DNA of 64,000 bases from Roseicyclus persicicus (GTDB lineage Bacteria > Pseudomonadota > Alphaproteobacteria > Rhodobacterales > Rhodobacteraceae). The stretch covers positions 248,001 through 312,000 of the forward strand of contig NZ_JAAZQQ010000005.1 in the NCBI RefSeq assembly GCF_012395815.1, in the 5' to 3' direction. Below, one piece after another: positions 1 to 64,000 of the stretch. Under the pieces are notes generated by a model. That model was not told where the DNA came from. It saw nothing but the letters and a program-made list of their open reading frames with translations, and did not search any database. The position numbers were made by a program, and so were the translations under genes. Within the stretch, counting starts at the first letter, position 1. Every line of letters begins with the position of its first letter.

Positions 1-199
1 TGGCCAGCGCCAGCCGGCTGCCGAAGGTGAAGCCCACCAGCAGGATCGCCAGCGTCTGCAGCGTCACCGGGACGGGCCACATCGGCACCGTGATCTGCGC
101 CGCCACCGCGATGAAGATCGAGCCGGCCAGCACCAGCATCGCCTTCTTCAGCAGGGTCTGGCTGCCCAGTGTCGCGGTCAGGAGAGTGTCGCGGCCCAT
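1..199 (-). CDS. bioY: BioY-type biotin transporter, substrate-binding (S) component; 3' part outside window
   Basis: Only the N-terminal 66 codons are present, starting at ATG 199 and running off the left edge. The visible protein has a short polar start, then a membrane segment (VLAGSIFIAVAAQITVPM) and the conserved BioY stretch PVPVTLQTLAILLVG. In this family the protein is the integral membrane S-component of an ECF-type biotin importer and sometimes works alone in Rhodobacterales. EcfA/EcfT partners, if any, would lie outside the window. The gene is divergent from the SDR gene at 326, leaving a 126-bp shared upstream region. Identification rests on the diagnostic PVTLQT motif; function by family. 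Confidence 0.8.
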   Translation of the reverse strand, partial: MGRDTLLTATLGSQTLLKKAMLVLAGSIFIAVAAQITVPMWPVPVTLQTLAILLVGFTFGSRLALA

Positions 200-325
200 A
201 TTCGCCTCCGTGCGTTGGTCCGTATCCGTTGGCACCCGGTATTCCCGCGCGGGGGGCCCAAGTCAAGCGCGCCGCACCGCCGCAGCCCCTTGCGTTCCGG
301 CGCGCAAGCGGGCAACAGGCGCGCC

Positions 326-988
326 ATGGACAGACCTCTGGACGGACAGATCGCGCTGGTGACGGGCGCCTCCCGCGGGATCGGGGCGGCGAGCGCCGAA
401 TGGCTGGCCGCGCGCGGCGCCCATGTGGTGGCCGTGGCCCGCACCGTGGGCGGGCTCGAGGAGCTCGACGACCGCATCAAGGCGCAGGGCGGGCAGGCGA
501 CGCTGGCGCCGATGGACGTGACCGACGAGGGCGCGATGGCGCATCTGTGCCGGTCGATCCACGACCGCTGGGGCCGCGCCGACATCTGGGTCCATTCCGC
601 GATCCATGTCAGCGCCCTGACGCCCGCGCCGCACATCGCGGCCAAGGATCTGGACAAGGTCATCGCCACCAACATCCGCGCCTTCACGCGGCTGGTGGCC
701 TTCGTCGAACCGCTGATCGCGCCGTCCGCGAAACCGCGGGCGGTGTTCTTCGACGACGGCTGGGACGACAAGTATGCCGGCGCCTACGCCATGTCCAAGG
801 CCGCCCAGCGCGCGCTGGTGCAGAGCTGGCAGGCCGAGACGGCGAAGTTCCCGATGCGGGTGCACCTGCTGCGGCCGAACCCGATGCCGACGGCTGTGCG
901 GGCGCGGTTCTACCCCGGCGAGGACAAGTCGGCGCTGAGCCATCCGCGCGACGAGGCCGCGCGCCTCCTGCCCGTTCTTCTGGACTGA
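326..988 (+). CDS. short-chain dehydrogenase/reductase (SDR) family protein, possibly catalytically altered
   Basis: 220 aa, classical SDR fold. The N-terminal Rossmann nucleotide motif TGASRGIG sits at about residues 13-20, and a YAMSK motif (Tyr-x3-Lys) lies at about 153-157. An in-frame extension reaches further upstream, but ATG 326 puts the Rossmann fold at the normal distance from the N-terminus, so it was chosen. The usual NAG motif is replaced by HSAI. The strand before the active-site Tyr reads FFDDGWDDKYAGAY, so the usual catalytic Ser about 13 residues before Tyr appears to be Asp or Gly. Substrate cannot be predicted. The gene stands alone, divergent from bioY and convergent with zapA across a palindrome array. 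Confidence 0.8.
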   Translation: MDRPLDGQIALVTGASRGIGAASAEWLAARGAHVVAVARTVGGLEELDDRIKAQGGQATLAPMDVTDEGAMAHLCRSIHDRWGRADIWVHSAIHVSALTPAPHIAAKDLDKVIATNIRAFTRLVAFVEPLIAPSAKPRAVFFDDGWDDKYAGAYAMSKAAQRALVQSWQAETAKFPMRVHLLRPNPMPTAVRARFYPGEDKSALSHPRDEAARLLPVLLD

Positions 989-993
989 TCAAG

Positions 994-1083
994 CCGGAAA
1001 ACCCGAGTTTTCCGGCGCGAAAAGCTGCAGCTTTTCGACCCGCAAACCTGCAGGTTTGCGGCGGTTTCCGCCTCGGAAACCGC
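994..1083. repeat. array of four tandem palindromes between convergent genes
   Basis: Four inverted repeats lie end to end in the 96-bp gap between the SDR stop and the zapA stop. They are 994-1015 (9-bp arms, 4-nt loop), 1018-1037 (perfect 20-bp palindrome centred on CTGCAG), 1040-1061 (perfect 22-bp palindrome centred on CTGCAG) and 1061-1083 (10-bp arms, 3-nt loop). All arms contain a short A/T run (AAAA or AAAC/GTTT). The position suggests bidirectional transcription termination or insulation, although no classic T-tract follows each hairpin. The tandem arrangement resembles dispersed palindromic repeats, but copy number elsewhere is unknown. Confidence 0.85.
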
Positions 1084-1084
1084 C

Positions 1085-1498
1085 CTACCCCCGCCGCGCC
1101 TCCAGCTCGTCTGCGATGGCCTCGGCGCGGGCGGCCAACTCGGCCAGCCCGTCGGTGAAGCGGTCGGGCAGCTCGGTCCGCGGCCCCGCCTCCTGCAGCT
1201 CGGCGATGCGCCGCGCCCGGTCGGCCAGGCGTTCCTCGGCCGAGGCGAGCGTCTTGTCCTGCGCCTTGATCTTGTCCTGAAGGCCCTTGATCTCGTCCTC
1301 CAGCGCCGCCGTCTTGTCGGCCAGCATCAGCCCCGCCATCAGCAGCATCCGGTCCGCCGGCATCCGCCCGATCTGGCCGAGGATCACGGTGGCCTCGGTG
1401 TCCAGCATCCGGGCCGCGGCGTGCAGGAAGGGCTCCTCGCCCGGCTGGCAGGCGACCGCGAATTCGCGGCCCCCGATCTCGATCCTGACCTCAGGCAT
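1085..1498 (-). CDS. zapA: cell division protein ZapA
   Basis: 137 aa. The N-terminal half ([17 protein letters not shown], then a helix with ARMLDTEATVIL and MLLMAGLMLADK) matches the ZapA domain. The C-terminal half (about 65-137) is a Glu/Lys/Ala-rich coiled coil. ZapA binds FtsZ and promotes Z-ring bundling at the cytoplasmic face of the division site. The protein is somewhat longer than E. coli ZapA (109 aa), as is common in alphaproteobacteria. Its ATG lies inside the end of the upstream coiled-coil gene (8-bp overlap), indicating translational coupling. Downstream is the palindrome array. Confidence 0.85.
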   Translation of the reverse strand: MPEVRIEIGGREFAVACQPGEEPFLHAAARMLDTEATVILGQIGRMPADRMLLMAGLMLADKTAALEDEIKGLQDKIKAQDKTLASAEERLADRARRIAELQEAGPRTELPDRFTDGLAELAARAEAIADELEARRG

Positions 1499-2294
1499 GT
1501 CCGCCCTCCCCCGCGCCGGGCTGGCCGAGATCGGCCAGGATGCGTTCCAGTTCCGCCGCCTCCGACGCCCGCGCGGCGCGCAGCGCGTCGAGCTCGACCA
1601 CCAGCGCCTTGTTCAGCACCGTGGGGTCGCTGGCCTTCTCGCCCCTGAGCCGGGCGAGGTTCTTGGTCAGCCGCGCGTTGATGACGCGCAGCTCCTTGAT
1701 CTCGGCCCGCAGCGCCATCGCGCGCTCCTCGGGGTCCATGCCCGAGGCGGCCTGCAGTTCCTCGGCGATGTCGCGGGCCTCGTCGCGCTCGGCGATGGCC
1801 TCGGCCCGCTCGGCGCGCAGCCGCGCGACCCGCGCCTCCAGCTCGCCCACCACGCCGCGCAGCCGGTCGGCCTCGGCGCTGTCGGCGGGCGCGGCCTGCG
1901 CCTCGGACAGCCCCGCCTCCAGCGCCGCGATGCGCGCGTCGCGCGCGCCCAGCGTGCGCTCGGCCTCGTCGCGGTCGGCCTGGCGCGCGGCCTCGAGCGC
2001 CTGCACCCGTTGCAGCGCCGCGTCGCGCTCGGCCTCGATCTCGGACAGGTCCCGGACCGCGCCGACGCCGCCCGCCGCCTCCAGCTCGGCCACGCGCGCC
2101 TCGAGCGCGGCGGCCCGCGCCTCGGCGGCCTCGGCCCGGATCTGCGCGTCCTCGAAGGCGCCCGAGGTCATCCCCGGATCCTCGATCGGCGCGCGCGCCA
2201 CCGCCTCGCCCACGCCCACCGCGATGCGGTCGAGCGCGTCCGCCAGCCGCGCCTCCAGCGTGCTCAGTTTCTCGAATTCGGCGTTGTCGCCCAT
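1491..2294 (-). CDS. coiled-coil protein of unknown function, coupled to zapA
   Basis: 267 aa, almost entirely Ala/Glu/Arg-rich heptad-like sequence from about residue 5 to 240, with no recognisable catalytic motif, signal peptide or membrane helix. The start ATG 2294 gives [24 protein letters not shown]. The gene overlaps zapA by 8 bp and precedes it in the same transcript. By position and structure a role in the divisome (a functional counterpart of ZapB, which also is a coiled coil that binds ZapA) is a reasonable inference, but sequence similarity to ZapB cannot be claimed from this reading. Confidence 0.75.
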
Positions 2295-2453
2295 CGCTGC
2301 CGGTGCCCCGTGGTTTCGCCGGGGGCGGCCCTCGCCGGCCCCGGGCCCCTGTTGTTTCCCTTAGCGAAGATCAAATCCCCCAGATTTGCAAGGCTTTCCG
2401 CGCCCACCCCCGCCCGGTCGGCGGCAAATGGGCGCCCGCGGCCCCCTTACTGG

Positions 2454-2481
2454 TTGCGCCACCATCCGCCTCTGCTATGAG
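2454..2481 (+). promoter_or_regulatory. possible sigma-70-type promoter for tkt
   Basis: A TTGCGC hexamer (2454-2459) is separated by 16 bp from TATGAG (2476-2481), about 50 bp upstream of the tkt start. The match to the -35/-10 consensus is only moderate in this GC-rich background. It is the best pair in the 240-bp gap between the divergent coiled-coil gene and tkt. Confidence 0.25.
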
Positions 2482-2533
2482 ACGGCGCACCGGCCCGGCC
2501 CCTGCCCGGGCCGCCAGACGAAGGACAGCTGAC

Positions 2534-4549
2534 ATGGACCTGACCGCGCTTGCCGCCCGCAACCCCGAGCATTGGCGCCGCGCCGCCTGCATCCGCACGC
2601 TGACGCTGGATGCCGTGGCCGCCGCGAACTCCGGCCATTCGGGGATGCCGATGGGCATGGCCGACGTGGCGACGGTGCTGTTCGACAAGCACCTGAGCTT
2701 CGACGCGAGCGCGCCCGACTGGCCGAACCGTGACCGGTTCATCCTGTCGGCGGGGCACGGCTCGATGCTGCTCTACTCGCTGTTCTACCTGACCGGCTAC
2801 GCGGACATGACGCTGGAGCAGGTCAAGAATTTCCGCCAGCTCGGCGCGATCACCGCGGGCCACCCGGAATACGGCCACGCCACGGGCATCGAGACCACCA
2901 CCGGCCCGCTGGGCCAGGGGATCGCCAATGCCGTGGGCTTTGCCATGGCCGAGGAATTCCTGCGCGCGAAGTGGGGGAAGAAGGTCATCGACCACTACAC
3001 CTGGTGCATCGCGGGCGACGGCTGCCTGATGGAGGGGATCAGCCAGGAGGCCATCGCGCTGGCCGGCCGGCAACAGCTGTCGCGGCTGATCGTGATGTGG
3101 GACGACAACGGCATCACCATCGACGGCAAGGTCTCGATCGCCGACCGCACGGACCAGAAGGCGCGCTTTGCCGCGAGCGGCTGGGACGTGTTCGAGTGCG
3201 ACGGCCATGACCCCGCCGACATCGACCGCGCCCTGACCGCGGCCAAGGCCAGCGCCGGCCCCGCGATGATCGCCTGCAAGACGCACATCGCGCTGGGTCA
3301 CGCCGCGCAGGACACCGCCAAGGGTCACGGCGCGCTGACCGATCCCAAGCAGCTGCAGGCGGCCAAGGACGGCTACGGCTGGCCGCACGGCGCCTTCGAG
3401 ATCCCCGCCGACCTCAAGGCCTGGTGGGAGGGCGTGGGCGCCCGCGGCCGCGCCGCGCGCGAGGAGTGGGAGACCCGCTTCGCGCTGATGTCGGACAGCA
3501 AGAAGGCCGAGTTCGTCCGCGCCTTTGCCGCCGAGGCGCCGAAGAAGCTCGCCGCGACGATCCGCGCGCTGAAGAAGCAGCACACCGAGGCCCGGCCCAA
3601 GGTCGCGACCCGGCAGGCCAGCCAGATGGCGCTGGAAGTCATCAACCCGATCCTGCCCGAGCACCTGGGCGGCTCGGCCGACCTGACCGGCTCGAACAAC
3701 ACCAACACCGCGGGGCTCGGCACCTTCGGGCCCGAGGACCGCAAGGGGCGCCACGTCCACTACGGCATCCGCGAGCACGGCATGGCGGCGGCGATGAACG
3801 GCATGGCGCTGCACGGGGGCGTGCGGCCCTACGGCGGCACCTTCATGGTCTTCACCGACTACGCCCGCGCGGCGATGCGGCTGTCCTCGCTGATGGGCGT
3901 ACCGGTGACCTACGTGATGACGCATGACTCGATCGGGCTGGGCGAGGACGGGCCGACGCACCAGCCGGTGGAACACCTCGCCATGCTGCGGGCGACGCCG
4001 AACCTGCTGGTGATGCGCCCCGCCGACGCGGTCGAGACCGCCGAGGCCTGGGAGGTCGCGCTGGGCCAGACACGGACGCCGTCGGTGCTGGCCCTGAGCC
4101 GGCAGTCGGTGCCGACGCTGCGCACCACGCATACCGCGAAGAACCTGGTCGCGCAGGGCGCCTATGTCCTGGCCGAGGCCGAGGGGAAGCGCCAGGCGAT
4201 CCTGCTCGCCACGGGCTCGGAGGTCGCCATCGCGATGGCCGCGCGCGACCTGCTGCAGGCCGAGGGGATCGGCACGCGGGTGGTGTCGATGCCCTGCTGG
4301 GAGATCTTCGAGGAGACCGACGAGGCCTACCGCCGCCGCGTTCTGCCCGCCGGGCCGGTGCGGGTGGCGGTCGAGGCGGCGATCCGCTTCGGCTGGGACC
4401 GCTGGCTCTATGGCGAGCGCGGCAAGCGGGAAAAGTCGGGCTTCGTAGGCATGCACGGCTTTGGCGCCTCGGCCCCGGCCGAGGACCTCTACGCGCATTT
4501 CGGCATCACACCCGAGGCGGTGGCGGCGAAGGTCAAGTCGCTGTTGTGA
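2534..4549 (+). CDS. tkt: transketolase
   Basis: 671 aa, the normal length for a bacterial transketolase. It transfers two-carbon ketol units between sugar phosphates (pentose phosphate pathway, and Calvin cycle if present) using thiamine diphosphate. Visible family motifs include [10 protein letters not shown] near the N-terminus, TTTGPLGQG, the ThDP/metal-binding [48 protein letters not shown] and the C-terminal [13 protein letters not shown] 2534 follows AAGGACAGCTGAC, which gives a ribosome-binding site; the open frame continues upstream but without family-like sequence. It is monocistronic here: zapA genes lie divergently upstream and a palindrome array separates it from convergent purN. 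Confidence 0.97.
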
Positions 4550-4558
4550 GCTTGGACG

Positions 4559-4647
4559 CAAGACCCTTGCAAGGGTCTTGCCACGCCCTTGCAAGGGCGT
4601 TCCCATAGCCTTGCAAGGCTATGGGCAGGTCCTTGCAAGGACCTGCC
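4559..4647. repeat. array of four palindromes sharing the core CCTTGCAAGG
   Basis: Between the tkt stop and the purN stop lie four perfect palindromes: 4559-4580 (22 bp), 4583-4600 (18 bp), 4602-4625 (24 bp) and 4624-4647 (24 bp). Every one is centred on the same 10-bp core CCTTGCAAGG (the second is CCCTTGCAAGGG), while the flanking arm bases differ but are always compensated. That covariation argues that the palindromic shape itself is maintained. Their location between convergent genes fits a bidirectional terminator or protein-binding array. The core differs from that of the array at 994-1083. Confidence 0.9.
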
Positions 4648-4653
4648 GCGCGG

Positions 4654-5244
4654 TCACAGGTCGATGCGCCCCCGCTCCCCCGCGGCAAAGCGCCGGAGGA
4701 CCAGCGGATAGAGCCGGTGCTCCTGCTCCAGCACCCGGGCGGCCAGCGTGTCGGGCGTGTCGCCCTCCAGCACAGGCACCCGCGCCTGCCCCAGGATCGG
4801 CCCGCCATCGAGCTCCGCCGTTACCTCGTGCACGGTGCAGCCGGCCTCGGCATCGCCCGCCTCCAGCGCGCGCTGGTGCGTGTGCAGCCCCCGGTACTTC
4901 GGCAGGAGCGAGGGGTGGATGTTCAGCATCCGCCCCTGCCAGCGCGTCACGAACCCCTCCGTCAGCACCCGCATGAAGCCCGCGAGGCACAGGATGTCGG
5001 GGGCATGGGCCTCCAGCACCCGGGTCAGCTCCGCCTCGAACCCGGCGCGGTCCTTGCCGAAGGGCCGGTGGTCCACCACCGCCGTGGGGATGCCCATGGC
5101 GGCCGCCCTGGCCAGCCCCCCGGCCGCGGGGTCGTTCGACAGCACCAGGCAGGGCCGGGCCGGGTGGTCGCCGGTCATGCTGCGCGCGAGCGTCACCATG
5201 TTGGAGCCGCCGCCCGAGATCAGGATCGCGACGCGTTTGGTCAA
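4654..5244 (-). CDS. purN: phosphoribosylglycinamide formyltransferase
   Basis: 196 aa. Transfers a formyl group from 10-formyl-tetrahydrofolate to GAR, the third step of purine synthesis. The N-terminus ([15 protein letters not shown]) gives the phosphate-binding GGGSN loop at about residues 10-14. The catalytic region [12 protein letters not shown] and the later ELDGGPIL (catalytic Asp) are intact. The only sensible start is TTG 5244, which overlaps the purM stop as TTGA, so translation is probably coupled to purM. An open reading frame extends upstream in purM's shadow but is not coding. Purine gene order purM-purN matches the usual bacterial pairing. Confidence 0.92.
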
Positions 5245-6287
5245 GCCAGCGTCCCGCGGTAGCTGACCCCCTGCCCCGGCACCACGGTGCCGATCCGGTG
5301 CACCGTCTCGCCCGCCGCGGCGAGGTCGGCCGCCAGCGCCTCGGCCCGGTCGGCCGCCACCACCAGCACCAGGCCGATGCCGGCGTTGAAGGTCTTGAGG
5401 AGTTCCCCCTGCGCCAGCCCGCCCTCGTCGGCCAGCCAGCGGAACACCGGCGGCAGGGTCCAGGCGCCAAGGTCGATCTCGGCCCCCAGCCCCTCGGGCA
5501 GCACCCGCGGCAGGTTCTCGGTCAGCCCGCCGCCGGTGATATGCGCGAGGCCATGCACGCCGCCGGCCCGCACCGCCGCCAGCGCCGGCCGCACGTAGAG
5601 CCGCGTCGGCGCCAGCAGCGCCGCGCCCAGCGTCCCTTCGGCGAAGGGCGCCGGCGCATCCCAGGCCAGCTCCGACCGCTCGACGATCCGGCGCACCAGC
5701 GAGTAGCCGTTGGAATGCACCCCGTCCGAGCCGAGGCCGAGGAGCACGTCGCCCTCGGTCACCCCCGCCGGCAGCGCCGCGCCGCGGTTCATCGCGCCCA
5801 CGGCAAAGCCCGCGAGGTCGAAGTCGCCCGGCGCGTACATGCCCGGCATCTCGGCGGTCTCGCCGCCCACCAGCGCGCAGCCCGACAGCCGGCAGCCCTC
5901 GGCGATGCCCGCGATGATGCGGGCGGCGGCGTCGACCTCCAGCTTGCCGGTGGCGAAATAGTCCAGGAAGAACAGCGGCTCCGCCCCCTGGCACACGAGG
6001 TCGTTGACGCACATCGCCACCAGGTCGATGCCGATGGTGTCGTAGAGCCCGGTGTCGATCGCGATCTTCAGCTTGGTGCCCACCCCGTCGGTGGCCGCCA
6101 CAAGGATCGGGTCGTCGTAGCCCGCGGCCTTGAGGTCGAACAGCGCGCCGAAGCCGCCGAGCCCGCTCATCACGCCGGCCCGCGCGGTGGCGGCGGCGGC
6201 GGGCTTGATCCGCTCGACGAGCGCATTGCCCGCGTCGATGTCGACGCCCGCCTGGGCATAGGTGAGGCCGGTCTTGGGGTCGGTCAT
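5241..6287 (-). CDS. purM: phosphoribosylformylglycinamidine cyclo-ligase (AIR synthetase)
   Basis: 348 aa, usual length. Converts FGAM to AIR with ATP in the fifth purine step. Family signatures are clear: [13 protein letters not shown] at the N-terminus, [35 protein letters not shown] and [20 protein letters not shown] 6287 is preferred over the in-frame GTG at 6293 because an AGGAGG sits 7 nt before the ATG and only 1 nt before the GTG. It overlaps purN by four bases. Confidence 0.96.
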
Positions 6288-6409
6288 GGGCACACCTCCT
6301 GATCTTGCGCCCGCCCCTATCAGGCGGCCGCCCGCGCGTCCATGCGGCAGTTGCTGGCGCGCCCGGCGCTTGACCGGGACGGGGCGCCCCGCGTATCCGG
6401 GGGACAGGC

Positions 6410-6485
6410 GGGCCTGTAGCTCAACGGTCAGAGCAGAGCGCTCATAACGCTTTGGTTGCAGGTTCGAATCCTGCCGGGCCTACCA
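6410..6485 (+). tRNA. tRNA with CAT anticodon (Ile2 or elongator Met)
   Basis: 76 nt including an encoded CCA. The cloverleaf closes: acceptor GGGCCTG with CGGGCCT (two G-U pairs), D-arm GCTC/GAGC, anticodon stem GAGCG/CGCTT around loop CTCATAA, T-arm GCAGG-TTCGAAT-CCTGC. The anticodon is CAT. It is not an initiator (the acceptor is paired at position 1 by G-U rather than mismatched C-A, and the anticodon stem lacks the three G-C pairs). The variable segment TTGGTTG resembles E. coli ileX more than metT, so a tRNA-Ile2 whose C34 is modified to lysidine is slightly favoured. Confidence 0.93.
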
Positions 6486-6531
6486 AACCCCCAATCCTGC
6501 CCGTCCTGCCCCAGACGCCCGGGGGCCCGCT

Positions 6532-7878
6532 TCAGGCCGGGCGCGCCGGGTCGTCGCCGGGCTGGCCCGGGTCGTCGCCGCCCCCGGTACCGGGCGCCGC
6601 GGGCGGGGCCTCCTGCGCCTCGGCCGGCCGGTCGCCGTCGTCGCCGGCGGCCAGCGCCACGGTCTCGGGGGTCGAGGAGCGCGCCGGCACGGTGATGCGG
6701 AAGGCGGTCTTTTCCGCGGCGGGCACGGCGGCGCGGCGCGACATCCGCCAGAGCGTGAAGGCGATCATCAGGACATGCGCCACGATGGTGGTCAGGAACA
6801 GCCCGCCCGGCCCGGCGACGTTCATCATCAGGCCCGCGACCAGCGGCCCCACGATGGACCCGATCCCGAAGATCATCAGCAGCCCCCCCGAGACCTGGAT
6901 CGAGGTGCCCGGCCCGGCGTTGTCGTTGGCGTGGGCAACGATGATCGGGTACATGGCGAAGATCGCCGCGCCGAAGATGCCGACCAGCGCGAGGTTCAGC
7001 ACCTCGCCCGAGGGCGCCAGCAGCACGAAGGCGAGATCGGCGCCCAGCGCCACCGCGGCGGTCGCCACCAGCACCTTGCGCCGGTCCATCCGGTCGCTGG
7101 CATAGCCGATCGGGATCTGCGCCAGCGCGCCGGCCAACACCGGGATGCTGGCGAAGAGCGCGATGGCGGTCAGCTCCAACCCAACCCGGTCGGCATAGAC
7201 CGCGGCCAGCGTGCCGAAGGCGGCGTTCGAGATGCCGACGAGGAACACCGCCGCCACCGCCACCGGCGAGTTGCGCCACAGCGCCGGCACGTCCAGCCGC
7301 ACCGAGGTCAGCGGCGCCGGAGAGGCCGAGGTCGACAGCGCCGTCGGCACTAGCGCGAGGCAGTAGACGATGGCCCCCACGGCGAACAGGGCGAAGCCGG
7401 TCACGTCGCCAAGCGACACCGCCATCTGCCCGGCGGTCACCGCGCCGAGGTTCACCATCGTGTAGACGCCGAAGATCTTGCCGCGCGTCGAGGGCTGGGC
7501 GCGGTCGTTCAGCCAGGATTCCACGATCATCGCCGCGCCGGCGAAGCAGAAGCCCGACACCGCCCGCACCGGGATCCAGGCCTCGGGCGACACGTAGAGC
7601 GCCTGCACCAGGATCGACACCGCCGCCAGCGCGCACATCACGCCGAAGGTGCGGATATGGCCTACCGCGCCCACCAGCCGCGGGGCGATCAGGCAGCCGG
7701 CGACATAGCCGATGGCCCAGCCGGTGCCGAGCAGGCCGAGCGCGCCGGCGCTGAACCCCTCGGCCGAGCCGCGGACGGGCAGGACGAGGCCGTGGATGCC
7801 ACCGGCGAACAGAAGAAGCGCCGAGCCCAGAAGCAGGGCGGAAATCGGAAGCAGCTGCCGAACCATGGGGCCCAGCAT
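6532..7878 (-). CDS. major facilitator superfamily transporter
   Basis: 448 aa with about 12 hydrophobic segments spread over residues 10-395 and a polar, Pro/Gly/Asp-rich cytoplasmic tail of about 50 residues. The loop after TM8 has the MFS-type signature GYASDRMDRRKVLV, equivalent to the G-x-x-x-D-R-x-G-R motif. The overall pattern resembles the YcaD-like subgroup of MFS carriers. Substrate unknown. Two start codons are possible (ATG 7878 and ATG 7866); neither has a strong ribosome-binding site. The gene stands between the tRNA and an FNT gene on the same strand. Confidence 0.85.
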   Translation of the reverse strand: MLGPMVRQLLPISALLLGSALLLFAGGIHGLVLPVRGSAEGFSAGALGLLGTGWAIGYVAGCLIAPRLVGAVGHIRTFGVMCALAAVSILVQALYVSPEAWIPVRAVSGFCFAGAAMIVESWLNDRAQPSTRGKIFGVYTMVNLGAVTAGQMAVSLGDVTGFALFAVGAIVYCLALVPTALSTSASPAPLTSVRLDVPALWRNSPVAVAAVFLVGISNAAFGTLAAVYADRVGLELTAIALFASIPVLAGALAQIPIGYASDRMDRRKVLVATAAVALGADLAFVLLAPSGEVLNLALVGIFGAAIFAMYPIIVAHANDNAGPGTSIQVSGGLLMIFGIGSIVGPLVAGLMMNVAGPGGLFLTTIVAHVLMIAFTLWRMSRRAAVPAAEKTAFRITVPARSSTPETVALAAGDDGDRPAEAQEAPPAAPGTGGGDDPGQPGDDPARPA

Positions 7879-7954
7879 ACCGGCCCCGCCCGGAATGAAA
7901 ACCGCCCGGGGCCGGATTTCCGCCCGGGGCGCACCCGGGACCCGGCCGGGGCGC

Positions 7955-8770
7955 TCAGATCTCCTCGCGCACCTGTGCGTAGGTCAGCGCGGCGAAGATG
8001 CCGGTGCCGCCCAGCACGTTGCCCGCCAGCGCCGGCAGGATGCCGCCGAACACCGCCGCGCCGACGCCGAGCTCGCCCCGCGCCACCAGGATGAACAGCT
8101 CGGTCGACCCCGCCACCACGTGCGACATGCCGCCAAGCCCGATGGCATAGGTGACGATCACGATCATCAGCACCTCGCCCGCCCCCTCCATCCGCGGCAG
8201 GATCCAGACCAGCGCCGCGATCAGGAACCCCGCCGGGATGCCCCAGGCGAAATGCTCGAAGGGCGTCGCCTGCGCGTAGTGCCGCGAGACCGCGAGGATC
8301 CCGTCAAAACGCGCCTCGGGCAGGATATGGCCGTGCACCAGCACCAGCGCGGCGGCGAGGCAGCCCACCAGGTTGGCCGCGAACACGATCCCCCAGAGCC
8401 GCGCCGTCAGCACGAAGCACGACCGGCTGGGCGCCAGGAACAGGGGCAGGATCGGGGTGATGGTGTTCTCGGTGAACAGCTGCATCCGCCCCAGGATCAC
8501 GATCAGGAACCCCACCGTGTAGCCCAGGTTCGTGACCGCCTCGGCCCAGGGCTCGTGCGGCAGCATGGCGGCCAGGAACCCCTTGCACAGCACCGAGGTG
8601 CTGATCGCCAGGCCCGCGGCGACGCCGGACCACCACAGGGCGCTGGTCGGGCGGCGCAGCTCGTGCTCGCCCTCGCGGCGGATCGCCTCGAAGATGACCG
8701 AGGACGGGACCTTCTCGTATTCGTCCGCCCAGTCCTCGTCGTCGCGGTCCGGTGCCTGCTGGTCTGCCAT
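7955..8770 (-). CDS. formate/nitrite transporter (FNT) family protein, YfdC-like
   Basis: 271 aa. A charged N-terminus (about 45 aa) precedes six hydrophobic segments. The sequence has the FNT character: GLAISTSVLCKGF, LGRMQLFTENTITPILPL and HVVAGSTELF, matching the two membrane repeats of the pentameric FNT channels. The longer N-terminus and the TENT motif place it nearer the YfdC subgroup than FocA/NirC, whose substrates are not well defined. ATG 8770 gives the charged start MADQQAPDRDDEDW. It lies 89 bp downstream of the CPA1 antiporter gene on the same strand, so co-transcription is plausible. Confidence 0.82.
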   Translation of the reverse strand: MADQQAPDRDDEDWADEYEKVPSSVIFEAIRREGEHELRRPTSALWWSGVAAGLAISTSVLCKGFLAAMLPHEPWAEAVTNLGYTVGFLIVILGRMQLFTENTITPILPLFLAPSRSCFVLTARLWGIVFAANLVGCLAAALVLVHGHILPEARFDGILAVSRHYAQATPFEHFAWGIPAGFLIAALVWILPRMEGAGEVLMIVIVTYAIGLGGMSHVVAGSTELFILVARGELGVGAAVFGGILPALAGNVLGGTGIFAALTYAQVREEI

Positions 8771-8859
8771 CTGCCTCTCCCGGGGTGCGGTGGCGGGCCG
8801 CGCGCGGCCCCTTGGCCCCCTGTCTATCGCCGAAGCGCGGCGGCGCAAACCCGCAGCCG

Positions 8860-11427
8860 TCACCGCGGCCCGGGGCCGTCGGGCGGGGCCGCGTCCGGGG
8901 GATCGCGGGGCGCGGGCGCGGATGCGGGGGCGTCCGGCAGCAGCGCGTCGGGGTCGATGCCGCGCTTGGCGGCGCTGGCGCGGACCGCGTCGCGGAGCGC
9001 CCCGCTGCGCGCCAGGAGCCGGCGGAACCTGTCCTCGTCCAGCACCAGCAGCGTCGAGGGCACGATCGCCCGCACCTCGGCCCGCGGCGTCCGGCGCATC
9101 AGCACGGCCATCTGCCCGAACATCTCGCCCCGGCCGAGCCGCCAGCTCTGGCCGGCGACCTCCAGCTCGACCGCGCCCGAGGCGATGAAGAACACCCGCC
9201 GCGCGCCCGCGTCCTTGCGCAGCAGGATCTCGCCGGCATCGGCATAGCGCGGGCGCAGCGCGCGGGCGAGCTGGCGCAGGGCGGCCGGGTCGAGGTCGGC
9301 GAAGAGCGGGAACTGGCGCACCAGCTCGGGGCCCTGCAGCGCGATGTCGAGCGCCGGGCGGTCCTCGGCCGCGAACCGGCGGCGCGCGATGTCCTCGGTC
9401 AGCGCGGTGTGGACCTCGGCGCCGATCAGCCCGTCCTCGCGCATCGCGCCGTATTCCCGTTCCTCCAGCCGCAGGGCGGTGCGGCGGATGAAGCGGCGCT
9501 CCAGCTCCTCGGCGTAGCCCGGGTATTGCAGGCGCAGGCCCTCGAGGCCGGTCTCCACCGCCTCGACCCGGCGCGACAAGAGCTCCTGCAGCAGGTCGGC
9601 GACGCGCCGGCCGTGGATCCGGCGGATGCGCCCGTCGATGAACTCGTCCAGGTCGCGCAGGATCAGGCGCTGCGACAGCAACAGCGCGAAGCGGTCGGCG
9701 GTCAGCCGCGCCAGCGGCCCCGACAGGCGCAGCCGCCCGTGCAGCCACACCGCCGCGCGGAACCCCCGGCCATAGGTCGCCGCCTGCCGCGCCGCGCGCT
9801 GGTAGCCGCTGCGCCCGGCGGTGCGCGCGCCCTCGATCAGCCGGTCGGCGTCGGACAGGAGGCGTTCGGCCATGGCGCCCGGGATGGTGCGGTCGCGCAG
9901 GCAGCGCAGGATGGTGTCGCGCTCGTGGCCGGCCAGGGCGATCAGGCCCAGCGTGATGCGGTCGCGGTCGAGGATGTCGGCGCTGTCCTCGGCGGCGCGG
10001 ACGGCGTCGTCGAGCCGGGCACCGAACTGCTTGGCCTCGGTGCGGACGATCTCGCGCGTGAGGTCGTAGGTCTCGGTGGTGCGGGCCACGTCCTCGCGCA
10101 CGGTCTGCAGGGCCACGGCCACCACCTGCCGCGACAGCGCCTCCTCGATGGGCGACAGCCGGTCGAGGCCGAGCCGCCCGATCACCCAGCGCAGGGTGGT
10201 GCCCTGCACCAGCAGCGTGAACAGGGTGAAGCCGGTGGCGAGGATGCCCACCAGCCGCTTGGTTTCCAGCGGCACCCGCAGGCTTTCGGTCACCGCCAGC
10301 GCCAGCGCCAGCGTGACCGCGCCGCGCAAGCCCCCCCACAGGATCGCGGCGCGGTAGGGCACGTCGACCGGCGGCGACAGGCGGATCGCGGTCAGGAGCG
10401 GCAGCAGCCCGAACAGGATCACCGCGCGCGCGGCGATGGCGGCCAGCACCACCACCCCGATCAGCACGAAATCCGAGGGGCGCGCGCCCTCCAGCAGGCG
10501 CGGGATCAGCAGCGCCGCGAGGATGAAGATCAGCGCCCCGGCCCAGTGCGCCAGCAGGTCCCAGACCTCGCGCAGATTGGACCAGGACTGCGGCGGCAGG
10601 CGCCCGGGGCCGGTCAGGTTCAGCGTCAGCCCCGCCGCCACCACCGCGATGACGCCCGAGGCGCCCACGCTCTGCTCGGCGCCGATGTAGGCGAGGTAGG
10701 GCAGCGCGACCGAGATCGACACCTGCGCCCGCGGGTGGCCGGGAAACAGCGCCATCAGCCAGATCGCCGCCTGCGCGGCCAGCCAGCCCGTCACCGCGCC
10801 CCCCGCCATCAGGAGCGGGAACCGCGCCAGCGTCTGCCCGAGGTCGGGGTCGGGGACGCCCAGCATGACGAAGCCCATGAACAGCCCGAACAGCGCGATG
10901 GCGGCGGCGTCGTTCAGCAGGCTCTCGCCCTCGATGATGCGCGCCAGCCGCCGCGGCGCCGAGATCGAGCGGAAGATCGACACCACCGCCGAGGGGTCGG
11001 TCGTCGACACGATCGCGCCGATCAGCAGGCAGGCCGCCAGCGGCAGGGCGCTGGCCCAGAACAGCGCGTAGCCCACCCCAAGCGTCGCCACCACCACCGC
11101 GACCACCGCCAGCACCAGGATCGGCACCCAGTCGTCCAGCATCCGGCGCAGGTTCATCCCCAGCGTGGCCTGGAACAGCAGGGTCGGCAGGAACACGTAG
11201 AGGAACACGTTCGACCGAATCGGCAGCGCCAGGATCGCCTCGGCCACCGGGTTCAGGGCGTCGGTCAGCTCGGTGCGCAGGAAGAACAGGGCGCCGACCC
11301 CGATCAACATGCCCAGCGACGCGAGGATCACGCTCTGCGGCAGGCGCAGGCGTGCCGCCAGCGGCTCGGACACGCCGATCACGAGGAACAGCGCGGCGAT
11401 GATCGTGGTGACAAGAACGATGTCCAT
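8860..11427 (-). CDS. CPA1-type Na+/H+ antiporter with C-terminal cyclic-nucleotide-binding-like domain
   Basis: 855 aa, much longer than a plain CPA1 antiporter. Residues 1 to about 415 hold about 12 membrane segments, including the ion-binding region LLIGAIVSTTDPSAVVSIF and LNDAAAIALFGLF. A long Arg/Glu-rich helical linker (about 430-690) follows. Residues about 700-815 resemble a cNMP-binding (CAP_ED) domain: QFPLFADLDPAALRQLA, then GARRVFFIASGAVELEV and GRGEMFGQMAVL. The architecture parallels eukaryotic SOS1/sperm-NHE exchangers. It likely exports Na+ or K+ across the inner membrane in exchange for protons, with gating by a bound ligand. Divergent from the Mla-type operon. Confidence 0.85.
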   Translation of the reverse strand: MDIVLVTTIIAALFLVIGVSEPLAARLRLPQSVILASLGMLIGVGALFFLRTELTDALNPVAEAILALPIRSNVFLYVFLPTLLFQATLGMNLRRMLDDWVPILVLAVVAVVVATLGVGYALFWASALPLAACLLIGAIVSTTDPSAVVSIFRSISAPRRLARIIEGESLLNDAAAIALFGLFMGFVMLGVPDPDLGQTLARFPLLMAGGAVTGWLAAQAAIWLMALFPGHPRAQVSISVALPYLAYIGAEQSVGASGVIAVVAAGLTLNLTGPGRLPPQSWSNLREVWDLLAHWAGALIFILAALLIPRLLEGARPSDFVLIGVVVLAAIAARAVILFGLLPLLTAIRLSPPVDVPYRAAILWGGLRGAVTLALALAVTESLRVPLETKRLVGILATGFTLFTLLVQGTTLRWVIGRLGLDRLSPIEEALSRQVVAVALQTVREDVARTTETYDLTREIVRTEAKQFGARLDDAVRAAEDSADILDRDRITLGLIALAGHERDTILRCLRDRTIPGAMAERLLSDADRLIEGARTAGRSGYQRAARQAATYGRGFRAAVWLHGRLRLSGPLARLTADRFALLLSQRLILRDLDEFIDGRIRRIHGRRVADLLQELLSRRVEAVETGLEGLRLQYPGYAEELERRFIRRTALRLEEREYGAMREDGLIGAEVHTALTEDIARRRFAAEDRPALDIALQGPELVRQFPLFADLDPAALRQLARALRPRYADAGEILLRKDAGARRVFFIASGAVELEVAGQSWRLGRGEMFGQMAVLMRRTPRAEVRAIVPSTLLVLDEDRFRRLLARSGALRDAVRASAAKRGIDPDALLPDAPASAPAPRDPPDAAPPDGPGPR

Positions 11428-11607
11428 GACCCTGATCTAGCACGGTTAAGGCCGGCCTACCGCCGCAAAGCGCAGGGGCGCCCTGCGACCGCGCGCCGGA
11501 CCGCGCCGCAGCGCGGCGTTCCGTTTGCACCTTTCGGGACGCGGGCCTACAAGGCGGGATGGCCCGCGCGCGGCAGGCGCGATCCGGGCCGGGACGGAGG
11601 CGGCGGC

Positions 11608-12738
11608 ATGGGGGGCTCCCCGGAGGTCAGCATCGAGGTCGAGACCGGCGGCGCCGCGACGCGCATCGCCGTGGCCGGCCCGTTGACCATCCGCACCCTC
11701 GGCGCGGCGGCGCGCCGCCTCGACGGGATCGGCCCGGTGGCCGAGGCGCGGCTCGACCTCGGCGCGGTGACGCGGCTCGACACCGCCGGGGGGTGGCTCG
11801 TCGCCCGCTTCAGGGCGCGGCTGGCCGAGGCCGGCGGCCGGCTGGAGCTGGCCGGCGCGACCCCCGAGATGGAGGCGATCCTCACCAGCGTCGAACGCGC
11901 GATGCCGCGGCCCGAACCCGCCCCGGCGCCCCCCCGCGGGCTGGCCGAGCGCGTCGCCGGGCTGGGGCGCGCGGTGGCCGACACCGGCCGCACGGCGCGC
12001 GGGCTGACGGCCTACCTCGGCCTGTTCCTCGCCCGGCTCGGGCGCGGCCTGCGGCACCCGCGCAGCTTCCGGCTGACGGCGCTGGTGCACCACTGCGAGG
12101 AGGTGGGCGTCAAGGCGGTGCCGATCGTCGCGCTCATGTCCTTCCTGATCGGCATCGTGCTGGCCTTCCAGGGCGCCTCGCAGCTGCGCCAGTTCGGCGC
12201 CGAGGTGTTCGTCGTCGACCTGATCGCGGTGTCGATCCTGCGCGAGCTTGGCATCCTGCTGACCGCGATCATCGTGGCGGGCCGCACGGCGTCGGCCTTC
12301 ACGGCCGCGATCGGCTCGATGAAGATGCGCGAGGAGATCGACGCCATGCGCACCCTCGGCCTCGACCCGGCGGCGGTGCTGTTCGTGCCGCGGATCCTGG
12401 CGCTGCTGATCATGCTGCCGATCCTGGGGCTGATCGCCAATCTTGCCGGGCTGTTCGGCGGGGCGCTGATGTCCTGGCTCGAGCTCGGCATCTCGCCCGC
12501 CATGTTCCGCACCCGGTTCCTCGAGGGCACCGACATCAGCCACCTGACCGTCGGCATGGTCAAGGCGCCGGTCTTTGCGCTGATCATCGGCGTGGTCGGC
12601 TGCCATGCCGGGATGCAGGTGGGCAGCAACGCCGAATCGCTGGGGCAGCAGACCTCCAAGGCGGTGGTCGCCGCGATCTTCGCGGTGATCGTGGCCGACG
12701 CGCTGTTCTCCATCTTCTTCGCGGAGATCGGGCTGTGA
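11608..12738 (+). CDS. mlaE: MlaE-type ABC permease with fused N-terminal STAS-like domain
   Basis: 376 aa. Residues 1 to about 95 form a soluble domain (VSIEVETGGAATRIAVAGPLTIRTL, then LDLGAVTRLDTAGGWLV) that looks like the STAS/MlaB fold. Residues about 120-376 are the permease, with five hydrophobic segments and the MlaE signature PIVALMSFLIGIVLAFQGASQL, IVAGRTASAFTAAIGSMK and EEIDAMRTLGLDP. In the Mla family this is the inner-membrane channel of a phospholipid/MCE transport system. MlaB is a separate protein in E. coli, so the fusion replaces it. Its stop overlaps the mlaF GTG start by four bases. Confidence 0.9.
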   Translation: MGGSPEVSIEVETGGAATRIAVAGPLTIRTLGAAARRLDGIGPVAEARLDLGAVTRLDTAGGWLVARFRARLAEAGGRLELAGATPEMEAILTSVERAMPRPEPAPAPPRGLAERVAGLGRAVADTGRTARGLTAYLGLFLARLGRGLRHPRSFRLTALVHHCEEVGVKAVPIVALMSFLIGIVLAFQGASQLRQFGAEVFVVDLIAVSILRELGILLTAIIVAGRTASAFTAAIGSMKMREEIDAMRTLGLDPAAVLFVPRILALLIMLPILGLIANLAGLFGGALMSWLELGISPAMFRTRFLEGTDISHLTVGMVKAPVFALIIGVVGCHAGMQVGSNAESLGQQTSKAVVAAIFAVIVADALFSIFFAEIGL

Positions 12739-13535
12739 GCGCGCGCGGCGAGCCGGTGATCGAGCTGCGCGGGCTGCGCAACCAGTTCGGCACCCAGGTG
12801 GTGCACGACGGGCTCGACCTCGATGTCTACCGCGGCGAGGTGCTGGGCGTGGTCGGCGGCTCGGGCACCGGCAAGTCGGTGCTGCTGCGCACCATCGCGG
12901 GGCTGCAGACGCCGGCGGCGGGCTCGATCCGGGTGCTGGGGACCGATGTGCGCACCGCCGACCTAGCCGCCCGCACCGCGCTGCAGATGCGCTGGGGCGT
13001 GATGTTCCAGGACGGCGCGCTGTTCTCGTCGCTGACGGTGCGCGAGAACGTCGAGGTGCCGATGCGCGGCATCCCCGACCTCGACCCGGGCCTGGCGCGC
13101 GAGCTGGCCGACCTCAAGATCTCGATGGTGGGCCTGCCCTACCTGGCCGGCGACAAGTACCCCTCGGAACTGTCGGGGGGGATGCGCAAGCGCGCGGGCC
13201 TGGCCCGGGCGCTGGCGCTGGACCCCGAGATCGTGTTCCTCGACGAACCCACGGCCGGCCTCGACCCGATCGGCGCCGCCGACTTCGACCAGCTGATCCG
13301 TGGACTCAGCCGGTCGCTTGGCCTAACGGTCTTTCTGGTCACGCATGACCTCGACACGCTGCACGCCGTGTGCGACCGGATCGCCGTCCTCGCGGAACGC
13401 AAGGTGCTGGTCACCGGCACCATGCAGGACATGCTGTCGGTCGACCATCCATGGGTGCGATCCTATTTCCACGGTCCGCGGGCACGGGCCGCGATCGACG
13501 CCGCCGAGGCGGCACAAACGGGGGAAGACCGCTAG
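12735..13535 (+). CDS. mlaF: MlaF-type ABC transporter ATPase
   Basis: 266 aa. All ABC motifs are present: Walker A GGSGTGKSV (about residue 37-45), Q-loop MFQDGALFSSLTVREN, signature LSGGMRKRAGLARA, Walker B IVFLDEPTAGLDP and the H-loop VTHD. GMRKR in the signature is typical for MlaF/Ttg2A. It energises lipid movement between the inner membrane and the periplasmic MCE protein. GTG 12735 overlaps the mlaE stop (GTGA), so translation is coupled. The mlaD gene starts directly at the next base after the stop. Confidence 0.93.
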   Translation: MSARGEPVIELRGLRNQFGTQVVHDGLDLDVYRGEVLGVVGGSGTGKSVLLRTIAGLQTPAAGSIRVLGTDVRTADLAARTALQMRWGVMFQDGALFSSLTVRENVEVPMRGIPDLDPGLARELADLKISMVGLPYLAGDKYPSELSGGMRKRAGLARALALDPEIVFLDEPTAGLDPIGAADFDQLIRGLSRSLGLTVFLVTHDLDTLHAVCDRIAVLAERKVLVTGTMQDMLSVDHPWVRSYFHGPRARAAIDAAEAAQTGEDR

Positions 13536-15272
13536 GTGGAGACCAAGGCAAACTACCTGCTGATCGGCCTGTTCGCGCTGGCGGGGATGCTCGGCATCCT
13601 CGGCTTCTTCCTGTGGCTCGCGCGGGTGGAGCTGGACCGGCAGTTCGCCTACTACGACGTGCGCTTCGACTCGGTCGCGGGCCTCAGCGCTGCGTCGGAC
13701 GTGCGCTTCAGCGGCCTTCCCGTGGGCCAGGTCGTCGACGTGCGGCTGGCGCCCGAGCGCGACGGCACCATCCTCGTGCGGGTCGAGGTCGACGCCGAGA
13801 CGCCGGTGCGGGCCGACAGCGTCGCTACCATCGAATCCCAGGGCGTGACGGGGGTGTCCTTCGTCGGCATCGACCCCGGCACGCCCGAGGCGCCGCTGCT
13901 GGACGCGCGCGATGGCGTGGTGCCCGAGATCGCGGCGGGCCGCTCGATGCTGCAGTCGCTGACCGAGGACGCGCCCGAGCTGGTGAGCGAGACCCTGCGC
14001 GTGGTGCGCGACATCGGCAACCTGTTCAGCGGCGAGAACGAGGGCCGGGTCGACCGCATCCTGGTGAACGTCGAGACCGCGTCCGAGGAATTCGTGACCG
14101 CGCTCGAGGGGATTTCCGGGATCACCGGCACCGTGGACCAGTTCACCCAGCAGATCGACCGGTTCAACACCACGCTCGACACGCTGACCACGGAACTGGC
14201 CGTGGTGCTGGCCACCGCCAACGAAACGCTCGAATCGATCGACCTGCTGGCGGACCAGGCCACCGCCGTTGTGGCCAGCGGCACCGACACACTGGTGCTG
14301 GCCCAGGGCGCCATCGCCGAGGGGCAGCGCTACATCGCCGAGGACCTGACCGCCGCGACCACCGGGGTGCAGGAGACGCTGACCGTGCTCAGGGCCGAAC
14401 TGGCCACGCTGCGCACGGACGCCAGCACCCTGATGGCCACCCTCGGCACCACGGGTCAGACCGCGACCCTGCGCCTGCAGGAGGCCGCGGCGACGCTGGC
14501 GCGGGTCGACACGCTGCTGGAGACGCTGGAGACCACCTCGACCGCGGTGGGCGCCGCGGCCACCCGCATCGACGGGCTGATCGTCGAGCAGGGCACGCCG
14601 CTGCTGGCCGAGACCCGCGCCGCCGTCGCCGCCGCGACCGAGGCCATCGCCGCCATCAACACCGCCGCGGCCACCGACCTGCCGGCGCTGATGGCCGACA
14701 TCCGGGCCGCGGCCGAGACCACCCGCACCGTCGCCACCACGGTCGGCGAAGACCTGACCGCCTCCACCGCCGGCCTGTCGGGGCTGGTGACGCAGGCCGG
14801 CACCACGCTGACGCAGGTGACGGACACCTTCGCCAACGCCAACGAGACGCTGGCCGCCATCAACGGCGCGCTCGAGACCGGGCAGCGCACGCTGGTCGCG
14901 GCCGAGGGCGCCTTTGCCGGGGCCGACACCCTGATCAACGAGGAGATCCGGGCGCTGGTCACCGAGCTGCAGGCGACCGTCGCCTCGCTGACCACCGCGG
15001 TCGGCACCGTGTCCGAGGACCTGCCGGTGATCTCGGCCGACGTGCGCGCCGCAAGCCAGGCCGCCGCCGAGACCTTCACCGGGTTGCAGACGCTGATCGA
15101 GGGGGCCGCGCCCGGGGTGCAGGCCTTCACCACCACGGGCCTGCCGCTCTATACCCGGCTGGCCACCGAGACCCGCGCCCTGATCGGGAACCTCGACCGT
15201 CTGACCCAGACGATCTCGCGGAACCCGACGCAGTTCCTGCTCAACCGCGACGTCCCCGAATTCAGGAGGTAG
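13536..15272 (+). CDS. MCE-domain (MlaD-type) periplasmic lipid-binding protein, unusually long
   Basis: 578 aa with GTG start. A single N-terminal membrane anchor (about 8-28, LIGLFALAGMLGILGFFLWLA) is followed by one MCE domain (about 35-115, FDSVAGLSAASDVRFSGLPVGQVVDV). A roughly 430-residue Thr/Ala/Leu-rich helical region without membrane segments makes up the rest. E. coli MlaD is 183 aa, so the extra part is the notable feature. It may form a long helical barrel or tunnel, as in PqiB/LetB-type or mycobacterial MCE proteins, reaching toward the outer membrane. The neighbours (permease, ATPase, lipoprotein) support a transenvelope lipid transport role. Confidence 0.87.
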   Translation: METKANYLLIGLFALAGMLGILGFFLWLARVELDRQFAYYDVRFDSVAGLSAASDVRFSGLPVGQVVDVRLAPERDGTILVRVEVDAETPVRADSVATIESQGVTGVSFVGIDPGTPEAPLLDARDGVVPEIAAGRSMLQSLTEDAPELVSETLRVVRDIGNLFSGENEGRVDRILVNVETASEEFVTALEGISGITGTVDQFTQQIDRFNTTLDTLTTELAVVLATANETLESIDLLADQATAVVASGTDTLVLAQGAIAEGQRYIAEDLTAATTGVQETLTVLRAELATLRTDASTLMATLGTTGQTATLRLQEAAATLARVDTLLETLETTSTAVGAAATRIDGLIVEQGTPLLAETRAAVAAATEAIAAINTAAATDLPALMADIRAAAETTRTVATTVGEDLTASTAGLSGLVTQAGTTLTQVTDTFANANETLAAINGALETGQRTLVAAEGAFAGADTLINEEIRALVTELQATVASLTTAVGTVSEDLPVISADVRAASQAAAETFTGLQTLIEGAAPGVQAFTTTGLPLYTRLATETRALIGNLDRLTQTISRNPTQFLLNRDVPEFRR

Positions 15273-15277
15273 CCCGC

Positions 15278-15910
15278 GTGTTCCCCACCCAGATGCCCCG
15301 CGCGCTGCTGCTCGCGCTCGTCCTGCCGCTCCTGTCCGGCTGCTCCGCCCTGTCGGCGCTGGGCGATGCCACCCAGCCGCTCGACGTCTACGAGCTGCAG
15401 CCCCCCGCCGAGGTGCCGGTGGCCCGCCGCAGCCAGGCGCGCGACGTGATCGTCGAGCTGCCCACGACCAGCGGCGCGCTGGAAACCGACCGGATCATGA
15501 TCCGCCCCGACCGGCTGGCGGCGACCTACCTGCCCGGCGTCCGCTGGGGCGAACCCGCGCCGGTGATGGTGCAGACCGTGCTGCTGCGCACGCTCGATGC
15601 CACCGGCGCGTTCCAGTATGTCGGGCGCCGCCCCCTCGGGCCCAGCGGCGACTACGCCATCGTCACCGAGCTGGTGGAGTTCGAGGCCGAGGTGCTGGAG
15701 GACGGCGACAGCGCGCGCATCGACATCCGCCTGACCTCGCGCATCGTGCGCGAGGACGGGGTGCGGATCGTCGCCGCGCGGACCTTCACCTCGACCGCCA
15801 CCGCCGCGTCGCTGGACGACACCGCGCTGGTGGAGGCCTTCGACGCCGCGATGGGTCCGCTGGCGCGGGACTTCGCGGGCTGGGTGCTGGCGACGCTCGG
15901 GGCCGGCTGA
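15278..15910 (+). CDS. ABC-type transport auxiliary lipoprotein (PqiC-like)
   Basis: 210 aa. The signal peptide ends in a lipobox LLSGC (cysteine at about residue 22), so the mature protein should be lipid-anchored in the periplasm. The rest has the pattern of the PqiC/LptE-like auxiliary component domain: VIVELPTTSGALETDRIMIRPD, then LDATGAFQYVGRR. GTG 15278 is chosen since AGGAGGT lies 7 nt upstream; an in-frame ATG at 15293 would shorten the signal peptide. It ends the mla-like operon. It probably docks the MCE tunnel at the outer membrane. Confidence 0.85.
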   Translation: MFPTQMPRALLLALVLPLLSGCSALSALGDATQPLDVYELQPPAEVPVARRSQARDVIVELPTTSGALETDRIMIRPDRLAATYLPGVRWGEPAPVMVQTVLLRTLDATGAFQYVGRRPLGPSGDYAIVTELVEFEAEVLEDGDSARIDIRLTSRIVREDGVRIVAARTFTSTATAASLDDTALVEAFDAAMGPLARDFAGWVLATLGAG

Positions 15911-15928
15911 CCCGCGCCGCGGCGCCGG

Positions 15929-17590
15929 TCACGGCCTGCCGTTGGCACAGCCCTGCTGAAAGCCTCTGTCGCAGTGCGCCTGCAGCCGCGCGGTGTCGGC
16001 CGGCGTCCAGCCCTCGGGCGCGGTCACCTGCACCCAGGGGCCGATGTAATCCCGCGCGTAGTAGGCGTGCCCGAAGCCCGGCGGCGCCCCGAAGGACAGC
16101 GCCATGTCGAGCGCCAGCTGGAACTGCGTGACCACGGGCATGAACACGAAATGGTCGGACATGTCGGGCGCCGGGGGCTCGCGCATCCAGGGCGGCGCGC
16201 GCCACAGCGAGGCGGGGTCGTAGAACACCACCGGGTCGCTGGAATACTGCAGGAACACGATCCGCATGTCGCCCCAGGGCGCCGCCGCCGCGGAGGCGTC
16301 GGCCACATGCGAGGCATAGCGCACCAACGACCCGTCCCCGATCACCGGCAGGACCCAGGGGCTGCCCGGATCGCGCTGGGCCTGCACGTAGGCCCAGAAG
16401 GCCGACGGGAACGGCGGGCCGGCCCAGAACGCGCCGTCGATCGGATCGTCGAGCAGGCGGAACAGGTTGGTCGCGTGCATCGACGACCAAGCGCCGAGGC
16501 TGAGGCCGTGGACGTAGAGACGCGGGCGCGCGTCGGGGGGCAGCGTCTGCCAGTGGCCATGCACCGCCTCCTGCAGCGCGGTCGCCTGTTCCAGCCCGGT
16601 GCGGGTCTCGAGGATCAGGGCCAGCGGCGACTGCAGGTAGGAATACTGCGCCGCGACCGTCGCGATGTCGCCGTCGTGCATGTATTCCACCGGGTCATGG
16701 GCGCCGGGGTCCATCCAGCCGGTGCCGGTGGGGCTGGCCACGATCAGCACCTCGCGCTCGAAGCCGCCCTGGCGGATCAGCTCGGCCAGCGCCAGCTCGG
16801 CCCGGGCCTGCGGGGTGTCGCCGTTGGCGCGGCCCACGTAGACGCGGATCGGGTCGAGCGCCGGGCGCCCGGTGAAGGCCGAGATCGCCGCCGCGTCCGG
16901 GCCGGACAGGATGAAATCCCGCCCCGGCGCGCCGATGGCCGCCCAGTCGACCAGCGAGGCGGCGCTGCCGGTCATGCGCGGGTCGGCCGGCGGCGGCGGC
17001 GCGTTCTGGAACAGTTCCTGCGCCGCCTCGTAGCTTTCGTCGAGGCCGGCGACGACCCGGTCGACGATGCCATCGCGCGTGATCACCAACAGGATCGCCG
17101 CCACCGCGACGACGCCCAGCACATTGGCCCGCCGCGGCGGCATGATGCGGTAGAACCACGCCCGGATCAGGCGGAACAGCGTCGCCACCAGCCGGCCCAG
17201 CGCGTAGGCCGCGGCAAAGGTGGCAAGCGCGAGCAGCACGATGGTGGCCAGCCCCAGCGCGTCGGCGGGCGCAAGGCCCATCTTCCCGCGCAGGTCGTTC
17301 TGCCAGCCCAGGCTGGAACCCAGCACCCACAGGAAAAGCCCCACCAGCGGCACCGCGACCGCCACCGTCAGCACCCGCGCCGGCCGGCCCGACAGGCGCG
17401 GCAGGTCGGCCGCCCGCCACAACAGCCCCGCGACCTGCCCGAGCAGGTAGCCGATCGCCGTGACCAGCCCCCCGAGGATGCCCTGCACCGCCGGCCCGCG
17501 CGGGATCAGCGACGGGGTCAGCGACGCCGCGAAGAACAGCAGGCCCAGCATAAGGCAGGGCACCGAGATGGGTCCGATGATCCTCGACAT
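15929..17590 (-). CDS. membrane-anchored alpha/beta-hydrolase (Abhydrolase_9 type)
   Basis: 553 aa. The N-terminal about 190 residues carry four or five hydrophobic segments (PCLMLGLLFFAASLTPSLIPRG, then AIGYLLGQVAGLLW, VAVPLVGLFLWVLG, ATIVLLALATFAAAYALG). The C-terminal part is a predicted hydrolase domain with the nucleophile elbow HGLSLGAW (Ser in G-x-S-x-G) and possible acid/His residues later. The two-part architecture fits Abhydrolase_9_N plus Abhydrolase_9. Substrate unknown. ATG 17590 was chosen; a longer frame upstream lacks hydrophobic or family-like sequence. It converges on the lipoprotein gene with 18 bp between stops. Confidence 0.82.
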   Translation of the reverse strand: MSRIIGPISVPCLMLGLLFFAASLTPSLIPRGPAVQGILGGLVTAIGYLLGQVAGLLWRAADLPRLSGRPARVLTVAVAVPLVGLFLWVLGSSLGWQNDLRGKMGLAPADALGLATIVLLALATFAAAYALGRLVATLFRLIRAWFYRIMPPRRANVLGVVAVAAILLVITRDGIVDRVVAGLDESYEAAQELFQNAPPPPADPRMTGSAASLVDWAAIGAPGRDFILSGPDAAAISAFTGRPALDPIRVYVGRANGDTPQARAELALAELIRQGGFEREVLIVASPTGTGWMDPGAHDPVEYMHDGDIATVAAQYSYLQSPLALILETRTGLEQATALQEAVHGHWQTLPPDARPRLYVHGLSLGAWSSMHATNLFRLLDDPIDGAFWAGPPFPSAFWAYVQAQRDPGSPWVLPVIGDGSLVRYASHVADASAAAAPWGDMRIVFLQYSSDPVVFYDPASLWRAPPWMREPPAPDMSDHFVFMPVVTQFQLALDMALSFGAPPGFGHAYYARDYIGPWVQVTAPEGWTPADTARLQAHCDRGFQQGCANGRP

Positions 17591-17859
17591 GCGCCCCCCT
17601 TGTCCTGTCGCGCCCGCGGCCGGGCTGCCCCACTGCCCCGGGCCGCAGCTTGTCACGCGGCCGCGGGATCCGCCAAGGGTCAAGCGCGTCCGTCCCGCCC
17701 ATCGCCCGAACGGCGGGCAGCCGCGGCGCCGTTGGGCTACCGCGCGGCGCCGGTTGTCGTGTAGAGGTCGGTCAGGACCGACCCCGCATCAAGGCCGCCG
17801 CCCCCCTTGCCCTGCGCCCGGTTCCGCGCGCCCGCCCTGCCCCGGCAGCCCAGACGGAG

Positions 17860-18813
17860 ATGCTCGCCTTGGAATTCCCGTTCATCACGCTGCGCAACCG
17901 GACCGACGCGCCCGATCCCGCCGAGGCCTACGGCAGCGAGAGGAGCACCCCGAAGGCCGGGCTGTGCCGGGTCGGCGATCTCGACCTCGGCTTGCTGTCG
18001 CCGCTGGCCGGCGTGGCGCCGAACTTCCTGCGCGAAGACCTGTTGCGGGTGCAGGCGGTGCAGGACATGGACGGCGACGCCGTGTTCGACCGGCTGGCCG
18101 CGACGGCGGGGGGCCGGGGCCCGGCGCTCTACGTGCACGGCTACTACATCGGCTTCGGCAAGGGCTGCCGCCGCGCCGCGCTGTTCCAGGAGAACGCCGG
18201 CCTTGCGGGGCGGTTCCTGTGGTTCACCTGGCCCTCGAACGGGGTGGCGGCCTACTACATGCACGACGAGGCGAACCTCTACTGGAGCGTGCCGGACCTG
18301 GCCGACACGATCATCGCGCTGGACGGCCGCTTCGGGTCGGGGGCGGTCGACGTGATCGGGCACAGCCTCGGGGCGCGGGGCGTGGTGCTGGCGCTCTACG
18401 ACGCGGCCAGCCGGCGGCCCGACCTGCGGCTCGGCAATGTTGTGCTGATGGCCCCCGACATGGACCTGGGCATCTTCGCCCGCATCCTGCCCCGCATCGC
18501 CGCCGTCGCCCGCAGCATCACCGTCTACGCCACCACCGGGGACAAGCCGCTGGCCCTGTCGGCGCAGCTGCATGGCTACCCCCGGCTGGGCGAGGCCGGG
18601 CACGACGTGTCGGGCCTGGCGGGCGTGGAGGTGATCGACCTCAGCGACCTGCCCGCCTCGGAGCCCACCGGCCACCTCTACCACATCTACAGCCGCGCCG
18701 TCGGAAGGGACCTGTCGCGGCTCCTGAACGACGGGCAGGGCGCGGGGCAGCGCGAGGGTCTCGAGCCGCAGGGCGGCAACCTCTGGCGCCTGCGTCGCCC
18801 GGCGCGCGCCTGA
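17860..18813 (+). CDS. alpha/beta hydrolase, DUF900-like
   Basis: 317 aa, soluble. Contains GPALYVHGYYIGF (oxyanion region), WFTWPSNGV and the nucleophile elbow VIGHSLGARG with Ser in G-H-S-L-G, followed by LGNVVLMAPDMDLGIF. This matches the DUF900-type esterase/lipase-like hydrolases. No signal peptide is visible. ATG 17860 follows GACGGAGA; the frame is open further upstream without family-like sequence. It is divergent from the other hydrolase gene and convergent with coxG. Physiological substrate unknown. Confidence 0.8.
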   Translation: MLALEFPFITLRNRTDAPDPAEAYGSERSTPKAGLCRVGDLDLGLLSPLAGVAPNFLREDLLRVQAVQDMDGDAVFDRLAATAGGRGPALYVHGYYIGFGKGCRRAALFQENAGLAGRFLWFTWPSNGVAAYYMHDEANLYWSVPDLADTIIALDGRFGSGAVDVIGHSLGARGVVLALYDAASRRPDLRLGNVVLMAPDMDLGIFARILPRIAAVARSITVYATTGDKPLALSAQLHGYPRLGEAGHDVSGLAGVEVIDLSDLPASEPTGHLYHIYSRAVGRDLSRLLNDGQGAGQREGLEPQGGNLWRLRRPARA

Positions 18814-18850
18814 CCCCGCCGCCGGCCGCGACCCGGCCGTGGCCGCGCCG

Positions 18851-19303
18851 TCAGGCCTCGGCGTCGGCGGTGACGGTGGCGGCGAACTTCTCGAAGAAGG
18901 CGGCCGACAGCTTCTGCGCGGTGCCCTGGATCAGCCGGCTGCCCAGCTGCGCCAGCTTGCCGCCCACCTCGGCGCGGGCGTCGTAGCGCAGGATGGTGCC
19001 GTCGCCGTCCTCGGTCAGCGTCACCTCGGCGCCGCCCTTGGCAAAGCCCGCGGCCCCGCCCTTGCCCTCGCCCGACAGGCCGAAGCGGTCGGGCGCGCCG
19101 GCCTGGTCCAGCGTGACCACGCCCGTGAAGCGCGCCTTCACCGGGCCGACCTTGAGCACCACCTTGGCCTCCAGCTCGGTCGGCGAATGCTGGATCAGCT
19201 CCTCGCAGCCGGGAATGCAGGCCTTGAGGACCTCGGGGTCGTTGAGCGCGTCGTAGACCACCTGCTTCGAGGCGGGGATGCGGATTTCGTCCTTCAGTTC
19301 CAT
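18851..19303 (-). CDS. coxG: CO dehydrogenase accessory protein CoxG (SRPBCC fold)
   Basis: 150 aa. The family N-terminus MELKDEIRIPASKQVVYDAL and the motif DPEVLKACIPGCEEL are intact, as is the later GAEVTLTEDGDGTILRYDARAEVGGKLAQLG. In Oligotropha CoxG helps tether CO dehydrogenase to the cytoplasmic membrane; the fold is a START/SRPBCC lipid-binding type. It is the last gene of the cox operon, located 20 bp after a 34-codon ORF. ATG 19303 fits the family start. Confidence 0.9.
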   Translation of the reverse strand: MELKDEIRIPASKQVVYDALNDPEVLKACIPGCEELIQHSPTELEAKVVLKVGPVKARFTGVVTLDQAGAPDRFGLSGEGKGGAAGFAKGGAEVTLTEDGDGTILRYDARAEVGGKLAQLGSRLIQGTAQKLSAAFFEKFAATVTADAEA

Positions 19304-19322
19304 GTCTGGTGCGTCCTTCGGT

Positions 19323-19427
19323 TCAGCAGCATTTCGTGAAAGCGGCCAGCAGGGCCTCGGCCGGTGCGGCGGGATCGGCGGGGGGCGGCGCGCGGCGGGC
19401 GCGTCCCCAGTCACGCAGTCTGGCCAT
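19323..19427 (-). CDS. small ORF (34 aa) between coxF and coxG, unknown
   Basis: ATG 19427 is preceded by GGAGG at a 7-nt spacing, which supports translation. The gene starts inside the last codons of coxF (17-bp overlap) and ends 20 bp before coxG. The product is basic at its N-terminus (MARLRDWGRARRA), Pro/Ala-rich in the middle, and ends in KCC. No known domain. The ribosome-binding site and tight packing argue for a real gene; the lack of any recognised family argues for caution. Confidence 0.5.
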   Translation of the reverse strand: MARLRDWGRARRAPPPADPAAPAEALLAAFTKCC

Positions 19428-20226
19428 GGGGTTCCTCCGTCCGGGGCGCGGCATCGCGCGCGCGCCACTGGACGATCTCGGCCAGGATCGACAGCGCGAT
19501 CTCGTGCGGGTCGATGGCCCCGATGTCGAGGCCCGCAGGCGACTTGAGCCGCGCGATGCGGTCGGCCGGCATCCCCGCCTCGGCCAGCTTGGCGGTCAGG
19601 GCCGTGGCCTTGCGGCGCGAGGCGACCATGGACACGCGGGCCGCCGGGCTGTCCAGCGCGGCCCGCAGGCAGGCCAGATCCTGCGCGCCCTGGCTTGCCA
19701 CCACGACGAAGTCGCGCGGGCCGACGGCAAGGCCCGACAGGTCGGTGCCTTCGAAGGCGACGACCGGCGCGGCCAGCCCCAGCGCGGCGGGGGCCGCGAC
19801 CCGAAGGCCGGCCAGCGGCGCATGGGTCGCCAGCGCCCGGCTGATCGGCGTCGCGCCGAACAGCACCAGCATCGGCGGCAGGCGGTAGGGCTCGATCAGC
19901 AGGTCGACCGTGCCGCCCGAGGGGCAGCCGCTGCGGAACACCTGCGCGCCGTCCTCGTCGGTCAGCGCCACGACCTTTTCGGACGGCTTCACCCGGATCA
20001 GCCGGGTTTCCCCGCTCTCGATCGCCTCGGCCCCCGCGGTGCGGACCGCGCGCTGCACGCAGCCGCCGCCGAGATGGCCGAGGATCTCGCCGTCCTCGGT
20101 GACGGCCGCCTTGGCGCCGGCCTTGGCTGAGGTCACGTCGGCGGTGCGCACGACGGTGGCGACGCAGAAGGGGCGCCCCTCCCGCCGCAGCCGGTCGATG
20201 GTGTCGAAGATGTCGAACTTGCCCAT
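19411..20226 (-). CDS. coxF: XdhC/CoxF family molybdenum-enzyme maturation protein
   Basis: 271 aa. N-terminal XdhC/CoxI-type region with GKFDIFDTIDRLRREG, ATVVRTADVTSAKAGAKAAV, GHLGGGCVQ and SGCPSGGTVDLLIEP, then a Rossmann-like C-terminal half (LVLFGATPISRALATHAPLAGLRVA). XdhC proteins bind the molybdenum cofactor, help sulfurate it and insert it into xanthine dehydrogenase-family enzymes; in cox operons the corresponding gene is coxF. It sits in the standard position after coxE. Start ATG 20226, 11 bp after the coxE stop. Confidence 0.85.
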   Translation of the reverse strand: MGKFDIFDTIDRLRREGRPFCVATVVRTADVTSAKAGAKAAVTEDGEILGHLGGGCVQRAVRTAGAEAIESGETRLIRVKPSEKVVALTDEDGAQVFRSGCPSGGTVDLLIEPYRLPPMLVLFGATPISRALATHAPLAGLRVAAPAALGLAAPVVAFEGTDLSGLAVGPRDFVVVASQGAQDLACLRAALDSPAARVSMVASRRKATALTAKLAEAGMPADRIARLKSPAGLDIGAIDPHEIALSILAEIVQWRARDAAPRTEEPHGQTA

Positions 20227-20237
20227 GGGTCCTGTCC

Positions 20238-21425
20238 TCAGAGCCGTGCGAATTCGGGTTCCAGCGCGGCGAGCGCCGCGATGGTGTTGGCGGGAAGATG
20301 CGCGTCGAGATGCGGCAGGGCCGCGCGGATGCCGGCGGCGACGGGGGCGTAGTCGGCCCAGCCCTTCAGCGGGTTCAGCCACACGATGCGCCCCGCGCGG
20401 CGGCGCAGGCGCGCAAGGGCTGCGGCCAGCGCCTCGGGGCGGCCGGTGCAGTAGCCGTCGCTCAGGATCACCACGACGCTGCGCCGGGTCAGGCGGCGGC
20501 CGCCCGGCCCGTCTGCGAAGGCGGCGAGCGATGCGCCGATGTCGGTGCCGCCGCCGAAGCCCTCGGCCATCAAGCCCAGCCGGGTCGCGGCGCGCAGCGT
20601 GTCGCGGTCGCGCAAGGCCGGCGTCACCCGCATCGCGCGGGTGTGGAACAGGTAGGCCTCGGCCTCGGTGTCGGCGTCGACCAGCCCCTTGACGAAGGCC
20701 AGGAACACGCGGGCGTAGACGGTCATCGACCCGCTGACATCGCAGAGCGCGATGATGCGCACCGGGCGGTCGGGCCGGCTGCGGCGGCGCAGGTCGAGCG
20801 GCTCGCCCCCGCGCGCGAGGCTGGCGCGCAGCGTGCGGCGCAAGTCGATCTCGCGGCCCCGCAGCGCCTGCTTGCGGCGGCGGGAGCGGCGGTCGCGGAT
20901 CGCGCGGGCCAGTGCCTCGGCGGCGCGGGCGGCCTCGCGCAAGGCGTCGGCATCGGCGATCTCGCGCAGGTCGCGGCGGGCGAGGTTGCGGGTGCGGGTG
21001 GCGATCAGGCGGCCCTCGGTCCCCTCGGCCTCGCCCTCGCCGGCGTCGGGCTGGCGGTCGGTCTCCCTGCCCGCGGCCCCTGCCCCGCCGTCGAGATGCG
21101 GCTGCCACAGCGCGGCGGCCGAGGGGGCCGCGACTCCGCGCCGGTCGGGGTGCGCCGTGCCGCGCCGGGTGCGGCCCGCGTTGAACCAGTAGGCGTCGTA
21201 GAGGTCGTCGAAGCGGCGCCACGTCTCGGCATCGGGCACGAACAGCGCCTTGAGCGCCGCGCGCGCCGCGTCGCGGTCGGTGGCGTCGACCAGCATGAGG
21301 GCCTCCAGCGCGTCGGCGGTTTCGGCGGGCCCGAGGCGCAGCCCGTTCAGCCGCAGATGCGCGACGAAGCCCGCCATCCGGTCCTCCGGCCCGCCCGCCC
21401 GCTCGGGAAACCGCGTCGCCCGCAT
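20238..21425 (-). CDS. coxE: VWA-domain CoxE family protein
   Basis: 395 aa. The C-terminal half is a von Willebrand A domain with the metal-ion adhesion site DVSGSM, followed by GGTDIGASLA and VILSDGY. A central Arg/Asp/Glu-rich region (RRRKQALRGREIDLRRTL) precedes it. CoxE works with the AAA+ ATPase CoxD in assembling the [CuSMoO2] active site of CO dehydrogenase in Oligotropha. The start ATG 21425 shares one base with the coxD stop (TGATG), giving coupled translation. An in-frame extension upstream is not family-like. Confidence 0.9.
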   Translation of the reverse strand: MRATRFPERAGGPEDRMAGFVAHLRLNGLRLGPAETADALEALMLVDATDRDAARAALKALFVPDAETWRRFDDLYDAYWFNAGRTRRGTAHPDRRGVAAPSAAALWQPHLDGGAGAAGRETDRQPDAGEGEAEGTEGRLIATRTRNLARRDLREIADADALREAARAAEALARAIRDRRSRRRKQALRGREIDLRRTLRASLARGGEPLDLRRRSRPDRPVRIIALCDVSGSMTVYARVFLAFVKGLVDADTEAEAYLFHTRAMRVTPALRDRDTLRAATRLGLMAEGFGGGTDIGASLAAFADGPGGRRLTRRSVVVILSDGYCTGRPEALAAALARLRRRAGRIVWLNPLKGWADYAPVAAGIRAALPHLDAHLPANTIAALAALEPEFARL

Positions 21426-22279
21426 CACGCCACCTTGCCGATCAGCCGCGCCATCAGCTCGGGCGGTGCCGCGTCGCGGTCGGTCGCGGTCTTGAGCAGG
21501 CACACCAGCGTCGCCTGCACCGTGGCGGGATCGTCGGACAGGTCGTTCACCCCGAGCCCCGCCAGCGCCGCCGCCCAGTCGAGCATCTCGGCCACGCCCG
21601 GCTTCTTCTCCAGGTCCTCGCGGCGGAGCGCCTGCACCACGCCGACGATCTGGCGGGCAAGGCGCGGCGCGAGATCGGGGGCGCGGGCGCGCAGGATGGC
21701 AATCTCGGTGTCGCGGTCGGGGTAGTCGACGTAGGAATAGAGGCAGCGGCGGCGCAGCGCGTCCGACAGGTCGCGGGTGCCGTTCGCCGTCAGGATCACC
21801 ACCGGCCGGCTGGTCGCCGCGATGGTGCCGAGCTCGGGGATCGTGATCTGGAACTCGGACAGGATTTCAAGGAGATACGCCTCGAATTCCTCGTCCGCGC
21901 GGTCGATCTCGTCGATCAGGAGGACCGGCGGCTCGGGCTGGCTTATCGCCTCGAGGAGCGGCCGGCGCATCAGGTATTTCTCGGAAAACAGGCTGTCCTC
22001 GGTCGCGCCCTCGGCGCGGATGGCGAGAAGCTGGCGCTGGTAGTTCCACTCGTAGATGGCGTGGCTGGCGTCCAGCCCCTCGTAGCACTGCAGCCGGATC
22101 AGCCGCGCGCCCGTGGCCTCGGCCAGCGCCCGGGCGATTTCCGTCTTGCCCACGCCCGCCGGCCCCTCGAGCAGCAGGGGCCGCCCGAGCCCGAGCGCGA
22201 GGTGGAGCGCCATGGAGAGGTCGCCCGAGGCGACATAGCCCCGGCCCTCCAGCGCGGTTCTGAGCTCTTGCAAGGTCAT
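21425..22279 (-). CDS. coxD: MoxR-type AAA+ ATPase CoxD
   Basis: 284 aa. Walker A GPAGVGKTE at about residue 39-47, Walker B PVLLIDEIDRAD, sensor 1 ILTANGTRDL and an arginine-finger region DALRRRCLYSYVDYP. MoxR/CoxD ATPases act as chaperones for metal insertion together with VWA partners. In the form I cox operon it is needed for the sulfur/copper centre. ATG 22279 starts MTLQELRTAL. It lies 47 bp downstream of coxL and overlaps coxE by one base. Confidence 0.93.
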   Translation of the reverse strand: MTLQELRTALEGRGYVASGDLSMALHLALGLGRPLLLEGPAGVGKTEIARALAEATGARLIRLQCYEGLDASHAIYEWNYQRQLLAIRAEGATEDSLFSEKYLMRRPLLEAISQPEPPVLLIDEIDRADEEFEAYLLEILSEFQITIPELGTIAATSRPVVILTANGTRDLSDALRRRCLYSYVDYPDRDTEIAILRARAPDLAPRLARQIVGVVQALRREDLEKKPGVAEMLDWAAALAGLGVNDLSDDPATVQATLVCLLKTATDRDAAPPELMARLIGKVA

Positions 22280-22326
22280 TGCGGGGGTCGCGGGGCGGAC
22301 CCGGAGGCCCGCCCCGCCCTGTCCTG

Positions 22327-24743
<2,417 letters not shown>

Positions 24744-24747
<4 letters not shown>

Positions 24748-25241
24748 TCCGCCGCCTCCTTCTGGGCGTTCAGCATGTCGGCAGAGGCGAGGATCGCCTT
24801 GACGATGTTCTGGTAGCCGGTGCAGCGGCACAGGTTGCCGGCCATGCCGAAGCGGACCTCTTCCTCGGTGGGCCGCGGGTTTTCCTGCAGCAGACGGTGC
24901 GCGCGGGTGATCATGCCCGGCGTGCAGAAGCCGCACTGAAGGCCGTGATGTTCGCGGAACATCTCCTGGATCACACCGAGCGAACCGTCGGGGTTCACCA
25001 GCCCCTCGACGGTCGTGACCTCGGCGCCGTTGGCCTGCGCCACGAAGACGGTGCAGGATTTCACCGACTTGCCGTTCATGTCGACGGTGCAGGCCCCGCA
25101 ATGCGAGGTCTCGCAGCCGATGTGCGGGCCGGTGACGTTGAGGTTCTCGCGCAGGAAGTGGATCAGCAGCGTCCGCGGCTCGGCCAGCCCCTCGACCTGC
25201 TGGCCGTTCAGCGTCAGCTTCACGTGCATCTTGTTCGCCAT
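24744..25241 (-). CDS. coxS: carbon monoxide dehydrogenase small (iron-sulfur) subunit
   Basis: 165 aa. Carries two [2Fe-2S] clusters that relay electrons from CoxL to the FAD of CoxM. The N-terminal plant-type cluster ligands are Cys43, Cys48, Cys51 and Cys63 ([11 protein letters not shown]). The C-terminal cluster ligands are Cys103, Cys106, Cys138 and Cys140 (CGFC and LCRC). ATG 25241 follows GGAGGACACGAC, a good ribosome-binding site. It overlaps coxL by four bases and follows coxM by 14 bp. Confidence 0.96.
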
Positions 25242-25255
25242 GTCGTGTCCTCCCC

Positions 25256-26089
25256 TCACGCCGCGCGGGCCTGGGCCTGCGCGATCGCGCGGCGCAGGAT
25301 CACGGCGGCCACATGTTTCTTGAAGGCCACGGGGCCCTTCATGTCCTCCTGCGGGTCGATCGCGTCGAGCATCGCGGCGACCGCGCCTTCGATGTCGCCG
25401 GCGGCCAGCGCGGCGCTTGCCTCCTCGGACCACACCGGCGTGTCGGCCAGGTTGGTCATCGCGACGGACGCGCCGCCCTTGCCCACCAGCACGGCGGCGG
25501 CGGCGGTGGCGTAGTCGCCGATCTTGCGCTTCTGCTTGACGTAGGCGTAGCCGGTGCCGGCGGCGGGCACAGGGATCACGATGCGGGTCAGGATCTCGTC
25601 GTCGCCGCGGGCGGTGAAATAGGCCGCCTCGTAGAACTCGCGCGCCGGGATCATCCGGGCGCCGTCGGGGCCGACCACCTCGTAGGACGCATCAAGGCAC
25701 TGCATCAGCCCCGGCATGTCGTTGCCCGGGTCGCCGTTGGCGACGTTGCCGCCCACGGTGCCCATGTTGCGCACCTGCGGGTCGGCGATCTGCAGCGCCG
25801 CCTCGCGCAGGAGCGGCAGGCGCGCGGCAAGACCGTCGTGGCCGATCAGCTCGGCCTGGGTGGTCATCGCGCCGATGACGACCTCGGCGTCGCCGACGGT
25901 GATGCCCTTGAGGTCGGTGATGTCCTGCAGGTCGACCAGGTGGGCGATCTCGGCCATGCGCAGCTTCATCATCGGGATCAGGCTGTGCCCGCCCGCGATC
26001 ACGCGCGCCTCGTCGCCATGGGTCTGCAGGATGGATAGCGCCGACGCGAGGTCGGCGGGTCGATGGTAATCGAACCCGGCTGGTATCAT
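25256..26089 (-). CDS. coxM: carbon monoxide dehydrogenase medium (FAD) subunit
   Basis: 277 aa. FAD-binding motifs [15 protein letters not shown] (about residues 32-46) and [16 protein letters not shown] (about 109-124) are those of the CoxM/xanthine dehydrogenase flavoprotein. It accepts electrons from CoxS and donates them to the quinone pool. ATG 26089 follows GGGGAGGACAC. The 153-bp gap to coxC upstream is the largest gap in the operon and may hold an internal promoter or LytTR-binding site. Confidence 0.95.
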
Positions 26090-26242
26090 GTGTCCTCCCC
26101 GGAGCGTCGTTGATCTGCGCTCCCCACACGACACGCTGCGGCAATAGCGCGCGGCCACCAACAGTGCGGCCATGAAAAACAGGGTTTTCTGCACGAAGTG
26201 CGACGGGCGCGCACGAGTTGCGCGAGTGGCGAAAGCGCGCCG

Positions 26243-27379
26243 TCAGAGGCCGAGCGCGGTGCGCACCTCGGCCAGACGCGACCGGCTGACCGGCACCCGC
26301 TGCAACGAGTCGACGGCGCGCAGGACGCAGCTGCCGGTGTCCTTGCTGCGCTGGAACTCCACCACGTAGTCGGGGTTCACCAGGTAGCTGCGGTGCGCGC
26401 GCACGAAGCGCGCGGGCCCCAGCCGGTCCTCGGCCTCGGAGATCGACCAGGGGCAGAAGAACTTGCCCGCCGTGGCGTACAGGATGGTGTAGTGCCCCTC
26501 GGCCCGCACCGCCGCGACCTCGCCGCGGTCGAGGAACCGGGTGCGCCCGCCCTGCTCGTAGGGGATGCGCAGCGGCGCGTCCTCGCGCCCCGGCGCGGCC
26601 CCCCGCCCCTGTGGCACGGCCGGGGCGGCCACCCCCTCGGGCGGCGCGGGGGCCGGGCCCGCGGGCGCCTCGGCGGGCCCGAGGAAGGTGACGCCGGTCA
26701 GGAGGAAGGCGCCCGAGATGGCGAAGGCCGCGACCGAGACGCCCATCGCCATCACCTCGTTCGAGATCGGCGGCCCGGCGGCCTGCACCCCCCCGTCGAC
26801 GATGAAGCCGGTGCCGCCCATGGCGATGAAATGCAGCGCGAAGACCGACAGCGCGAAGCAGACGGTGCCGAGCAGGATGTTGCCCCGCGTCCGCGCGCCA
26901 TAGGCCACCCAGACCGCCAGGATCGACAGGCCCAGGGCCGCGACCAGCGACACGCCGACCCCGGCCAGGCTGAACACGGGGCGGCAGATCTCCATCCCCA
27001 GCATGCCCACGTAATGCATCCCCGCGATGCCGAGGCCCATCACCGTGCCCGCCGCCACCAGCGTCGCGGGCCGGCGCGGGACGAAATGCAGGATCAGGAG
27101 CGCGAGGCCGACCACGAGGATGGCGATCAGCGCCGAGATCAGCGTCATCAGCCCGTCGTAGTAGAACAGGATCGGCAGCTGCAGGCCCAGCATGGCCACG
27201 AAATGCATCGACCAGATGCCGCCGCCCAGCACCACGGCGGCGATCGCCACCACCAGCTTGCGCTGAGCGAGGCCCAGCGCCGAGGCGCCGCGCGTCAGCG
27301 ACAGCCCGCTGAAGCCCGCCATCAACGCCACGGCAAGCGACGCCGCGACAAGCAGCCCGTTGTGAGAATACGCCAGCAG
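26243..27379 (-). CDS. coxC: CoxC/CoxH-type membrane sensor: MHYT domain plus LytTR DNA-binding domain
   Basis: About 378 aa. Residues 1 to about 225 hold seven hydrophobic segments with three MHYT-like motifs (SMHFVAML, GMHYVGML, ALHFIAMG) whose Met/His residues are proposed metal (copper) ligands that could sense CO or O2. The C-terminal about 105 residues are a LytTR domain (FLDRGEVAAVRAEGHYTILY, FVRAHRSYLVNP). This architecture is that of CoxC and CoxH of carboxidotrophs. No ATG, GTG or TTG lies near the expected N-terminus (family start YSHN). CTG 27379, 8 nt after GGAGGAGG, is the best candidate; TTG 27436 is the alternative. It probably controls the cox promoter. Confidence 0.85.
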   Translation of the reverse strand: MLAYSHNGLLVAASLAVALMAGFSGLSLTRGASALGLAQRKLVVAIAAVVLGGGIWSMHFVAMLGLQLPILFYYDGLMTLISALIAILVVGLALLILHFVPRRPATLVAAGTVMGLGIAGMHYVGMLGMEICRPVFSLAGVGVSLVAALGLSILAVWVAYGARTRGNILLGTVCFALSVFALHFIAMGGTGFIVDGGVQAAGPPISNEVMAMGVSVAAFAISGAFLLTGVTFLGPAEAPAGPAPAPPEGVAAPAVPQGRGAAPGREDAPLRIPYEQGGRTRFLDRGEVAAVRAEGHYTILYATAGKFFCPWSISEAEDRLGPARFVRAHRSYLVNPDYVVEFQRSKDTGSCVLRAVDSLQRVPVSRSRLAEVRTALGL

Positions 27380-27465
27380 TGGGGGGGCCTCCTCCAGACC
27401 TTGGGGGGAGTGTAGCAGCGACCCCGGGGGTTTCAATCGGCCATCCGCGGCGCGGGGCCGCCGCG

Positions 27466-28863
27466 TCAGGGTCGCCGCGACGGGGCGGGCGCGGCGCGGT
27501 GGGCCGGCAGGGTGATCGTCACCCGCAGCCCGCCCTGCGCCCGGTTCTCCAGCGTGATCGCGCCGCCGTGGTCCTCGAGGATCATCTGCGCGATGCTGAG
27601 GCCGAGGCCGAAGCCCTCCTTCTCGGGGGCGCCGGTCGCGACCGCGCGCCGGAACGGCCGGAACACCGCGTCGATCTCGGCCGGCCGGATGCCCGGGCCC
27701 GCGTCGTCGATCTCGACCGTGATGGTCGGCCCCTCGAGGCGGGCCCGCACCACCGCGCGGTCGCCGTACTTGATCGCGTTCTCGATCACGTTGGTGAAGG
27801 CCCGCTTCAGCGCCACGCGCTTGCCGTAGTGCCGGATCGGCTGGTCGACCGTGCAGGTCAGCGCCGCGCCGGTGTCGGCGAAGTCGTCGCAGATGCTTTC
27901 CAGCAGGCTGCCGAGGTCGAGCAGCGCGCGCTCCTCGGTGTCGCCCGAGACCCGCGCGTAGTCGAGGAAGGTCCCGATGATGGTGTTCATCTCGTCCAGC
28001 GTGACCAGCATCTTTTCCTGCTCTTCCGAGGGCGGCGCCAGCTCGGTCCGCAGCCGCATCTGGGTGATCGGCGTGCGCAGGTCGTGCGAGATCGCCGCCA
28101 GCATCCCGGTGCGGTTCTCGACCAGCCGCAGCAGGCGCTTCTGCATCAGGTTGAACGCCTGCGCCGCGGCGCGCACCTCGAGCGGGCCGCTTTCGGCCAT
28201 CGGGGTGGCGCGCAGGTCGGTGCCCAGCCGGGTGGCCGCGGTCGCCATCCGCTGCAGCGGCGCGGTCAGCCGGCCGATCAGCCAGACGGCGATGGCGCTC
28301 TGCACCAGCAGCGCGAACAGCACCGTGGTCAGCAGGTAGCGCGGAAAGGCGTCGGCCGAGGGCGAGGTCTGGCCGAGGAAGTTCAGCCACTCGTCGTCGC
28401 CGTGGTGCACCGAGATGGCCATGATCCAGCGCCGGCCGCCCTCGGGCACCTCGGCCTCGGCGGCGTCGGCCAGGCCGGGCGGCTGCAGGAAGCCGGGCGG
28501 CAGCGCGCGGCGGAACCAGACCCGGATGTCGTTGTCGCGGATCGCGGGCACCTTGCTGCGGAAATCGGTGGTCAGGCTGCGCTCGTCCTCGGTCGGGGTG
28601 CGGTTGGCGAAGACCGGCTCGGTGGTGCTCCAGACCCGGAAGGCGCGGCTGTCCGAGGCCGCCTCGATCTCGGGGTTCCAGGCGTCGGGGATGTTCCGCA
28701 ACAGCCGGCTGACCCCGGCCGCGCGCTCGACGATGTCGTAGGCGTCCTGCAGCACCAGCGTCTCCTGCCGGTCGCGGAAATAGATCGCCAGCCCCAGGCT
28801 GTTGGACACCAACAGGCCCACAAGGATCACGGCGACGGTCTGCGCCTTGAGGCTGCGGAGCAC
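27466..28863 (-). CDS. EnvZ-type sensor histidine kinase
   Basis: 465 aa with GTG start 28863, two bases before the stop of the response regulator gene. TM1 at about 10-30 and TM2 at about 165-190 flank a periplasmic domain of about 135 residues of unknown ligand. HAMP follows, then the H-box MLAAISHDLRTPI, N-box NVIENAIKYGD and G-boxes DDAGPGIR and GFGLGLSIA. The cytoplasmic part phosphorylates the adjacent OmpR-type regulator. It lies on the same strand as, and about 85 bp upstream of, coxC, so it may be read through into the cox operon. Confidence 0.9.
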   Translation of the reverse strand: MLRSLKAQTVAVILVGLLVSNSLGLAIYFRDRQETLVLQDAYDIVERAAGVSRLLRNIPDAWNPEIEAASDSRAFRVWSTTEPVFANRTPTEDERSLTTDFRSKVPAIRDNDIRVWFRRALPPGFLQPPGLADAAEAEVPEGGRRWIMAISVHHGDDEWLNFLGQTSPSADAFPRYLLTTVLFALLVQSAIAVWLIGRLTAPLQRMATAATRLGTDLRATPMAESGPLEVRAAAQAFNLMQKRLLRLVENRTGMLAAISHDLRTPITQMRLRTELAPPSEEQEKMLVTLDEMNTIIGTFLDYARVSGDTEERALLDLGSLLESICDDFADTGAALTCTVDQPIRHYGKRVALKRAFTNVIENAIKYGDRAVVRARLEGPTITVEIDDAGPGIRPAEIDAVFRPFRRAVATGAPEKEGFGLGLSIAQMILEDHGGAITLENRAQGGLRVTITLPAHRAAPAPSRRP

Positions 28864-28865
28864 GG

Positions 28866-29588
28866 TCAGGTTTCCGTCACGTCGGCCGCGAACAGGTAGC
28901 CCCCGCCCCAGACCGTCTTGATGATCGACGGGTTCTTGGGGTCCTCGCCCAGCTTGCGGCGCAGCCGGCTGATCTGGATGTCGATGCTGCGGTCGAACAC
29001 GATCGAGGCGCGCCCGCGCGTCAGGTCGAGCAGCATGTCGCGGGTCAGCGTCCGGTTCGGCCTGAGCGCCAGCGCGACGAGCAGGTCGTATTCGCCGCTG
29101 CTGAGCGACACCACGATGCCCTCGGGGCTGAGCAGTTCGCGCTTGCTGCGGTCGAGCTGCCACCCCTCGAAGCTGAGATAGCGCAGGTCGGGCGAGCTGT
29201 CGGCCGGCGCCGGCTGGGCCGTGCGCCGCAGCACCGCCCTGACGCGGGCGATCAGCTCGCGGCTGTTGAAGGGCTTGGCGAGGTAGTCGTCGGCGCCCAT
29301 CTCCAGCCCGAGGATGCGGTCGATGTCGTCGCCCTTGGCGGTCAGCATGATGATCGGCGTACGGTCCTGCGCGCCCCGCAGTTCCCGGCACAGGGTCAGC
29401 CCGTCCTCGCCGGGCATCATCAGGTCGAGCACGATCAGGTCGATGGCGCCGGTATCCAGCGTGCGCCGCATCGCGCGGCCGTCCTCGGCCCGCGAGATGC
29501 GGAACCCCTCGCGCTCCAGCACCTTTCCCACGAGGTCGCGCAGCTCGCGATCGTCGTCGACGACAAGGATATGGGGGACGCGTTTCAT
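28866..29588 (-). CDS. OmpR/PhoB-family response regulator
   Basis: 240 aa. Receiver domain (HILVVDDDRELRDLV, phospho-acceptor Asp55 in VLDLMMPG, Lys in DDYLAKPF), then a winged-helix Trans_reg_C domain (SSGEYDLLVALALRPNRTLTR, SIDIQISRLRRKLGED, IKTVWGGGYLF). Partner of the kinase at 27466. ATG 29588 matches the family start MKRVPHILVVDDD; longer in-frame starts exist at 29630 and 29648. The upstream 220 bp are shared with the divergent hypothetical gene at 29809. Target genes are unknown. Confidence 0.92.
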   Translation of the reverse strand: MKRVPHILVVDDDRELRDLVGKVLEREGFRISRAEDGRAMRRTLDTGAIDLIVLDLMMPGEDGLTLCRELRGAQDRTPIIMLTAKGDDIDRILGLEMGADDYLAKPFNSRELIARVRAVLRRTAQPAPADSSPDLRYLSFEGWQLDRSKRELLSPEGIVVSLSSGEYDLLVALALRPNRTLTRDMLLDLTRGRASIVFDRSIDIQISRLRRKLGEDPKNPSIIKTVWGGGYLFAADVTET

Positions 29589-29688
29589 CGGGTCGGGCGG
29601 CCCTTTGCTCTGACCGGGGCGTTCTACCATGGCCCCGCGGTCTGGCAAGCCGCGCGCCCGCCCGTGGGCCGGCCCCGCGGGCAGGAAA

Positions 29689-29737
29689 GTGTAACCGCCC
29701 GTGGCAGAGCCGGCCGGTGAAACAGCTTGTTACAAAG
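29689..29737. promoter_or_regulatory. possible inverted TGTAAC/GTTACA operator between the response regulator and the 133-aa gene
   Basis: The segment contains AGTGTAAC (about 29688-29695) and GTTACAAAG (29729-29737), opposed half-sites 33 bp apart. It lies between the divergent response regulator and the 133-aa hypothetical gene. A spacing close to three helical turns would suit two regulator dimers. Whether the OmpR-type regulator binds here is inference. Confidence 0.3.
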
Positions 29738-29808
29738 TGACATGACTGCGCCGTTCCTTTCCTGCGGGGCGGCCGCTAGATGCGGCTCGAGAACAGGCAG
29801 GACGACCG

Positions 29809-30210
29809 ATGACCGAGCAGATCAACAAGACAAGGCCCGAGGCGGACATCCCCGCAGGGCCGCAGGCCGCCCCGGCACAGGACCGGGTGGTGAGGCTGGA
29901 GGACCGCGTGCCGCCGCAGACGGCGCCGGTTTCGGACCACGAGATGGGTGAGCTGGTGCTGGGCGCGTGGCTGTTCGCGCTCGACGCGATGCACCAGCGC
30001 CTCCCGGCGCAGTCCGTCGAACTGGCGGCCCGCCGGGCGCGGGCCACGCTGGCCGAGAAGGTGGAGACGCTGCCCTACGCGCAGCTTCTCGACCCGATGG
30101 TGCAGGGGGAACACTGGCGCAAGCTGGTGATGATCACCGAGCAGGAAACCCTCGCCCATCGCATTCTCGACGGCACCGCGAGCTACGCGGCGCGCAAGGC
30201 GCGCGCCTGA
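29809..30210 (+). CDS. hypothetical protein, 133 aa
   Basis: Not recognised. The first about 45 residues are polar and Pro/Gln-rich, then about 85 residues look helical and amphipathic (ELVLGAWLFALDAMHQRLP, VELAARRARATLAEKVETL). There is no signal peptide or clear membrane segment and no cysteine. Codon pattern (GC-rich third positions) is like its neighbours, so it should be a real gene. ATG 29809 is preceded by CAGGACGACCG. It is divergent from the OmpR-type two-component pair and ends at a strong terminator, so it is probably monocistronic. Confidence 0.65.
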   Translation: MTEQINKTRPEADIPAGPQAAPAQDRVVRLEDRVPPQTAPVSDHEMGELVLGAWLFALDAMHQRLPAQSVELAARRARATLAEKVETLPYAQLLDPMVQGEHWRKLVMITEQETLAHRILDGTASYAARKARA

Positions 30211-30278
30211 CCGGGCCTCGGCCCGGACACGACATGCTGCACTCGGCGTCGGCCACGGCCCTCAACGACGCCGACACT

Positions 30279-30331
30279 CGGCGGATCGGCAGATAAGCCC
30301 CCCAAGCGTAGCCGATCCGCCGCTTTTCTTT
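30279..30331 (+). terminator. rho-independent terminator after the 133-aa gene
   Basis: Perfect 12-bp stem (arms 30279-30290 and 30311-30322; CGGCGGATCGGC and its complement) around a 20-nt loop, followed directly by CTTTTCTTT. It lies about 70 bp after the stop at 30210 and has the T-tract on the plus strand. Confidence 0.85.
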
Positions 30332-30364
30332 CTGCCCCGCCAAGGGGTTGCCCGTCCCGCGACG

Positions 30365-30393
30365 CAGGCCCCGGGCCATAGACCCGGGGCCTG
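30365..30393. repeat. hairpin between convergent transcription units
   Basis: Eleven-bp GC-rich arms (CAGGCCCCGGG at 30365-30375 and complement at 30383-30393) with a 7-nt loop. No T-tract on either side. It lies between the plus-strand terminator and the end of the kinase gene at 30486, so it could limit read-through on the minus strand. Confidence 0.5.
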
Positions 30394-30485
30394 CATCGCG
30401 GACCTGATCCGCTGGGTCGCCCGCGAGGTGTTCGCCGGGATCCTCGTTCACGAACCGGGCTGGCGCGCCCCGCGGCGGCCCGGCC

Positions 30486-31895
30486 TCAGGCGACCTTGGC
30501 GATGGGGCGGTCGTCGGCGCGGGAGGTGTCGGCACCCTCGAGGCGGTCGAATTCCAGGAAGAAGGTCGATCCGACGCCCAGCTCGCTGACGTAGTCGATG
30601 GTGGCGTCGTGGCGCTCGATGATCTGCTTGCTGATGTTGAGGCCGAGGCCGGTGCCGCCGACCTTGCGGATGTCCGAGGAATCGACCTGGCTGAACTTGC
30701 CGAAGACCCGGTCCTGGGCGTCCTGCGGGATGCCAACGCCCTCGTCATGGACCGAGATCCGCACGCGGGCGCCGTCCGTCTCGACGATGACCTTCACCGC
30801 GCCGCCGTCCTCGGAGAACTTCACCGCGTTCGACAGCAGGTTGTTCATCACCTGGATCAGGCGGCTGTGGTCGCCCCGGACGTGGCACGCCTCGGCGCAG
30901 GGGACGGTGGAGACCTGGATGCCGAGCTTGGTGGCGAAGCCCGAGGTGGCCTCGACGGCCTCCTTCACGAGGGTGTTCACGTCGACCGGCTCGAAATTGA
31001 AGACCATCTCGCCGGCCTCGATCTTCTGCAGGTCGAGCAGGTCGTCGATCAGGGCCGCAAGCCGCTGCGCGTTCTTGGCCGCGATGCCGATGGCCGGCTT
31101 GAGCCCGTCGGGGACCGCGCCGAGCACGCCGTTGTTGGCCAGGTCCAGCGACGCCTTGATCGAGGTCAGCGGCGTGCGCAGCTCGTGGCTGACCGTGGAC
31201 AGGAACTGCGACTTGACCTCGTAGGCGGCCTTGGTGCGCTCGTTCTCTTCCTCGATCCGCCTCATGTGCGCGATGCGTTCCTGGTAGTTGAGGTAGAAGT
31301 GCACCGAGGTGTCGACGATGAAATACAGCACAAAGATGATCGTGAAGAATTCCAGCCAGACCTGCGAGCCGAGGGGCGGCATGTAGCGCACCAGGTCGAG
31401 CAGCGCGATGAACAGGAAGGCGGCGGCGTAGATCGACAGCCGCAGCAGCAGGATGCCGACCATCTGGCTGTTGTGCATCGCCGCGAAGAGCGCCGCGGAG
31501 AACAGGAAGAACAGCGGCGTGAAGTGGCCGCCCGAGGTCTGCTGGACCGCCATGCTGATGATGAACAGGCTGATCGCCGTGGCGCTGACGGCGGTGTTGC
31601 GCGCGATGCGCTGGAGGATCCGGCGGCCCGCCACCGGGTCCTTGCCGTCCCAGGCCCGGGACTGGCGGGCGAGGAGCTGATCGAGGATCTCGGTCAGGAC
31701 GACGACGGCGTAGCAGGCAAGCGTGGCATAGGGATCGAAGTAGAACGCGGCCAGCACGGCCGCCGAGAGAAAGCTCGCCTGACGTTGCCAAACCAGCTGG
31801 TTGGCAAGGGCAATGTAGTCCTTGATCCGTTGCTCTCGACCGACCGGGTTGAACCAATCACGCCGGCCCGCCCACAACGCGTTCAGGCTGCGCAT
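30486..31895 (-). CDS. membrane-bound sensor histidine kinase
   Basis: 469 aa. About six hydrophobic segments in residues 35-205 form a membrane sensor without a large periplasmic loop. A short coiled coil (ERIAHMRRIEEENERTKAAYEV) follows. The kinase core has H-box FLSTVSHELRTPLTS, N-box NNLLSNAVKFSED, G1 HDEGVGIPQ, F-box VFGKFSQVD and G2 GGTGLGLNI. No receiver domain is fused. A polytopic membrane input domain suits a lipophilic or membrane-state signal. It lies downstream of the FeeM-like and methyltransferase genes on the same strand (198-bp gap); the receiver-only protein at 34510 is the nearest candidate partner. Confidence 0.9.
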   Translation of the reverse strand: MRSLNALWAGRRDWFNPVGREQRIKDYIALANQLVWQRQASFLSAAVLAAFYFDPYATLACYAVVVLTEILDQLLARQSRAWDGKDPVAGRRILQRIARNTAVSATAISLFIISMAVQQTSGGHFTPLFFLFSAALFAAMHNSQMVGILLLRLSIYAAAFLFIALLDLVRYMPPLGSQVWLEFFTIIFVLYFIVDTSVHFYLNYQERIAHMRRIEEENERTKAAYEVKSQFLSTVSHELRTPLTSIKASLDLANNGVLGAVPDGLKPAIGIAAKNAQRLAALIDDLLDLQKIEAGEMVFNFEPVDVNTLVKEAVEATSGFATKLGIQVSTVPCAEACHVRGDHSRLIQVMNNLLSNAVKFSEDGGAVKVIVETDGARVRISVHDEGVGIPQDAQDRVFGKFSQVDSSDIRKVGGTGLGLNISKQIIERHDATIDYVSELGVGSTFFLEFDRLEGADTSRADDRPIAKVA

Positions 31896-32093
31896 GCCTG
31901 CCTCCGTCAGTATGACCTCTTCATTTGTTAACGAACCAATGTGTTGAAAATCCGGCGTTCGTCTGGCGTTCCTCGACAGTTGCCCAAGAAAACTTTGGCC
32001 AGAGGCCCGACCGCGGGCACCCCTCGCCCCGGTCGGACCGCACCCGGGCGCCGATCGCGCCCGGGCCTTGCGGGGCCTGCGCCCCGGCGCGCG

Positions 32094-32783
32094 TCAGGCG
32101 GCCGCGGACCGCCCCCGCCGGGCGCTGATGTAGACCCCCGTCAGTGGCGGGAAGTCGATGCTGGCCTGCGGGATGCCCTCGACCGGCCCGAACACCGGCG
32201 TGCGGGCCAGCACGGCCTGCCGCTGTTCGCGAACATTGGCGGTCAGAAGCTGGATCGGCTTCTTCAGCCCCGGGTAGCTGCGCGGGTTCATCGCCGGTTC
32301 GTAGCCGAGGTAGCGGCGGTAGAACGCGGTGTGCTCCACCCGCACGGGCGCAAGCGCCAGGTCGACGTCATAGAACAGCGTGGCCAGGAACGGGATGCGC
32401 AGCGCCAGGAAATGCAGCGGCAGGCGCTGCTTGCGGGCCGACGGGTCGATCACGAAGCGGGTCGGATCGAGGATCGTCTGCCCGGGCTGGAGCCCCTCGA
32501 GAACCTCGGGGAACACCTCCAGCGTGGGCGATGCGAAGCACAGCGGCGACACCAGGTGCAGGCGCAGGGCCGCCTGCATCTGCCCCTCCATCTCGACCGC
32601 GACATGGACGCAGTTCGGGGTCTCGTCGAAGGCGTCGGTCATGATCGCGCGCTCGTTGGCGGCGATCGAGTCCTCGGCCCGGTAACAGGCGTAGCGCAAG
32701 CGGTAGAGCTGTTCGAGATCCGGACCCTCGGTCAAAACCCGATACCTGGCGCGCTTCAGCGCCTCGATAACTTGCTCGTTCAT
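32094..32783 (-). CDS. FeeM-like N-acyl amino acid synthase (GNAT/autoinducer-synthase fold)
   Basis: 229 aa. The N-terminal part (EQLYRLRYACYRAEDSIAANE, then DAFDETPNCVHVAVEMEGQMQAALRLHL) has the character of the FeeM/acyl-homoserine-lactone-synthase branch of acyltransferases. DPTRFVIDPSARKQRLPLHFL and VRVEHTAFYRRYLGYEP follow the same fold. Such enzymes join an acyl chain from acyl-ACP to an amino acid amine. Cytoplasmic. It follows the methyltransferase gene by 24 bp, so the two are probably co-expressed. Substrate amino acid and chain length cannot be read from sequence. Confidence 0.8.
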   Translation of the reverse strand: MNEQVIEALKRARYRVLTEGPDLEQLYRLRYACYRAEDSIAANERAIMTDAFDETPNCVHVAVEMEGQMQAALRLHLVSPLCFASPTLEVFPEVLEGLQPGQTILDPTRFVIDPSARKQRLPLHFLALRIPFLATLFYDVDLALAPVRVEHTAFYRRYLGYEPAMNPRSYPGLKKPIQLLTANVREQRQAVLARTPVFGPVEGIPQASIDFPPLTGVYISARRGRSAAA

Positions 32784-32807
32784 GTGTTTTTCCCACCCCT
32801 CGATAGT

Positions 32808-33578
32808 CTACGGCCTTGCCCGGCAGACAAGCAGGTCACTGTAATCCCGGTAGACGGTCTGCTGCCTGAGCACCTCGAACCCGGCGGCACGGACGGCCTC
32901 GGCCATCTCGTCGGCGCTGTGCGTCCAGTAGACGCCGGCCTTCTGCGCCTTGAGGATGGCCTGGTTCTGCCGGGCGATCTCGCGGCCCTGCCAGAAGATG
33001 CGCAGCGCGCCCAGCAGACCGTGCTCGCGCCTGAGGTGCGCGAACAGGTAGGACCGCCAGTCCGTCACGTTCATCAGCCGGCCGAGGTCGACGAGGTAGA
33101 GCAACCCGCCCGGACGCAGCAGCCGGCGCAGGTCGTCGAGGCGCTGCCCGGGATCGGGCATCGCGTAGAGCGCGTGCACGCACACGATGAGGTCCGCGCT
33201 GCCCTGCGCCTCGATCTGCTCCAGCGGGCGGGGGTCGTAGCGGACATGGCGATGGCGGGCCAGCTTGGCCTGCGCGAGCCGGATCATGCCCGGGTCGGGC
33301 TCGACCAGGCAGATCTCGCTGTCCGGGCAGGCCTCGGCGGCGATGCGGGTGTAGTTCCCGCTCCCCCCGCCGACGTCGTAGATCACCCGCGGCACGTCGA
33401 TCGTGGCGAGGAACGCCTCGAAGTCGCGCAAGATGGCCTGGTAGGCCGGATTGTGCTCGGACAGCAGGTCGTAGGCGGTCGCGTAGGCGCTCCAGTCGGG
33501 GCGCGACGACCGGGCCGCCGGGGCGGGCCAGACCGGGTCGAGTTGGGACGAAACAGGGGCACTGGTGTTCAACGGCAT
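32808..33578 (-). CDS. class I SAM-dependent methyltransferase
   Basis: 256 aa. SAM-binding motif I VIYDVGGGSGNYTRIA at about residues 66-81, acidic residue in ICLVEPDPGMIRLA, motif II region SADLIVCVHALYAMPD and motif III LLRPGGLLYLVDLG. A polar N-terminal 25 residues precedes the domain. Located immediately upstream of the FeeM-like gene in the same operon. A carboxyl or O-methylation of the FeeM product is one possible role; small-molecule substrate is otherwise unknown. Confidence 0.88.
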   Translation of the reverse strand: MPLNTSAPVSSQLDPVWPAPAARSSRPDWSAYATAYDLLSEHNPAYQAILRDFEAFLATIDVPRVIYDVGGGSGNYTRIAAEACPDSEICLVEPDPGMIRLAQAKLARHRHVRYDPRPLEQIEAQGSADLIVCVHALYAMPDPGQRLDDLRRLLRPGGLLYLVDLGRLMNVTDWRSYLFAHLRREHGLLGALRIFWQGREIARQNQAILKAQKAGVYWTHSADEMAEAVRAAGFEVLRQQTVYRDYSDLLVCRARP

Positions 33579-34069
33579 GACAGCGAAACTCCAGATTGTG
33601 GATGTTGCGTCCTGCGACGAGAGCTTTACATTACAACGTGTTGTACCGGGTTGTTGAAGTTCGTCCAGTTCTTATCCACAGTGTGGCTTTTTTGCGCTAA
33701 CCGTTTCCAGTACGGCAACAAGCCGACTCTGCGGGGCCAATCCGGTTGGTCCGCGGGCCGGGTCCGGCAGGCGTGACAGCCGCCCTCGGCATCTCCACCA
33801 CATCTGGGTTCTGACCGCCCCCACGCGTCCATTTGGAGTGTGCCCCGACGGGCCCCGCCCCCCTCTGGCCGCCGCGCCCCGCCCCGGACGGCGGTGGCGC
33901 GGGGTGGCGGGGGCAATGCCTCCCGCGCGGCGCCCAAGCGAAAAAATGTGGCAGGACGAAGACGGGGCTGCCCCGATTCACCGCCTGTTTCCATGGATCC
34001 GACACAGTCGAGCCCCAATTCTGGGCGACACAGGGACGAATCGGTCGCAGACAAGGCCCTGGAGGTGTG
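33579..34069. other. gene-free stretch upstream of the methyltransferase-FeeM operon
   Basis: About 490 bp with no convincing coding frame. The 33,590-33,720 part is clearly more AT-rich than the surroundings and holds the inverted repeat ACAAC-GT-GTTGT (33633-33644) with a further GTTGT at 33651-33655, about 55-75 bp upstream of the methyltransferase start. This is the likely promoter/operator for the minus-strand operon. The remainder is GC-rich and featureless by eye, ending with a GGAGG ribosome-binding site for the small ORF at 34070. Confidence 0.5.
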
Positions 34070-34228
34070 ATGCAGGTATTCGCAGTAGAAAACGATCTGG
34101 CGACGCTCGATCTGGTGGCGCATTTCCTCGGGATCGCGGTCCACCACAACATCAACGCGGCCCCGTCGCCCCGCCTGACGCTGACCGTCGTCGCCCCGTC
34201 GGGCGAGACCGGCACCCCGTCCCGCTGA
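34070..34228 (+). CDS. small protein of 52 aa, unknown
   Basis: ATG 34070 is preceded by GGAGG with a 4-nt spacing. The product (MQVFAVENDLATLDLVAHFL, then GIAVHHNINAAPSPRL) is hydrophobic-amphipathic in the first half and polar in the second, with no known domain. It stands alone on the plus strand between the methyltransferase and the receiver-only regulator. The ribosome-binding site is the main support; the function is unknown. Confidence 0.45.
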   Translation: MQVFAVENDLATLDLVAHFLGIAVHHNINAAPSPRLTLTVVAPSGETGTPSR

Positions 34229-34509
34229 CCGGCCCGACACCGGCGCCGGGCGCCACTCACGCCGCACGGACCCGTCTCGCACAGCCCGTGACCGGCACCG
34301 TCGGCCTTCCCCCTATCCAATCCCAGGCGCGCCCGGACCGGCACGGCCGGGCCGCCCTCGCGTCACGATGATCGCAGGTTGGGGGCCGCCGGGCCCGTCC
34401 CGGCGCAACGGCCGGCCCGTCACATCCCGACCAGACGCGCGAAAACGCCGCGGCCGGTGCACCGGTCGCGGGTCATGGGAGTCGTCGGGCGGGCTTGGCG
34501 CGGGCGCCG

Positions 34510-34917
34510 CTAGCCGGGCAGGCATTCCTTTTCGATCGACTTGCGCCAGATCTCGACGATCTGGGAAGCCAGCGTCATCGGGTCGAAGGGCTTGGCGATG
34601 ACGGCCTCGGCCCCGCTGGCCAACAGGCGCGCCCGGTCGTCGTTCAGCACCTTCGCGGTCATGAACACGGCCGGCGTCCGGTGGCAGCCCTCGATCTGCC
34701 GGATCCGCCGCAGGGTCTCCACCCCGTCGATGCCGGGCATCATCACGTCCAGCAGCAGGAAATCGGGCTTGTGCCGTTGCGCCAGCTCGATCGCCTGGTG
34801 GCCCGAGCTGCACTGAACGATCGACAGCCCGCCGACGACTTCGAGCGCAAGCTTGGCGATGGCAAGGATGTCTTCCTCGTCATCCGCGTGCAAAATCAAT
34901 GGGGTCTTGTCGCTCAT
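34510..34917 (-). CDS. single-domain response regulator (receiver only)
   Basis: 135 aa made of one receiver domain: acidic pair Asp12/Asp13 (LHADDEEDILAIA), phospho-acceptor Asp57 (FLLLDVMMPG), Thr in FMTAKVL and Lys in VIAKPFDP. No output domain. It ends in a short basic/acidic tail (WRKSIEKECLPG). Single-domain receivers act through protein-protein contacts or as phosphate shuttles. The orphan kinase at 30486 is the nearest kinase without a dedicated partner. Not in an operon with any neighbour. Confidence 0.9.
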   Translation of the reverse strand: MSDKTPLILHADDEEDILAIAKLALEVVGGLSIVQCSSGHQAIELAQRHKPDFLLLDVMMPGIDGVETLRRIRQIEGCHRTPAVFMTAKVLNDDRARLLASGAEAVIAKPFDPMTLASQIVEIWRKSIEKECLPG

Positions 34918-35138
34918 GGTAGCCTCTTATCTGTTTCGGTTCGGACAAGGGGGTCACTGTCGCGGGCAACCGGCGCCCGGGACGCACACCTTGGACGCGC
35001 CGGATGTCCATGACCTTCAGGTCACCTGGAACATGCCGACCATGACGCCGGACTGTGGCACTTCTGGGCTGAGACCTTGGTCATTCGCGGGCAGTGCCCT
35101 GCCCCGGGCCGCCGGGCACCCCCGTCCCCGCGCGGCGG

Positions 35139-35858
35139 TCAGGCCGCGGTGAAGGCACGCACGAAATCGGTCGCGGGCCGGGCGCGGATCTCGGCGGGCC
35201 GTCCGACCTGTTCGATGCGCCCCATCGACATGACGACGACGAGGTCGGCCAGCGCCATCGCCTCGTCCTGGTCGTGGGTCACGAAGACGGTGGTCAGGCC
35301 GGTGCGGTCGTGGATCTCGCGCAGGCCCTGGCACAGATCCTTGCGCACCCGGGCGTCGAGCGCGCCGAAGGGCTCGTCGAGGAGCAGCATCCGCGGTTCG
35401 ATGGCCAGCGCGCGGGCCAGCGCCACGCGCTGCCGCTGCCCGCCCGACAGCTGGTTGGGATAGCGCGGGCCGATGTCGGGCAGCTGGATCAGCTCCAGCA
35501 GCCGGGTCACGCGGCGGGCGATCTCGGCCTCGGGCGGGCGCGTCCGGCGGGGCCGCGCCCGCAGGCCGTAGGCCACGTTCTCGAACACCGTCATGTGCCG
35601 GAACAGCGCGTAGGACTGGAACACGAAGCCCGCGCGGCGGTCCTGCACCGACAGGCCCGTCGCGTCGGCCCCGTCGAAGCGCACGCGCCCGGAGGTGGGG
35701 TATTCGAGCCCCGCGAGGATGCGCAGGAGCGTGGTCTTGCCCGACCCCGACGGCCCCAGGAGCGCGATCAGCGCCCCCGACGGGATCGACAGCGACACCG
35801 CGTACAGGGCCCGTCCGGTGCCGAAGTCCTTGGCGATGTCCTCGATCTCGATGTTCAT
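35139..35858 (-). CDS. cysA: sulfate/thiosulfate ABC transporter ATPase CysA, short form
   Basis: 239 aa. Walker [10 protein letters not shown] (about residue 35-43), Q-loop [21 protein letters not shown], signature [14 protein letters not shown], Walker [12 protein letters not shown] and H-loop VTHDQDEA. The family N-terminus [13 protein letters not shown] is the CysA start. E. coli CysA has 365 aa; the regulatory C-terminal TOBE region is absent here, ending shortly after the nucleotide-binding domain. Last gene of cysP-T-W-A; ribosome site AGGAAAGGA before ATG 35858. Confidence 0.9.
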
Positions 35859-35871
35859 GGCGGTTCCTTTC

Positions 35872-36735
35872 CTAATGACGCCGCGTGGCCGCCAGCAGGT
35901 CCGCATGGCGCCATTCGAGCAGGGATTTCAGGAGGAGCGTCAGCAGCGCCAGCAGCGCCAGCACGGCGGCCAGCGAGAAGGCCGCGACTGAGAGGTATTC
36001 GTTGTAGAACATCTCGACCATGGTGGGCATGGTCGCCGTCTCGCCCCGGATCTTGCCCGAAACGACGGCCACCGCGCCGAACTCGCCCATCGCGCGCGCG
36101 TTGCTCAGCAGCACGCCGTAGAGCAGCGCCCAGCGGGTGTTGGGCAGCGTCACCGTCAAGAAGATGCGCCAGCCCGGGGCGCCCAGCGTCAGGGCGGCCT
36201 CCTCCTCGGCGCGGCCCTGTTCGATCATCACCGGGATCAGCTCGCGCGCGACGAAGGGAAAGGTCACGAACAGCGTGGCCAGCACGATGCCCGGCAAGGC
36301 GAACACGATGCGGATGTCGTTGGCCATGAGCCAGGCCCCCAGCGCCGAATTGGCCCCGAACAGAAGCACCAGCGTCAGGCCCGCCACCACCGGCGAGACC
36401 GAGAACGGCAGGTCGATCAGGGTGATCAGGACCGCCTTGCCGCGGAAGTCGAACTTGGCGATGGCCCAGGCCGCCGCGATGCCGAAGACCGCGTTCAGGG
36501 GCACCGCGATGGCGGCGATGGTCAGCGTCATGGCGATGGCCGCCCGCGCGTCGGGCAGCGACAGGGCGGCGATCACGCCGCGCCCGCCCTCGGCCAGCGC
36601 CTCGGCAAAGACCGTCACCAGCGGCGCGAACAGGAAGAGCGCGACGAAGGCCACGGCGAGGCCGATCAGCAGGGCGCGGACCAGCGGCGGCTCGGTGGTG
36701 ACGGGCACCGGGCGGGTGGGGGCGATGTCAGACAA
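35872..36735 (-). CDS. cysW: sulfate ABC transporter permease CysW
   Basis: 287 aa with six hydrophobic segments and the binding-protein-dependent permease EAA loop [48 protein letters not shown] is typical of CysW. The only reasonable start is TTG 36735 ([17 protein letters not shown]), which lies 8 bases inside the end of cysT; the next ATG upstream would be far inside cysT. Heterodimer with CysT forms the sulfate/thiosulfate channel in the inner membrane. Confidence 0.9.
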
Positions 36736-37567
36736 GGCCGATCCTCCGTCTGCTCCAGATCTGGATGGCGTTGATGGCAAGCAGCAGCGCGAAGGAGATG
36801 ACCAGCATCGCGATCCCGATCGCGGCGGCGGCATCATAGTTGTATTCCTCGAGCCGGATCACGATCAGGAGCGGCGCGATCTCGGTCAGACCGGGGATGT
36901 TGCCCGCGATGAAGATGACCGAGCCGTATTCGCCGACCGACCGCGCCAGCGCGAGGGCGAAGCCGGTCAGCAGCGCGGGCGTCAGCGCGGGCAGGATCAC
37001 CCGGCACAGCGTGGTGGTGCGGCGCGCGCCGAGGGTGGCGCTGACCTCCTCGAGGTCGGGCTCCAGCTCCTCGATCACCGGCTGGACGGTGCGCACCACG
37101 AAGGGCAGCCCGATGAACACCAGCGCCAGCCAGATGCCCAGCTCGGTATAGGCGACCTGCAGGCCGAGCGGCGCCAGCGCCTGCCCGAACACGCCGTTCG
37201 GCGCGTAGAGCGCCGTCAGCGCGATGCCCGCGACGGCGGTGGGCAGCGCGAAGGGCAGGTCCACCGCCGCGTCGATCAGGCGCCGGCCCCAGAAGCGGTA
37301 GCGCACCAGCACCCACGCCAAGAGCAGCCCGAAGACGAGGTTGACCAGCGAGGCGACCAGCGCCGCGCGGAAGGACAGCGTCAGCGCCGCCCAGATCCGG
37401 CGCGAATTGACCATGTCCCACAGCTCCGCCGGGCCGATCGCCAGGCCCCGGCCCAGAAGCGCCGCGAGGGGAAGGAGGACCACGAGGGACAGCATCGTCA
37501 TCATGATCCCGAAGCTCAGCCCGAAGCCCGGCAGGGGCGAGGGCGTGCGCAGGAGGCCCGGCCGCAT
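36728..37567 (-). CDS. cysT: sulfate ABC transporter permease CysT (CysU)
   Basis: 279 aa with six hydrophobic segments. Family-typical sequence includes DLPFALPTAVAGIALTALYAPNG and the EAA loop LEEVSATLGARRTTTLCRVILP, and SVGEYGSVIFIAGNIPG. It pairs with CysW. ATG 37567 lies 3 bp after the cysP stop. Overlaps cysW by 8 bp. Confidence 0.93.
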   Translation of the reverse strand: MRPGLLRTPSPLPGFGLSFGIMMTMLSLVVLLPLAALLGRGLAIGPAELWDMVNSRRIWAALTLSFRAALVASLVNLVFGLLLAWVLVRYRFWGRRLIDAAVDLPFALPTAVAGIALTALYAPNGVFGQALAPLGLQVAYTELGIWLALVFIGLPFVVRTVQPVIEELEPDLEEVSATLGARRTTTLCRVILPALTPALLTGFALALARSVGEYGSVIFIAGNIPGLTEIAPLLIVIRLEEYNYDAAAAIGIAMLVISFALLLAINAIQIWSRRRIGLV

Positions 37568-37570
37568 CGC

Positions 37571-38758
37571 CTACTCCTCGTAGATCTGGTCGAAGATGCC
37601 GCCATCGCCGAAGAACGCGGGCTGGACGACGGACCAGCCGCCGAACTCGGCGATGGTGACAAGCTCGAGCTCGGGGAACCGCGCCACGTCATCCGGCGCG
37701 GCCAGCGAGGTGTCCCGGGCGCGGTAGTGGTGGCGCAGCGCCAGCGCCTGCGCCTCGGGGCTGTAGAGATGCGCGAGATAGGCCTCGGCCGCGGCGCGCT
37801 GCGCGTCCGAGGTGATGTTGCCGTCGACCAGGCTGACCGGCGGCTCGGCCAGGATCGAGACCGAGGGGACGACGATGTCGAAGGCGTCCTCGCCCAGTTC
37901 GGCGAGCGCGAGGAACGCCTCGTTCTCCCAGGCCAGCAGCACGTGGCCGATGCCGCGCTGGGTGAAGGTGGTGGTCGCCCCGCGCGCGCCGGTGTCGAGG
38001 ACGGGGACGTTGCGGTAGAGCGCGCCCACGAACTCGCGCGGGTCGAGCCCGTTCCGGTCGGCATAGGCCCAGGCGGCGAGGAAGTTCCAGCGCGCGCCGC
38101 CCGAGGTCTTGGGGTTCGGGGTGATGACCTGCACGCCCTCCGCGACGAGGTCGTCCCAGTCCGCGATGCCGCGCGGATTGCCCTCGCGCACCAGGAACAC
38201 GATGGTCGAGGCATAGGGCGCGGCGTTGTGCGGCAGGCGCGATTGCCAGTCGGCCGGGATGCGGCCCGTGCGTTCGGCGATCTGGTCGATGTCGGCCGAC
38301 AGCGCCAGCGTCACCACCGTCGCGGCGAGCCCGTCGATGACCGCCCGCGCCTGTGCGCCCGCGCCGCCGTGGGATTGCCGGATGGTGACGGGGGCGTTGC
38401 CCTGCGCCGTCCACCACGCGGTGAAGAGCGCGTTGTAATCCCGGTAGAATTCGCGCGTCGGGTCGTAGGAGACGTTGAGGATCTCGACGCTGTCCTGCGC
38501 GGCCGCGGGCGTCGGGCCCGCCATGACCAGCCCCAGGGCCGCGACGGCGGCCAGGATGCCGCCGCGCAGGGGCGCGGCCGTCAAGGCCGTGCGCAGCGCG
38601 CCGAGGACACCGCCGGCCGCGGGCGGTTTCGGGTCGGCGACGGGGCGGCCGGACAGGCGCGCGTGGCCTGCGTCGATCTCGATCCGGCCATCGCCGAGGC
38701 TGCGGATGAAGGTGCCCTGGGCGAGCGTGTGCGCGCCGATCTGGATGGTGTGATACAT
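37571..38758 (-). CDS. cysP: sulfate-binding protein with N-terminal extension before the signal peptide
   Basis: 395 aa, about 60 residues longer than usual for Sbp/CysP. Residues about 90-395 are a periplasmic sulfate-binding protein ([50 protein letters not shown]). The signal peptide-like segment ([18 protein letters not shown], cut after AAA) is at residues 64-87, not at the start. Residues 1-45 ([20 protein letters not shown] onward) look like a small folded beta-rich domain. ATG 38758 has AAGGGA upstream. A TTG at 38584 would give a normal-length precursor of 337 aa but lacks a ribosome-binding site. First gene of the sulfate transport operon. Confidence 0.88.
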
Positions 38759-38882
38759 GGCCGATCCCTTGCTGACCCCTGTCGCATTCCGGTGTCCGGC
38801 GGGCCGGGGCGGGGCCGAAGCGGGGAAGCCCCTTGCCCCATCGCCCTGCCTGCGCCGTCTGACACCTAAATATCGACAGACT

Positions 38883-38929
38883 TAATCGTGATTAGCAAAG
38901 GAGGATTCACGCTCTTTTCAGTCGTGATT
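38883..38929. promoter_or_regulatory. candidate operator upstream of cysPTWA
   Basis: A near-perfect inverted repeat TAATC-GT-GATTA lies at 38883-38894. Its half-sequence TCGTGATT (38886-38893) is repeated at 38922-38929, 36 bp away. The segment sits in an AT-rich stretch between rrf2 and cysP, 125-170 bp upstream of the cysP start. The Rrf2 protein encoded just upstream is the obvious candidate binder, but this is inference. Confidence 0.35.
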
Positions 38930-38937
38930 TTGGAAGA

Positions 38938-39405
38938 TCATTCTCCGGTGGCCGGCTCGGGGATGGCAAAGCGCTCGAGCGGGCGGGCGTCCTCCTGCAG
39001 ATCGGCCAGCGTCAGCGACTCGATCATCAGGATGTAGGCCGCGTAGAAGCCGCCAAAGACGGCCCGCACGCGGCAGCTCTGTTCGTCGGTGCAATCCTCG
39101 CAGCGCTGGTAGGCCCGGCGGGACAGGCAGGGCAGCGGCGCGAGCGGCCCGTCGATCAGGCGTAGCACCTCGGCCAGCGAGACCCGGCGCGGCTCCTTGA
39201 TCAGCTCGTAGCCGCCCTTGCGGCCCCGGCGGCTCCCGATCAGGCCGGCGCGCTTGAGGTCGAGCAAGATGTGTTCGAGGAACCGCTTGGGCGCGCCCGA
39301 CCGATCCGCGATCTCCTCGATCCGCAACGCCAACCCCTCCCCGGCCTTTTCGTCGGCGAGCACCATCAGCGCCTTGAGCGCGTATTTCGTCTTGTGGGTG
39401 ATCAT
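38938..39405 (-). CDS. Rrf2-family transcriptional regulator with cysteine cluster
   Basis: 155 aa. N-terminal winged helix (KTKYALKALMVLADE, IEEIADRSGAPKRFLEHILLDLKRAGLI, RRGRKGGYELIKEP), the Rrf2 signature. Four cysteines fall in CLSRRAYQRCEDCTDEQSC (about residues 93-111), a spacing suited to an iron-sulfur cluster as in IscR/NsrR-type members. ATG 39405 is the family start MITHKTKYAL; the frame is open upstream without family sequence. It precedes cysPTWA on the same strand and may regulate sulfate uptake in response to cysteine or Fe-S status. Confidence 0.88.
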   Translation of the reverse strand: MITHKTKYALKALMVLADEKAGEGLALRIEEIADRSGAPKRFLEHILLDLKRAGLIGSRRGRKGGYELIKEPRRVSLAEVLRLIDGPLAPLPCLSRRAYQRCEDCTDEQSCRVRAVFGGFYAAYILMIESLTLADLQEDARPLERFAIPEPATGE

Positions 39406-39577
39406 CCGCCGACCCCGGCCCCGGAAACTGCGTCCAACAGGGGCGACAGTATCAGGAACGGCATCGAAAGCGAGCCCTTCCGCATAAACACGATAAAGAT
39501 GATCGACTTTTTGCGGAAACGTGGCATTCTCGCCCCGACTCGACACATTGGGCCGCCCGCGGCCGGAAGGAAACGCG

Positions 39578-40066
39578 ATGACCTTCGACCGGATCGACCT
39601 CGGGATCCTCGACATCCTTCAGCGCGACGCGACCGTCCCGGTCGCCCGCATCGCCGACCGGGTCGGCCTGTCGCAGACGCCCTGCTGGAAGCGCATCCAG
39701 AAGCACGAGGAGGCGGGCGTGATCCGCGCGCGCGTGGCGCTGCTGGATGCGGATGCGCTGGGGCTGTCGCTGACCGCCTTCGTCACGGTCGAGGCGCCGG
39801 AGCACACGGCGGAGTGGCGCGCGGGCTTTCTTGCCGCCATCGACGCGCTGCCCCCCGTGCGGGACGTCTACCGGGTCGCGGGGGACCACGATTTCCTGTT
39901 GCGGGTGGTGGTGCCGGACCTGGCCGCCTACGACAGGTTCCACGCGGCGCTGACCGGCGCCGTCCGGCTGCGCAGCGTCAAGGCGACCTTCGCGCTGGAG
40001 CGCGTGCGGGCCAGCACGGCGCTGCCCCTGTCCGTGGTGAACCCCGCTCCGGGACCGACGGCCTGA
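39578..40066 (+). CDS. Lrp/AsnC-family transcriptional regulator
   Basis: 162 aa. N-terminal HTH (LGILDILQRDATVPVARIADRVGLSQTPCWKRIQKHEEAGVI) and C-terminal RAM/effector domain (VRDVYRVAGDHDFLLRVVVPDL). Regulators of this type bind amino acids. ATG 39578 follows GGAAGGAAACGCG, a good ribosome-binding site. Divergent from rrf2 (172-bp shared region). Downstream is the SulP gene, 258 bp away. Confidence 0.92.
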   Translation: MTFDRIDLGILDILQRDATVPVARIADRVGLSQTPCWKRIQKHEEAGVIRARVALLDADALGLSLTAFVTVEAPEHTAEWRAGFLAAIDALPPVRDVYRVAGDHDFLLRVVVPDLAAYDRFHAALTGAVRLRSVKATFALERVRASTALPLSVVNPAPGPTA

Positions 40067-40324
40067 GGGGCCGCACAAGGGGGCCGGGCCGGGCGCAAGG
40101 ACGCCGTGCCGGGGCCGCGACACGGGCGGCCCGCCGCCCCCTGCCCCGATCCGCGGTTGCCTTTTGGACGCCCAAGGTTTATGCCGCAACGCAGCGAACA
40201 TGGACCCGGGCCCTGCCCCGGGTGGCTCTTCCGGCCGCCGATCCGCCGGACAACCCGAACACACCCAGACAAGGCGACCGATGCGGGCGCGCCCCCGTGC
40301 CCCTCGGTCAGGACCCGATTTGAT

Positions 40325-41815
40325 ATGATGTCACTTGATGCCTACCGGGCCGAATGGTTCGGCAACATCCGCGCCGACCTGCTGTCCGGGCTGGTCGTGG
40401 CGCTGGCCCTCATCCCCGAGGCCATCGCCTTTTCCATCATCGCGGGCGTCGACCCCAAGGTGGGGCTCTACGCCAGTTTCTCGATCGCCGTCATTACCGG
40501 CATCGCCGGCGGCCGGCCCGGCATGATCTCGGCCGCCACCGCCGCGACGGCGGTGCTGATGGTCACGCTGGTGCGCGACCACGGGCTGCAATACCTGCTG
40601 GCCGCCACCGTGCTGGCGGGGCTGCTGCAGATCGTTATGGGCTTGCTCAAGCTGGGCTTCGTCATGCGCTACGTCTCGAAATCGGTGATGACCGGCTTCG
40701 TCAACGCGCTGGCGATCCTGATCTTCATGGCGCAGCTGCCCGAGCTCGACCCGCGCGAGGTCACGTGGCTGACCTACCTGCTGGTCGCGGCGGGGCTGGC
40801 GATCATCTACCTGTTTCCCCGGATCACCCGGGCCGTGCCGTCGCCGCTGGTGACGATCATCGTGCTGACGGCGCTGGTCTGGGCGCTGGGGCTGGACGTG
40901 CGCAGCGTGGGCGACATGGGCGAACTGCCCGACACGCTGCCGGTGTTCCTGATCCCCGACATTCCGCTGAACCTCGAGACGCTGGCGATCATCTTTCCCT
41001 ACGCGATGGCCGTGGCCGTCGTGGGCCTGCTGGAAAGCCTGATGACCCAGAACATCGTCGACGACCTGACCGACACGAAATCCGACCGCAACCAGGAATG
41101 CATCGGCCAGGGCCTCGCCAACACCGCGACCGGCTTTATCGGCGGCATGGCGGGCTGCGCGATGATCGGGCAGTCGATCATCAACGTGAAATCGGGCGGG
41201 CGCGGGCGGCTGTCGTGCTTCGTCGCGGGGGTGTTCCTGCTGATCCTCGTCGTCGGCCTCGGCGATTTGGTCAGCATCATCCCCATGCCCGCTCTGGTGG
41301 CGATCATGATCATGGTGTCGATCGGCACCTTCTCGTGGTCGTCGATCCGCAACCTCGCGGTGCACCCGCGGTCGTCCTCGATCGTGATGCTGGCGACGGT
41401 GGCGACCGTGGTCTGGACCCACAACCTCGCCATCGGGGTGCTGGTGGGCGTGCTGCTGTCGGGCATCTTCTTTGCCGGCAAGATCGCGCAGCTGTTCCGC
41501 GTGACCAGCGACATCAGCCCCGACGGGCGCGTGCGCAGCTACCGCGTCGAGGGTCAGCTGTTCTACGGCTCGGTCGAGGATTTCATGGCCGCCTTCGACT
41601 TCCGCGAGGCGCCCGAGCGCGTGGTGATCGACGTCAGCCGCGCGCATATCTGGGACATTTCCAGCGTGCAGGCGCTCGACATGGCGATCCTGAAATTCCG
41701 CCGCGAGGGCGCCGAGGTCGAGGTGGTGGGCATGAACGCCGCCACCGAAACCCTGGTCGACCGGCTGGCGATCCATGACAAGCCGGGCGCCCTCGACCAG
41801 CTGTCGGCGCATTGA
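40325..41815 (+). CDS. SulP-family anion transporter with STAS domain
   Basis: 496 aa. About 10-12 hydrophobic segments (residues 20-390) followed by a C-terminal STAS domain (about 395-490, [42 protein letters not shown]). The conserved SulP segments [35 protein letters not shown] and [12 protein letters not shown] are clear. The family moves sulfate, bicarbonate or other anions; the substrate cannot be fixed, although nearby cys genes make sulfate possible and the closest family pattern resembles bicarbonate/sulfate carriers. Two adjacent ATG codons at 40325 and 40328. It is followed 14 bp later by a universal stress protein gene. Confidence 0.92.
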
Positions 41816-41829
41816 GGGAGGGGAAGCCC

Positions 41830-42684
41830 ATGTCGGACAAGATCATCGCCCTGGTCGACGGGTCGATCTATTCGGAAAGCGTGTGCCACCACGCCGCCTG
41901 GATCGCCCAGCGCACGGAGGCGCCCGTCGAGCTGATCCATGTGCTCGGCCGGCGCGAGGCGCCCGCGACCAACGACCTGTCCGGCACGATCCGGCTGGGC
42001 GCGCGCACGCGGCTGATGGAGGAGCTGGCCGCGCTCGACGCCGAGCGCGCCAAGCTGATCGGCCAGCGCGGCCGCGCGATCCTCGAGGACGCCCGCGCCA
42101 TCGTCGACCAGGACGGCGTGACCGGCATCACCACCCGCCTGCGCCATGGCGACATCGTCGAGACCATCGCCGAGGTCGAGGGCGCGGCCCGCGTCATCGT
42201 GATCGGCAAGCGCGGCGAGGCGGCGGATTTCGCCAGGGGGCACCTCGGCTCGAACCTCGAACGGATCGTGCGCGCGGCGCATCGTCCGGTGCTGGTCGCC
42301 GCCCGCGCCTTCCGGCCCGTCACCAGCGTGCTGGTGGCCCATGACGGCGGGGCCTCGGCGATGAAGGCGGTCGACCACATCGCGCGCAGCCCGCTGTTCG
42401 CGGGGCTCGCCGTCACGCTGGTGACCGTCGGCCACGAGACGCCCGAGATCGCCAGGGCGCTGGCCGATGCCAGGGCGCAGCTCGCGGACGCCGGGATCGA
42501 CGCGGCGACCCGCGTGGTGCCGGGCCAGCCGGAGACGGAGCTGGGCAAGCTGGTGGAGGCCGAGGGGTTCGGCATGGTGGTGATGGGCGCCTACGGCCAC
42601 AGCCGCATCCGCAGCCTCGTGATCGGCTCCACCACGACCGAGATGGTCCGGTCCTGCAAGGTGCCCGTCCTGCTGATGCGCTGA
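41830..42684 (+). CDS. universal stress protein, tandem UspA domains
   Basis: 284 aa with two UspA modules (about 1-145 and 150-284). The second ends with the ATP-binding G-x2-G-x9-G-S pattern (VVMGAYGHSRIRSLVIGSTTTEMVRSCKVPVLLMR). The first has a degenerate version (VIGKRGEAADFARGHLGSNLERIVRAAHRPVLVAAR). ATG 41830 follows GGGAGGGGAAG. Co-transcribed with SulP (14-bp gap), as is often seen for SulP/bicarbonate carriers with Usp partners. Likely a regulator or stress-linked partner of the transporter. Confidence 0.9.
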   Translation: MSDKIIALVDGSIYSESVCHHAAWIAQRTEAPVELIHVLGRREAPATNDLSGTIRLGARTRLMEELAALDAERAKLIGQRGRAILEDARAIVDQDGVTGITTRLRHGDIVETIAEVEGAARVIVIGKRGEAADFARGHLGSNLERIVRAAHRPVLVAARAFRPVTSVLVAHDGGASAMKAVDHIARSPLFAGLAVTLVTVGHETPEIARALADARAQLADAGIDAATRVVPGQPETELGKLVEAEGFGMVVMGAYGHSRIRSLVIGSTTTEMVRSCKVPVLLMR

Positions 42685-43136
42685 CCGCGCCGGGCGGACG
42701 CGCGGCCGGGACGCCGCCACACCAGCCCTGCGCGCAGGTCCCGTCACTGAATCGCCCGCGCAACGCGCCGCGCGCCTGTCCGCGGCCGGCCGGCGCGTCC
42801 CCGAATCGTGGCCCTTGCCCGTGGAGGGGGCCCGCATGGCGCGGCCGAGTCGCCGCCGTCGGCGCGCCCGAGTCGCGCCCGGGGGGCCTGTCTCCAAGGT
42901 CCGGTCGCAACCCGCGTCGACCGGCGCCGGAACGCCGGATCGGGTCGAAAAACCGTAAATTACCTTAATATCAGATATTTATACCCTTCATACCTTGGTC
43001 GTATGCGCGTCCGACCATGGTCTGGTGGGTCGGCAATACGACCCTTGTTGGATTTCGGGACAGGCGGTTGGCCGGCAGAACGGCCTCACCGAGCGATCGA
43101 CGGGATCGCCACCCAACCCGACCACAGGAGACCACC
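42685..43136. other. gene-free leader region of the flp/tad operon
   Basis: About 450 bp without a supported gene. The left 260 bp is ordinary GC-rich intergenic sequence. At 42950-42995 it turns strongly AT-rich (TAAATTACCTTAATATCAGA), the likely promoter. A structured element follows at 42997-43043, then about 90 bp of leader to the flp ribosome-binding site (CAGGAG). Confidence 0.55.
42997..43043 (+). promoter_or_regulatory. stem-loop in the flp leader
   Basis: Outer arms GGTCGTAT (42997-43004) and ATACGACC (43036-43043) pair over 8 bp; inner arms CCGACC and GGTCGG pair over 6 bp around a loop that includes GACCATGGTC, itself a palindrome. The element lies just after the AT-rich promoter-like stretch and about 95 bp before the flp start, so it may be part of the mRNA leader and stabilise it or act as an attenuator. 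It could also be a DNA operator. Confidence 0.45.
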
Positions 43137-43343
43137 ATGACCCGCACGTTCCAGACCCGCATCACCGCCTTCCTCTCCGACGAGAACGGCGCCACCGCCA
43201 TCGAGTACGGCCTGTTCGCCGCCCTGATCGCCGCCGCCATCGTCGGCACCGTCGCCACCCTCGGCGGCCAGACCAACAGCGGCTTCACCACCGTCAGCAC
43301 CGCGCTGGCCGACTCCGGCATTACGGCGCCGCCGGCTCAATAA
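43137..43343 (+). CDS. flp: Flp-type pilin (prepilin)
   Basis: 68 aa. Flp prepilin pattern: short basic leader (MTRTFQTRITAFLSDENG), processing site after Gly18, then ATAIEYGLFAALIAAAIVG with Glu at +5 and Tyr at +6, and a single hydrophobic helix. It forms the Flp pilus fibre after cleavage by a TadV/CpaA-type peptidase. CAGGAG lies 7 nt before ATG 43137. First gene of the local tad cluster; 89 bp separate it from tadZ. Confidence 0.95.
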   Translation: MTRTFQTRITAFLSDENGATAIEYGLFAALIAAAIVGTVATLGGQTNSGFTTVSTALADSGITAPPAQ

Positions 43344-43432
43344 GCCGCCGCCCCCCCGGACGGGGCAGGCACCGGCCCGCGTGCCCGCGCCTGCCCCCTC
43401 CCCTCCCGACACGACGCACCCTGGAGACCCCC

Positions 43433-44647
43433 ATGGCACAGCCGACCCTGTCCCGGTCGCGACCGGACCCGATCGTGGCCTTCGTCTGCACCGAGGAAGG
43501 TGCCGATCTTGCCCGCGCGGTGGCCGCCAACATCGGCGCCCCGGCCCCGACCCTGCACGGCGGCGGCGTCAGCGCCGCGGCCCGGCTCGGGCCCGAGGTC
43601 GGCACCGGGCCGGTGCTGGCCGAGATCGGCAACCTGCCGCTCGACCTCGCCTGCGAAAGCGTGTCGGCCATCGGCCGTGCCGGGGCCCGCCTCGTCGCCT
43701 TCGGGCGGCAGTCCGACCTCGGCACCTACCGCGCCATCCGCAAGGCCGGCGCGACCGACTACTTCGCCTTTCCGGTCGAGGTCGCCGACCTCGTGCAAAG
43801 CCTCGCGCAGACCGTGGCGAACGCCCCCACCCCGGCGCTCGACCCGACCCTGCGGATCGGCGTGACCGGCAGCAACGGCGGCGTGGGCGCAAGCCTGCTG
43901 GCGCAGAACCTGGCGGCGCTGTCGGCGGCCTCGGCCCGCACCCGGCGGCAGACCGCGCTGATCGACGGCGACCTGCGTTTCGGCAGCATCGGCTGCGACC
44001 TGAACCGCGACCACAGCCGCGGACTGATCGAGGCGCTGTCCGCCCCCGACCGGATCGACGAGACCTTCCTGCGCAATTCCATGGACCACCTCGGCGACCG
44101 GCTGGCGCTCTATTCCAGCGCCGCCGCGGGCCTGGCCGACGTGCGGGCCCTGCAGGGACGCATCGGACGCGTCGTGCACGGCGTCGCCCAGCATTTCGAG
44201 ACCACGGTGGTCGACCTGCCGCGCGAGCTGCTGTTCGACCAGCCGGGCCTTCTCGCCGCGCTGCGCAGCCTCGTGCTGGTCGTGCCGGCGGGCTATTCGG
44301 GCGTGCAGGCCGCCGCGCGGGCGCTGGCCCATCTGCGGGACGCCGCCCCGCACCTGCAGGTGGTGCCGGTCCTGTCCGAGCTCAGGGCAGACGCCGCCCT
44401 GTCCCGCGCCGACCTGAGTGCCGCGCTCGAGATCGACATCCGCCACGTCCTGCCGCGCAGCGATGCCGCGCTGATGCGCGCCCACCGCCGCGGCCAGCCC
44501 GCCGTCACCCAGGCGCCGAACGGGGCCTACGCCCGCGCCGTGCTGCGCCTCTGGGCCGAGCTGTCGGCGCCGGCAGACGCCGGGGCGCGGCGCGGCAAGC
44601 CCGGCGCGCGGTTCCTGCGCGGCCTGCTCGGCCGGAGCGCGGGATGA
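43433..44647 (+). CDS. tadZ: TadZ/CpaE-like pilus assembly ATPase-fold protein
   Basis: 404 aa. A receiver-like N-terminal domain (about 15-125) and a MinD/ParA-type domain (about 135-390). The Walker A region reads GVTGSNGGVGASLLAQNLA, lacking the lysine (KGGxGK) needed for normal ATP hydrolysis; LIDGDLRFGSIGCDLN and VVDLPRELLFDQPGLLAALRSLVLVV follow. TadZ proteins place the Flp secretion apparatus at the cell pole. ATG 43433; the stop overlaps tadA by four bases. Confidence 0.88.
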   Translation: MAQPTLSRSRPDPIVAFVCTEEGADLARAVAANIGAPAPTLHGGGVSAAARLGPEVGTGPVLAEIGNLPLDLACESVSAIGRAGARLVAFGRQSDLGTYRAIRKAGATDYFAFPVEVADLVQSLAQTVANAPTPALDPTLRIGVTGSNGGVGASLLAQNLAALSAASARTRRQTALIDGDLRFGSIGCDLNRDHSRGLIEALSAPDRIDETFLRNSMDHLGDRLALYSSAAAGLADVRALQGRIGRVVHGVAQHFETTVVDLPRELLFDQPGLLAALRSLVLVVPAGYSGVQAAARALAHLRDAAPHLQVVPVLSELRADAALSRADLSAALEIDIRHVLPRSDAALMRAHRRGQPAVTQAPNGAYARAVLRLWAELSAPADAGARRGKPGARFLRGLLGRSAG

Positions 44648-46176
44648 CCGCCGCCCTGCCCGATACAGCCGCCGCGCAGGCGGTGCAGCGCATCGTCGCC
44701 GTGGCGCGGAGGATCGACGCCGCCGGCATGACGCCCCTGTCCCGCGCGAACGCCGCGCTGACCTACGTGCTGGAACGCGACGGCCACGCCTGGCCGCTGG
44801 ACCGGCAACGCCAGCTGCTGGAGGCGGCGGTCCAGAGCCTGGCCATCGCCCCAGCGCCGGCCCCGGCGCGCGACGCCGACCCCGCGCCCGCCGCCGACGC
44901 CGCCCCGCCGCCGGAGCCGGCGGCCCGCCCCGCCTGGCAGGACATCCCGCGCGACCTGGCGCAGGTGCTGGATTTCTCCGCCCTCGCCGCGCAGTCGCCG
45001 GCCGAGCAGCAGACCACGATCCGCGAGGCGGTCCACGGCCTGTGCGAGACCCGCCGCCTGCAGCTCAACCGCGCCGAGATCGACGGGCTGGTGGCGACCA
45101 TCCTGGCCGACATGCTGGGCCTCGGCCCGCTCGAGGCGCTGATGGCCGACGACAGCATCACCGACATCATGGTGAACGGCGCCGACCGGGTCTACGTCGA
45201 GCGCGGCGGCAAGCTGGAGCTCTGCCCGGTCCGGTTCCGCGACAACGATCATGTCATGGCCGTGGCCAGCCGGATCGTCGGCGAGGTCGGGCGCCGCATC
45301 GACGAGGCCCAGCCGATGGTCGACGCCCGCCTCAAGGACGGCAGCCGCGTGAACGTGGCGGTGCCGCCCTTGGCCATCGACGGGCCGGCCATCACCATCC
45401 GCAAGTTCCCCAAGTCGCCCGTGCGGCTGGACACGCTGGTCGAAAAGGGCAGCCTGTCGGCGCAGATGGCCGCGTTCCTGGGCCTCGCCTCGGTGCTGCG
45501 CCTCAACATCCTGATCGCCGGCGGCACCGGCTCGGGCAAGACGACGCTGCTGAACGCGCTGTCCGAGTTCATTCCCCAGAACGAGCGCGTCGTCACCATC
45601 GAGGACGCGGCCGAGCTGCGGCTGCTGCAGCCCCATGTCGTCCGCTTCGAGACCCGCCCGCCCAACGTCGAGGGCACCGGCGAGGTCACCATCCGCACCC
45701 TGATGCGCAACGCGCTGCGGATGCGCCCCGACCGCATCATCATCGGCGAGATCCGCGGCGAGGAGGTGCTCGATCTCCTGCAGGCGATGAACACCGGCCA
45801 TGACGGGTCGATGTCCACGCTGCACGCCAATTCCCCCCGCGAGGCCCTGACCCGGATCGAGAACATGGCCGCGCTGGCCGGCTTCGCCGCCGGACCGGCG
45901 GTGGTGCGGCGGCAGCTGGCCGACGCGGTGCAGCTGGTCGTGCAGGTCAGCCGGATGCGCGACGGCCGCCGTCGGGTCACCTCGGTGTCCGAGATCGTGG
46001 GCCGCGCGGACGAGGCGATCACCCTGCAGGACATCTTCACCTTCCGCGTCAGCCCCGACAGCACCCGCGACACCGTGCGCGGCAGCTTCGTCCATTCCGG
46101 CTACCGGCCGGCCTTCGCCACCCGGGCGGCCGACTACGGCCTCGCCGACGACCTCGACCGCATTCTCGGAGCCTGA
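44644..46176 (+). CDS. tadA: TadA/CpaF secretion ATPase
   Basis: 510 aa. Type II/IV secretion ATPase of the Flp pilus. Low-complexity Ala/Pro linker at about 75-100, then the N-terminal domain (LGLGPLEALMADDSITDIMVNG). The catalytic core has Walker [14 protein letters not shown] (about residues 295-307), Asp box VVTIEDAAELRL, Walker B RPDRIIIGEIRGEE and His box GHDGSMSTLHANS. ATG 44644 overlaps the tadZ stop. Longer than usual by the Pro/Ala-rich N-terminal part. Confidence 0.95.
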   Translation: MTAALPDTAAAQAVQRIVAVARRIDAAGMTPLSRANAALTYVLERDGHAWPLDRQRQLLEAAVQSLAIAPAPAPARDADPAPAADAAPPPEPAARPAWQDIPRDLAQVLDFSALAAQSPAEQQTTIREAVHGLCETRRLQLNRAEIDGLVATILADMLGLGPLEALMADDSITDIMVNGADRVYVERGGKLELCPVRFRDNDHVMAVASRIVGEVGRRIDEAQPMVDARLKDGSRVNVAVPPLAIDGPAITIRKFPKSPVRLDTLVEKGSLSAQMAAFLGLASVLRLNILIAGGTGSGKTTLLNALSEFIPQNERVVTIEDAAELRLLQPHVVRFETRPPNVEGTGEVTIRTLMRNALRMRPDRIIIGEIRGEEVLDLLQAMNTGHDGSMSTLHANSPREALTRIENMAALAGFAAGPAVVRRQLADAVQLVVQVSRMRDGRRRVTSVSEIVGRADEAITLQDIFTFRVSPDSTRDTVRGSFVHSGYRPAFATRAADYGLADDLDRILGA

Positions 46177-46179
46177 CCC

Positions 46180-47157
46180 ATGTTGCCCGACCCCCAGATC
46201 CTGATCCTCGCCGGCGGCGTCGCGGGCCTGTGCGGCCTCGGCGGCATCGCCCTCGTACTGCGCGACCGGGGCCTGCAGCGCCACCGGCTGCGGCTGCGGC
46301 GGGCGGGGGCCGAGGCGCGGCCGGCCGACCGGCCGCTGCCCGGCGCGGCGCGCGACAGGGGCCTGCGCCGGGCGCGCCGCTTCGGGCGGCAGGGTCCGGC
46401 GGCGCGGGCGCTGGCCTGGCTCGATCAGCGGATCGACCGCGCCGGCCTGCAGCTGTCCGGCGCCGAGCTGACGGTGCAGATGTCGCTGGCGGCGCTTGGC
46501 GTCTACGCGGCGGGTACCCTGGCGATCGGGCTTTCGCCGGCCGTCGCCCTGGCCCTGGCGCTGGCCCTGCCGCCGGCAGGGCTGGCCGCCGCGCTGGCCA
46601 TCGCCACCCGCCGCCGGCTGGCGGCCTTTACCGCCGCCCTGCCCGACGCGCTCGACATCTTCGCGCGCAGCCTCAAGGCGGGGCGGCCCGTGGCCGACGG
46701 GCTGGGAATCGTGGTGGCCTCGGCCCGCGACCCCCTGCGCGGGGAACTGGCCCGCTGCCGCGACCGGATCCGCATGGGCGCCACCCTGACCGCCGCCTTC
46801 GACGAGCTGGCCGCCCGGATGCCGACGCCCGAGGCCCGGTTCTTCGGCGTGGCCGTCGCGCTGCAGGCCGAAACGGGGGGCAACCTCGTCGAGACGACCG
46901 AGAACCTCGCCGCGCAGCTGCGCGACCGCCGCAAGCTGCGCCAGAAGGCCCGCGCCCTGTCGGCCGAGGCCCGCGCCAGCGCCGCGATCCTGGCCGCGCT
47001 GCCCTTCGCGGTGGGCGTGGTGCTGTGGGTGCTGAACCCGGGCTACCTCGAGCCGCTCCTGACTGACCCGCGCGGCCGCGCCATGCTGATCATCGGGCTG
47101 GCCCTGATCGGCCTCGGGATCCTGATGATGACGAAGATGGGCAAGCTGGATGTCTGA
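46180..47157 (+). CDS. tadB: TadB inner-membrane platform protein
   Basis: 325 aa. N-terminal membrane segment (ILAGGVAGLCGLGGIALVL), two central segments (SLAALGVYAAGTLAIGL; ALALALPPAGLAAALAI), a cytoplasmic T2SSF/GspF domain (LPDALDIFARSLKAGRPVADGL ... MPTPEARFFGVAVALQAETGGNLVETTENLAAQLRDR) and two C-terminal segments. Platform component with TadC for TadA-driven pilin assembly. Starts 3 bp after tadA and overlaps tadC by 8 bp. Confidence 0.93.
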   Translation: MLPDPQILILAGGVAGLCGLGGIALVLRDRGLQRHRLRLRRAGAEARPADRPLPGAARDRGLRRARRFGRQGPAARALAWLDQRIDRAGLQLSGAELTVQMSLAALGVYAAGTLAIGLSPAVALALALALPPAGLAAALAIATRRRLAAFTAALPDALDIFARSLKAGRPVADGLGIVVASARDPLRGELARCRDRIRMGATLTAAFDELAARMPTPEARFFGVAVALQAETGGNLVETTENLAAQLRDRRKLRQKARALSAEARASAAILAALPFAVGVVLWVLNPGYLEPLLTDPRGRAMLIIGLALIGLGILMMTKMGKLDV

Positions 47158-48160
47158 GATACTGAACCGCGTGACCGGATGGCTGACGGCGGAGTTCGAG
47201 ACCGCCATGGTCTGGATCGGATTTGCAAGCCTCGTGCTGGCGCTGCTGGCGCTGCTGTGCCTGCTGGCCGAGGCGCGGATGCAGGAGCTGCGGCAGCTGC
47301 GGCTGCAGCGCGCGGTGTCCCGTCTCGGGGCGGGCGGACCCGGGGCGGCGCCGCTGTCCCCCCGCCACTCGCTGGCCGCGGCCGGCACCCGGGCGACGGC
47401 GCGGATCTTGGCGCGCATCGGCGACCGGATCGACGTGCTGCTCGGCGGCGAGGGGGCGGCCACCGCCCGCGACCTCGAGGCGGCGGGGTTCCACGGCCGC
47501 GACGCGCTGGTGGTCTACGCCATCCTCAAGACCGTGCTGCCCGTGTCCATCGTCGCCGCCGGCGCGATCCTCGCCACGGGGTCGGAGCGCGGCTGGGCCG
47601 GGCTCGCCATCCCCGCGGCCACGGTGCTGGCGCTGGCGCTGGCGGTATCCAAGGGGCTCGACATCGCGCTCGACGTGCTGCGCAAGCGCCGGCTCGACCA
47701 GCTGCGCCGCGGCCTGCCGGACCTGCTGGAGCTGCTCGTCATCACCAGCGAGGCCGGGCTCGGCCCCCAACCCGCCCTGCACCGCGTCGCCCGCGAACTG
47801 GCCCCCGCGCACCCCGACCTGTCGCGCGAGATCCTCAAGATGGTCTCGGAGACCCGGCTCACCAACGACCGGCAGTCGGCCTACGCCCACCTGTGCGACC
47901 GCGTGCCCCTGCCCGAGATCGCCACCTTCACGCAGGCGCTGCACCAGTCCGACACCTACGGCACGCCGTTCTCGCGCGCCATGCGCACCCTGACCGCCGA
48001 GCTGCGCGGCGACCGCCTGCACCGGATCGAGGAACAGGCCTCGCGCCTGCCGGTCCTGATGACCGTGCCGCTGATCTTCTGCATCATGCCCTCGGTCTTC
48101 ATCGTGCTGGTCGGCCCGGCGGTCCTGCGCATCCTCGACAACATCCTGACGGGGGCCTGA
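47150..48160 (+). CDS. tadC: TadC inner-membrane platform protein
   Basis: 336 aa. Same T2SSF layout as TadB: an N-terminal helix ([24 protein letters not shown]), central pair, a GspF domain (GLPDLLELLVITSEAGLGPQPALHRVARELA ... VPLPEIATFTQALHQSDTYGTPFSRAMRTL) and a C-terminal helix (TVPLIFCIMPSVFIVLVGPAVLRI). ATG 47150 is 8 bp inside tadB. Directly followed by tadE. Confidence 0.93.
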   Translation: MSEILNRVTGWLTAEFETAMVWIGFASLVLALLALLCLLAEARMQELRQLRLQRAVSRLGAGGPGAAPLSPRHSLAAAGTRATARILARIGDRIDVLLGGEGAATARDLEAAGFHGRDALVVYAILKTVLPVSIVAAGAILATGSERGWAGLAIPAATVLALALAVSKGLDIALDVLRKRRLDQLRRGLPDLLELLVITSEAGLGPQPALHRVARELAPAHPDLSREILKMVSETRLTNDRQSAYAHLCDRVPLPEIATFTQALHQSDTYGTPFSRAMRTLTAELRGDRLHRIEEQASRLPVLMTVPLIFCIMPSVFIVLVGPAVLRILDNILTGA

Positions 48161-48161
48161 G

Positions 48162-48599
48162 ATGACGCGCCCGACCCGCCTGCCCCCCCTCGCCCGGCGC
48201 TGGCTCCGCTGCGACAGCGGCGCCGTGGCGGTCGAGACTGTCCTTCTGGCGCCGCTGCTGATCTCGCTCCTGTTCGGGACCATCTGCGCGGGCTACGCCA
48301 TGGCGCTCAGCCATTCCGTCCAGCAACTGGCCGCCGGCACCGCCCGCGCCAGCGTGGGCGGCATCACCGAGGCGGAACGCGCCGCCATCGCCCAGGACTA
48401 CGTCGCCGCCGCGCACGGCCGCTTCGTGCTCCTGGACCCCGCGATGATCCGGGCCGAGATCCTGTTCGAGGACAGCCCGTCCGAGGCGATCAGCGTCCGC
48501 ATCCTCTACGACACCCGCGGCTCGGTTCTCGACATCGCCAACGGGTTTCTCGGGCTCGACGTCACCACCCTGCAGGGGAGCGCCTATCTTGCCTACTGA
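48162..48599 (+). CDS. tadE: TadE-like minor pseudopilin
   Basis: 145 aa. Basic leader (RPTRLPPLARRWLRCDSG) then AVAVETVLLAPLLISLLFGTICAGY, the TadE-like processing and hydrophobic region with Glu at +5 after the Gly; a periplasmic domain of about 90 residues follows. TadE/TadF are minor pilins needed for Flp pilus assembly and surface adherence. One base after the tadC stop; overlaps the next gene by 11 bp. Confidence 0.9.
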   Translation: MTRPTRLPPLARRWLRCDSGAVAVETVLLAPLLISLLFGTICAGYAMALSHSVQQLAAGTARASVGGITEAERAAIAQDYVAAAHGRFVLLDPAMIRAEILFEDSPSEAISVRILYDTRGSVLDIANGFLGLDVTTLQGSAYLAY

Positions 48600-50367
48600 T
48601 CCCGCGACCCGGCGCCGGTTCGGCGCCGCCGAGGACGGCGCGGCCGCCGTGGTGGTGGCCCTGTGCCTGACCGTGCTGTTCGGCTTCGTGGCGCTCGGCG
48701 TCGACATCGCCGCGCTGGCGCGCGAACGGGCGCAGCTGCAGGCGCGCAGCGATCTCGTGGCGCTGGGTGTCGCCGCCGGGCTCCGGGCGCCCGAGGAGCG
48801 GCTGGCCGTGATGCTCGACCGCAACGGGCTGCCGGCCGGGGCCGTGGGCGACGTGACCTACGGCCGCTACCTGCGCAACCCGGCCCTGCCGCGGGACGCG
48901 CGCTTCACGCCGCTCGACCCGGGCGACCCCCGCATCAACGCGGTCGCGCTGCGCCTCGACGCCGAGGCGCCGCTCTACTTCGCCAGCGTCCTCGCCGCGG
49001 CCGAGGCGACGCGCATCGCCGGCGCGGCCACGGCCACCCGCACCGAGGCTGTCGGTTTCTCGCTGGAGGCGCGGCTTGCGCGGCTGTCGCCGCAGGCGCG
49101 GGCGCGGGCGCTGTCGGCCGGCTTCGGCGTCGCCCTGCCCCTCACCCCGGCCGAGGACGGCCTGCTTGCCTCGGCCGAGGTCGACGCGGGCGCCCTCCTC
49201 GCCGCGCTCGCGGTCGAGACCGGGTTTTCCGGGGCGAACCCGGCCGATCTGCTGGTGCAGGAGGCGACGGGCGCGCAGGTGATGCGGGCGCTGCGGGCGG
49301 TCGCGCCCACCGCGCTCGGGCCGGTCCTCGGCCGGTTGCCGGACCCGCCCGGCCTGCCGCGCCTGCCCGTGGCCGGCCTCGTGGCGGGCGATGCCGGCCT
49401 GGGCCTGACGCTCACGGGCTTTCTCGACGACACGCGCCTGCCGGTCCTGGGCCTCCTCGGGGCGCTGGCCGACGCGGCGGCCCGCGCCGCCGAGGTGGAC
49501 CTGGCGGTCGACACCGTGATCCCCGGCGTCCTCGCGGTCGATGCCGCCCTGCGCCTCGGCCCCGCGACGGGGGCCACCGCCGTCGCCCGGGTCGCGGAAC
49601 CCGGCGACACGCTCCACGCCGCCGCCGGCACCGTGACCGCCGCCATCGAGATCGACCCCGCGCGCCTCGGGCCGCTCGGGGCCGCCGTCGTGGCGACCCG
49701 GCTGCGCCTGCCCGTCACGGCGGAACTGGGCGGGGTGACCGCTACCCTTCTGGATCGGACCTGCTCGGCGCGGGACCCCGCCGACATCGTCGCCCGCTTC
49801 GCCACGGCGCGCGCGCCCCTCGCGCCGGCGGCGGGCGGCGCCGTGGCGGCCGTCTACATCGGCACGCTGCCGGACGGGGCCGCCGCGGGGCCGATCGACC
49901 CCGCGAGCCTGGGCTTTGCCGATCTGCTGGACGTGTCGATCCGCATCGACCTGCCGCTGCTGCCGGACCTGGTGATCGAGCGGCTGACCCTGCAGGTGCG
50001 TGGCGCGGCGCGGGTCGGCCAGCCGGACCGGGCCGAGGTCGCCTTCACGCTCGACCAGTGGCAGCGGGGCGCGCACAGGCGGACGTTCGGGTCGGACGCG
50101 CTGATCGGCAGCGCCATCGCCACGGCGCTGGGGCCGGGCGGGCTGGAACTGCGGGTGAAGCCGGAGCACCAGGGCCTCGTGTCGGGCCCGGCCGCGCCGG
50201 TCGTGGCGGGCCTGCTGGCGGCGCTGCCCGACCAGCTGATGCTGGCGCTGGCCGGTCCGCTCGACGCGGCGGTGGACGCGAGCCTGGCGGCGGCGGGGCT
50301 GACGCCGGGCTCTGGCGCGCTGACGCTGCTGGCGCGCCACTGCGAGCCGCCGGCGCTGGTCGAATAG
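48589..50367 (+). CDS. tadG: TadG-like Flp-pilus assembly protein
   Basis: 592 aa. TTG start (48589), overlapping tadE by 11 bp and coupled to it. An N-terminal hydrophobic segment (AAAVVVALCLTVLFGFVALGVDIAALARERAQLQ) is the Tad/TadG-like signature; it is followed by a long Ala/Leu/Pro/Arg-rich periplasmic part (about 550 aa) without a recognised von Willebrand domain. It likely acts at the outer face of the inner membrane in pilus assembly. The length and low complexity are notable. Convergent with the LuxR-type gene. Confidence 0.8.
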   Translation: MPTDPATRRRFGAAEDGAAAVVVALCLTVLFGFVALGVDIAALARERAQLQARSDLVALGVAAGLRAPEERLAVMLDRNGLPAGAVGDVTYGRYLRNPALPRDARFTPLDPGDPRINAVALRLDAEAPLYFASVLAAAEATRIAGAATATRTEAVGFSLEARLARLSPQARARALSAGFGVALPLTPAEDGLLASAEVDAGALLAALAVETGFSGANPADLLVQEATGAQVMRALRAVAPTALGPVLGRLPDPPGLPRLPVAGLVAGDAGLGLTLTGFLDDTRLPVLGLLGALADAAARAAEVDLAVDTVIPGVLAVDAALRLGPATGATAVARVAEPGDTLHAAAGTVTAAIEIDPARLGPLGAAVVATRLRLPVTAELGGVTATLLDRTCSARDPADIVARFATARAPLAPAAGGAVAAVYIGTLPDGAAAGPIDPASLGFADLLDVSIRIDLPLLPDLVIERLTLQVRGAARVGQPDRAEVAFTLDQWQRGAHRRTFGSDALIGSAIATALGPGGLELRVKPEHQGLVSGPAAPVVAGLLAALPDQLMLALAGPLDAAVDASLAAAGLTPGSGALTLLARHCEPPALVE

Positions 50368-50386
50368 CGCGCCGGGCCGGGGCGCG

Positions 50387-50965
50387 TCAGGCCGCCGGCG
50401 GCAGCGACTGGCGCAGGCGGCGGAAGGGGGCGACCGGCTGCGCGGCCGGGGCGACGCGGGCCGGCGCGGCGTCGGCCGCAACCGTGGTGTCCTGGGCCAG
50501 CGCGCAGACCTCGTCGGTGACGAAGGCCATCAGCTGGTAGCGGGTTTCGAGGCCCGATTTCTGATAGATGCTGCCCAGCTGCGATTTCACCGTGGCGATG
50601 GCACAGCCGCGCATGGAGGCGATCTCGGCGTTGGAGAAGCCCTTGGCCACGAACAGCGCGACCTCCGTCTCGGCCTGCGACAGGCCCCACTCGACGGCAT
50701 GTTGGGCGATGACGGTCTCCTTCGAGGCGCCCTCGTCCAGCCCGGCCGCCACGCGGCTCCGGCGCAGCGCCTCGAGATGGGCGCGGATGCGGGTGAAGGT
50801 GACGTAGGCGACGCCGGCCGTCATCACCGTGAAGCCGGCAAAAAGGCCCGAGACGGTCACTGGATCCACCTGCGCGGGGTCCATCAGGACCTGCACGACA
50901 AGAGCGGTCTTCACCGCCGCAACCGCCAAGACGCCGGCCGCGGCCAAACCCCAGGTCCTGTTCAT
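50387..50965 (-). CDS. membrane-anchored LuxR-family HTH regulator
   Basis: 192 aa. Two hydrophobic segments at about 6-26 (LAAAGVLAVAAVKTALVVQVL) and 38-58 precede a cytoplasmic part. The HTH (about 95-155, WGLSQAETEVALFVAKGFSNAEIA, ATVKSQLGSIYQKSGLETRYQL) is LuxR/NarL type. There is no receiver or autoinducer-binding domain, so the membrane pair may itself sense the signal. Convergent with the tad operon end, hence a possible regulator of pili, but no direct evidence. Confidence 0.88.
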   Translation of the reverse strand: MNRTWGLAAAGVLAVAAVKTALVVQVLMDPAQVDPVTVSGLFAGFTVMTAGVAYVTFTRIRAHLEALRRSRVAAGLDEGASKETVIAQHAVEWGLSQAETEVALFVAKGFSNAEIASMRGCAIATVKSQLGSIYQKSGLETRYQLMAFVTDEVCALAQDTTVAADAAPARVAPAAQPVAPFRRLRQSLPPAA

Positions 50966-51233
50966 CGTTCCTACCTCGCGTTTTTGTCCCTTGGGTTCGG
51001 TTAGGGGGCGAGTGGGGCAAAACTATGAAGCGAAAACGGCGCGTTGCGCAGGCGGCGCCACGGTCCCGGGCACGGGCGGGGCGGCCCGGCCGGGGGGCAT
51101 CGCGGCGACGACCCTCCGGCCGCGCATCAGGACATGCGGCATCTCCGCCGGCGCAGGGCGGCCGGCGGAGAGGGTATTTGGCGACCTTCGGGCGTGGCGC
51201 GGGCCCGTGGCGGGGCCGCCCGGGGGGCGCGCG

Positions 51234-53258
51234 TCACTGCGCCGCCGCGACCCGCAGCAGGTCGGTGATCCGCCGCACCGCGACGCGGCGGTTCAGCCGC
51301 TCGTTCTCCAGCGTGGGGATCAGCAGGAATTCCTCGCCATAGCCCTGGATCACCATGTTCTGCGCCGGCACGCCGAAATACTCGGTCAGGGCCAGCGCCA
51401 CGGTCTCGGCGCGGCGGTCCGACAGGCCGAGGTTGAACGACGCGCTGCCGGTGGCGTCGGTGTGGCCCTCGATCAGGAACACCTCGCGCGGGTTGCGGGC
51501 GATGGCGTCGGACATGTAGCGGCCCAGCGCCAGGAGCTGCGCCGCCTGGTCGGGCGTGATCGCGGCCGAGCCGGTGGCGAAGGTGACGCTTTCGAGGTTC
51601 ACCGCCGGGGCAAGGTCGCGCACCGCCCGGATCGACCGGATCTGCGCCAGGCTGAAGCCGCGGTCCACCGACGCCTGCCCCTCGAGCGCGCGGGCCAGCG
51701 CGGCGGTGTCGCCGGTGGCGGCCCCGGTCACCAGCGCCGAACCGGGCCGCACCTGCGGCAGCTCGGACACCACGACGGGCTGGTAGACCGCGATGTCGTC
51801 GATCAGCACGGTCCGCGTGCCGTCGGGCGCCACCACGGTGCGGCGCAGGATGCGCAGGTCACGGTCGCGCACGGTGATGACCTGCGTGCCGTCCGGCTGC
51901 ACGATCACGGTGCGCGAGGACCCGTCGGCGAACTGGTCGGTGAACACGCGCGACCCGGGCCGGCGCAGCAGCGTGTCGTCGTCGCGGATCACCTGGTAAT
52001 CGCCCTCGGGGCGCAGCACGACGATGCGGTCGTCGGCCCGGTTCACCACCTGCCGGTTGCCCGCGATGACCGTGCCGATGGCCAGGCCCGCCAGCGCGCC
52101 GAGGATCAGGCCCTCGGTCCCGCTCAGCCCGCCCCGGTTGGACGGCGGCGGGGCCGAACCCTCGGTGGTGGCGGTCAGCAGCCGGTCGAAATCCTCGTCC
52201 GGGCGGCGGGCGCTCTCCTCGGTGATGACCTCCTCGACGCCGACGACGACGGGGGCGGCCTCCTCCTGCAGGGCGAGCGACTGCAGGGTTTCGACGGCCT
52301 CGGTCTCGGCGATGGCGATCTCGGTCTCGGTTTCCGCCACGGGGTCGACGTCCTCGGGCGCGGCCAGCTCGGCGGCGTCGGCGGCCTCCTGCGCGGCGGC
52401 GAGTGCGGCCGCGTCAACCTCGGCCGGGGGCAGAGGCTGGACGAGGCCCGTGTCGGCGGTCTCGCCCGAGGTCTCCGTCGCACCCTCCGCCGCGGCGGCC
52501 GCGGCTGCCAGCGCAGCGGCAAGGGCGGCCTCGTCGCTGACGGGTTCACTTGTCGCGGTCTCGCCCGTGGCGGGCGCCTCGGGTTCGGTGGTCGTCTCGC
52601 CTTCGGCGGCGGCGGCGGCCTCCGCGGCGGCTTGCTCCGCGGCAAGGCGCGCGGCCTCCTCCGCGGCGGCTTGTTCCGCGGCGAGGCGCGCTGCCTCCTC
52701 TGCGGCGGCTTGTTCCGAGGCGATCCGGGCCGCGTCATCGGCCGCAGCCTGTTCGGCGGCGATACGGGCCGCGTCATCCGCCGCAGCCTGCTCGGCGGCG
52801 ATGCGGGCGGCTTCCTCGGCGGCGGCCTGTTCCGCGGCCAGACGCGCGGCCTCCGCTTCGGCAGCGAGCCGGGCCGCCTCGTCCGCGGCGGCCTGCTCCG
52901 CCGCCACGCGCGCAGCTTCCTCAGCGGCAAGGCGCGCAGCCTCCTCAGCGGCGAGACGCGCCGCTTCCTCCGCCGCGGCCTGCTCAGCGGCGAGACGCGC
53001 CGCCTCCTCCGCCGCGGCCTGCTCCGCCGCGATCCGGGCAGCCTCGGCTGCGGCGGCCTGCTCGGCGGCGATCCGGGCCGCCTCGGCCTCTGCGGCGAGC
53101 GCTTCCTCCAGCAGGCGGGTGCGGCACGCGGCCTCGTCCTCGCCGGCGGCGCAGCGGGTGGCGTCGAACTCCTGGGCGATCGCCGCGACGGGCACATGGC
53201 CGAGCGCGATCGACAGGCTGGCGATCAGGGCGGTGGAGGTGCGGAGGGTGCTGCGCAT
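51234..53258 (-). CDS. OmpA-family outer membrane protein with long Ala/Glu repeat domain
   Basis: 674 aa. Signal peptide (TALIASLSIALGHVPVAAIAQ, about 9-29), then a repeat region (about 50-215) of AEQAAAEEAARLA-type units, an acidic Ala/Glu/Thr-rich linker, a small hydrophobic/glycine segment (LILGALAGLAIGTVIAG) and a C-terminal OmpA peptidoglycan-binding domain (about 540-665; FATGSAAITPDQAAQL, LIEGHTDATGSASFNLGLSDRRAETV). Such proteins tether the outer membrane to peptidoglycan. ATG 53258 places the signal peptide at the N-terminus. Located beside the tad cluster, but on the other strand. Confidence 0.87.
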   Translation of the reverse strand: MRSTLRTSTALIASLSIALGHVPVAAIAQEFDATRCAAGEDEAACRTRLLEEALAAEAEAARIAAEQAAAAEAARIAAEQAAAEEAARLAAEQAAAEEAARLAAEEAARLAAEEAARVAAEQAAADEAARLAAEAEAARLAAEQAAAEEAARIAAEQAAADDAARIAAEQAAADDAARIASEQAAAEEAARLAAEQAAAEEAARLAAEQAAAEAAAAAEGETTTEPEAPATGETATSEPVSDEAALAAALAAAAAAAEGATETSGETADTGLVQPLPPAEVDAAALAAAQEAADAAELAAPEDVDPVAETETEIAIAETEAVETLQSLALQEEAAPVVVGVEEVITEESARRPDEDFDRLLTATTEGSAPPPSNRGGLSGTEGLILGALAGLAIGTVIAGNRQVVNRADDRIVVLRPEGDYQVIRDDDTLLRRPGSRVFTDQFADGSSRTVIVQPDGTQVITVRDRDLRILRRTVVAPDGTRTVLIDDIAVYQPVVVSELPQVRPGSALVTGAATGDTAALARALEGQASVDRGFSLAQIRSIRAVRDLAPAVNLESVTFATGSAAITPDQAAQLLALGRYMSDAIARNPREVFLIEGHTDATGSASFNLGLSDRRAETVALALTEYFGVPAQNMVIQGYGEEFLLIPTLENERLNRRVAVRRITDLLRVAAAQ
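52604..53110 (-). repeat. tandem 39-bp (13-residue) repeat inside the OmpA-family gene
   Basis: More than ten imperfect copies of a 13-residue unit, consensus A-E-Q-A-A-A-E-E-A-A-R-L/I-A, encoded in 39-bp units; a few truncated 8-residue units (AEEAARLA) occur in the middle. Codons vary between copies at third positions, so the array is not a recent perfect expansion. The repeat predicts a long single alpha-helix with alternating charge that could span part of the periplasm. Confidence 0.9.
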
Positions 53259-53640
53259 GTGTTCGGGTCCAGTTGGGGGCGACGCAATGGACAAGGACAT
53301 ACGCCTCGCCCCCCGAGCCCGCAATCGCAGGCCCCCTGTTATCCGATAACCGGCGGGCTCTCGCCCCTTGGATCGGTCGGGAGGGGCTGGCGGCCCCGGG
53401 GAAAAGGGCCTGCCCGACAAGGCGCCCCCCCTGCCCCGGGATGCGCCGGCGACGGTCCGCGACGGGCCTTCTGCGTTACGATGGACGAAACAGCGCGCGG
53501 ACGCCGTTGGCGGTCCCGGGCCTGTCCGTCGCGCTGCTCACGCCCGTATCGTCGAGCGCCTGCCCGATCACCTTATGGGTCTATCCACGCCAGGTGGCCT
53601 TGGGCCGCTGCGCGACCGGCCCGCCCCGTGCGCGGATCGC
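53259..53640. other. gene-free region between the OmpA-family gene and frcR
   Basis: About 380 bp, GC-rich, with no coding frame I would support. A short inverted repeat GTTATC-C-GATAAC at 53338-53350 lies about 80 bp upstream of the OmpA-family start and may be an operator. Nothing else stands out. Confidence 0.45.
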
Positions 53641-54843
53641 TCATCTCACGTAGCCCACGAGGAAGCGCGCGAGCAGGGGTTGGCTGGCCGCCCCGAGGGC
53701 GCGCGCGTCGGGGCCGATGCTGCCCTCCTGCACGTCGGGCATGTCGAGGCCGGTCAGGTCGCGTTCCGCAAGGCGCGCTGCGATCCTGCGGGTCAGGTCC
53801 CTGCGCAAGGCCGCCGGCATCCAGCCATCGATCTTGACCGCCGAGAAATCGAGCACGGCGAGCGCGGCGTGGATGGCGTGGGCGATGGCATCGGCCGCCT
53901 CGTCGACCCAGGCCGACAGGATGTCCGGCGGCAGGTCCCAGTGCACCGGGGAGGTCCACAACCCGTCCGAATCCAGACCCGCCGCGCGGAGCCGCGCCTC
54001 AAGCGTCGCCAGCGAGGCGAGGTCGATCAGCTGACGTATGCGGCCGGCGCTGTCGGGCACGGGCATCGACCCAACCGCACCGGCATTTCCAGTCGGACCC
54101 TGGAACAGCCGCCCCTCGAGCACGACACCGCCCCCGATGAAGAAGGCGACGTAGAAATGCAGGTAGTTCGCGGGCTGCTCGTTCAGGCCGAAGACCAGTT
54201 CGGCGCTGCAGGCCGCGGTGGCGTCGTTCTGCAGGAACACGGGCAAGGTCAGTCGCTCGGCAAGGTCCTGGCGGATATCGCGCTGTGTCCACGGGGTCAT
54301 CAGGGCGGGGTCCATGCCGATCACCGGCGCCCAGCCCCAGATCTGGAAGGGCATGGCGATCCCCAGCCCCGCGAGGCGGGCGCGCTCGCGCGGGGCGAGA
54401 GCCTCGACATGCTGGGCCGCCGACGCGACCACGAAGTCGAGCACGGCGTCATAGTCCGGGTACTGGTGGAGGCGCATCTGCCGGGCGATGATCGTGCCCA
54501 TGAAATCGGTCAGCACCATCTCGACCGATCGACGCCCGATCTTGAGCCCGAGGAAAAACGCCCCGCGGGGGTTCAGACGCATCGGCACCGACGGCTGGCC
54601 GACGCGGCCGCGCTGCGGCTCGCCGCGCAGGATCAGCCCGTCCTCCTCGAGCGCCCGCATGATGACCGACACCGTCTGGGCCGACAGCCCGGTCAGCCGC
54701 GCGATCTCGGACTTGGGCAAGGCGCCGTGGCGCCGGATCAGGGTCAGGACGAGACGCTCGTTATGCGCCCGCATGCCGGATTGGTTCGTTCCCAGTGGTT
54801 CCAAGGGCACCCCGCTGCGGACTGTGTCGATTGCCGCTCTCAT
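53641..54843 (-). CDS. frcR: ROK-family transcriptional repressor (FrcR-like)
   Basis: 400 aa. N-terminal winged helix (NERLVLTLIRRHGALPKSEIARLTGLSAQTVSVIMRALEEDG) followed by a ROK sugar-binding domain (FLGLKIGRRSVEMVLTDFMG, FLQNDATAACSAELVFGL, FFIGGGVVLEGRLFQGPTGNAGAVGSM). Regulators of this type repress sugar uptake genes until the sugar or its phosphate binds. ATG 54843 is chosen since GGGAGG lies 6 nt upstream; an in-frame ATG at 54864 is the alternative. Divergent from frcB, sharing a 150-bp region with a palindromic operator candidate. Confidence 0.88.
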   Translation of the reverse strand: MRAAIDTVRSGVPLEPLGTNQSGMRAHNERLVLTLIRRHGALPKSEIARLTGLSAQTVSVIMRALEEDGLILRGEPQRGRVGQPSVPMRLNPRGAFFLGLKIGRRSVEMVLTDFMGTIIARQMRLHQYPDYDAVLDFVVASAAQHVEALAPRERARLAGLGIAMPFQIWGWAPVIGMDPALMTPWTQRDIRQDLAERLTLPVFLQNDATAACSAELVFGLNEQPANYLHFYVAFFIGGGVVLEGRLFQGPTGNAGAVGSMPVPDSAGRIRQLIDLASLATLEARLRAAGLDSDGLWTSPVHWDLPPDILSAWVDEAADAIAHAIHAALAVLDFSAVKIDGWMPAALRRDLTRRIAARLAERDLTGLDMPDVQEGSIGPDARALGAASQPLLARFLVGYVR

Positions 54844-54884
54844 CGTCGTCCTCCCATGCTCCATCTTGGCAGGTCGTAGAAGCC

Positions 54885-54921
54885 TGTCAATTAATAATTC
54901 AAAGTGATTTATTTATTGACA
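54885..54921. promoter_or_regulatory. inverted repeat and twin -35 boxes between frcR and frcB
   Basis: TGTCAAT (54885-54891) and ATTGACA (54915-54921) form 7-bp arms of an inverted repeat across a very AT-rich 23-bp centre. Each arm also contains TTGACA when read outward, placing a -35 box toward frcR and one toward frcB. A 17-bp spacer after 54921 ends at CATGCT, a weak -10. This is the natural site for the ROK repressor and for both promoters. Confidence 0.5.
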
Positions 54922-54993
54922 CGGTACCCCGCCGGACGCATGCTGGTGGGGCGAGGGCGCCAAGAACGCCCAAGCGCAATCTGGGAGGAAACC

Positions 54994-56025
54994 ATGACCA
55001 AGACACTCAAGACGCTCATGCTGAGCGGCGCCGCCATCGCGGCCTTCACCGGCTTTGCCCATGCCGACGCGCACAGCGGCATCACCGCGTGCCTGATCAC
55101 CAAGACCGACACCAACCCCTTCTTCGTGAAGATGCGCGAAGGGGCCGTCGCCGCGGCCGAAGCCGCCGGAATCACCCTGCAGACCTACGCCGGCGCCATC
55201 GACGGCGATGTCGAGAGCCAGGTCGCGGCGGTCGAGACCTGCATCGCGGCAGGTGCCTCGGGCATCCTCATCACCCCGTCCGACAGCCGCGCGCTGGCCC
55301 CCGTCATAACCCAAGCCCGCGAGGCGGGGCTTCTCGTCATCGCGCTCGACACCCCCTTCGAACCCGCCGACACGGCCGATGCGACCTTCGCCACCGACAA
55401 CTTCGAGGCCGGGCGCCTCATCGGCGCCTGGGCGGCGGCGACGCTCGGCGACGCGGCGGCGGACGCCCTGATCGCGACGCTCGACCTGAACGCGTCGGAG
55501 GTCTCGGTCGACTACCTCCGCAACCAGGGTTTCCTGACCGGCTTCGGCATCGAGGTGAACGACCCGACCGACATCGGCGACGAGGACGATCCGCGCATCG
55601 TCGGCAGCGACGTGACCAACGGCAACGCCGAAGGCGGCCGCACGGCGATGGAGAACCTGTTGCAGATCAACCCGGGCATCAACGTGGTCTATACGATCAA
55701 CGAGCCCGCGGCCGCGGGGGCCTACGAGGCGCTCAATGCCTTCGGGCTTGCCGACCAGGCGCTGATCGTGTCGGTCGACGGTGGCTGCCCCGGCGTGCGG
55801 GACGTGGCCGCCGGAATCATCGGGGCGACCTCGATGCAGTTCCCGCTGCGCATGGCGTCGCTGGGCATCGAGGCGATCGTCGCCCATGCCACCAACGGCA
55901 CCATGCCGCAGAACTCCGAGGGACTGGATTTCTACAACACCGGCGTGATGCTGGTCACCGACCAGCCGGTCGAGGGCATCGAGTCGATTACCTCGGACGA
56001 GGCGCTGGAGCTCTGCTGGGGCTGA
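54994..56025 (+). CDS. frcB: sugar ABC transporter periplasmic binding protein (FrcB-like)
   Basis: 343 aa. Signal peptide ([20 protein letters not shown] ... cut near AHADA). The mature part is a type I periplasmic binding protein: [69 protein letters not shown] and DGGCPG. The pattern is of the ribose/fructose/xylose group, closest to FrcB of rhizobia. Strong GGAGG ribosome site before ATG 54994. First of frcBCA. Confidence 0.87.
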
Positions 56026-56157
56026 ACCCTGCCCGATCCCGGGCGGCATGCCGCGACCCCGGTCCGCGTGCCGCCCGGCACCATACATCCCCATCCGGAT
56101 GACCCGCACCACCGTTTGCCGGGCCATCCCGCCATCCTGTCGGACGGAGCGCACAAG

Positions 56158-57230
56158 ATGTCGGACACACCCACCCGCAGCAACGAGGACTTCGAGGCGC
56201 GCCTCAAGGACAGCGACACCGCCGTCGCGGATTTCGATCATGCCCCGCGCGGGATGGTCGGCGCGATTCAGCACGTGCTGCACGCCAACCCAACCTTCGT
56301 GCCCGTCATCGTGCTGCTGGCCTCGATCGCCGTGTTCGGCGTCGTCGCCGGCGAGCGCTTCTTCACCCCGTTCAACCTGTCGCTGATCATGCAGCAGGTC
56401 TCGATCATCGGCATCCTCGCCGCAGCGCAGACGCTGATCATCCTGACGGCAGGCATCGACCTGTCTGTCGCCGCGATCATGGTGCTGATGAGCGTGATCT
56501 CGGGCAAGCTGGCCGTCGAATTCGGCGTGCCCGCCCCCATCGCCATCGTGATCAGCTTCATCGGCGGCATCGCGGCGGGCTACCTGAACGGCTGGCTAGT
56601 GACACGGGTCAAACTGCCGCCCTTCATCGCCACGCTGGGCACGTGGAACGTGTTCTTCGCGCTCAACCTCTACCTGTCCGGTGCGCAGTCGATCCGCGGC
56701 TCGGACATCGACGAGGTGGCGCCGCTCCTGAAATTCTTCGGCCAGAGCATCGCCATCGGGTCGGCGCGGCTGACCTACGGGACGCTTCTGATGATCGCGG
56801 TCTTCGTCGTGCTCTGGTATGTCCTGAACAAGACCGCCTGGGGCCGCCACGTCTACATGATCGGCGACGACAAGGAGGCCGCGGAACTTGCCGGCATCCA
56901 GACCGACCGTACCCTGCGGCAGGTCTACATGCTGGCCGGCTTTATCTGCGCCCTGGCGGCCTGGGCCTCGATCGGACGGGTCGGCTCGATCTCGCCGCAG
57001 AGCTTCTACGAGGGCAACCTCGAAAGCATCACGGCCGTGGTGATCGGGGGCATCTCGCTCTTCGGCGGGCGCGGCTCGATCATGGGCGCGTTGTTCGGCG
57101 CCCTGATCGTGGGCGTCTTCCAGTCGGGCCTCCGGCTCGCCGGGGTGGACGTGCTCTGGCAGGTCTTCGCCATCGGCTGGCTCATCATTATCGCGGTCGC
57201 CATCGACCAATGGATCAGAAAGGTGTCGGC

Positions 57231-57234
<4 letters not shown>
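56158..57234 (+). CDS. frcC: sugar ABC transporter permease (FrcC-like)
   Basis: 358 aa. About eight to ten hydrophobic segments after a polar N-terminal 50 residues. Motifs of the RbsC/FrcC permeases: LIILTAGIDLSVAAIMVLMS, AAGYLNGWLVTRVKLPPFIATLGT and the cytoplasmic loop SITAVVIGGISLFGGRGSIMGALFGAL. ATG 56158; the stop overlaps frcA (ATGA). A 132-bp gap to frcB may hold a small RNA processing site but nothing obvious is seen. Confidence 0.9.
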
Positions 57235-58007
<773 letters not shown>

Positions 58008-58013
58008 CACCAC

Positions 58014-58049
58014 GGCCGGTGGCGGCCCGGCCGGGTCGCGCCACCGGCC
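58014..58049 (+). terminator. terminator-like hairpin after frcA
   Basis: Eleven-bp GC-rich stem (GGCCGGTGGCG at 58014-58024 with its complement at 58039-58049) and a 14-nt loop, starting 6 bp after the frcA stop. There is no T-tract, so it may rather protect the mRNA 3' end or act with Rho. The following 210 bp to 58261 hold no supported gene. Confidence 0.5.
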
Positions 58050-58261
58050 GCGGTGCCGGAGGACCGACGGCCCTACCACGCGCCGGCGGCGCCAACGTGA
58101 ACGGCACGATCGAGATCGGGCGCGCCGGGGCGCGGTCGCCGTCACCTCCCTCGTCCCGCCCGCCCCGTTCGACGCAGTCAGCGTCGGCGACGACGCCTGC
58201 GAGCAACAGACAGGCTCTGCGCCGGCAAGGGGTCGGTCCGCGCTGCTCGCCGTCGCCGGCG

Positions 58262-59208
58262 TCAGATCGGCGGGGCCGCGCGTTCGGTCATCAGACGGCG
58301 GGCCGTGACCCGTTCCCGGTGGATCATGTAGAGCCCCGCGGCGATGATGATGAAGATGCCGGTCAGCGATAGCGCGTTGGGGAAGTCGCCGAACACGAGA
58401 TACCCCATCAGCGCCGCCACAGGCAGTTCGAGATACTGCATCGGCGCCAGCGTGGCCGAGGGCGCCATCGACAGCGCGTAGGTCATCATCATGTGGCTGA
58501 GCGCGGCGAAGAAGCCGACCCCCAGCAGCCAGACCCAGGCGAGGCCGTCGGGCCAGACCGGATCGAGGAGCCCCGACCCCGTGCCCTCGGCCAGCCCGAG
58601 AACGGCACGCAGACGAGACTGGCCAGAAGGCCGGTGTGGAACTGCAGGATGACGGGGTGCACCTGCCGCGACAGGCATCGCGTCACCAGGATGTAGAAGG
58701 CGAACCCCACCGCCGAGCCCAGCGGCAGGAACGCCACCGCGCCGAAGGCCGCGAAACTGGGCTGGATCACGAAGAGCACCCCGACGAAGCCCACGATCGC
58801 CGCCCCGACGCGGCGCGGGCCGACCTCTTCGCCGAGGTGGAACTTGCCCACCAGCAGCACGATGAAGGGCGCCACGAACACGATCGCCAGCGTATCGGCC
58901 AGCGGCATCACGCGCAGCGCGGCGATGAAGCAGAAGGTCGAGACCAGCAGGAACACCGCCCGCGCCATGAGCGCCAGCCACTGCCCCCGCGGCACCTGCA
59001 CCGACAGCCCCATGGCCCAGACCAGCGGCGCCATCAGCGCGCATTGGACCACGAAGCGGGCGGCCGTGATCTGTCCGACCGGCACGGTGGCCGACGCCAG
59101 CTTGGCCGCCACGTCCAGCAGGGGCGCGGTCACGCAGAACCCCAGCATCAGGGCTACGCCGGCAAGGACGCGGTCGGACGACGGGGAGGCGGAGGCTGCG
59201 GTGGACAT
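58262..59208 (-). pseudogene. EamA/DMT-family transporter, frameshifted
   Basis: Two overlapping frames together give one EamA protein of about 315 aa with ten hydrophobic segments. From ATG 59208 the frame encodes the first half (VLAGVALMLGFCVTAPLLDVAA ... SRQVHPVILQFHTGLLASLVCVP). The second half (LGLAEGTGSGLLDPVWPDGL ... YLELPVAALMGYLVFGDFPN) continues to 58262 in another frame. The switch falls near 58607-58617 and would be fixed by one extra base. Both halves are well conserved in style, so the defect is recent, or a sequencing error. Family role: drug/metabolite or amino-acid export. Confidence 0.82.
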
Positions 59209-59365
59209 GATGCTCCGGTAGGCCGTCACACCGCGTGCGTCCATCCCGTTTGCGACCACGCACCCGGCCCCGCAGCGACTTCGCGCGCCGGGGGGACGGG
59301 ACGGGGCATGCCCGTGCAGATCCTCGCCCGCCAGCCCCAAGCGACCGCGTTGGGTCGGGCACGGA

Positions 59366-60373
59366 TCAGAGCCCGAGCGCCACCACGAGAATCAGCGCCG
59401 CTCCGAGGAGGAACACCGTCAGGAGCACCAGCATCGCCGTATAGCGGCGGTCGACCTCGAGGATGCGCCCGAGGTTCGTCCGCAGGCCGAGCGCGGCGAT
59501 CGCCATCACGAGGCAGCCCTGGGACAGGGCCACGAGCTGCGCAACGGCCGCTTCCGGCAGGACCCCCGCGTTGCCGACAACCGCGAGGACCACGAAGAGC
59601 ACGACGAACCAGGGCAGCCCAGCCCGGCCGCCGCCGGGCTCCCGCATCAGGATGACGACGAGCAGCAGCACCCCGGGCAGCAGCGCCACGCGAAGCATCT
59701 TCACGAAGGTCGCCATCACGCCGACCTCCTCGCTGATGGAATGCCCCGCCCCCGCGACCTGTGCGACGTCGTGGATGGTGGCGCCGATCAGGAAGGCGGT
59801 TTCGGTCGGGCCGAAGCCCAGCGCCCGGAAGAGGACGGGATAGGCCACCATGGCGAAGGTCGACAGGACGGTCACGGCGGTGATCACGAGGAGCGTGTCG
59901 GCCTCGCGCCCCTCGCGGCGGGGCAGGACGCTGGCGATGGCCAGCGCCGCCGAGGCGCCGCAGATCGCGACGGAGCCGCCCGCGAGGAGACCGAAGGCCT
60001 TTTGCCGCCCGAAGGCGTAGGACAGGAACACCCCTGCCCCGAGCGTCGCCCCCACCAGCAGCAGGACACCCGCCACCGGTTGCCAACCGAGCCCCGCGAC
60101 ATCCTCGAGACCGAGGCGCAGGCCCATCAGCGCCACGCCCCAGCGCAGCAGGGTCTGCGACGCGATCCTGACCCCGCTGGCACAGGCCGGCTGTTCGGCG
60201 ACCGCGTGCAGGGCCATGCCGATGAGCAGCGCGAACAGCATCACCGGGGCGCCGTAGCTGTCGGCAAGGAAGGTCGCGGCGGCCGCGACCATCCCGGCCA
60301 GAAGGAGCCCGCGCAACGCCGGGGCCCACGCGCCGGCCGATCCCGCCGGCAAGAGGCGCGCGCCGAGCCGCAC
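59366..60373 (-). CDS. cuyZ: YeiH/CuyZ-type putative sulfite exporter
   Basis: 335 aa with about ten hydrophobic segments. YeiH (COG2855) signature sequence is clear: LFALLIGMALHAVA, RIASQTLLRWGVALMGLRLGL, AFGLLAGGSVAICGASAALAIASVLP, FLIGATIHDVAQVAGAG and NLGRIL. In sulfonate-degrading Rhodobacterales a COG2855 protein, CuyZ, is proposed to export the sulfite released by CuyA. Start is GTG 60373, 3 bp after the end of the PLP-enzyme gene, so the two form an operon. The assignment to sulfite rests on this pairing. Confidence 0.82.
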   Translation of the reverse strand: MRLGARLLPAGSAGAWAPALRGLLLAGMVAAAATFLADSYGAPVMLFALLIGMALHAVAEQPACASGVRIASQTLLRWGVALMGLRLGLEDVAGLGWQPVAGVLLLVGATLGAGVFLSYAFGRQKAFGLLAGGSVAICGASAALAIASVLPRREGREADTLLVITAVTVLSTFAMVAYPVLFRALGFGPTETAFLIGATIHDVAQVAGAGHSISEEVGVMATFVKMLRVALLPGVLLLVVILMREPGGGRAGLPWFVVLFVVLAVVGNAGVLPEAAVAQLVALSQGCLVMAIAALGLRTNLGRILEVDRRYTAMLVLLTVFLLGAALILVVALGL

Positions 60374-60376
60374 CGC

Positions 60377-61378
60377 TCAGGCAGCGGCCAGGGCCTGGTC
60401 GTACCCGAACAGCGCCGCCGCGCCTCCGGTGTGCAGGAACACGATGCGCTCGCCCTTGCGGAACCGGCCCTTGCGGACCAGGTCGATCATCCCCGCCGCG
60501 CCCTTGGCCGAATAGACCGGGTCGAGCAGGATGCCCTCGAGCTGGGCGAACATGCGGATCGCCTCGAGCCCGCCCTCGGTCGGAATGCCGTAACCCGCGC
60601 CGACATAGCCGGTGTCCGCGACCACGTCCTCGCGGGCGACAATGCCGGGGCAGCCGAGCTTTTCAGCGGTCTTGCAGGCCAGTGCGTAGACGTTGCCCTC
60701 CTGCACCGGCTGCGGCGCGCGCACGCCGATGCCGAGGAGCGGGATCTGCGCGTTGCAGGCCTTGAGCCCGGTGATCAGGCCGGCCTGCGTGCCCGCGCTG
60801 CCGGTGGCGGTGACGATGTGGTCGACGACCAGCGCCCGGTCGTTCAGCTGGCCGAGAAGCTCGAAGGCGCAGTTGACGTAGCCGAGCGCGCCAGTGGGGT
60901 TCGACCCGCCGCCGGGGATGGTGTAGACCTTGCGGCCCTCGGCGCGGAACCGGTCGGCCACGGCCTCCATCTCGGCGTTCATGTCGACCCCGCCCGGCCG
61001 CGTCTCGGTGGTCGCGCCGTGCAGGTGGTCGAGCAGGACATTGCCGTTGCCCTTGTAGTTCGGATCGTTCGACCCGGTCCGGTCCTCGAGCAGCAGGTGG
61101 CAGCCGAGCCCCAGCTTGGCGGCGAAGGCGGCGGTCTGGCGGGCGTGGTTCGACTGGGTCGCGCCCTGCGTCATCACCATGTCGGCGCCCTGCAGCAGCG
61201 CCTCGGCCATCAGGAATTCCAGCTTGCGGGTCTTGTTGCCGCCGGTCGACAGGCCGGTGCAGTCGTCGCGCTTGATCCAGATCTCGGGACCACCGAGTTC
61301 CGCCGACAGCCGGTCGAGCCGCTCCAGCGGTGTCGGCAGATGCGCGAGGAAATGGCGCGGAAAGCGGGCGAGGTTCAT
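60377..61378 (-). CDS. cuyA: PLP-dependent lyase: L-cysteate sulfo-lyase (CuyA) or D-cysteine desulfhydrase
   Basis: 333 aa, fold type II PLP enzyme. Motifs: [22 protein letters not shown] with the PLP lysine at about residue 49, [16 protein letters not shown], the phosphate-binding loop [11 protein letters not shown] and [13 protein letters not shown]-cysteine desulfhydrases and the cysteate sulfo-lyase CuyA share this sequence type. CuyA converts L-cysteate to pyruvate, ammonium and sulfite. The adjacent COG2855 exporter and divergent LysR gene favour CuyA. ATG 61378, with overlap-free 3-bp spacing to cuyZ. Confidence 0.8.
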
Positions 61379-61392
61379 GGCGGCGTCTCCCT

Positions 61393-61463
61393 GATTTGAG
61401 CAAATCGCCAGTTAGCAGGACCGGCATTGAAAAACCAACGGATGCTTTGCATGGTATCATGCA
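61393..61463. promoter_or_regulatory. two inverted repeats in the cuyA-LysR intergenic region
   Basis: GATTTG-AG-CAAATC (61393-61406) and TGCATG-GTAT-CATGCA (61448-61463) are inverted repeats with centres 56 bp apart in the 111-bp gap between divergent cuyA and LysR genes. The second overlaps a T-N11-A pattern. LysR regulators usually bind two such sites in their own divergent promoter. Direct binding is inference. Confidence 0.45.
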
Positions 61464-61489
61464 GAACACGCAACTTGGGGTCCGCGCCG

Positions 61490-62383
61490 ATGCGCCATGA
61501 CTGGATCGCCGACATCCTCGCCGTGATCGACACGGGCTCCTTCGCGCGGGCCGCGGAGGCGCGCCACATCACTCAATCGGCCTTCACTCGCCGCATCGAC
61601 GCGATCGAGGCGCAGCTGGGCGGCCCCTTGTTCGACCGGCGGCGCAAGCCCGTCGCGCTCCTGCCGGCCGCCCATGCGCTGGAGCCGACCCTGCGCGCCG
61701 GCCTGCAGCAGCAGTCCACCCTCCTGCGCGAGGTGGCCGAGGTCGCGGCCGGAGGCGGCGCGATCACGCTGGCCTGCCAACATGCGATCAGCGCGACAGT
61801 GTCGCCGGGCATCGTGCGCACCCTGTCCGGGGCAGGGTTCGACCCCGTGCGCATCCGGTCCGGCAACCGGGACGAATGCCTGCTGATGCTCCTCTCAGGC
61901 GCAGCCGACCTCGTGATCAGCTACGCCGCCTCGGAGGCCGTGCCCGAGACCGGATCGGCCTTCGAGGACTGCAGGATCGGGCAGGACCGGCTGATCCCCG
62001 TTGCCGCCCCGGGGCTGGAGCGGCGCGTGGACGGCGCCCTGCCCGTCGTGGCCTACCCGTCGGACGTCTTCTTCGGCGGCCTCGTCGCCGGGCTGTGGCG
62101 CAACCTGCCCGAGGGCGTCGCCCTGCATCGGCGGATCGAGACCGCGCTGACGCTGGCGGCCTATCGCTATGCGATGGAGGGGCTCGCCGTGGCGTGGCTG
62201 CCGCAGGCGCTCGTGCAACCCGATCTCGATGGCGGGCGGCTGCAGCGGGTCGCGGAGGCAGGGCTGGAGCTGCCGCTCGACATCCGGATGCTGCGGCTGG
62301 CCGGGTCGGGGCGCGAACGGGCCTTTCGGGGCTGGGACGTGATCCGGGCCAGCCTGAAGTGTGTCTCAGAAGGCATCCCATAG
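61490..62383 (+). CDS. LysR-family regulator, likely of cuyAZ
   Basis: 297 aa. N-terminal HTH (RHDWIADILAVIDTGSFARAAEARHITQSAFTRRIDAIEAQLGGPLF), typical LysR; the effector-binding domain follows (about 95-297, LACQHAISATVSPGIVRTL, DECLLMLLSGAADLVISYAA). ATG 61490 is the family start; the open frame continues 21 codons upstream. It is divergent from cuyA, the common layout for a LysR activator of its neighbour, and overlaps the next LysR gene by 18 bp at their stop codons (tail to tail). Confidence 0.9.
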   Translation: MRHDWIADILAVIDTGSFARAAEARHITQSAFTRRIDAIEAQLGGPLFDRRRKPVALLPAAHALEPTLRAGLQQQSTLLREVAEVAAGGGAITLACQHAISATVSPGIVRTLSGAGFDPVRIRSGNRDECLLMLLSGAADLVISYAASEAVPETGSAFEDCRIGQDRLIPVAAPGLERRVDGALPVVAYPSDVFFGGLVAGLWRNLPEGVALHRRIETALTLAAYRYAMEGLAVAWLPQALVQPDLDGGRLQRVAEAGLELPLDIRMLRLAGSGRERAFRGWDVIRASLKCVSEGIP

Positions 62384-63250
62384 GGCGCGGCCGACCTTGT
62401 CGAGCCGGTCGGGCGAGCAGAACAGCGAGATCGTCAGCCGCGCGGTCCAGGATGGCCCGCCCATGCGCACCAGCCGCCCATCGGCCAGTTCCTCGGCGAT
62501 GGAAAAGGCGGGTAGCCACGCCACGCCGGCGCCGGCCACCGCCTGCCGTTTTAGCGCCTCGGCCAGGGCGTCCATGTAACGGATGTCGAGCGGCGTCTGG
62601 CGCTGGCCGATGGTGCGGTCGACCACGCTGCCGAGAAAGGTGTCGGGGTCGTAGCTGAGGTAGGGCACCGACGTGCGGCTGGGCCCCCCGAGCGTCCAGC
62701 CGTGGCGCAGCGCCGCCGCCTGCTGGGCCACCGGGATAAGGTCCTCGGTGCAGATGTCCTTGCGGGCGAAGCGGGTCTCGTCGAGGATCGGCTCGACATG
62801 CTGGTGGCGGTAGTAGAGCAGGAACTCGCAGCCGCCATCGGTCAGCAGCTGGCAGCAGGCGGCCATGGTGTCCGACACCACGCGGGTGCGAAGGTCGGGC
62901 ATCGTCTTTGCAAACTCGGTGAGACGGGGCTGCAGGAAATTCACCGAGATCGCATGCAGCGCCGCGATCCGCTGAAGGGGGAGCTTGTTGCGCTCGGCCG
63001 CCCGGATCGCCTGCCGCGCATCGGTCAGCTGGGCCAGCGTCACCTGCGCCGTGGACAGGAATTGCCGGCCCGCCGGCGTCAGCTGCACGGGGTAGCTCGA
63101 TCGGTCCACCAACGTCGTGCCGACCCAGGATTCCAGCGACCGGATGCGACGGCTGAAGGCCGACTGGGTGACGTTCCGCTCCTCCGCCGCGCGGGAAAAG
63201 TTCAGCGTGCGGCCGAGGCAGACGAAATCGATCAGCCAGTTGATGTCCAC
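62366..63250 (-). CDS. LysR-family regulator divergent from a TRAP transporter
   Basis: 294 aa. HTH (INWLIDFVCLGRTLNFSRAAEERNVTQSAFSRRIRSLESWVG) and LysR substrate-binding domain (RIAALHAISVNFLQPRLTEFAKTMPDL, EFLLYYRHQHVEPILDETRF). GTG 63250 starts the family-like MDINWL; an AGGAG lies about 9 nt upstream. The HTH resembles that of the convergent LysR at 61490 (shared NVTQSAF/HITQSAF), suggesting an old duplication. Divergent from dctP, hence its probable regulator. Confidence 0.9.
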   Translation of the reverse strand: MDINWLIDFVCLGRTLNFSRAAEERNVTQSAFSRRIRSLESWVGTTLVDRSSYPVQLTPAGRQFLSTAQVTLAQLTDARQAIRAAERNKLPLQRIAALHAISVNFLQPRLTEFAKTMPDLRTRVVSDTMAACCQLLTDGGCEFLLYYRHQHVEPILDETRFARKDICTEDLIPVAQQAAALRHGWTLGGPSRTSVPYLSYDPDTFLGSVVDRTIGQRQTPLDIRYMDALAEALKRQAVAGAGVAWLPAFSIAEELADGRLVRMGGPSWTARLTISLFCSPDRLDKVGRALWDAF

Positions 63251-63461
63251 CGTGCATCTCTCCTGCGTCGATCCCGGCGCCGCAGTCTATGGCCCCGGAA
63301 CGGTCATGCAAGATCGGAATAGTTAATTGAACGATAAGCATTGGCGCGGGGCCGAGCGACTCGCCTACCGTCGAGCCATCAGCCCGCCCAGCGCGCGGCC
63401 AAGACATGGCACCGGGAGCGAATTTCGGGCGACATCGAACCATCACAACGGGGATCATCAG

Positions 63462-64000
63462 ATGAAAAAGACGATCACGACGGCGCTTTCGACCACGGTC
63501 CTGACGGCGGGCCTCGCCCTGCCGGCTGCGGCGGAAACCACCATCCGCCTTTCGACCTACGTGAACGAGATCGACATCCGCCATGAAGGCTTCCAGCATT
63601 TCGCCGACCTCGTGGCCGAGCGCACGGGCGGCACCGTGGAGATCCAGATCTTCCCGTCCTCGACCCTGCATGGCTGGTCCGAGGGCGTCGATGCGCTGCA
63701 GGGCGGCGTGTCGGACATCAGCTGGATCCCCGCCGACGAGCGCCTGCCCTGCTACCGGGTCACGTCGCTCTACCCGGCCATGATCGACCTCGAGAACCAG
63801 ACGGCGATGGACGCGGCCTATGCCGACCTGATCCGCGCCGAGGCGGCCGAGGTGGGCCTCGTGCCCCTGTTCAACTCGAACTATTCCTACGACCAGGAAT
63901 GGTGGTTCGAGGAGCCGATCGACAGCCTCGGCAACCTCGAGGGCCGACAGGTGCGGTCGATCGGCCCGCTGGTCAGCATGATGATCGAGACCTGGGGCGG
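63462..64000 (+). CDS. dctP: TRAP transporter substrate-binding protein (DctP family), 3' truncated by window end
   Basis: The first 179 residues are visible. Signal peptide (MKKTITTALSTTVLTAGLAL, cut near PAAAE), then TIRLSTYVNEIDIRHEGFQHFADLVAERTGG and TVEIQIFPSSTLHGWSEGVDALQGGVSDISWIP, the DctP/DctP-like pattern of periplasmic TRAP binders. It captures carboxylates or sulfonates and delivers them to DctQM, which should follow outside the window. Near the cuy genes a sulfonate such as cysteate is a possible ligand. A weak GGGG ribosome site precedes ATG 63462. Confidence 0.88.
   Translation, partial: MKKTITTALSTTVLTAGLALPAAAETTIRLSTYVNEIDIRHEGFQHFADLVAERTGGTVEIQIFPSSTLHGWSEGVDALQGGVSDISWIPADERLPCYRVTSLYPAMIDLENQTAMDAAYADLIRAEAAEVGLVPLFNSNYSYDQEWWFEEPIDSLGNLEGRQVRSIGPLVSMMIETWG

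Follow-up and report, generated by a model that had tools for sequence, protein, structure and literature searches.

A SAM-dependent methyltransferase gene (MT), an acyltransferase gene of the FeeM family and a gene for a membrane histidine kinase form a recurrent unit. We propose, with a probability of about one half, that FeeM and MT make an N-acyl amino acid methyl ester (NAME), which is sensed by the kinase and relayed to a receiver. In this mechanism FeeM would acylate an amino acid with a long chain, the probable donor being acyl carrier protein, and MT would esterify the free carboxylate of the N-acyl amino acid; the resulting NAME would be neutral and would resemble, in open-chain form, an acyl-homoserine lactone (AHL). 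The ester would partition into the membrane, and the adjacent kinase would bind it through its six-segment sensor and then signal via a receiver, here the one at 34510-34917. The product, methylation site, ligand, phosphotransfer partner and output named here are those that we infer.

Organization of the Locus

The window, that is, the whole stretch of 64,000 nucleotides that was analysed, contains the following features.

34510-34917, minus strand: receiver, stand-alone, proposed partner of the kinase (Pfam PF00072, E 5.4e-25)
34070-34228, plus strand: microprotein gene, divergent from MT; core like the first helix of a receiver domain
33579-33760, minus strand: region 5' of MT with partly conserved blocks (16-mer scan and alignment of 10 loci)
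32808-33578, minus strand: MT, class I SAM-dependent methyltransferase (PF13489/PF08242; PF13489 E 3.4e-18)
32094-32783, minus strand: predicted N-acyl amino acid synthase of the FeeM family (PF21926, E 3.7e-38)
31936-31953, minus strand: promoter-like element 5' of the kinase, GGATTTTCAACACATTGG, alike in many loci as judged by eye
30486-31895, minus strand: membrane histidine kinase, proposed receptor (Pfam HisKA and HATPase_c)

The four genes of the sequence-only reading (acyltransferase, methyltransferase, kinase and receiver) are open reading frames at these positions, and their Pfam domains agree with it. The kinase is polytopic, as it had also claimed, with six hydrophobic segments (residues 40-58, 57-75, 100-118, 122-140, 148-166 and 176-194) joined by short loops. 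MT and FeeM are separated by only 24 bp, so that their co-transcription is likely, and a gap of 198 bp lies between FeeM and the kinase; the interval between the receiver end and MT is 931 bp and includes the small plus-strand reading frame. An Rfam scan of positions 28000-36000 gave no match. In the region 5' of MT, the best 16-mer (from locus L079) occurs with at most four mismatches in 12 of 27 loci, against a maximum of 6 loci in a weak control that consisted of one mononucleotide shuffle.

The Acyltransferase Belongs to the FeeM Family

The acyltransferase scores 131.2 bits against PF21926 (curated cut-off 27). Its structural model (pLDDT 89.8) has FeeM, PDB 2g0b, as its top PDB fold match (E 9e-11), ahead of AHL synthases, and the six best Foldseek matches in the PDB are all chains of 2g0b, with TM scores of 0.70-0.78 normalized by target. 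The protein is thus a FeeM by family and fold, and acylation of an amino acid is the predicted activity; unlike the solved FeeM, it has a methyltransferase and a kinase as partners. A LuxI identity was rejected, the PF00765 score of 16.6 bits being below the curated cut-off of 24.

It is very improbable that the enzyme belongs instead to membrane aminolipid synthesis, making ornithine or glutamine lipid. Both kinds of enzyme are GNAT-related and three other genes of the genome match PF13444; however, the window protein is absent from these matches, with none at E up to 0.1, and in both family and fold it matches FeeM best. An OlsB-type synthase was rejected as the main reading on this basis, and the ornithine-lipid role that the sequence-only reading had named as one outcome that would overturn it is disfavoured.

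The curated PF21926 cut-off is a loose one, passed by 133 of the 394 genomes of the family, while 264 of 394 match at E 0.001. We set the line for FeeM at E < 1e-30, a value chosen once the gap to the next match (2.3e-15) was known, which retains 9 of 394 genomes. In all nine, the window's genome included, a methyltransferase adjoins FeeM, and eight of them have the kinase as well. Four weaker matches were inspected. In G143 MT adjoins FeeM, but the genome is without such a kinase; in G087 the neighbours are LuxR-like genes and the match looks like a LuxI; and in G338 and G413 neither an MT-like gene nor a kinase of the family was found beside the PF21926 match, the sole kinase match of G338 (28%) being about 6 kb off.

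MT, FeeM and the Kinase Form a Recurrent Unit

MT, FeeM and the kinase occur together in 5/5 other genomes with FeeM at 61-74% identity. When relatives were collected by the sensor domain of the kinase (best 80 of 167), 30 of the 80 loci, among them these five genomes, had MT and FeeM within 5 kb, and in 44 a LuxI-type synthase stood in their place. The order is MT-FeeM-kinase in 28 of the 30 loci and FeeM-MT-kinase in two. In one genome (G308, whose sequence is that of Carideicomes locus L077) MT and FeeM are not split by a stop, the frame being open over 531 codons. Except in close relatives, the unit mostly has different neighbours. A FeeM relative occurs in 12 plasmid records, of which 6 were surveyed: the unit is present on three plasmids of Sulfitobacter, and around the distant FeeM relative of a Rhizobium plasmid neither a methyltransferase nor a kinase is annotated up to a distance of 6 kb, in a gene table that is incomplete. 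The unit as such was not among the matches listed in searches of the open-licence PubMed Central literature.

The Kinase Family Is Linked to Acyl-Signal Synthases

A synthase of LuxI or FeeM type is no more than 5 kb away from the kinase in 74 of these best 80 relatives; in the other six none was found nearby, four of them being cut by contig ends. A further 40 loci were drawn from the 51 matches without FeeM, and 31 outside this set were left after removal of nine overlapping ones; a LuxI synthase adjoins the kinase in 23 of the 31, and 8 have no synthase nearby. These results show that the kinase family is linked to acyl-signal synthases. The LuxI-kinase loci are probably the arrangement of orphan LuxI beside a histidine kinase that the consulted part of Cude and Buchan 2013 describes in roseobacters as topologies H, I and J (PMC3824088); there, as here, an acyl-signal synthase has a kinase instead of LuxR, whereas the synthase of our unit is FeeM with a methyltransferase.

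In the kinase tree, the FeeM-linked kinases fall into two separate groups, each with LuxI-linked kinases around it, and a single clade of all FeeM-linked kinases, a union that was defined after the tree was seen, is rejected (AU p 0.013). One group, supported by an SH-aLRT of 98, comprises all 31 FeeM+MT kinases plus a single contig-cut locus and has no LuxI-linked member. Locus L140 was too short and was left out, and L090, L115 and L131 were entered as cut. FeeM is thus paired with this kinase family twice, each time with an unrelated methyltransferase.

The position of both FeeM-linked groups among LuxI-linked kinases would also be expected if the kinase sensed another cue, such as the AHLs of another synthase or the membrane state, and had inherited its place beside FeeM from a LuxI-linked ancestor; the loci where the contig continues and no synthase is nearby (2/80 and 8/40) point in the same direction. 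The support for the FeeM+MT group and the twofold pairing of FeeM with the family argue against this explanation, which we consider quite unlikely.

LuxM is the synthase partner of LuxN. LuxN of Vibrio harveyi, a histidine kinase that senses an AHL (cited in PMC3824088), is comparable to the proposed receptor, but differs from it in being a hybrid kinase.

Two Unrelated Methyltransferases Accompany FeeM

The AlphaFold model of MT (pLDDT 83) has a class I methyltransferase fold. Its sequence and fold did not point to one substrate, as the matches span mixed substrate types; in our proposal its target is the carboxylate of an N-acyl amino acid.

In three genomes MT is replaced, beside FeeM and the same kinase family, by an unrelated membrane methyltransferase of PEMT/ICMT type. 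Loktanella salsilacus has this arrangement with FeeM and kinase on two plasmids; the NCBI annotation of the enzyme is 'isoprenylcysteine carboxylmethyltransferase family' for one plasmid and 'methyltransferase' for the second. As PEMT the three proteins score 27.9-34.2 bits (cut-off 25); their ICMT scores are 20.4-32.1 bits, with a single protein above the cut-off of 24, and because the PEMT scores are the higher ones N-methylation is conceivable. Together with the many substrate types covered by the matches of MT, this favours methylation at another position or on another molecule (N-methyl, hydroxyl or acyl chain), with a signal other than a carboxyl methyl ester. On the other hand, the second methyltransferase has two PDB matches below E 0.001, one of which is the solved ICMT 4a2n (E 3e-4), and we hold such an alternative site to be improbable. 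Under the methyl-ester proposal, a need of the sensor family for a neutralized carboxylate would be suggested by the fact that FeeM is repeatedly paired with unrelated methyltransferases. A system comparable by description is PhcB-PhcS of Ralstonia with PhcR/PhcQ, whose methyl-ester signal is the product of a methyltransferase and is perceived by a histidine kinase; that signal differs in being a hydroxy fatty acid methyl ester without an amino acid.

Possible Link to Known N-Acyl Amino Acid Methyl Esters

NAMEs are produced by Roseovarius tolerans EL-164 (PMC4582587), and according to the consulted part of PMC11580390 a candidate synthase gene is yet to be found; none was among the matches listed in our searches of the open-licence PubMed Central literature either. 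Two MT-FeeM pairs occur in the genome of R. tolerans DSM 11457, which is the type strain and not EL-164; the kinase accompanies one pair, and the other is without a kinase in the 680 bp up to the contig end. Known producers thus share with our locus the predicted class of product, and genomes of both Roseovarius and Loktanella carry the unit; the difference is that the papers, as far as the consulted text goes, name no synthase gene (PMC11580390, PMC4582587). Taking into consideration the R. tolerans pairs, the unrelated second methyltransferase and the LuxI link of the kinase family, the methyl-ester proposal gains weight. The locus offers candidate genes for natural products without known makers, and a candidate receptor, in a species of which one strain is a published producer.

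NAMEs were reported to be without quorum-sensing activity (PMC4582587) in reporter assays that used LuxR-type receptors. If our proposal is true, a methyl-ester class would be added to the signals of bacterial communication, and it would be explained why LuxR reporters missed NAMEs. The kinase might instead monitor NAMEs for self-regulation or tolerance and not for population signalling. The consulted part of PMC11580390 has two observations in favour of this: NAMEs were produced continuously and reached levels in culture above those reported to inhibit a flavobacterium and a diatom, and the addition of C16:1-NAME to R. tolerans EL-164 elicited no distinct transcriptional pattern, for which the authors name masking causes. 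Against it, the occurrence of the kinase family with LuxI in 44/80 loci points to signalling, and a LuxR-type regulator stands beside the kinase in 2/30 FeeM+MT loci. On balance we judge a role in self-regulation or tolerance unlikely.

Receiver and Microprotein

The receiver at 34510-34917 is the proposed phosphotransfer partner of the kinase. The sequence-only reading had treated all four genes as one circuit; MT, FeeM and the kinase do recur together, while the receiver is inconstant. With a line at 70 bits, members of its own group (c5) occur at most 5 kb from the kinase in 11/30 FeeM+MT loci and 14/44 LuxI loci, and a receiver of either of two groups, with c1 matches going down to about 29% identity, in 16/30 FeeM+MT loci.

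By tblastn, the core of the microprotein was detected in 25/30 FeeM+MT loci versus 0/44 LuxI loci; in two of the 25 (L087 and L098) it sits in a full-length receiver. The pN/pS of the core is 0.24 in frame versus 1.35 and 2.78 out of frame, and that of the tail is 1.00. The 26 sequences of this set include the window, L176, L087 (whose core starts a full-length receiver) and close pairs, with L098 left out. For the core, a chance reading frame was rejected by these codon statistics. A microprotein that is a receiver fragment was not among the matches listed in a search of the open-licence PubMed Central literature.

A broader and more tentative reading, possible though doubtful, is that a family of AHL-reading kinases switched twice to a lactone-mimicking ester, made by FeeM with either methyltransferase, that one branch added a kinase-tuning microprotein resembling the docking helix of the receiver, and that the esters of Roseovarius and Loktanella are quorum signals read at the membrane. 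LuxR reporter assays could then not have detected the esters.

The microprotein reading frame at 34070-34228 was missing from the gene list of the sequence-only reading. Its ATG is preceded by GGAGG.

The MT-FeeM-kinase genes of the window

The sequence-only reading had placed a receiver, a methyltransferase, an acyltransferase and a kinase in this stretch, and all four were found where it put them, on the minus strand. These genes and two smaller features are:

34917-34510, minus strand: receiver, group c5
34070-34228, plus strand: small ORF (microprotein gene), resembling a receiver start and divergent from MT
33578-32808, minus strand: class I methyltransferase, MT
32783-32094, minus strand: acyltransferase, FeeM (PF21926)
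31936-31953, minus strand: promoter-like element upstream of the kinase, similar by eye in many loci
31895-30486, minus strand: kinase, HisKA + HATPase_c

The acyltransferase matches the PF21926 FeeM model with an E of 3.7e-38 (131.2 bits vs a cut-off of 27), falls below the cut-off of the autoinducer synthase model PF00765 (16.6 vs 24) and gave no match to PF13444 in the Pfam search. The closest PDB match of its AlphaFold model (pLDDT 89.8) is FeeM 2g0b (E 9e-11), with AHL synthases next. In the kinase, six hydrophobic segments joined by short loops precede HisKA and HATPase_c. MT and FeeM are 24 bp apart and FeeM and the kinase 198 bp; the recurrence of the promoter-like element suggests that the kinase may have its own promoter.

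Conservation starting from FeeM

A set of 61 relatives that counts the window's own genome yielded one genus mate (G003) with a FeeM of 73%, and the kinase with its own sensor occurs in 2 of 13 genus genomes, precisely the two having FeeM. In the family, FeeM matches were obtained in 10 of 394 genomes, window's included, four others being 61-74% identical. Of the four genes whose conservation the sequence-only reading proposed to check, MT, FeeM and the kinase lie together in 5/5 other genomes with a close FeeM (G003 and these four); the receiver is less constant, its group c5 being found at 11 of 30 MT-FeeM loci. Few further genes are common to the surroundings of those five loci; in G308 MT and FeeM have no intervening stop, and in G271 the order is FeeM-MT-kinase. 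MT-FeeM-kinase also lies on three Sulfitobacter plasmids, one copy having a shortened MT right after an IS256 transposase (L182 4230-5976).

Strong FeeM matches (Pfam model, E < 1e-30) occur in 9/394 family genomes, the next-best match being 2.3e-15, and a methyltransferase adjoins FeeM in all nine. Eight carry kinase-bearing units, five with MT (window included) and three with a PEMT/ICMT-type gene. In the ninth, G022 (L178 9352-12777), a different SAM methyltransferase overlaps FeeM and no such kinase was seen in the 20 kb read around it; by eye, an oxidase-like gene follows. This is a distinct, kinase-free arrangement of FeeM. As for weaker matches, G143 (4e-10) has MT and FeeM and lacks such a kinase in its genome, and three others inspected were LuxI-like or without MT. 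No methyltransferase or kinase is annotated close to a distant FeeM relative carried by a Rhizobium plasmid.

The three genomes of the PEMT/ICMT type (G406, G018 and G164) have a more distant FeeM (27-31%) beside a nearly full-length kinase homologue (43-44%), with no MT beside them; between kinase and FeeM lies a membrane methyltransferase gene of the PEMT/ICMT kind. Its product exceeds the PF04191 PEMT cut-off in 3/3 (E 3.6e-8 to 3.3e-6) and the PF04140 ICMT cut-off in 1/3 (E 1.5e-7 to 7.1e-4); for the L044 protein, DUF1295 scores highest. A profile of these proteins matches AtTam46 (E 2e-5) and the solved ICMT 4a2n (E 3e-4). On two Loktanella salsilacus plasmids the annotation reads 'isoprenylcysteine carboxylmethyltransferase family' on one and 'methyltransferase' on the other; since their kinase begins like that of G018, the latter is probably L. 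salsilacus or a close species.

Conservation starting from the kinase

Using just the kinase's sensor domain as query, built without any LuxI-linked kinase, we searched the genome collection; 167 relatives were confirmed and the best 80 loci retained. Among these 80, MT and FeeM lie within 5 kb of the kinase in 30 and a LuxI-type synthase in 44 (LuxI loci; above the PF00765 cut-off in 3/3 proteins tested), while 6 have neither, a contig end lying within 150 bp in four of the six. In the family, the same query matched 54/394 genomes. For 40 of the 51 FeeM-less matches the neighbourhood was fetched, and 31 have a LuxI-type synthase within 4 kb; 9 of the 40 were already in the collection scan, and the other 31 comprise 23 with the synthase and 8 without, of which two match the sensor weakly.

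MT-FeeM-kinase is a real, recurrent unit and would be a novel form of synthase-kinase signalling. The roseobacter LuxI-HK link was already described in 2013, as topologies H, I and J (PMC3824088); what is new beyond it is the FeeM versions of the pairing. The Ralstonia Phc methyl-ester system appears near to the unit in logic.

In a tree built from 83 sensor domains the synthase labels require 6 changes vs a mean of 32.2 when shuffled (0/200 as low). The tree places the MT-FeeM and PEMT/ICMT-FeeM kinases apart, each amid LuxI-linked kinases; constraining both FeeM-linked groups to one clade lowered the log-likelihood by 71.8 units (AU p 0.013). A clade of just the MT-FeeM kinases was not rejected (AU p 0.585). 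The simplest reading is that the kinase family acquired FeeM and a methyltransferase twice, the methyltransferases being unrelated; the evidence is moderate, because the PEMT/ICMT group is long-branched and the joint clade was chosen after the tree was seen. Pairwise distances, with shared descent of the hosts left in, correlate at 0.82 (MT-FeeM), 0.73 (FeeM-sensor) and 0.75 (MT-sensor), with 0/2000 permutations as high.

Relation to known NAME producers

The unit was proposed to make and sense an N-acyl amino acid methyl ester (NAME). A 2024 study of the NAME producer Roseovarius tolerans EL-164 states that earlier studies found no candidate synthase genes (PMC11580390). The type strain, DSM 11457, a strain other than EL-164, carries two FeeM genes with strong matches, both accompanied by MT and the small ORF; the kinase stands beside one pair, and none was seen in the 680 bp from the second to the contig end. 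Among the best 80 of 167 loci, three more Roseovarius genomes and three of Loktanella also carry MT-FeeM-kinase, other Roseovarius loci having LuxI instead.

In the 2024 study, EL-164 given C16:1-NAME showed no distinct expression pattern, for which the authors offer several causes (PMC11580390), and the EL-164 genome paper reported no quorum-sensing activity (PMC4582587); both count against a signalling role. Quorum-sensing tests of this sort used LuxR-type reporters, which would miss a signal perceived through a membrane kinase. In 2/30 FeeM+MT loci the kinase is directly followed by a LuxR-type gene encoding an autoinducer-binding domain, those of Wenxinia marina and W. saemankumensis:

L100 7047-7706: LuxR-type gene after the kinase
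L109 11514-12167: LuxR-type gene after the kinase

Receivers and a divergent microprotein

Within 5 kb of the kinase, a c5 receiver occurs in 11/30 FeeM+MT and 14/44 LuxI loci, the longer c1 receiver in 10/30 and 32/44, and either in 16/30 and 41/44. The receiver gene is outside the constant core of the unit; the window receiver is a plausible partner of the kinase.

The microprotein core (LDLVAHFLGIA..HN.NAAPS in the window) was found by tblastn in 25/30 FeeM+MT loci and 0/44 LuxI loci; a motif scan found it in 43 of 228 sequences (duplicates included), all from MT-FeeM loci, three Sulfitobacter plasmids among them. Over 26 sequences, pN/pS of the 21-codon core is 0.24 in frame vs 1.35 and 2.78 when read out of frame; the tail gives 1.00. 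In two of the 25 loci (L087 and L098) the core is the beginning of a full-length receiver; the window microprotein matches the L087 receiver over the first 47 residues alone, so the remainder of the receiver is missing from it. A receiver's first helix is the docking site for its kinase, and one may therefore speculate that the microprotein is a decoy for the kinase. In Rhodobacter sphaeroides, a receiver-like protein, Osp, is reported to inhibit the kinase CckA (PMC9430884).

The unit is flanked downstream by an OmpR-like regulator and a sensor kinase resembling an ordinary two-component pair (27466-29588, minus strand), and upstream of the receiver lie genes that look by eye like those of a sulfate-type ABC transporter, with an ATPase, two permeases and a binding protein (35139-38758, minus strand).
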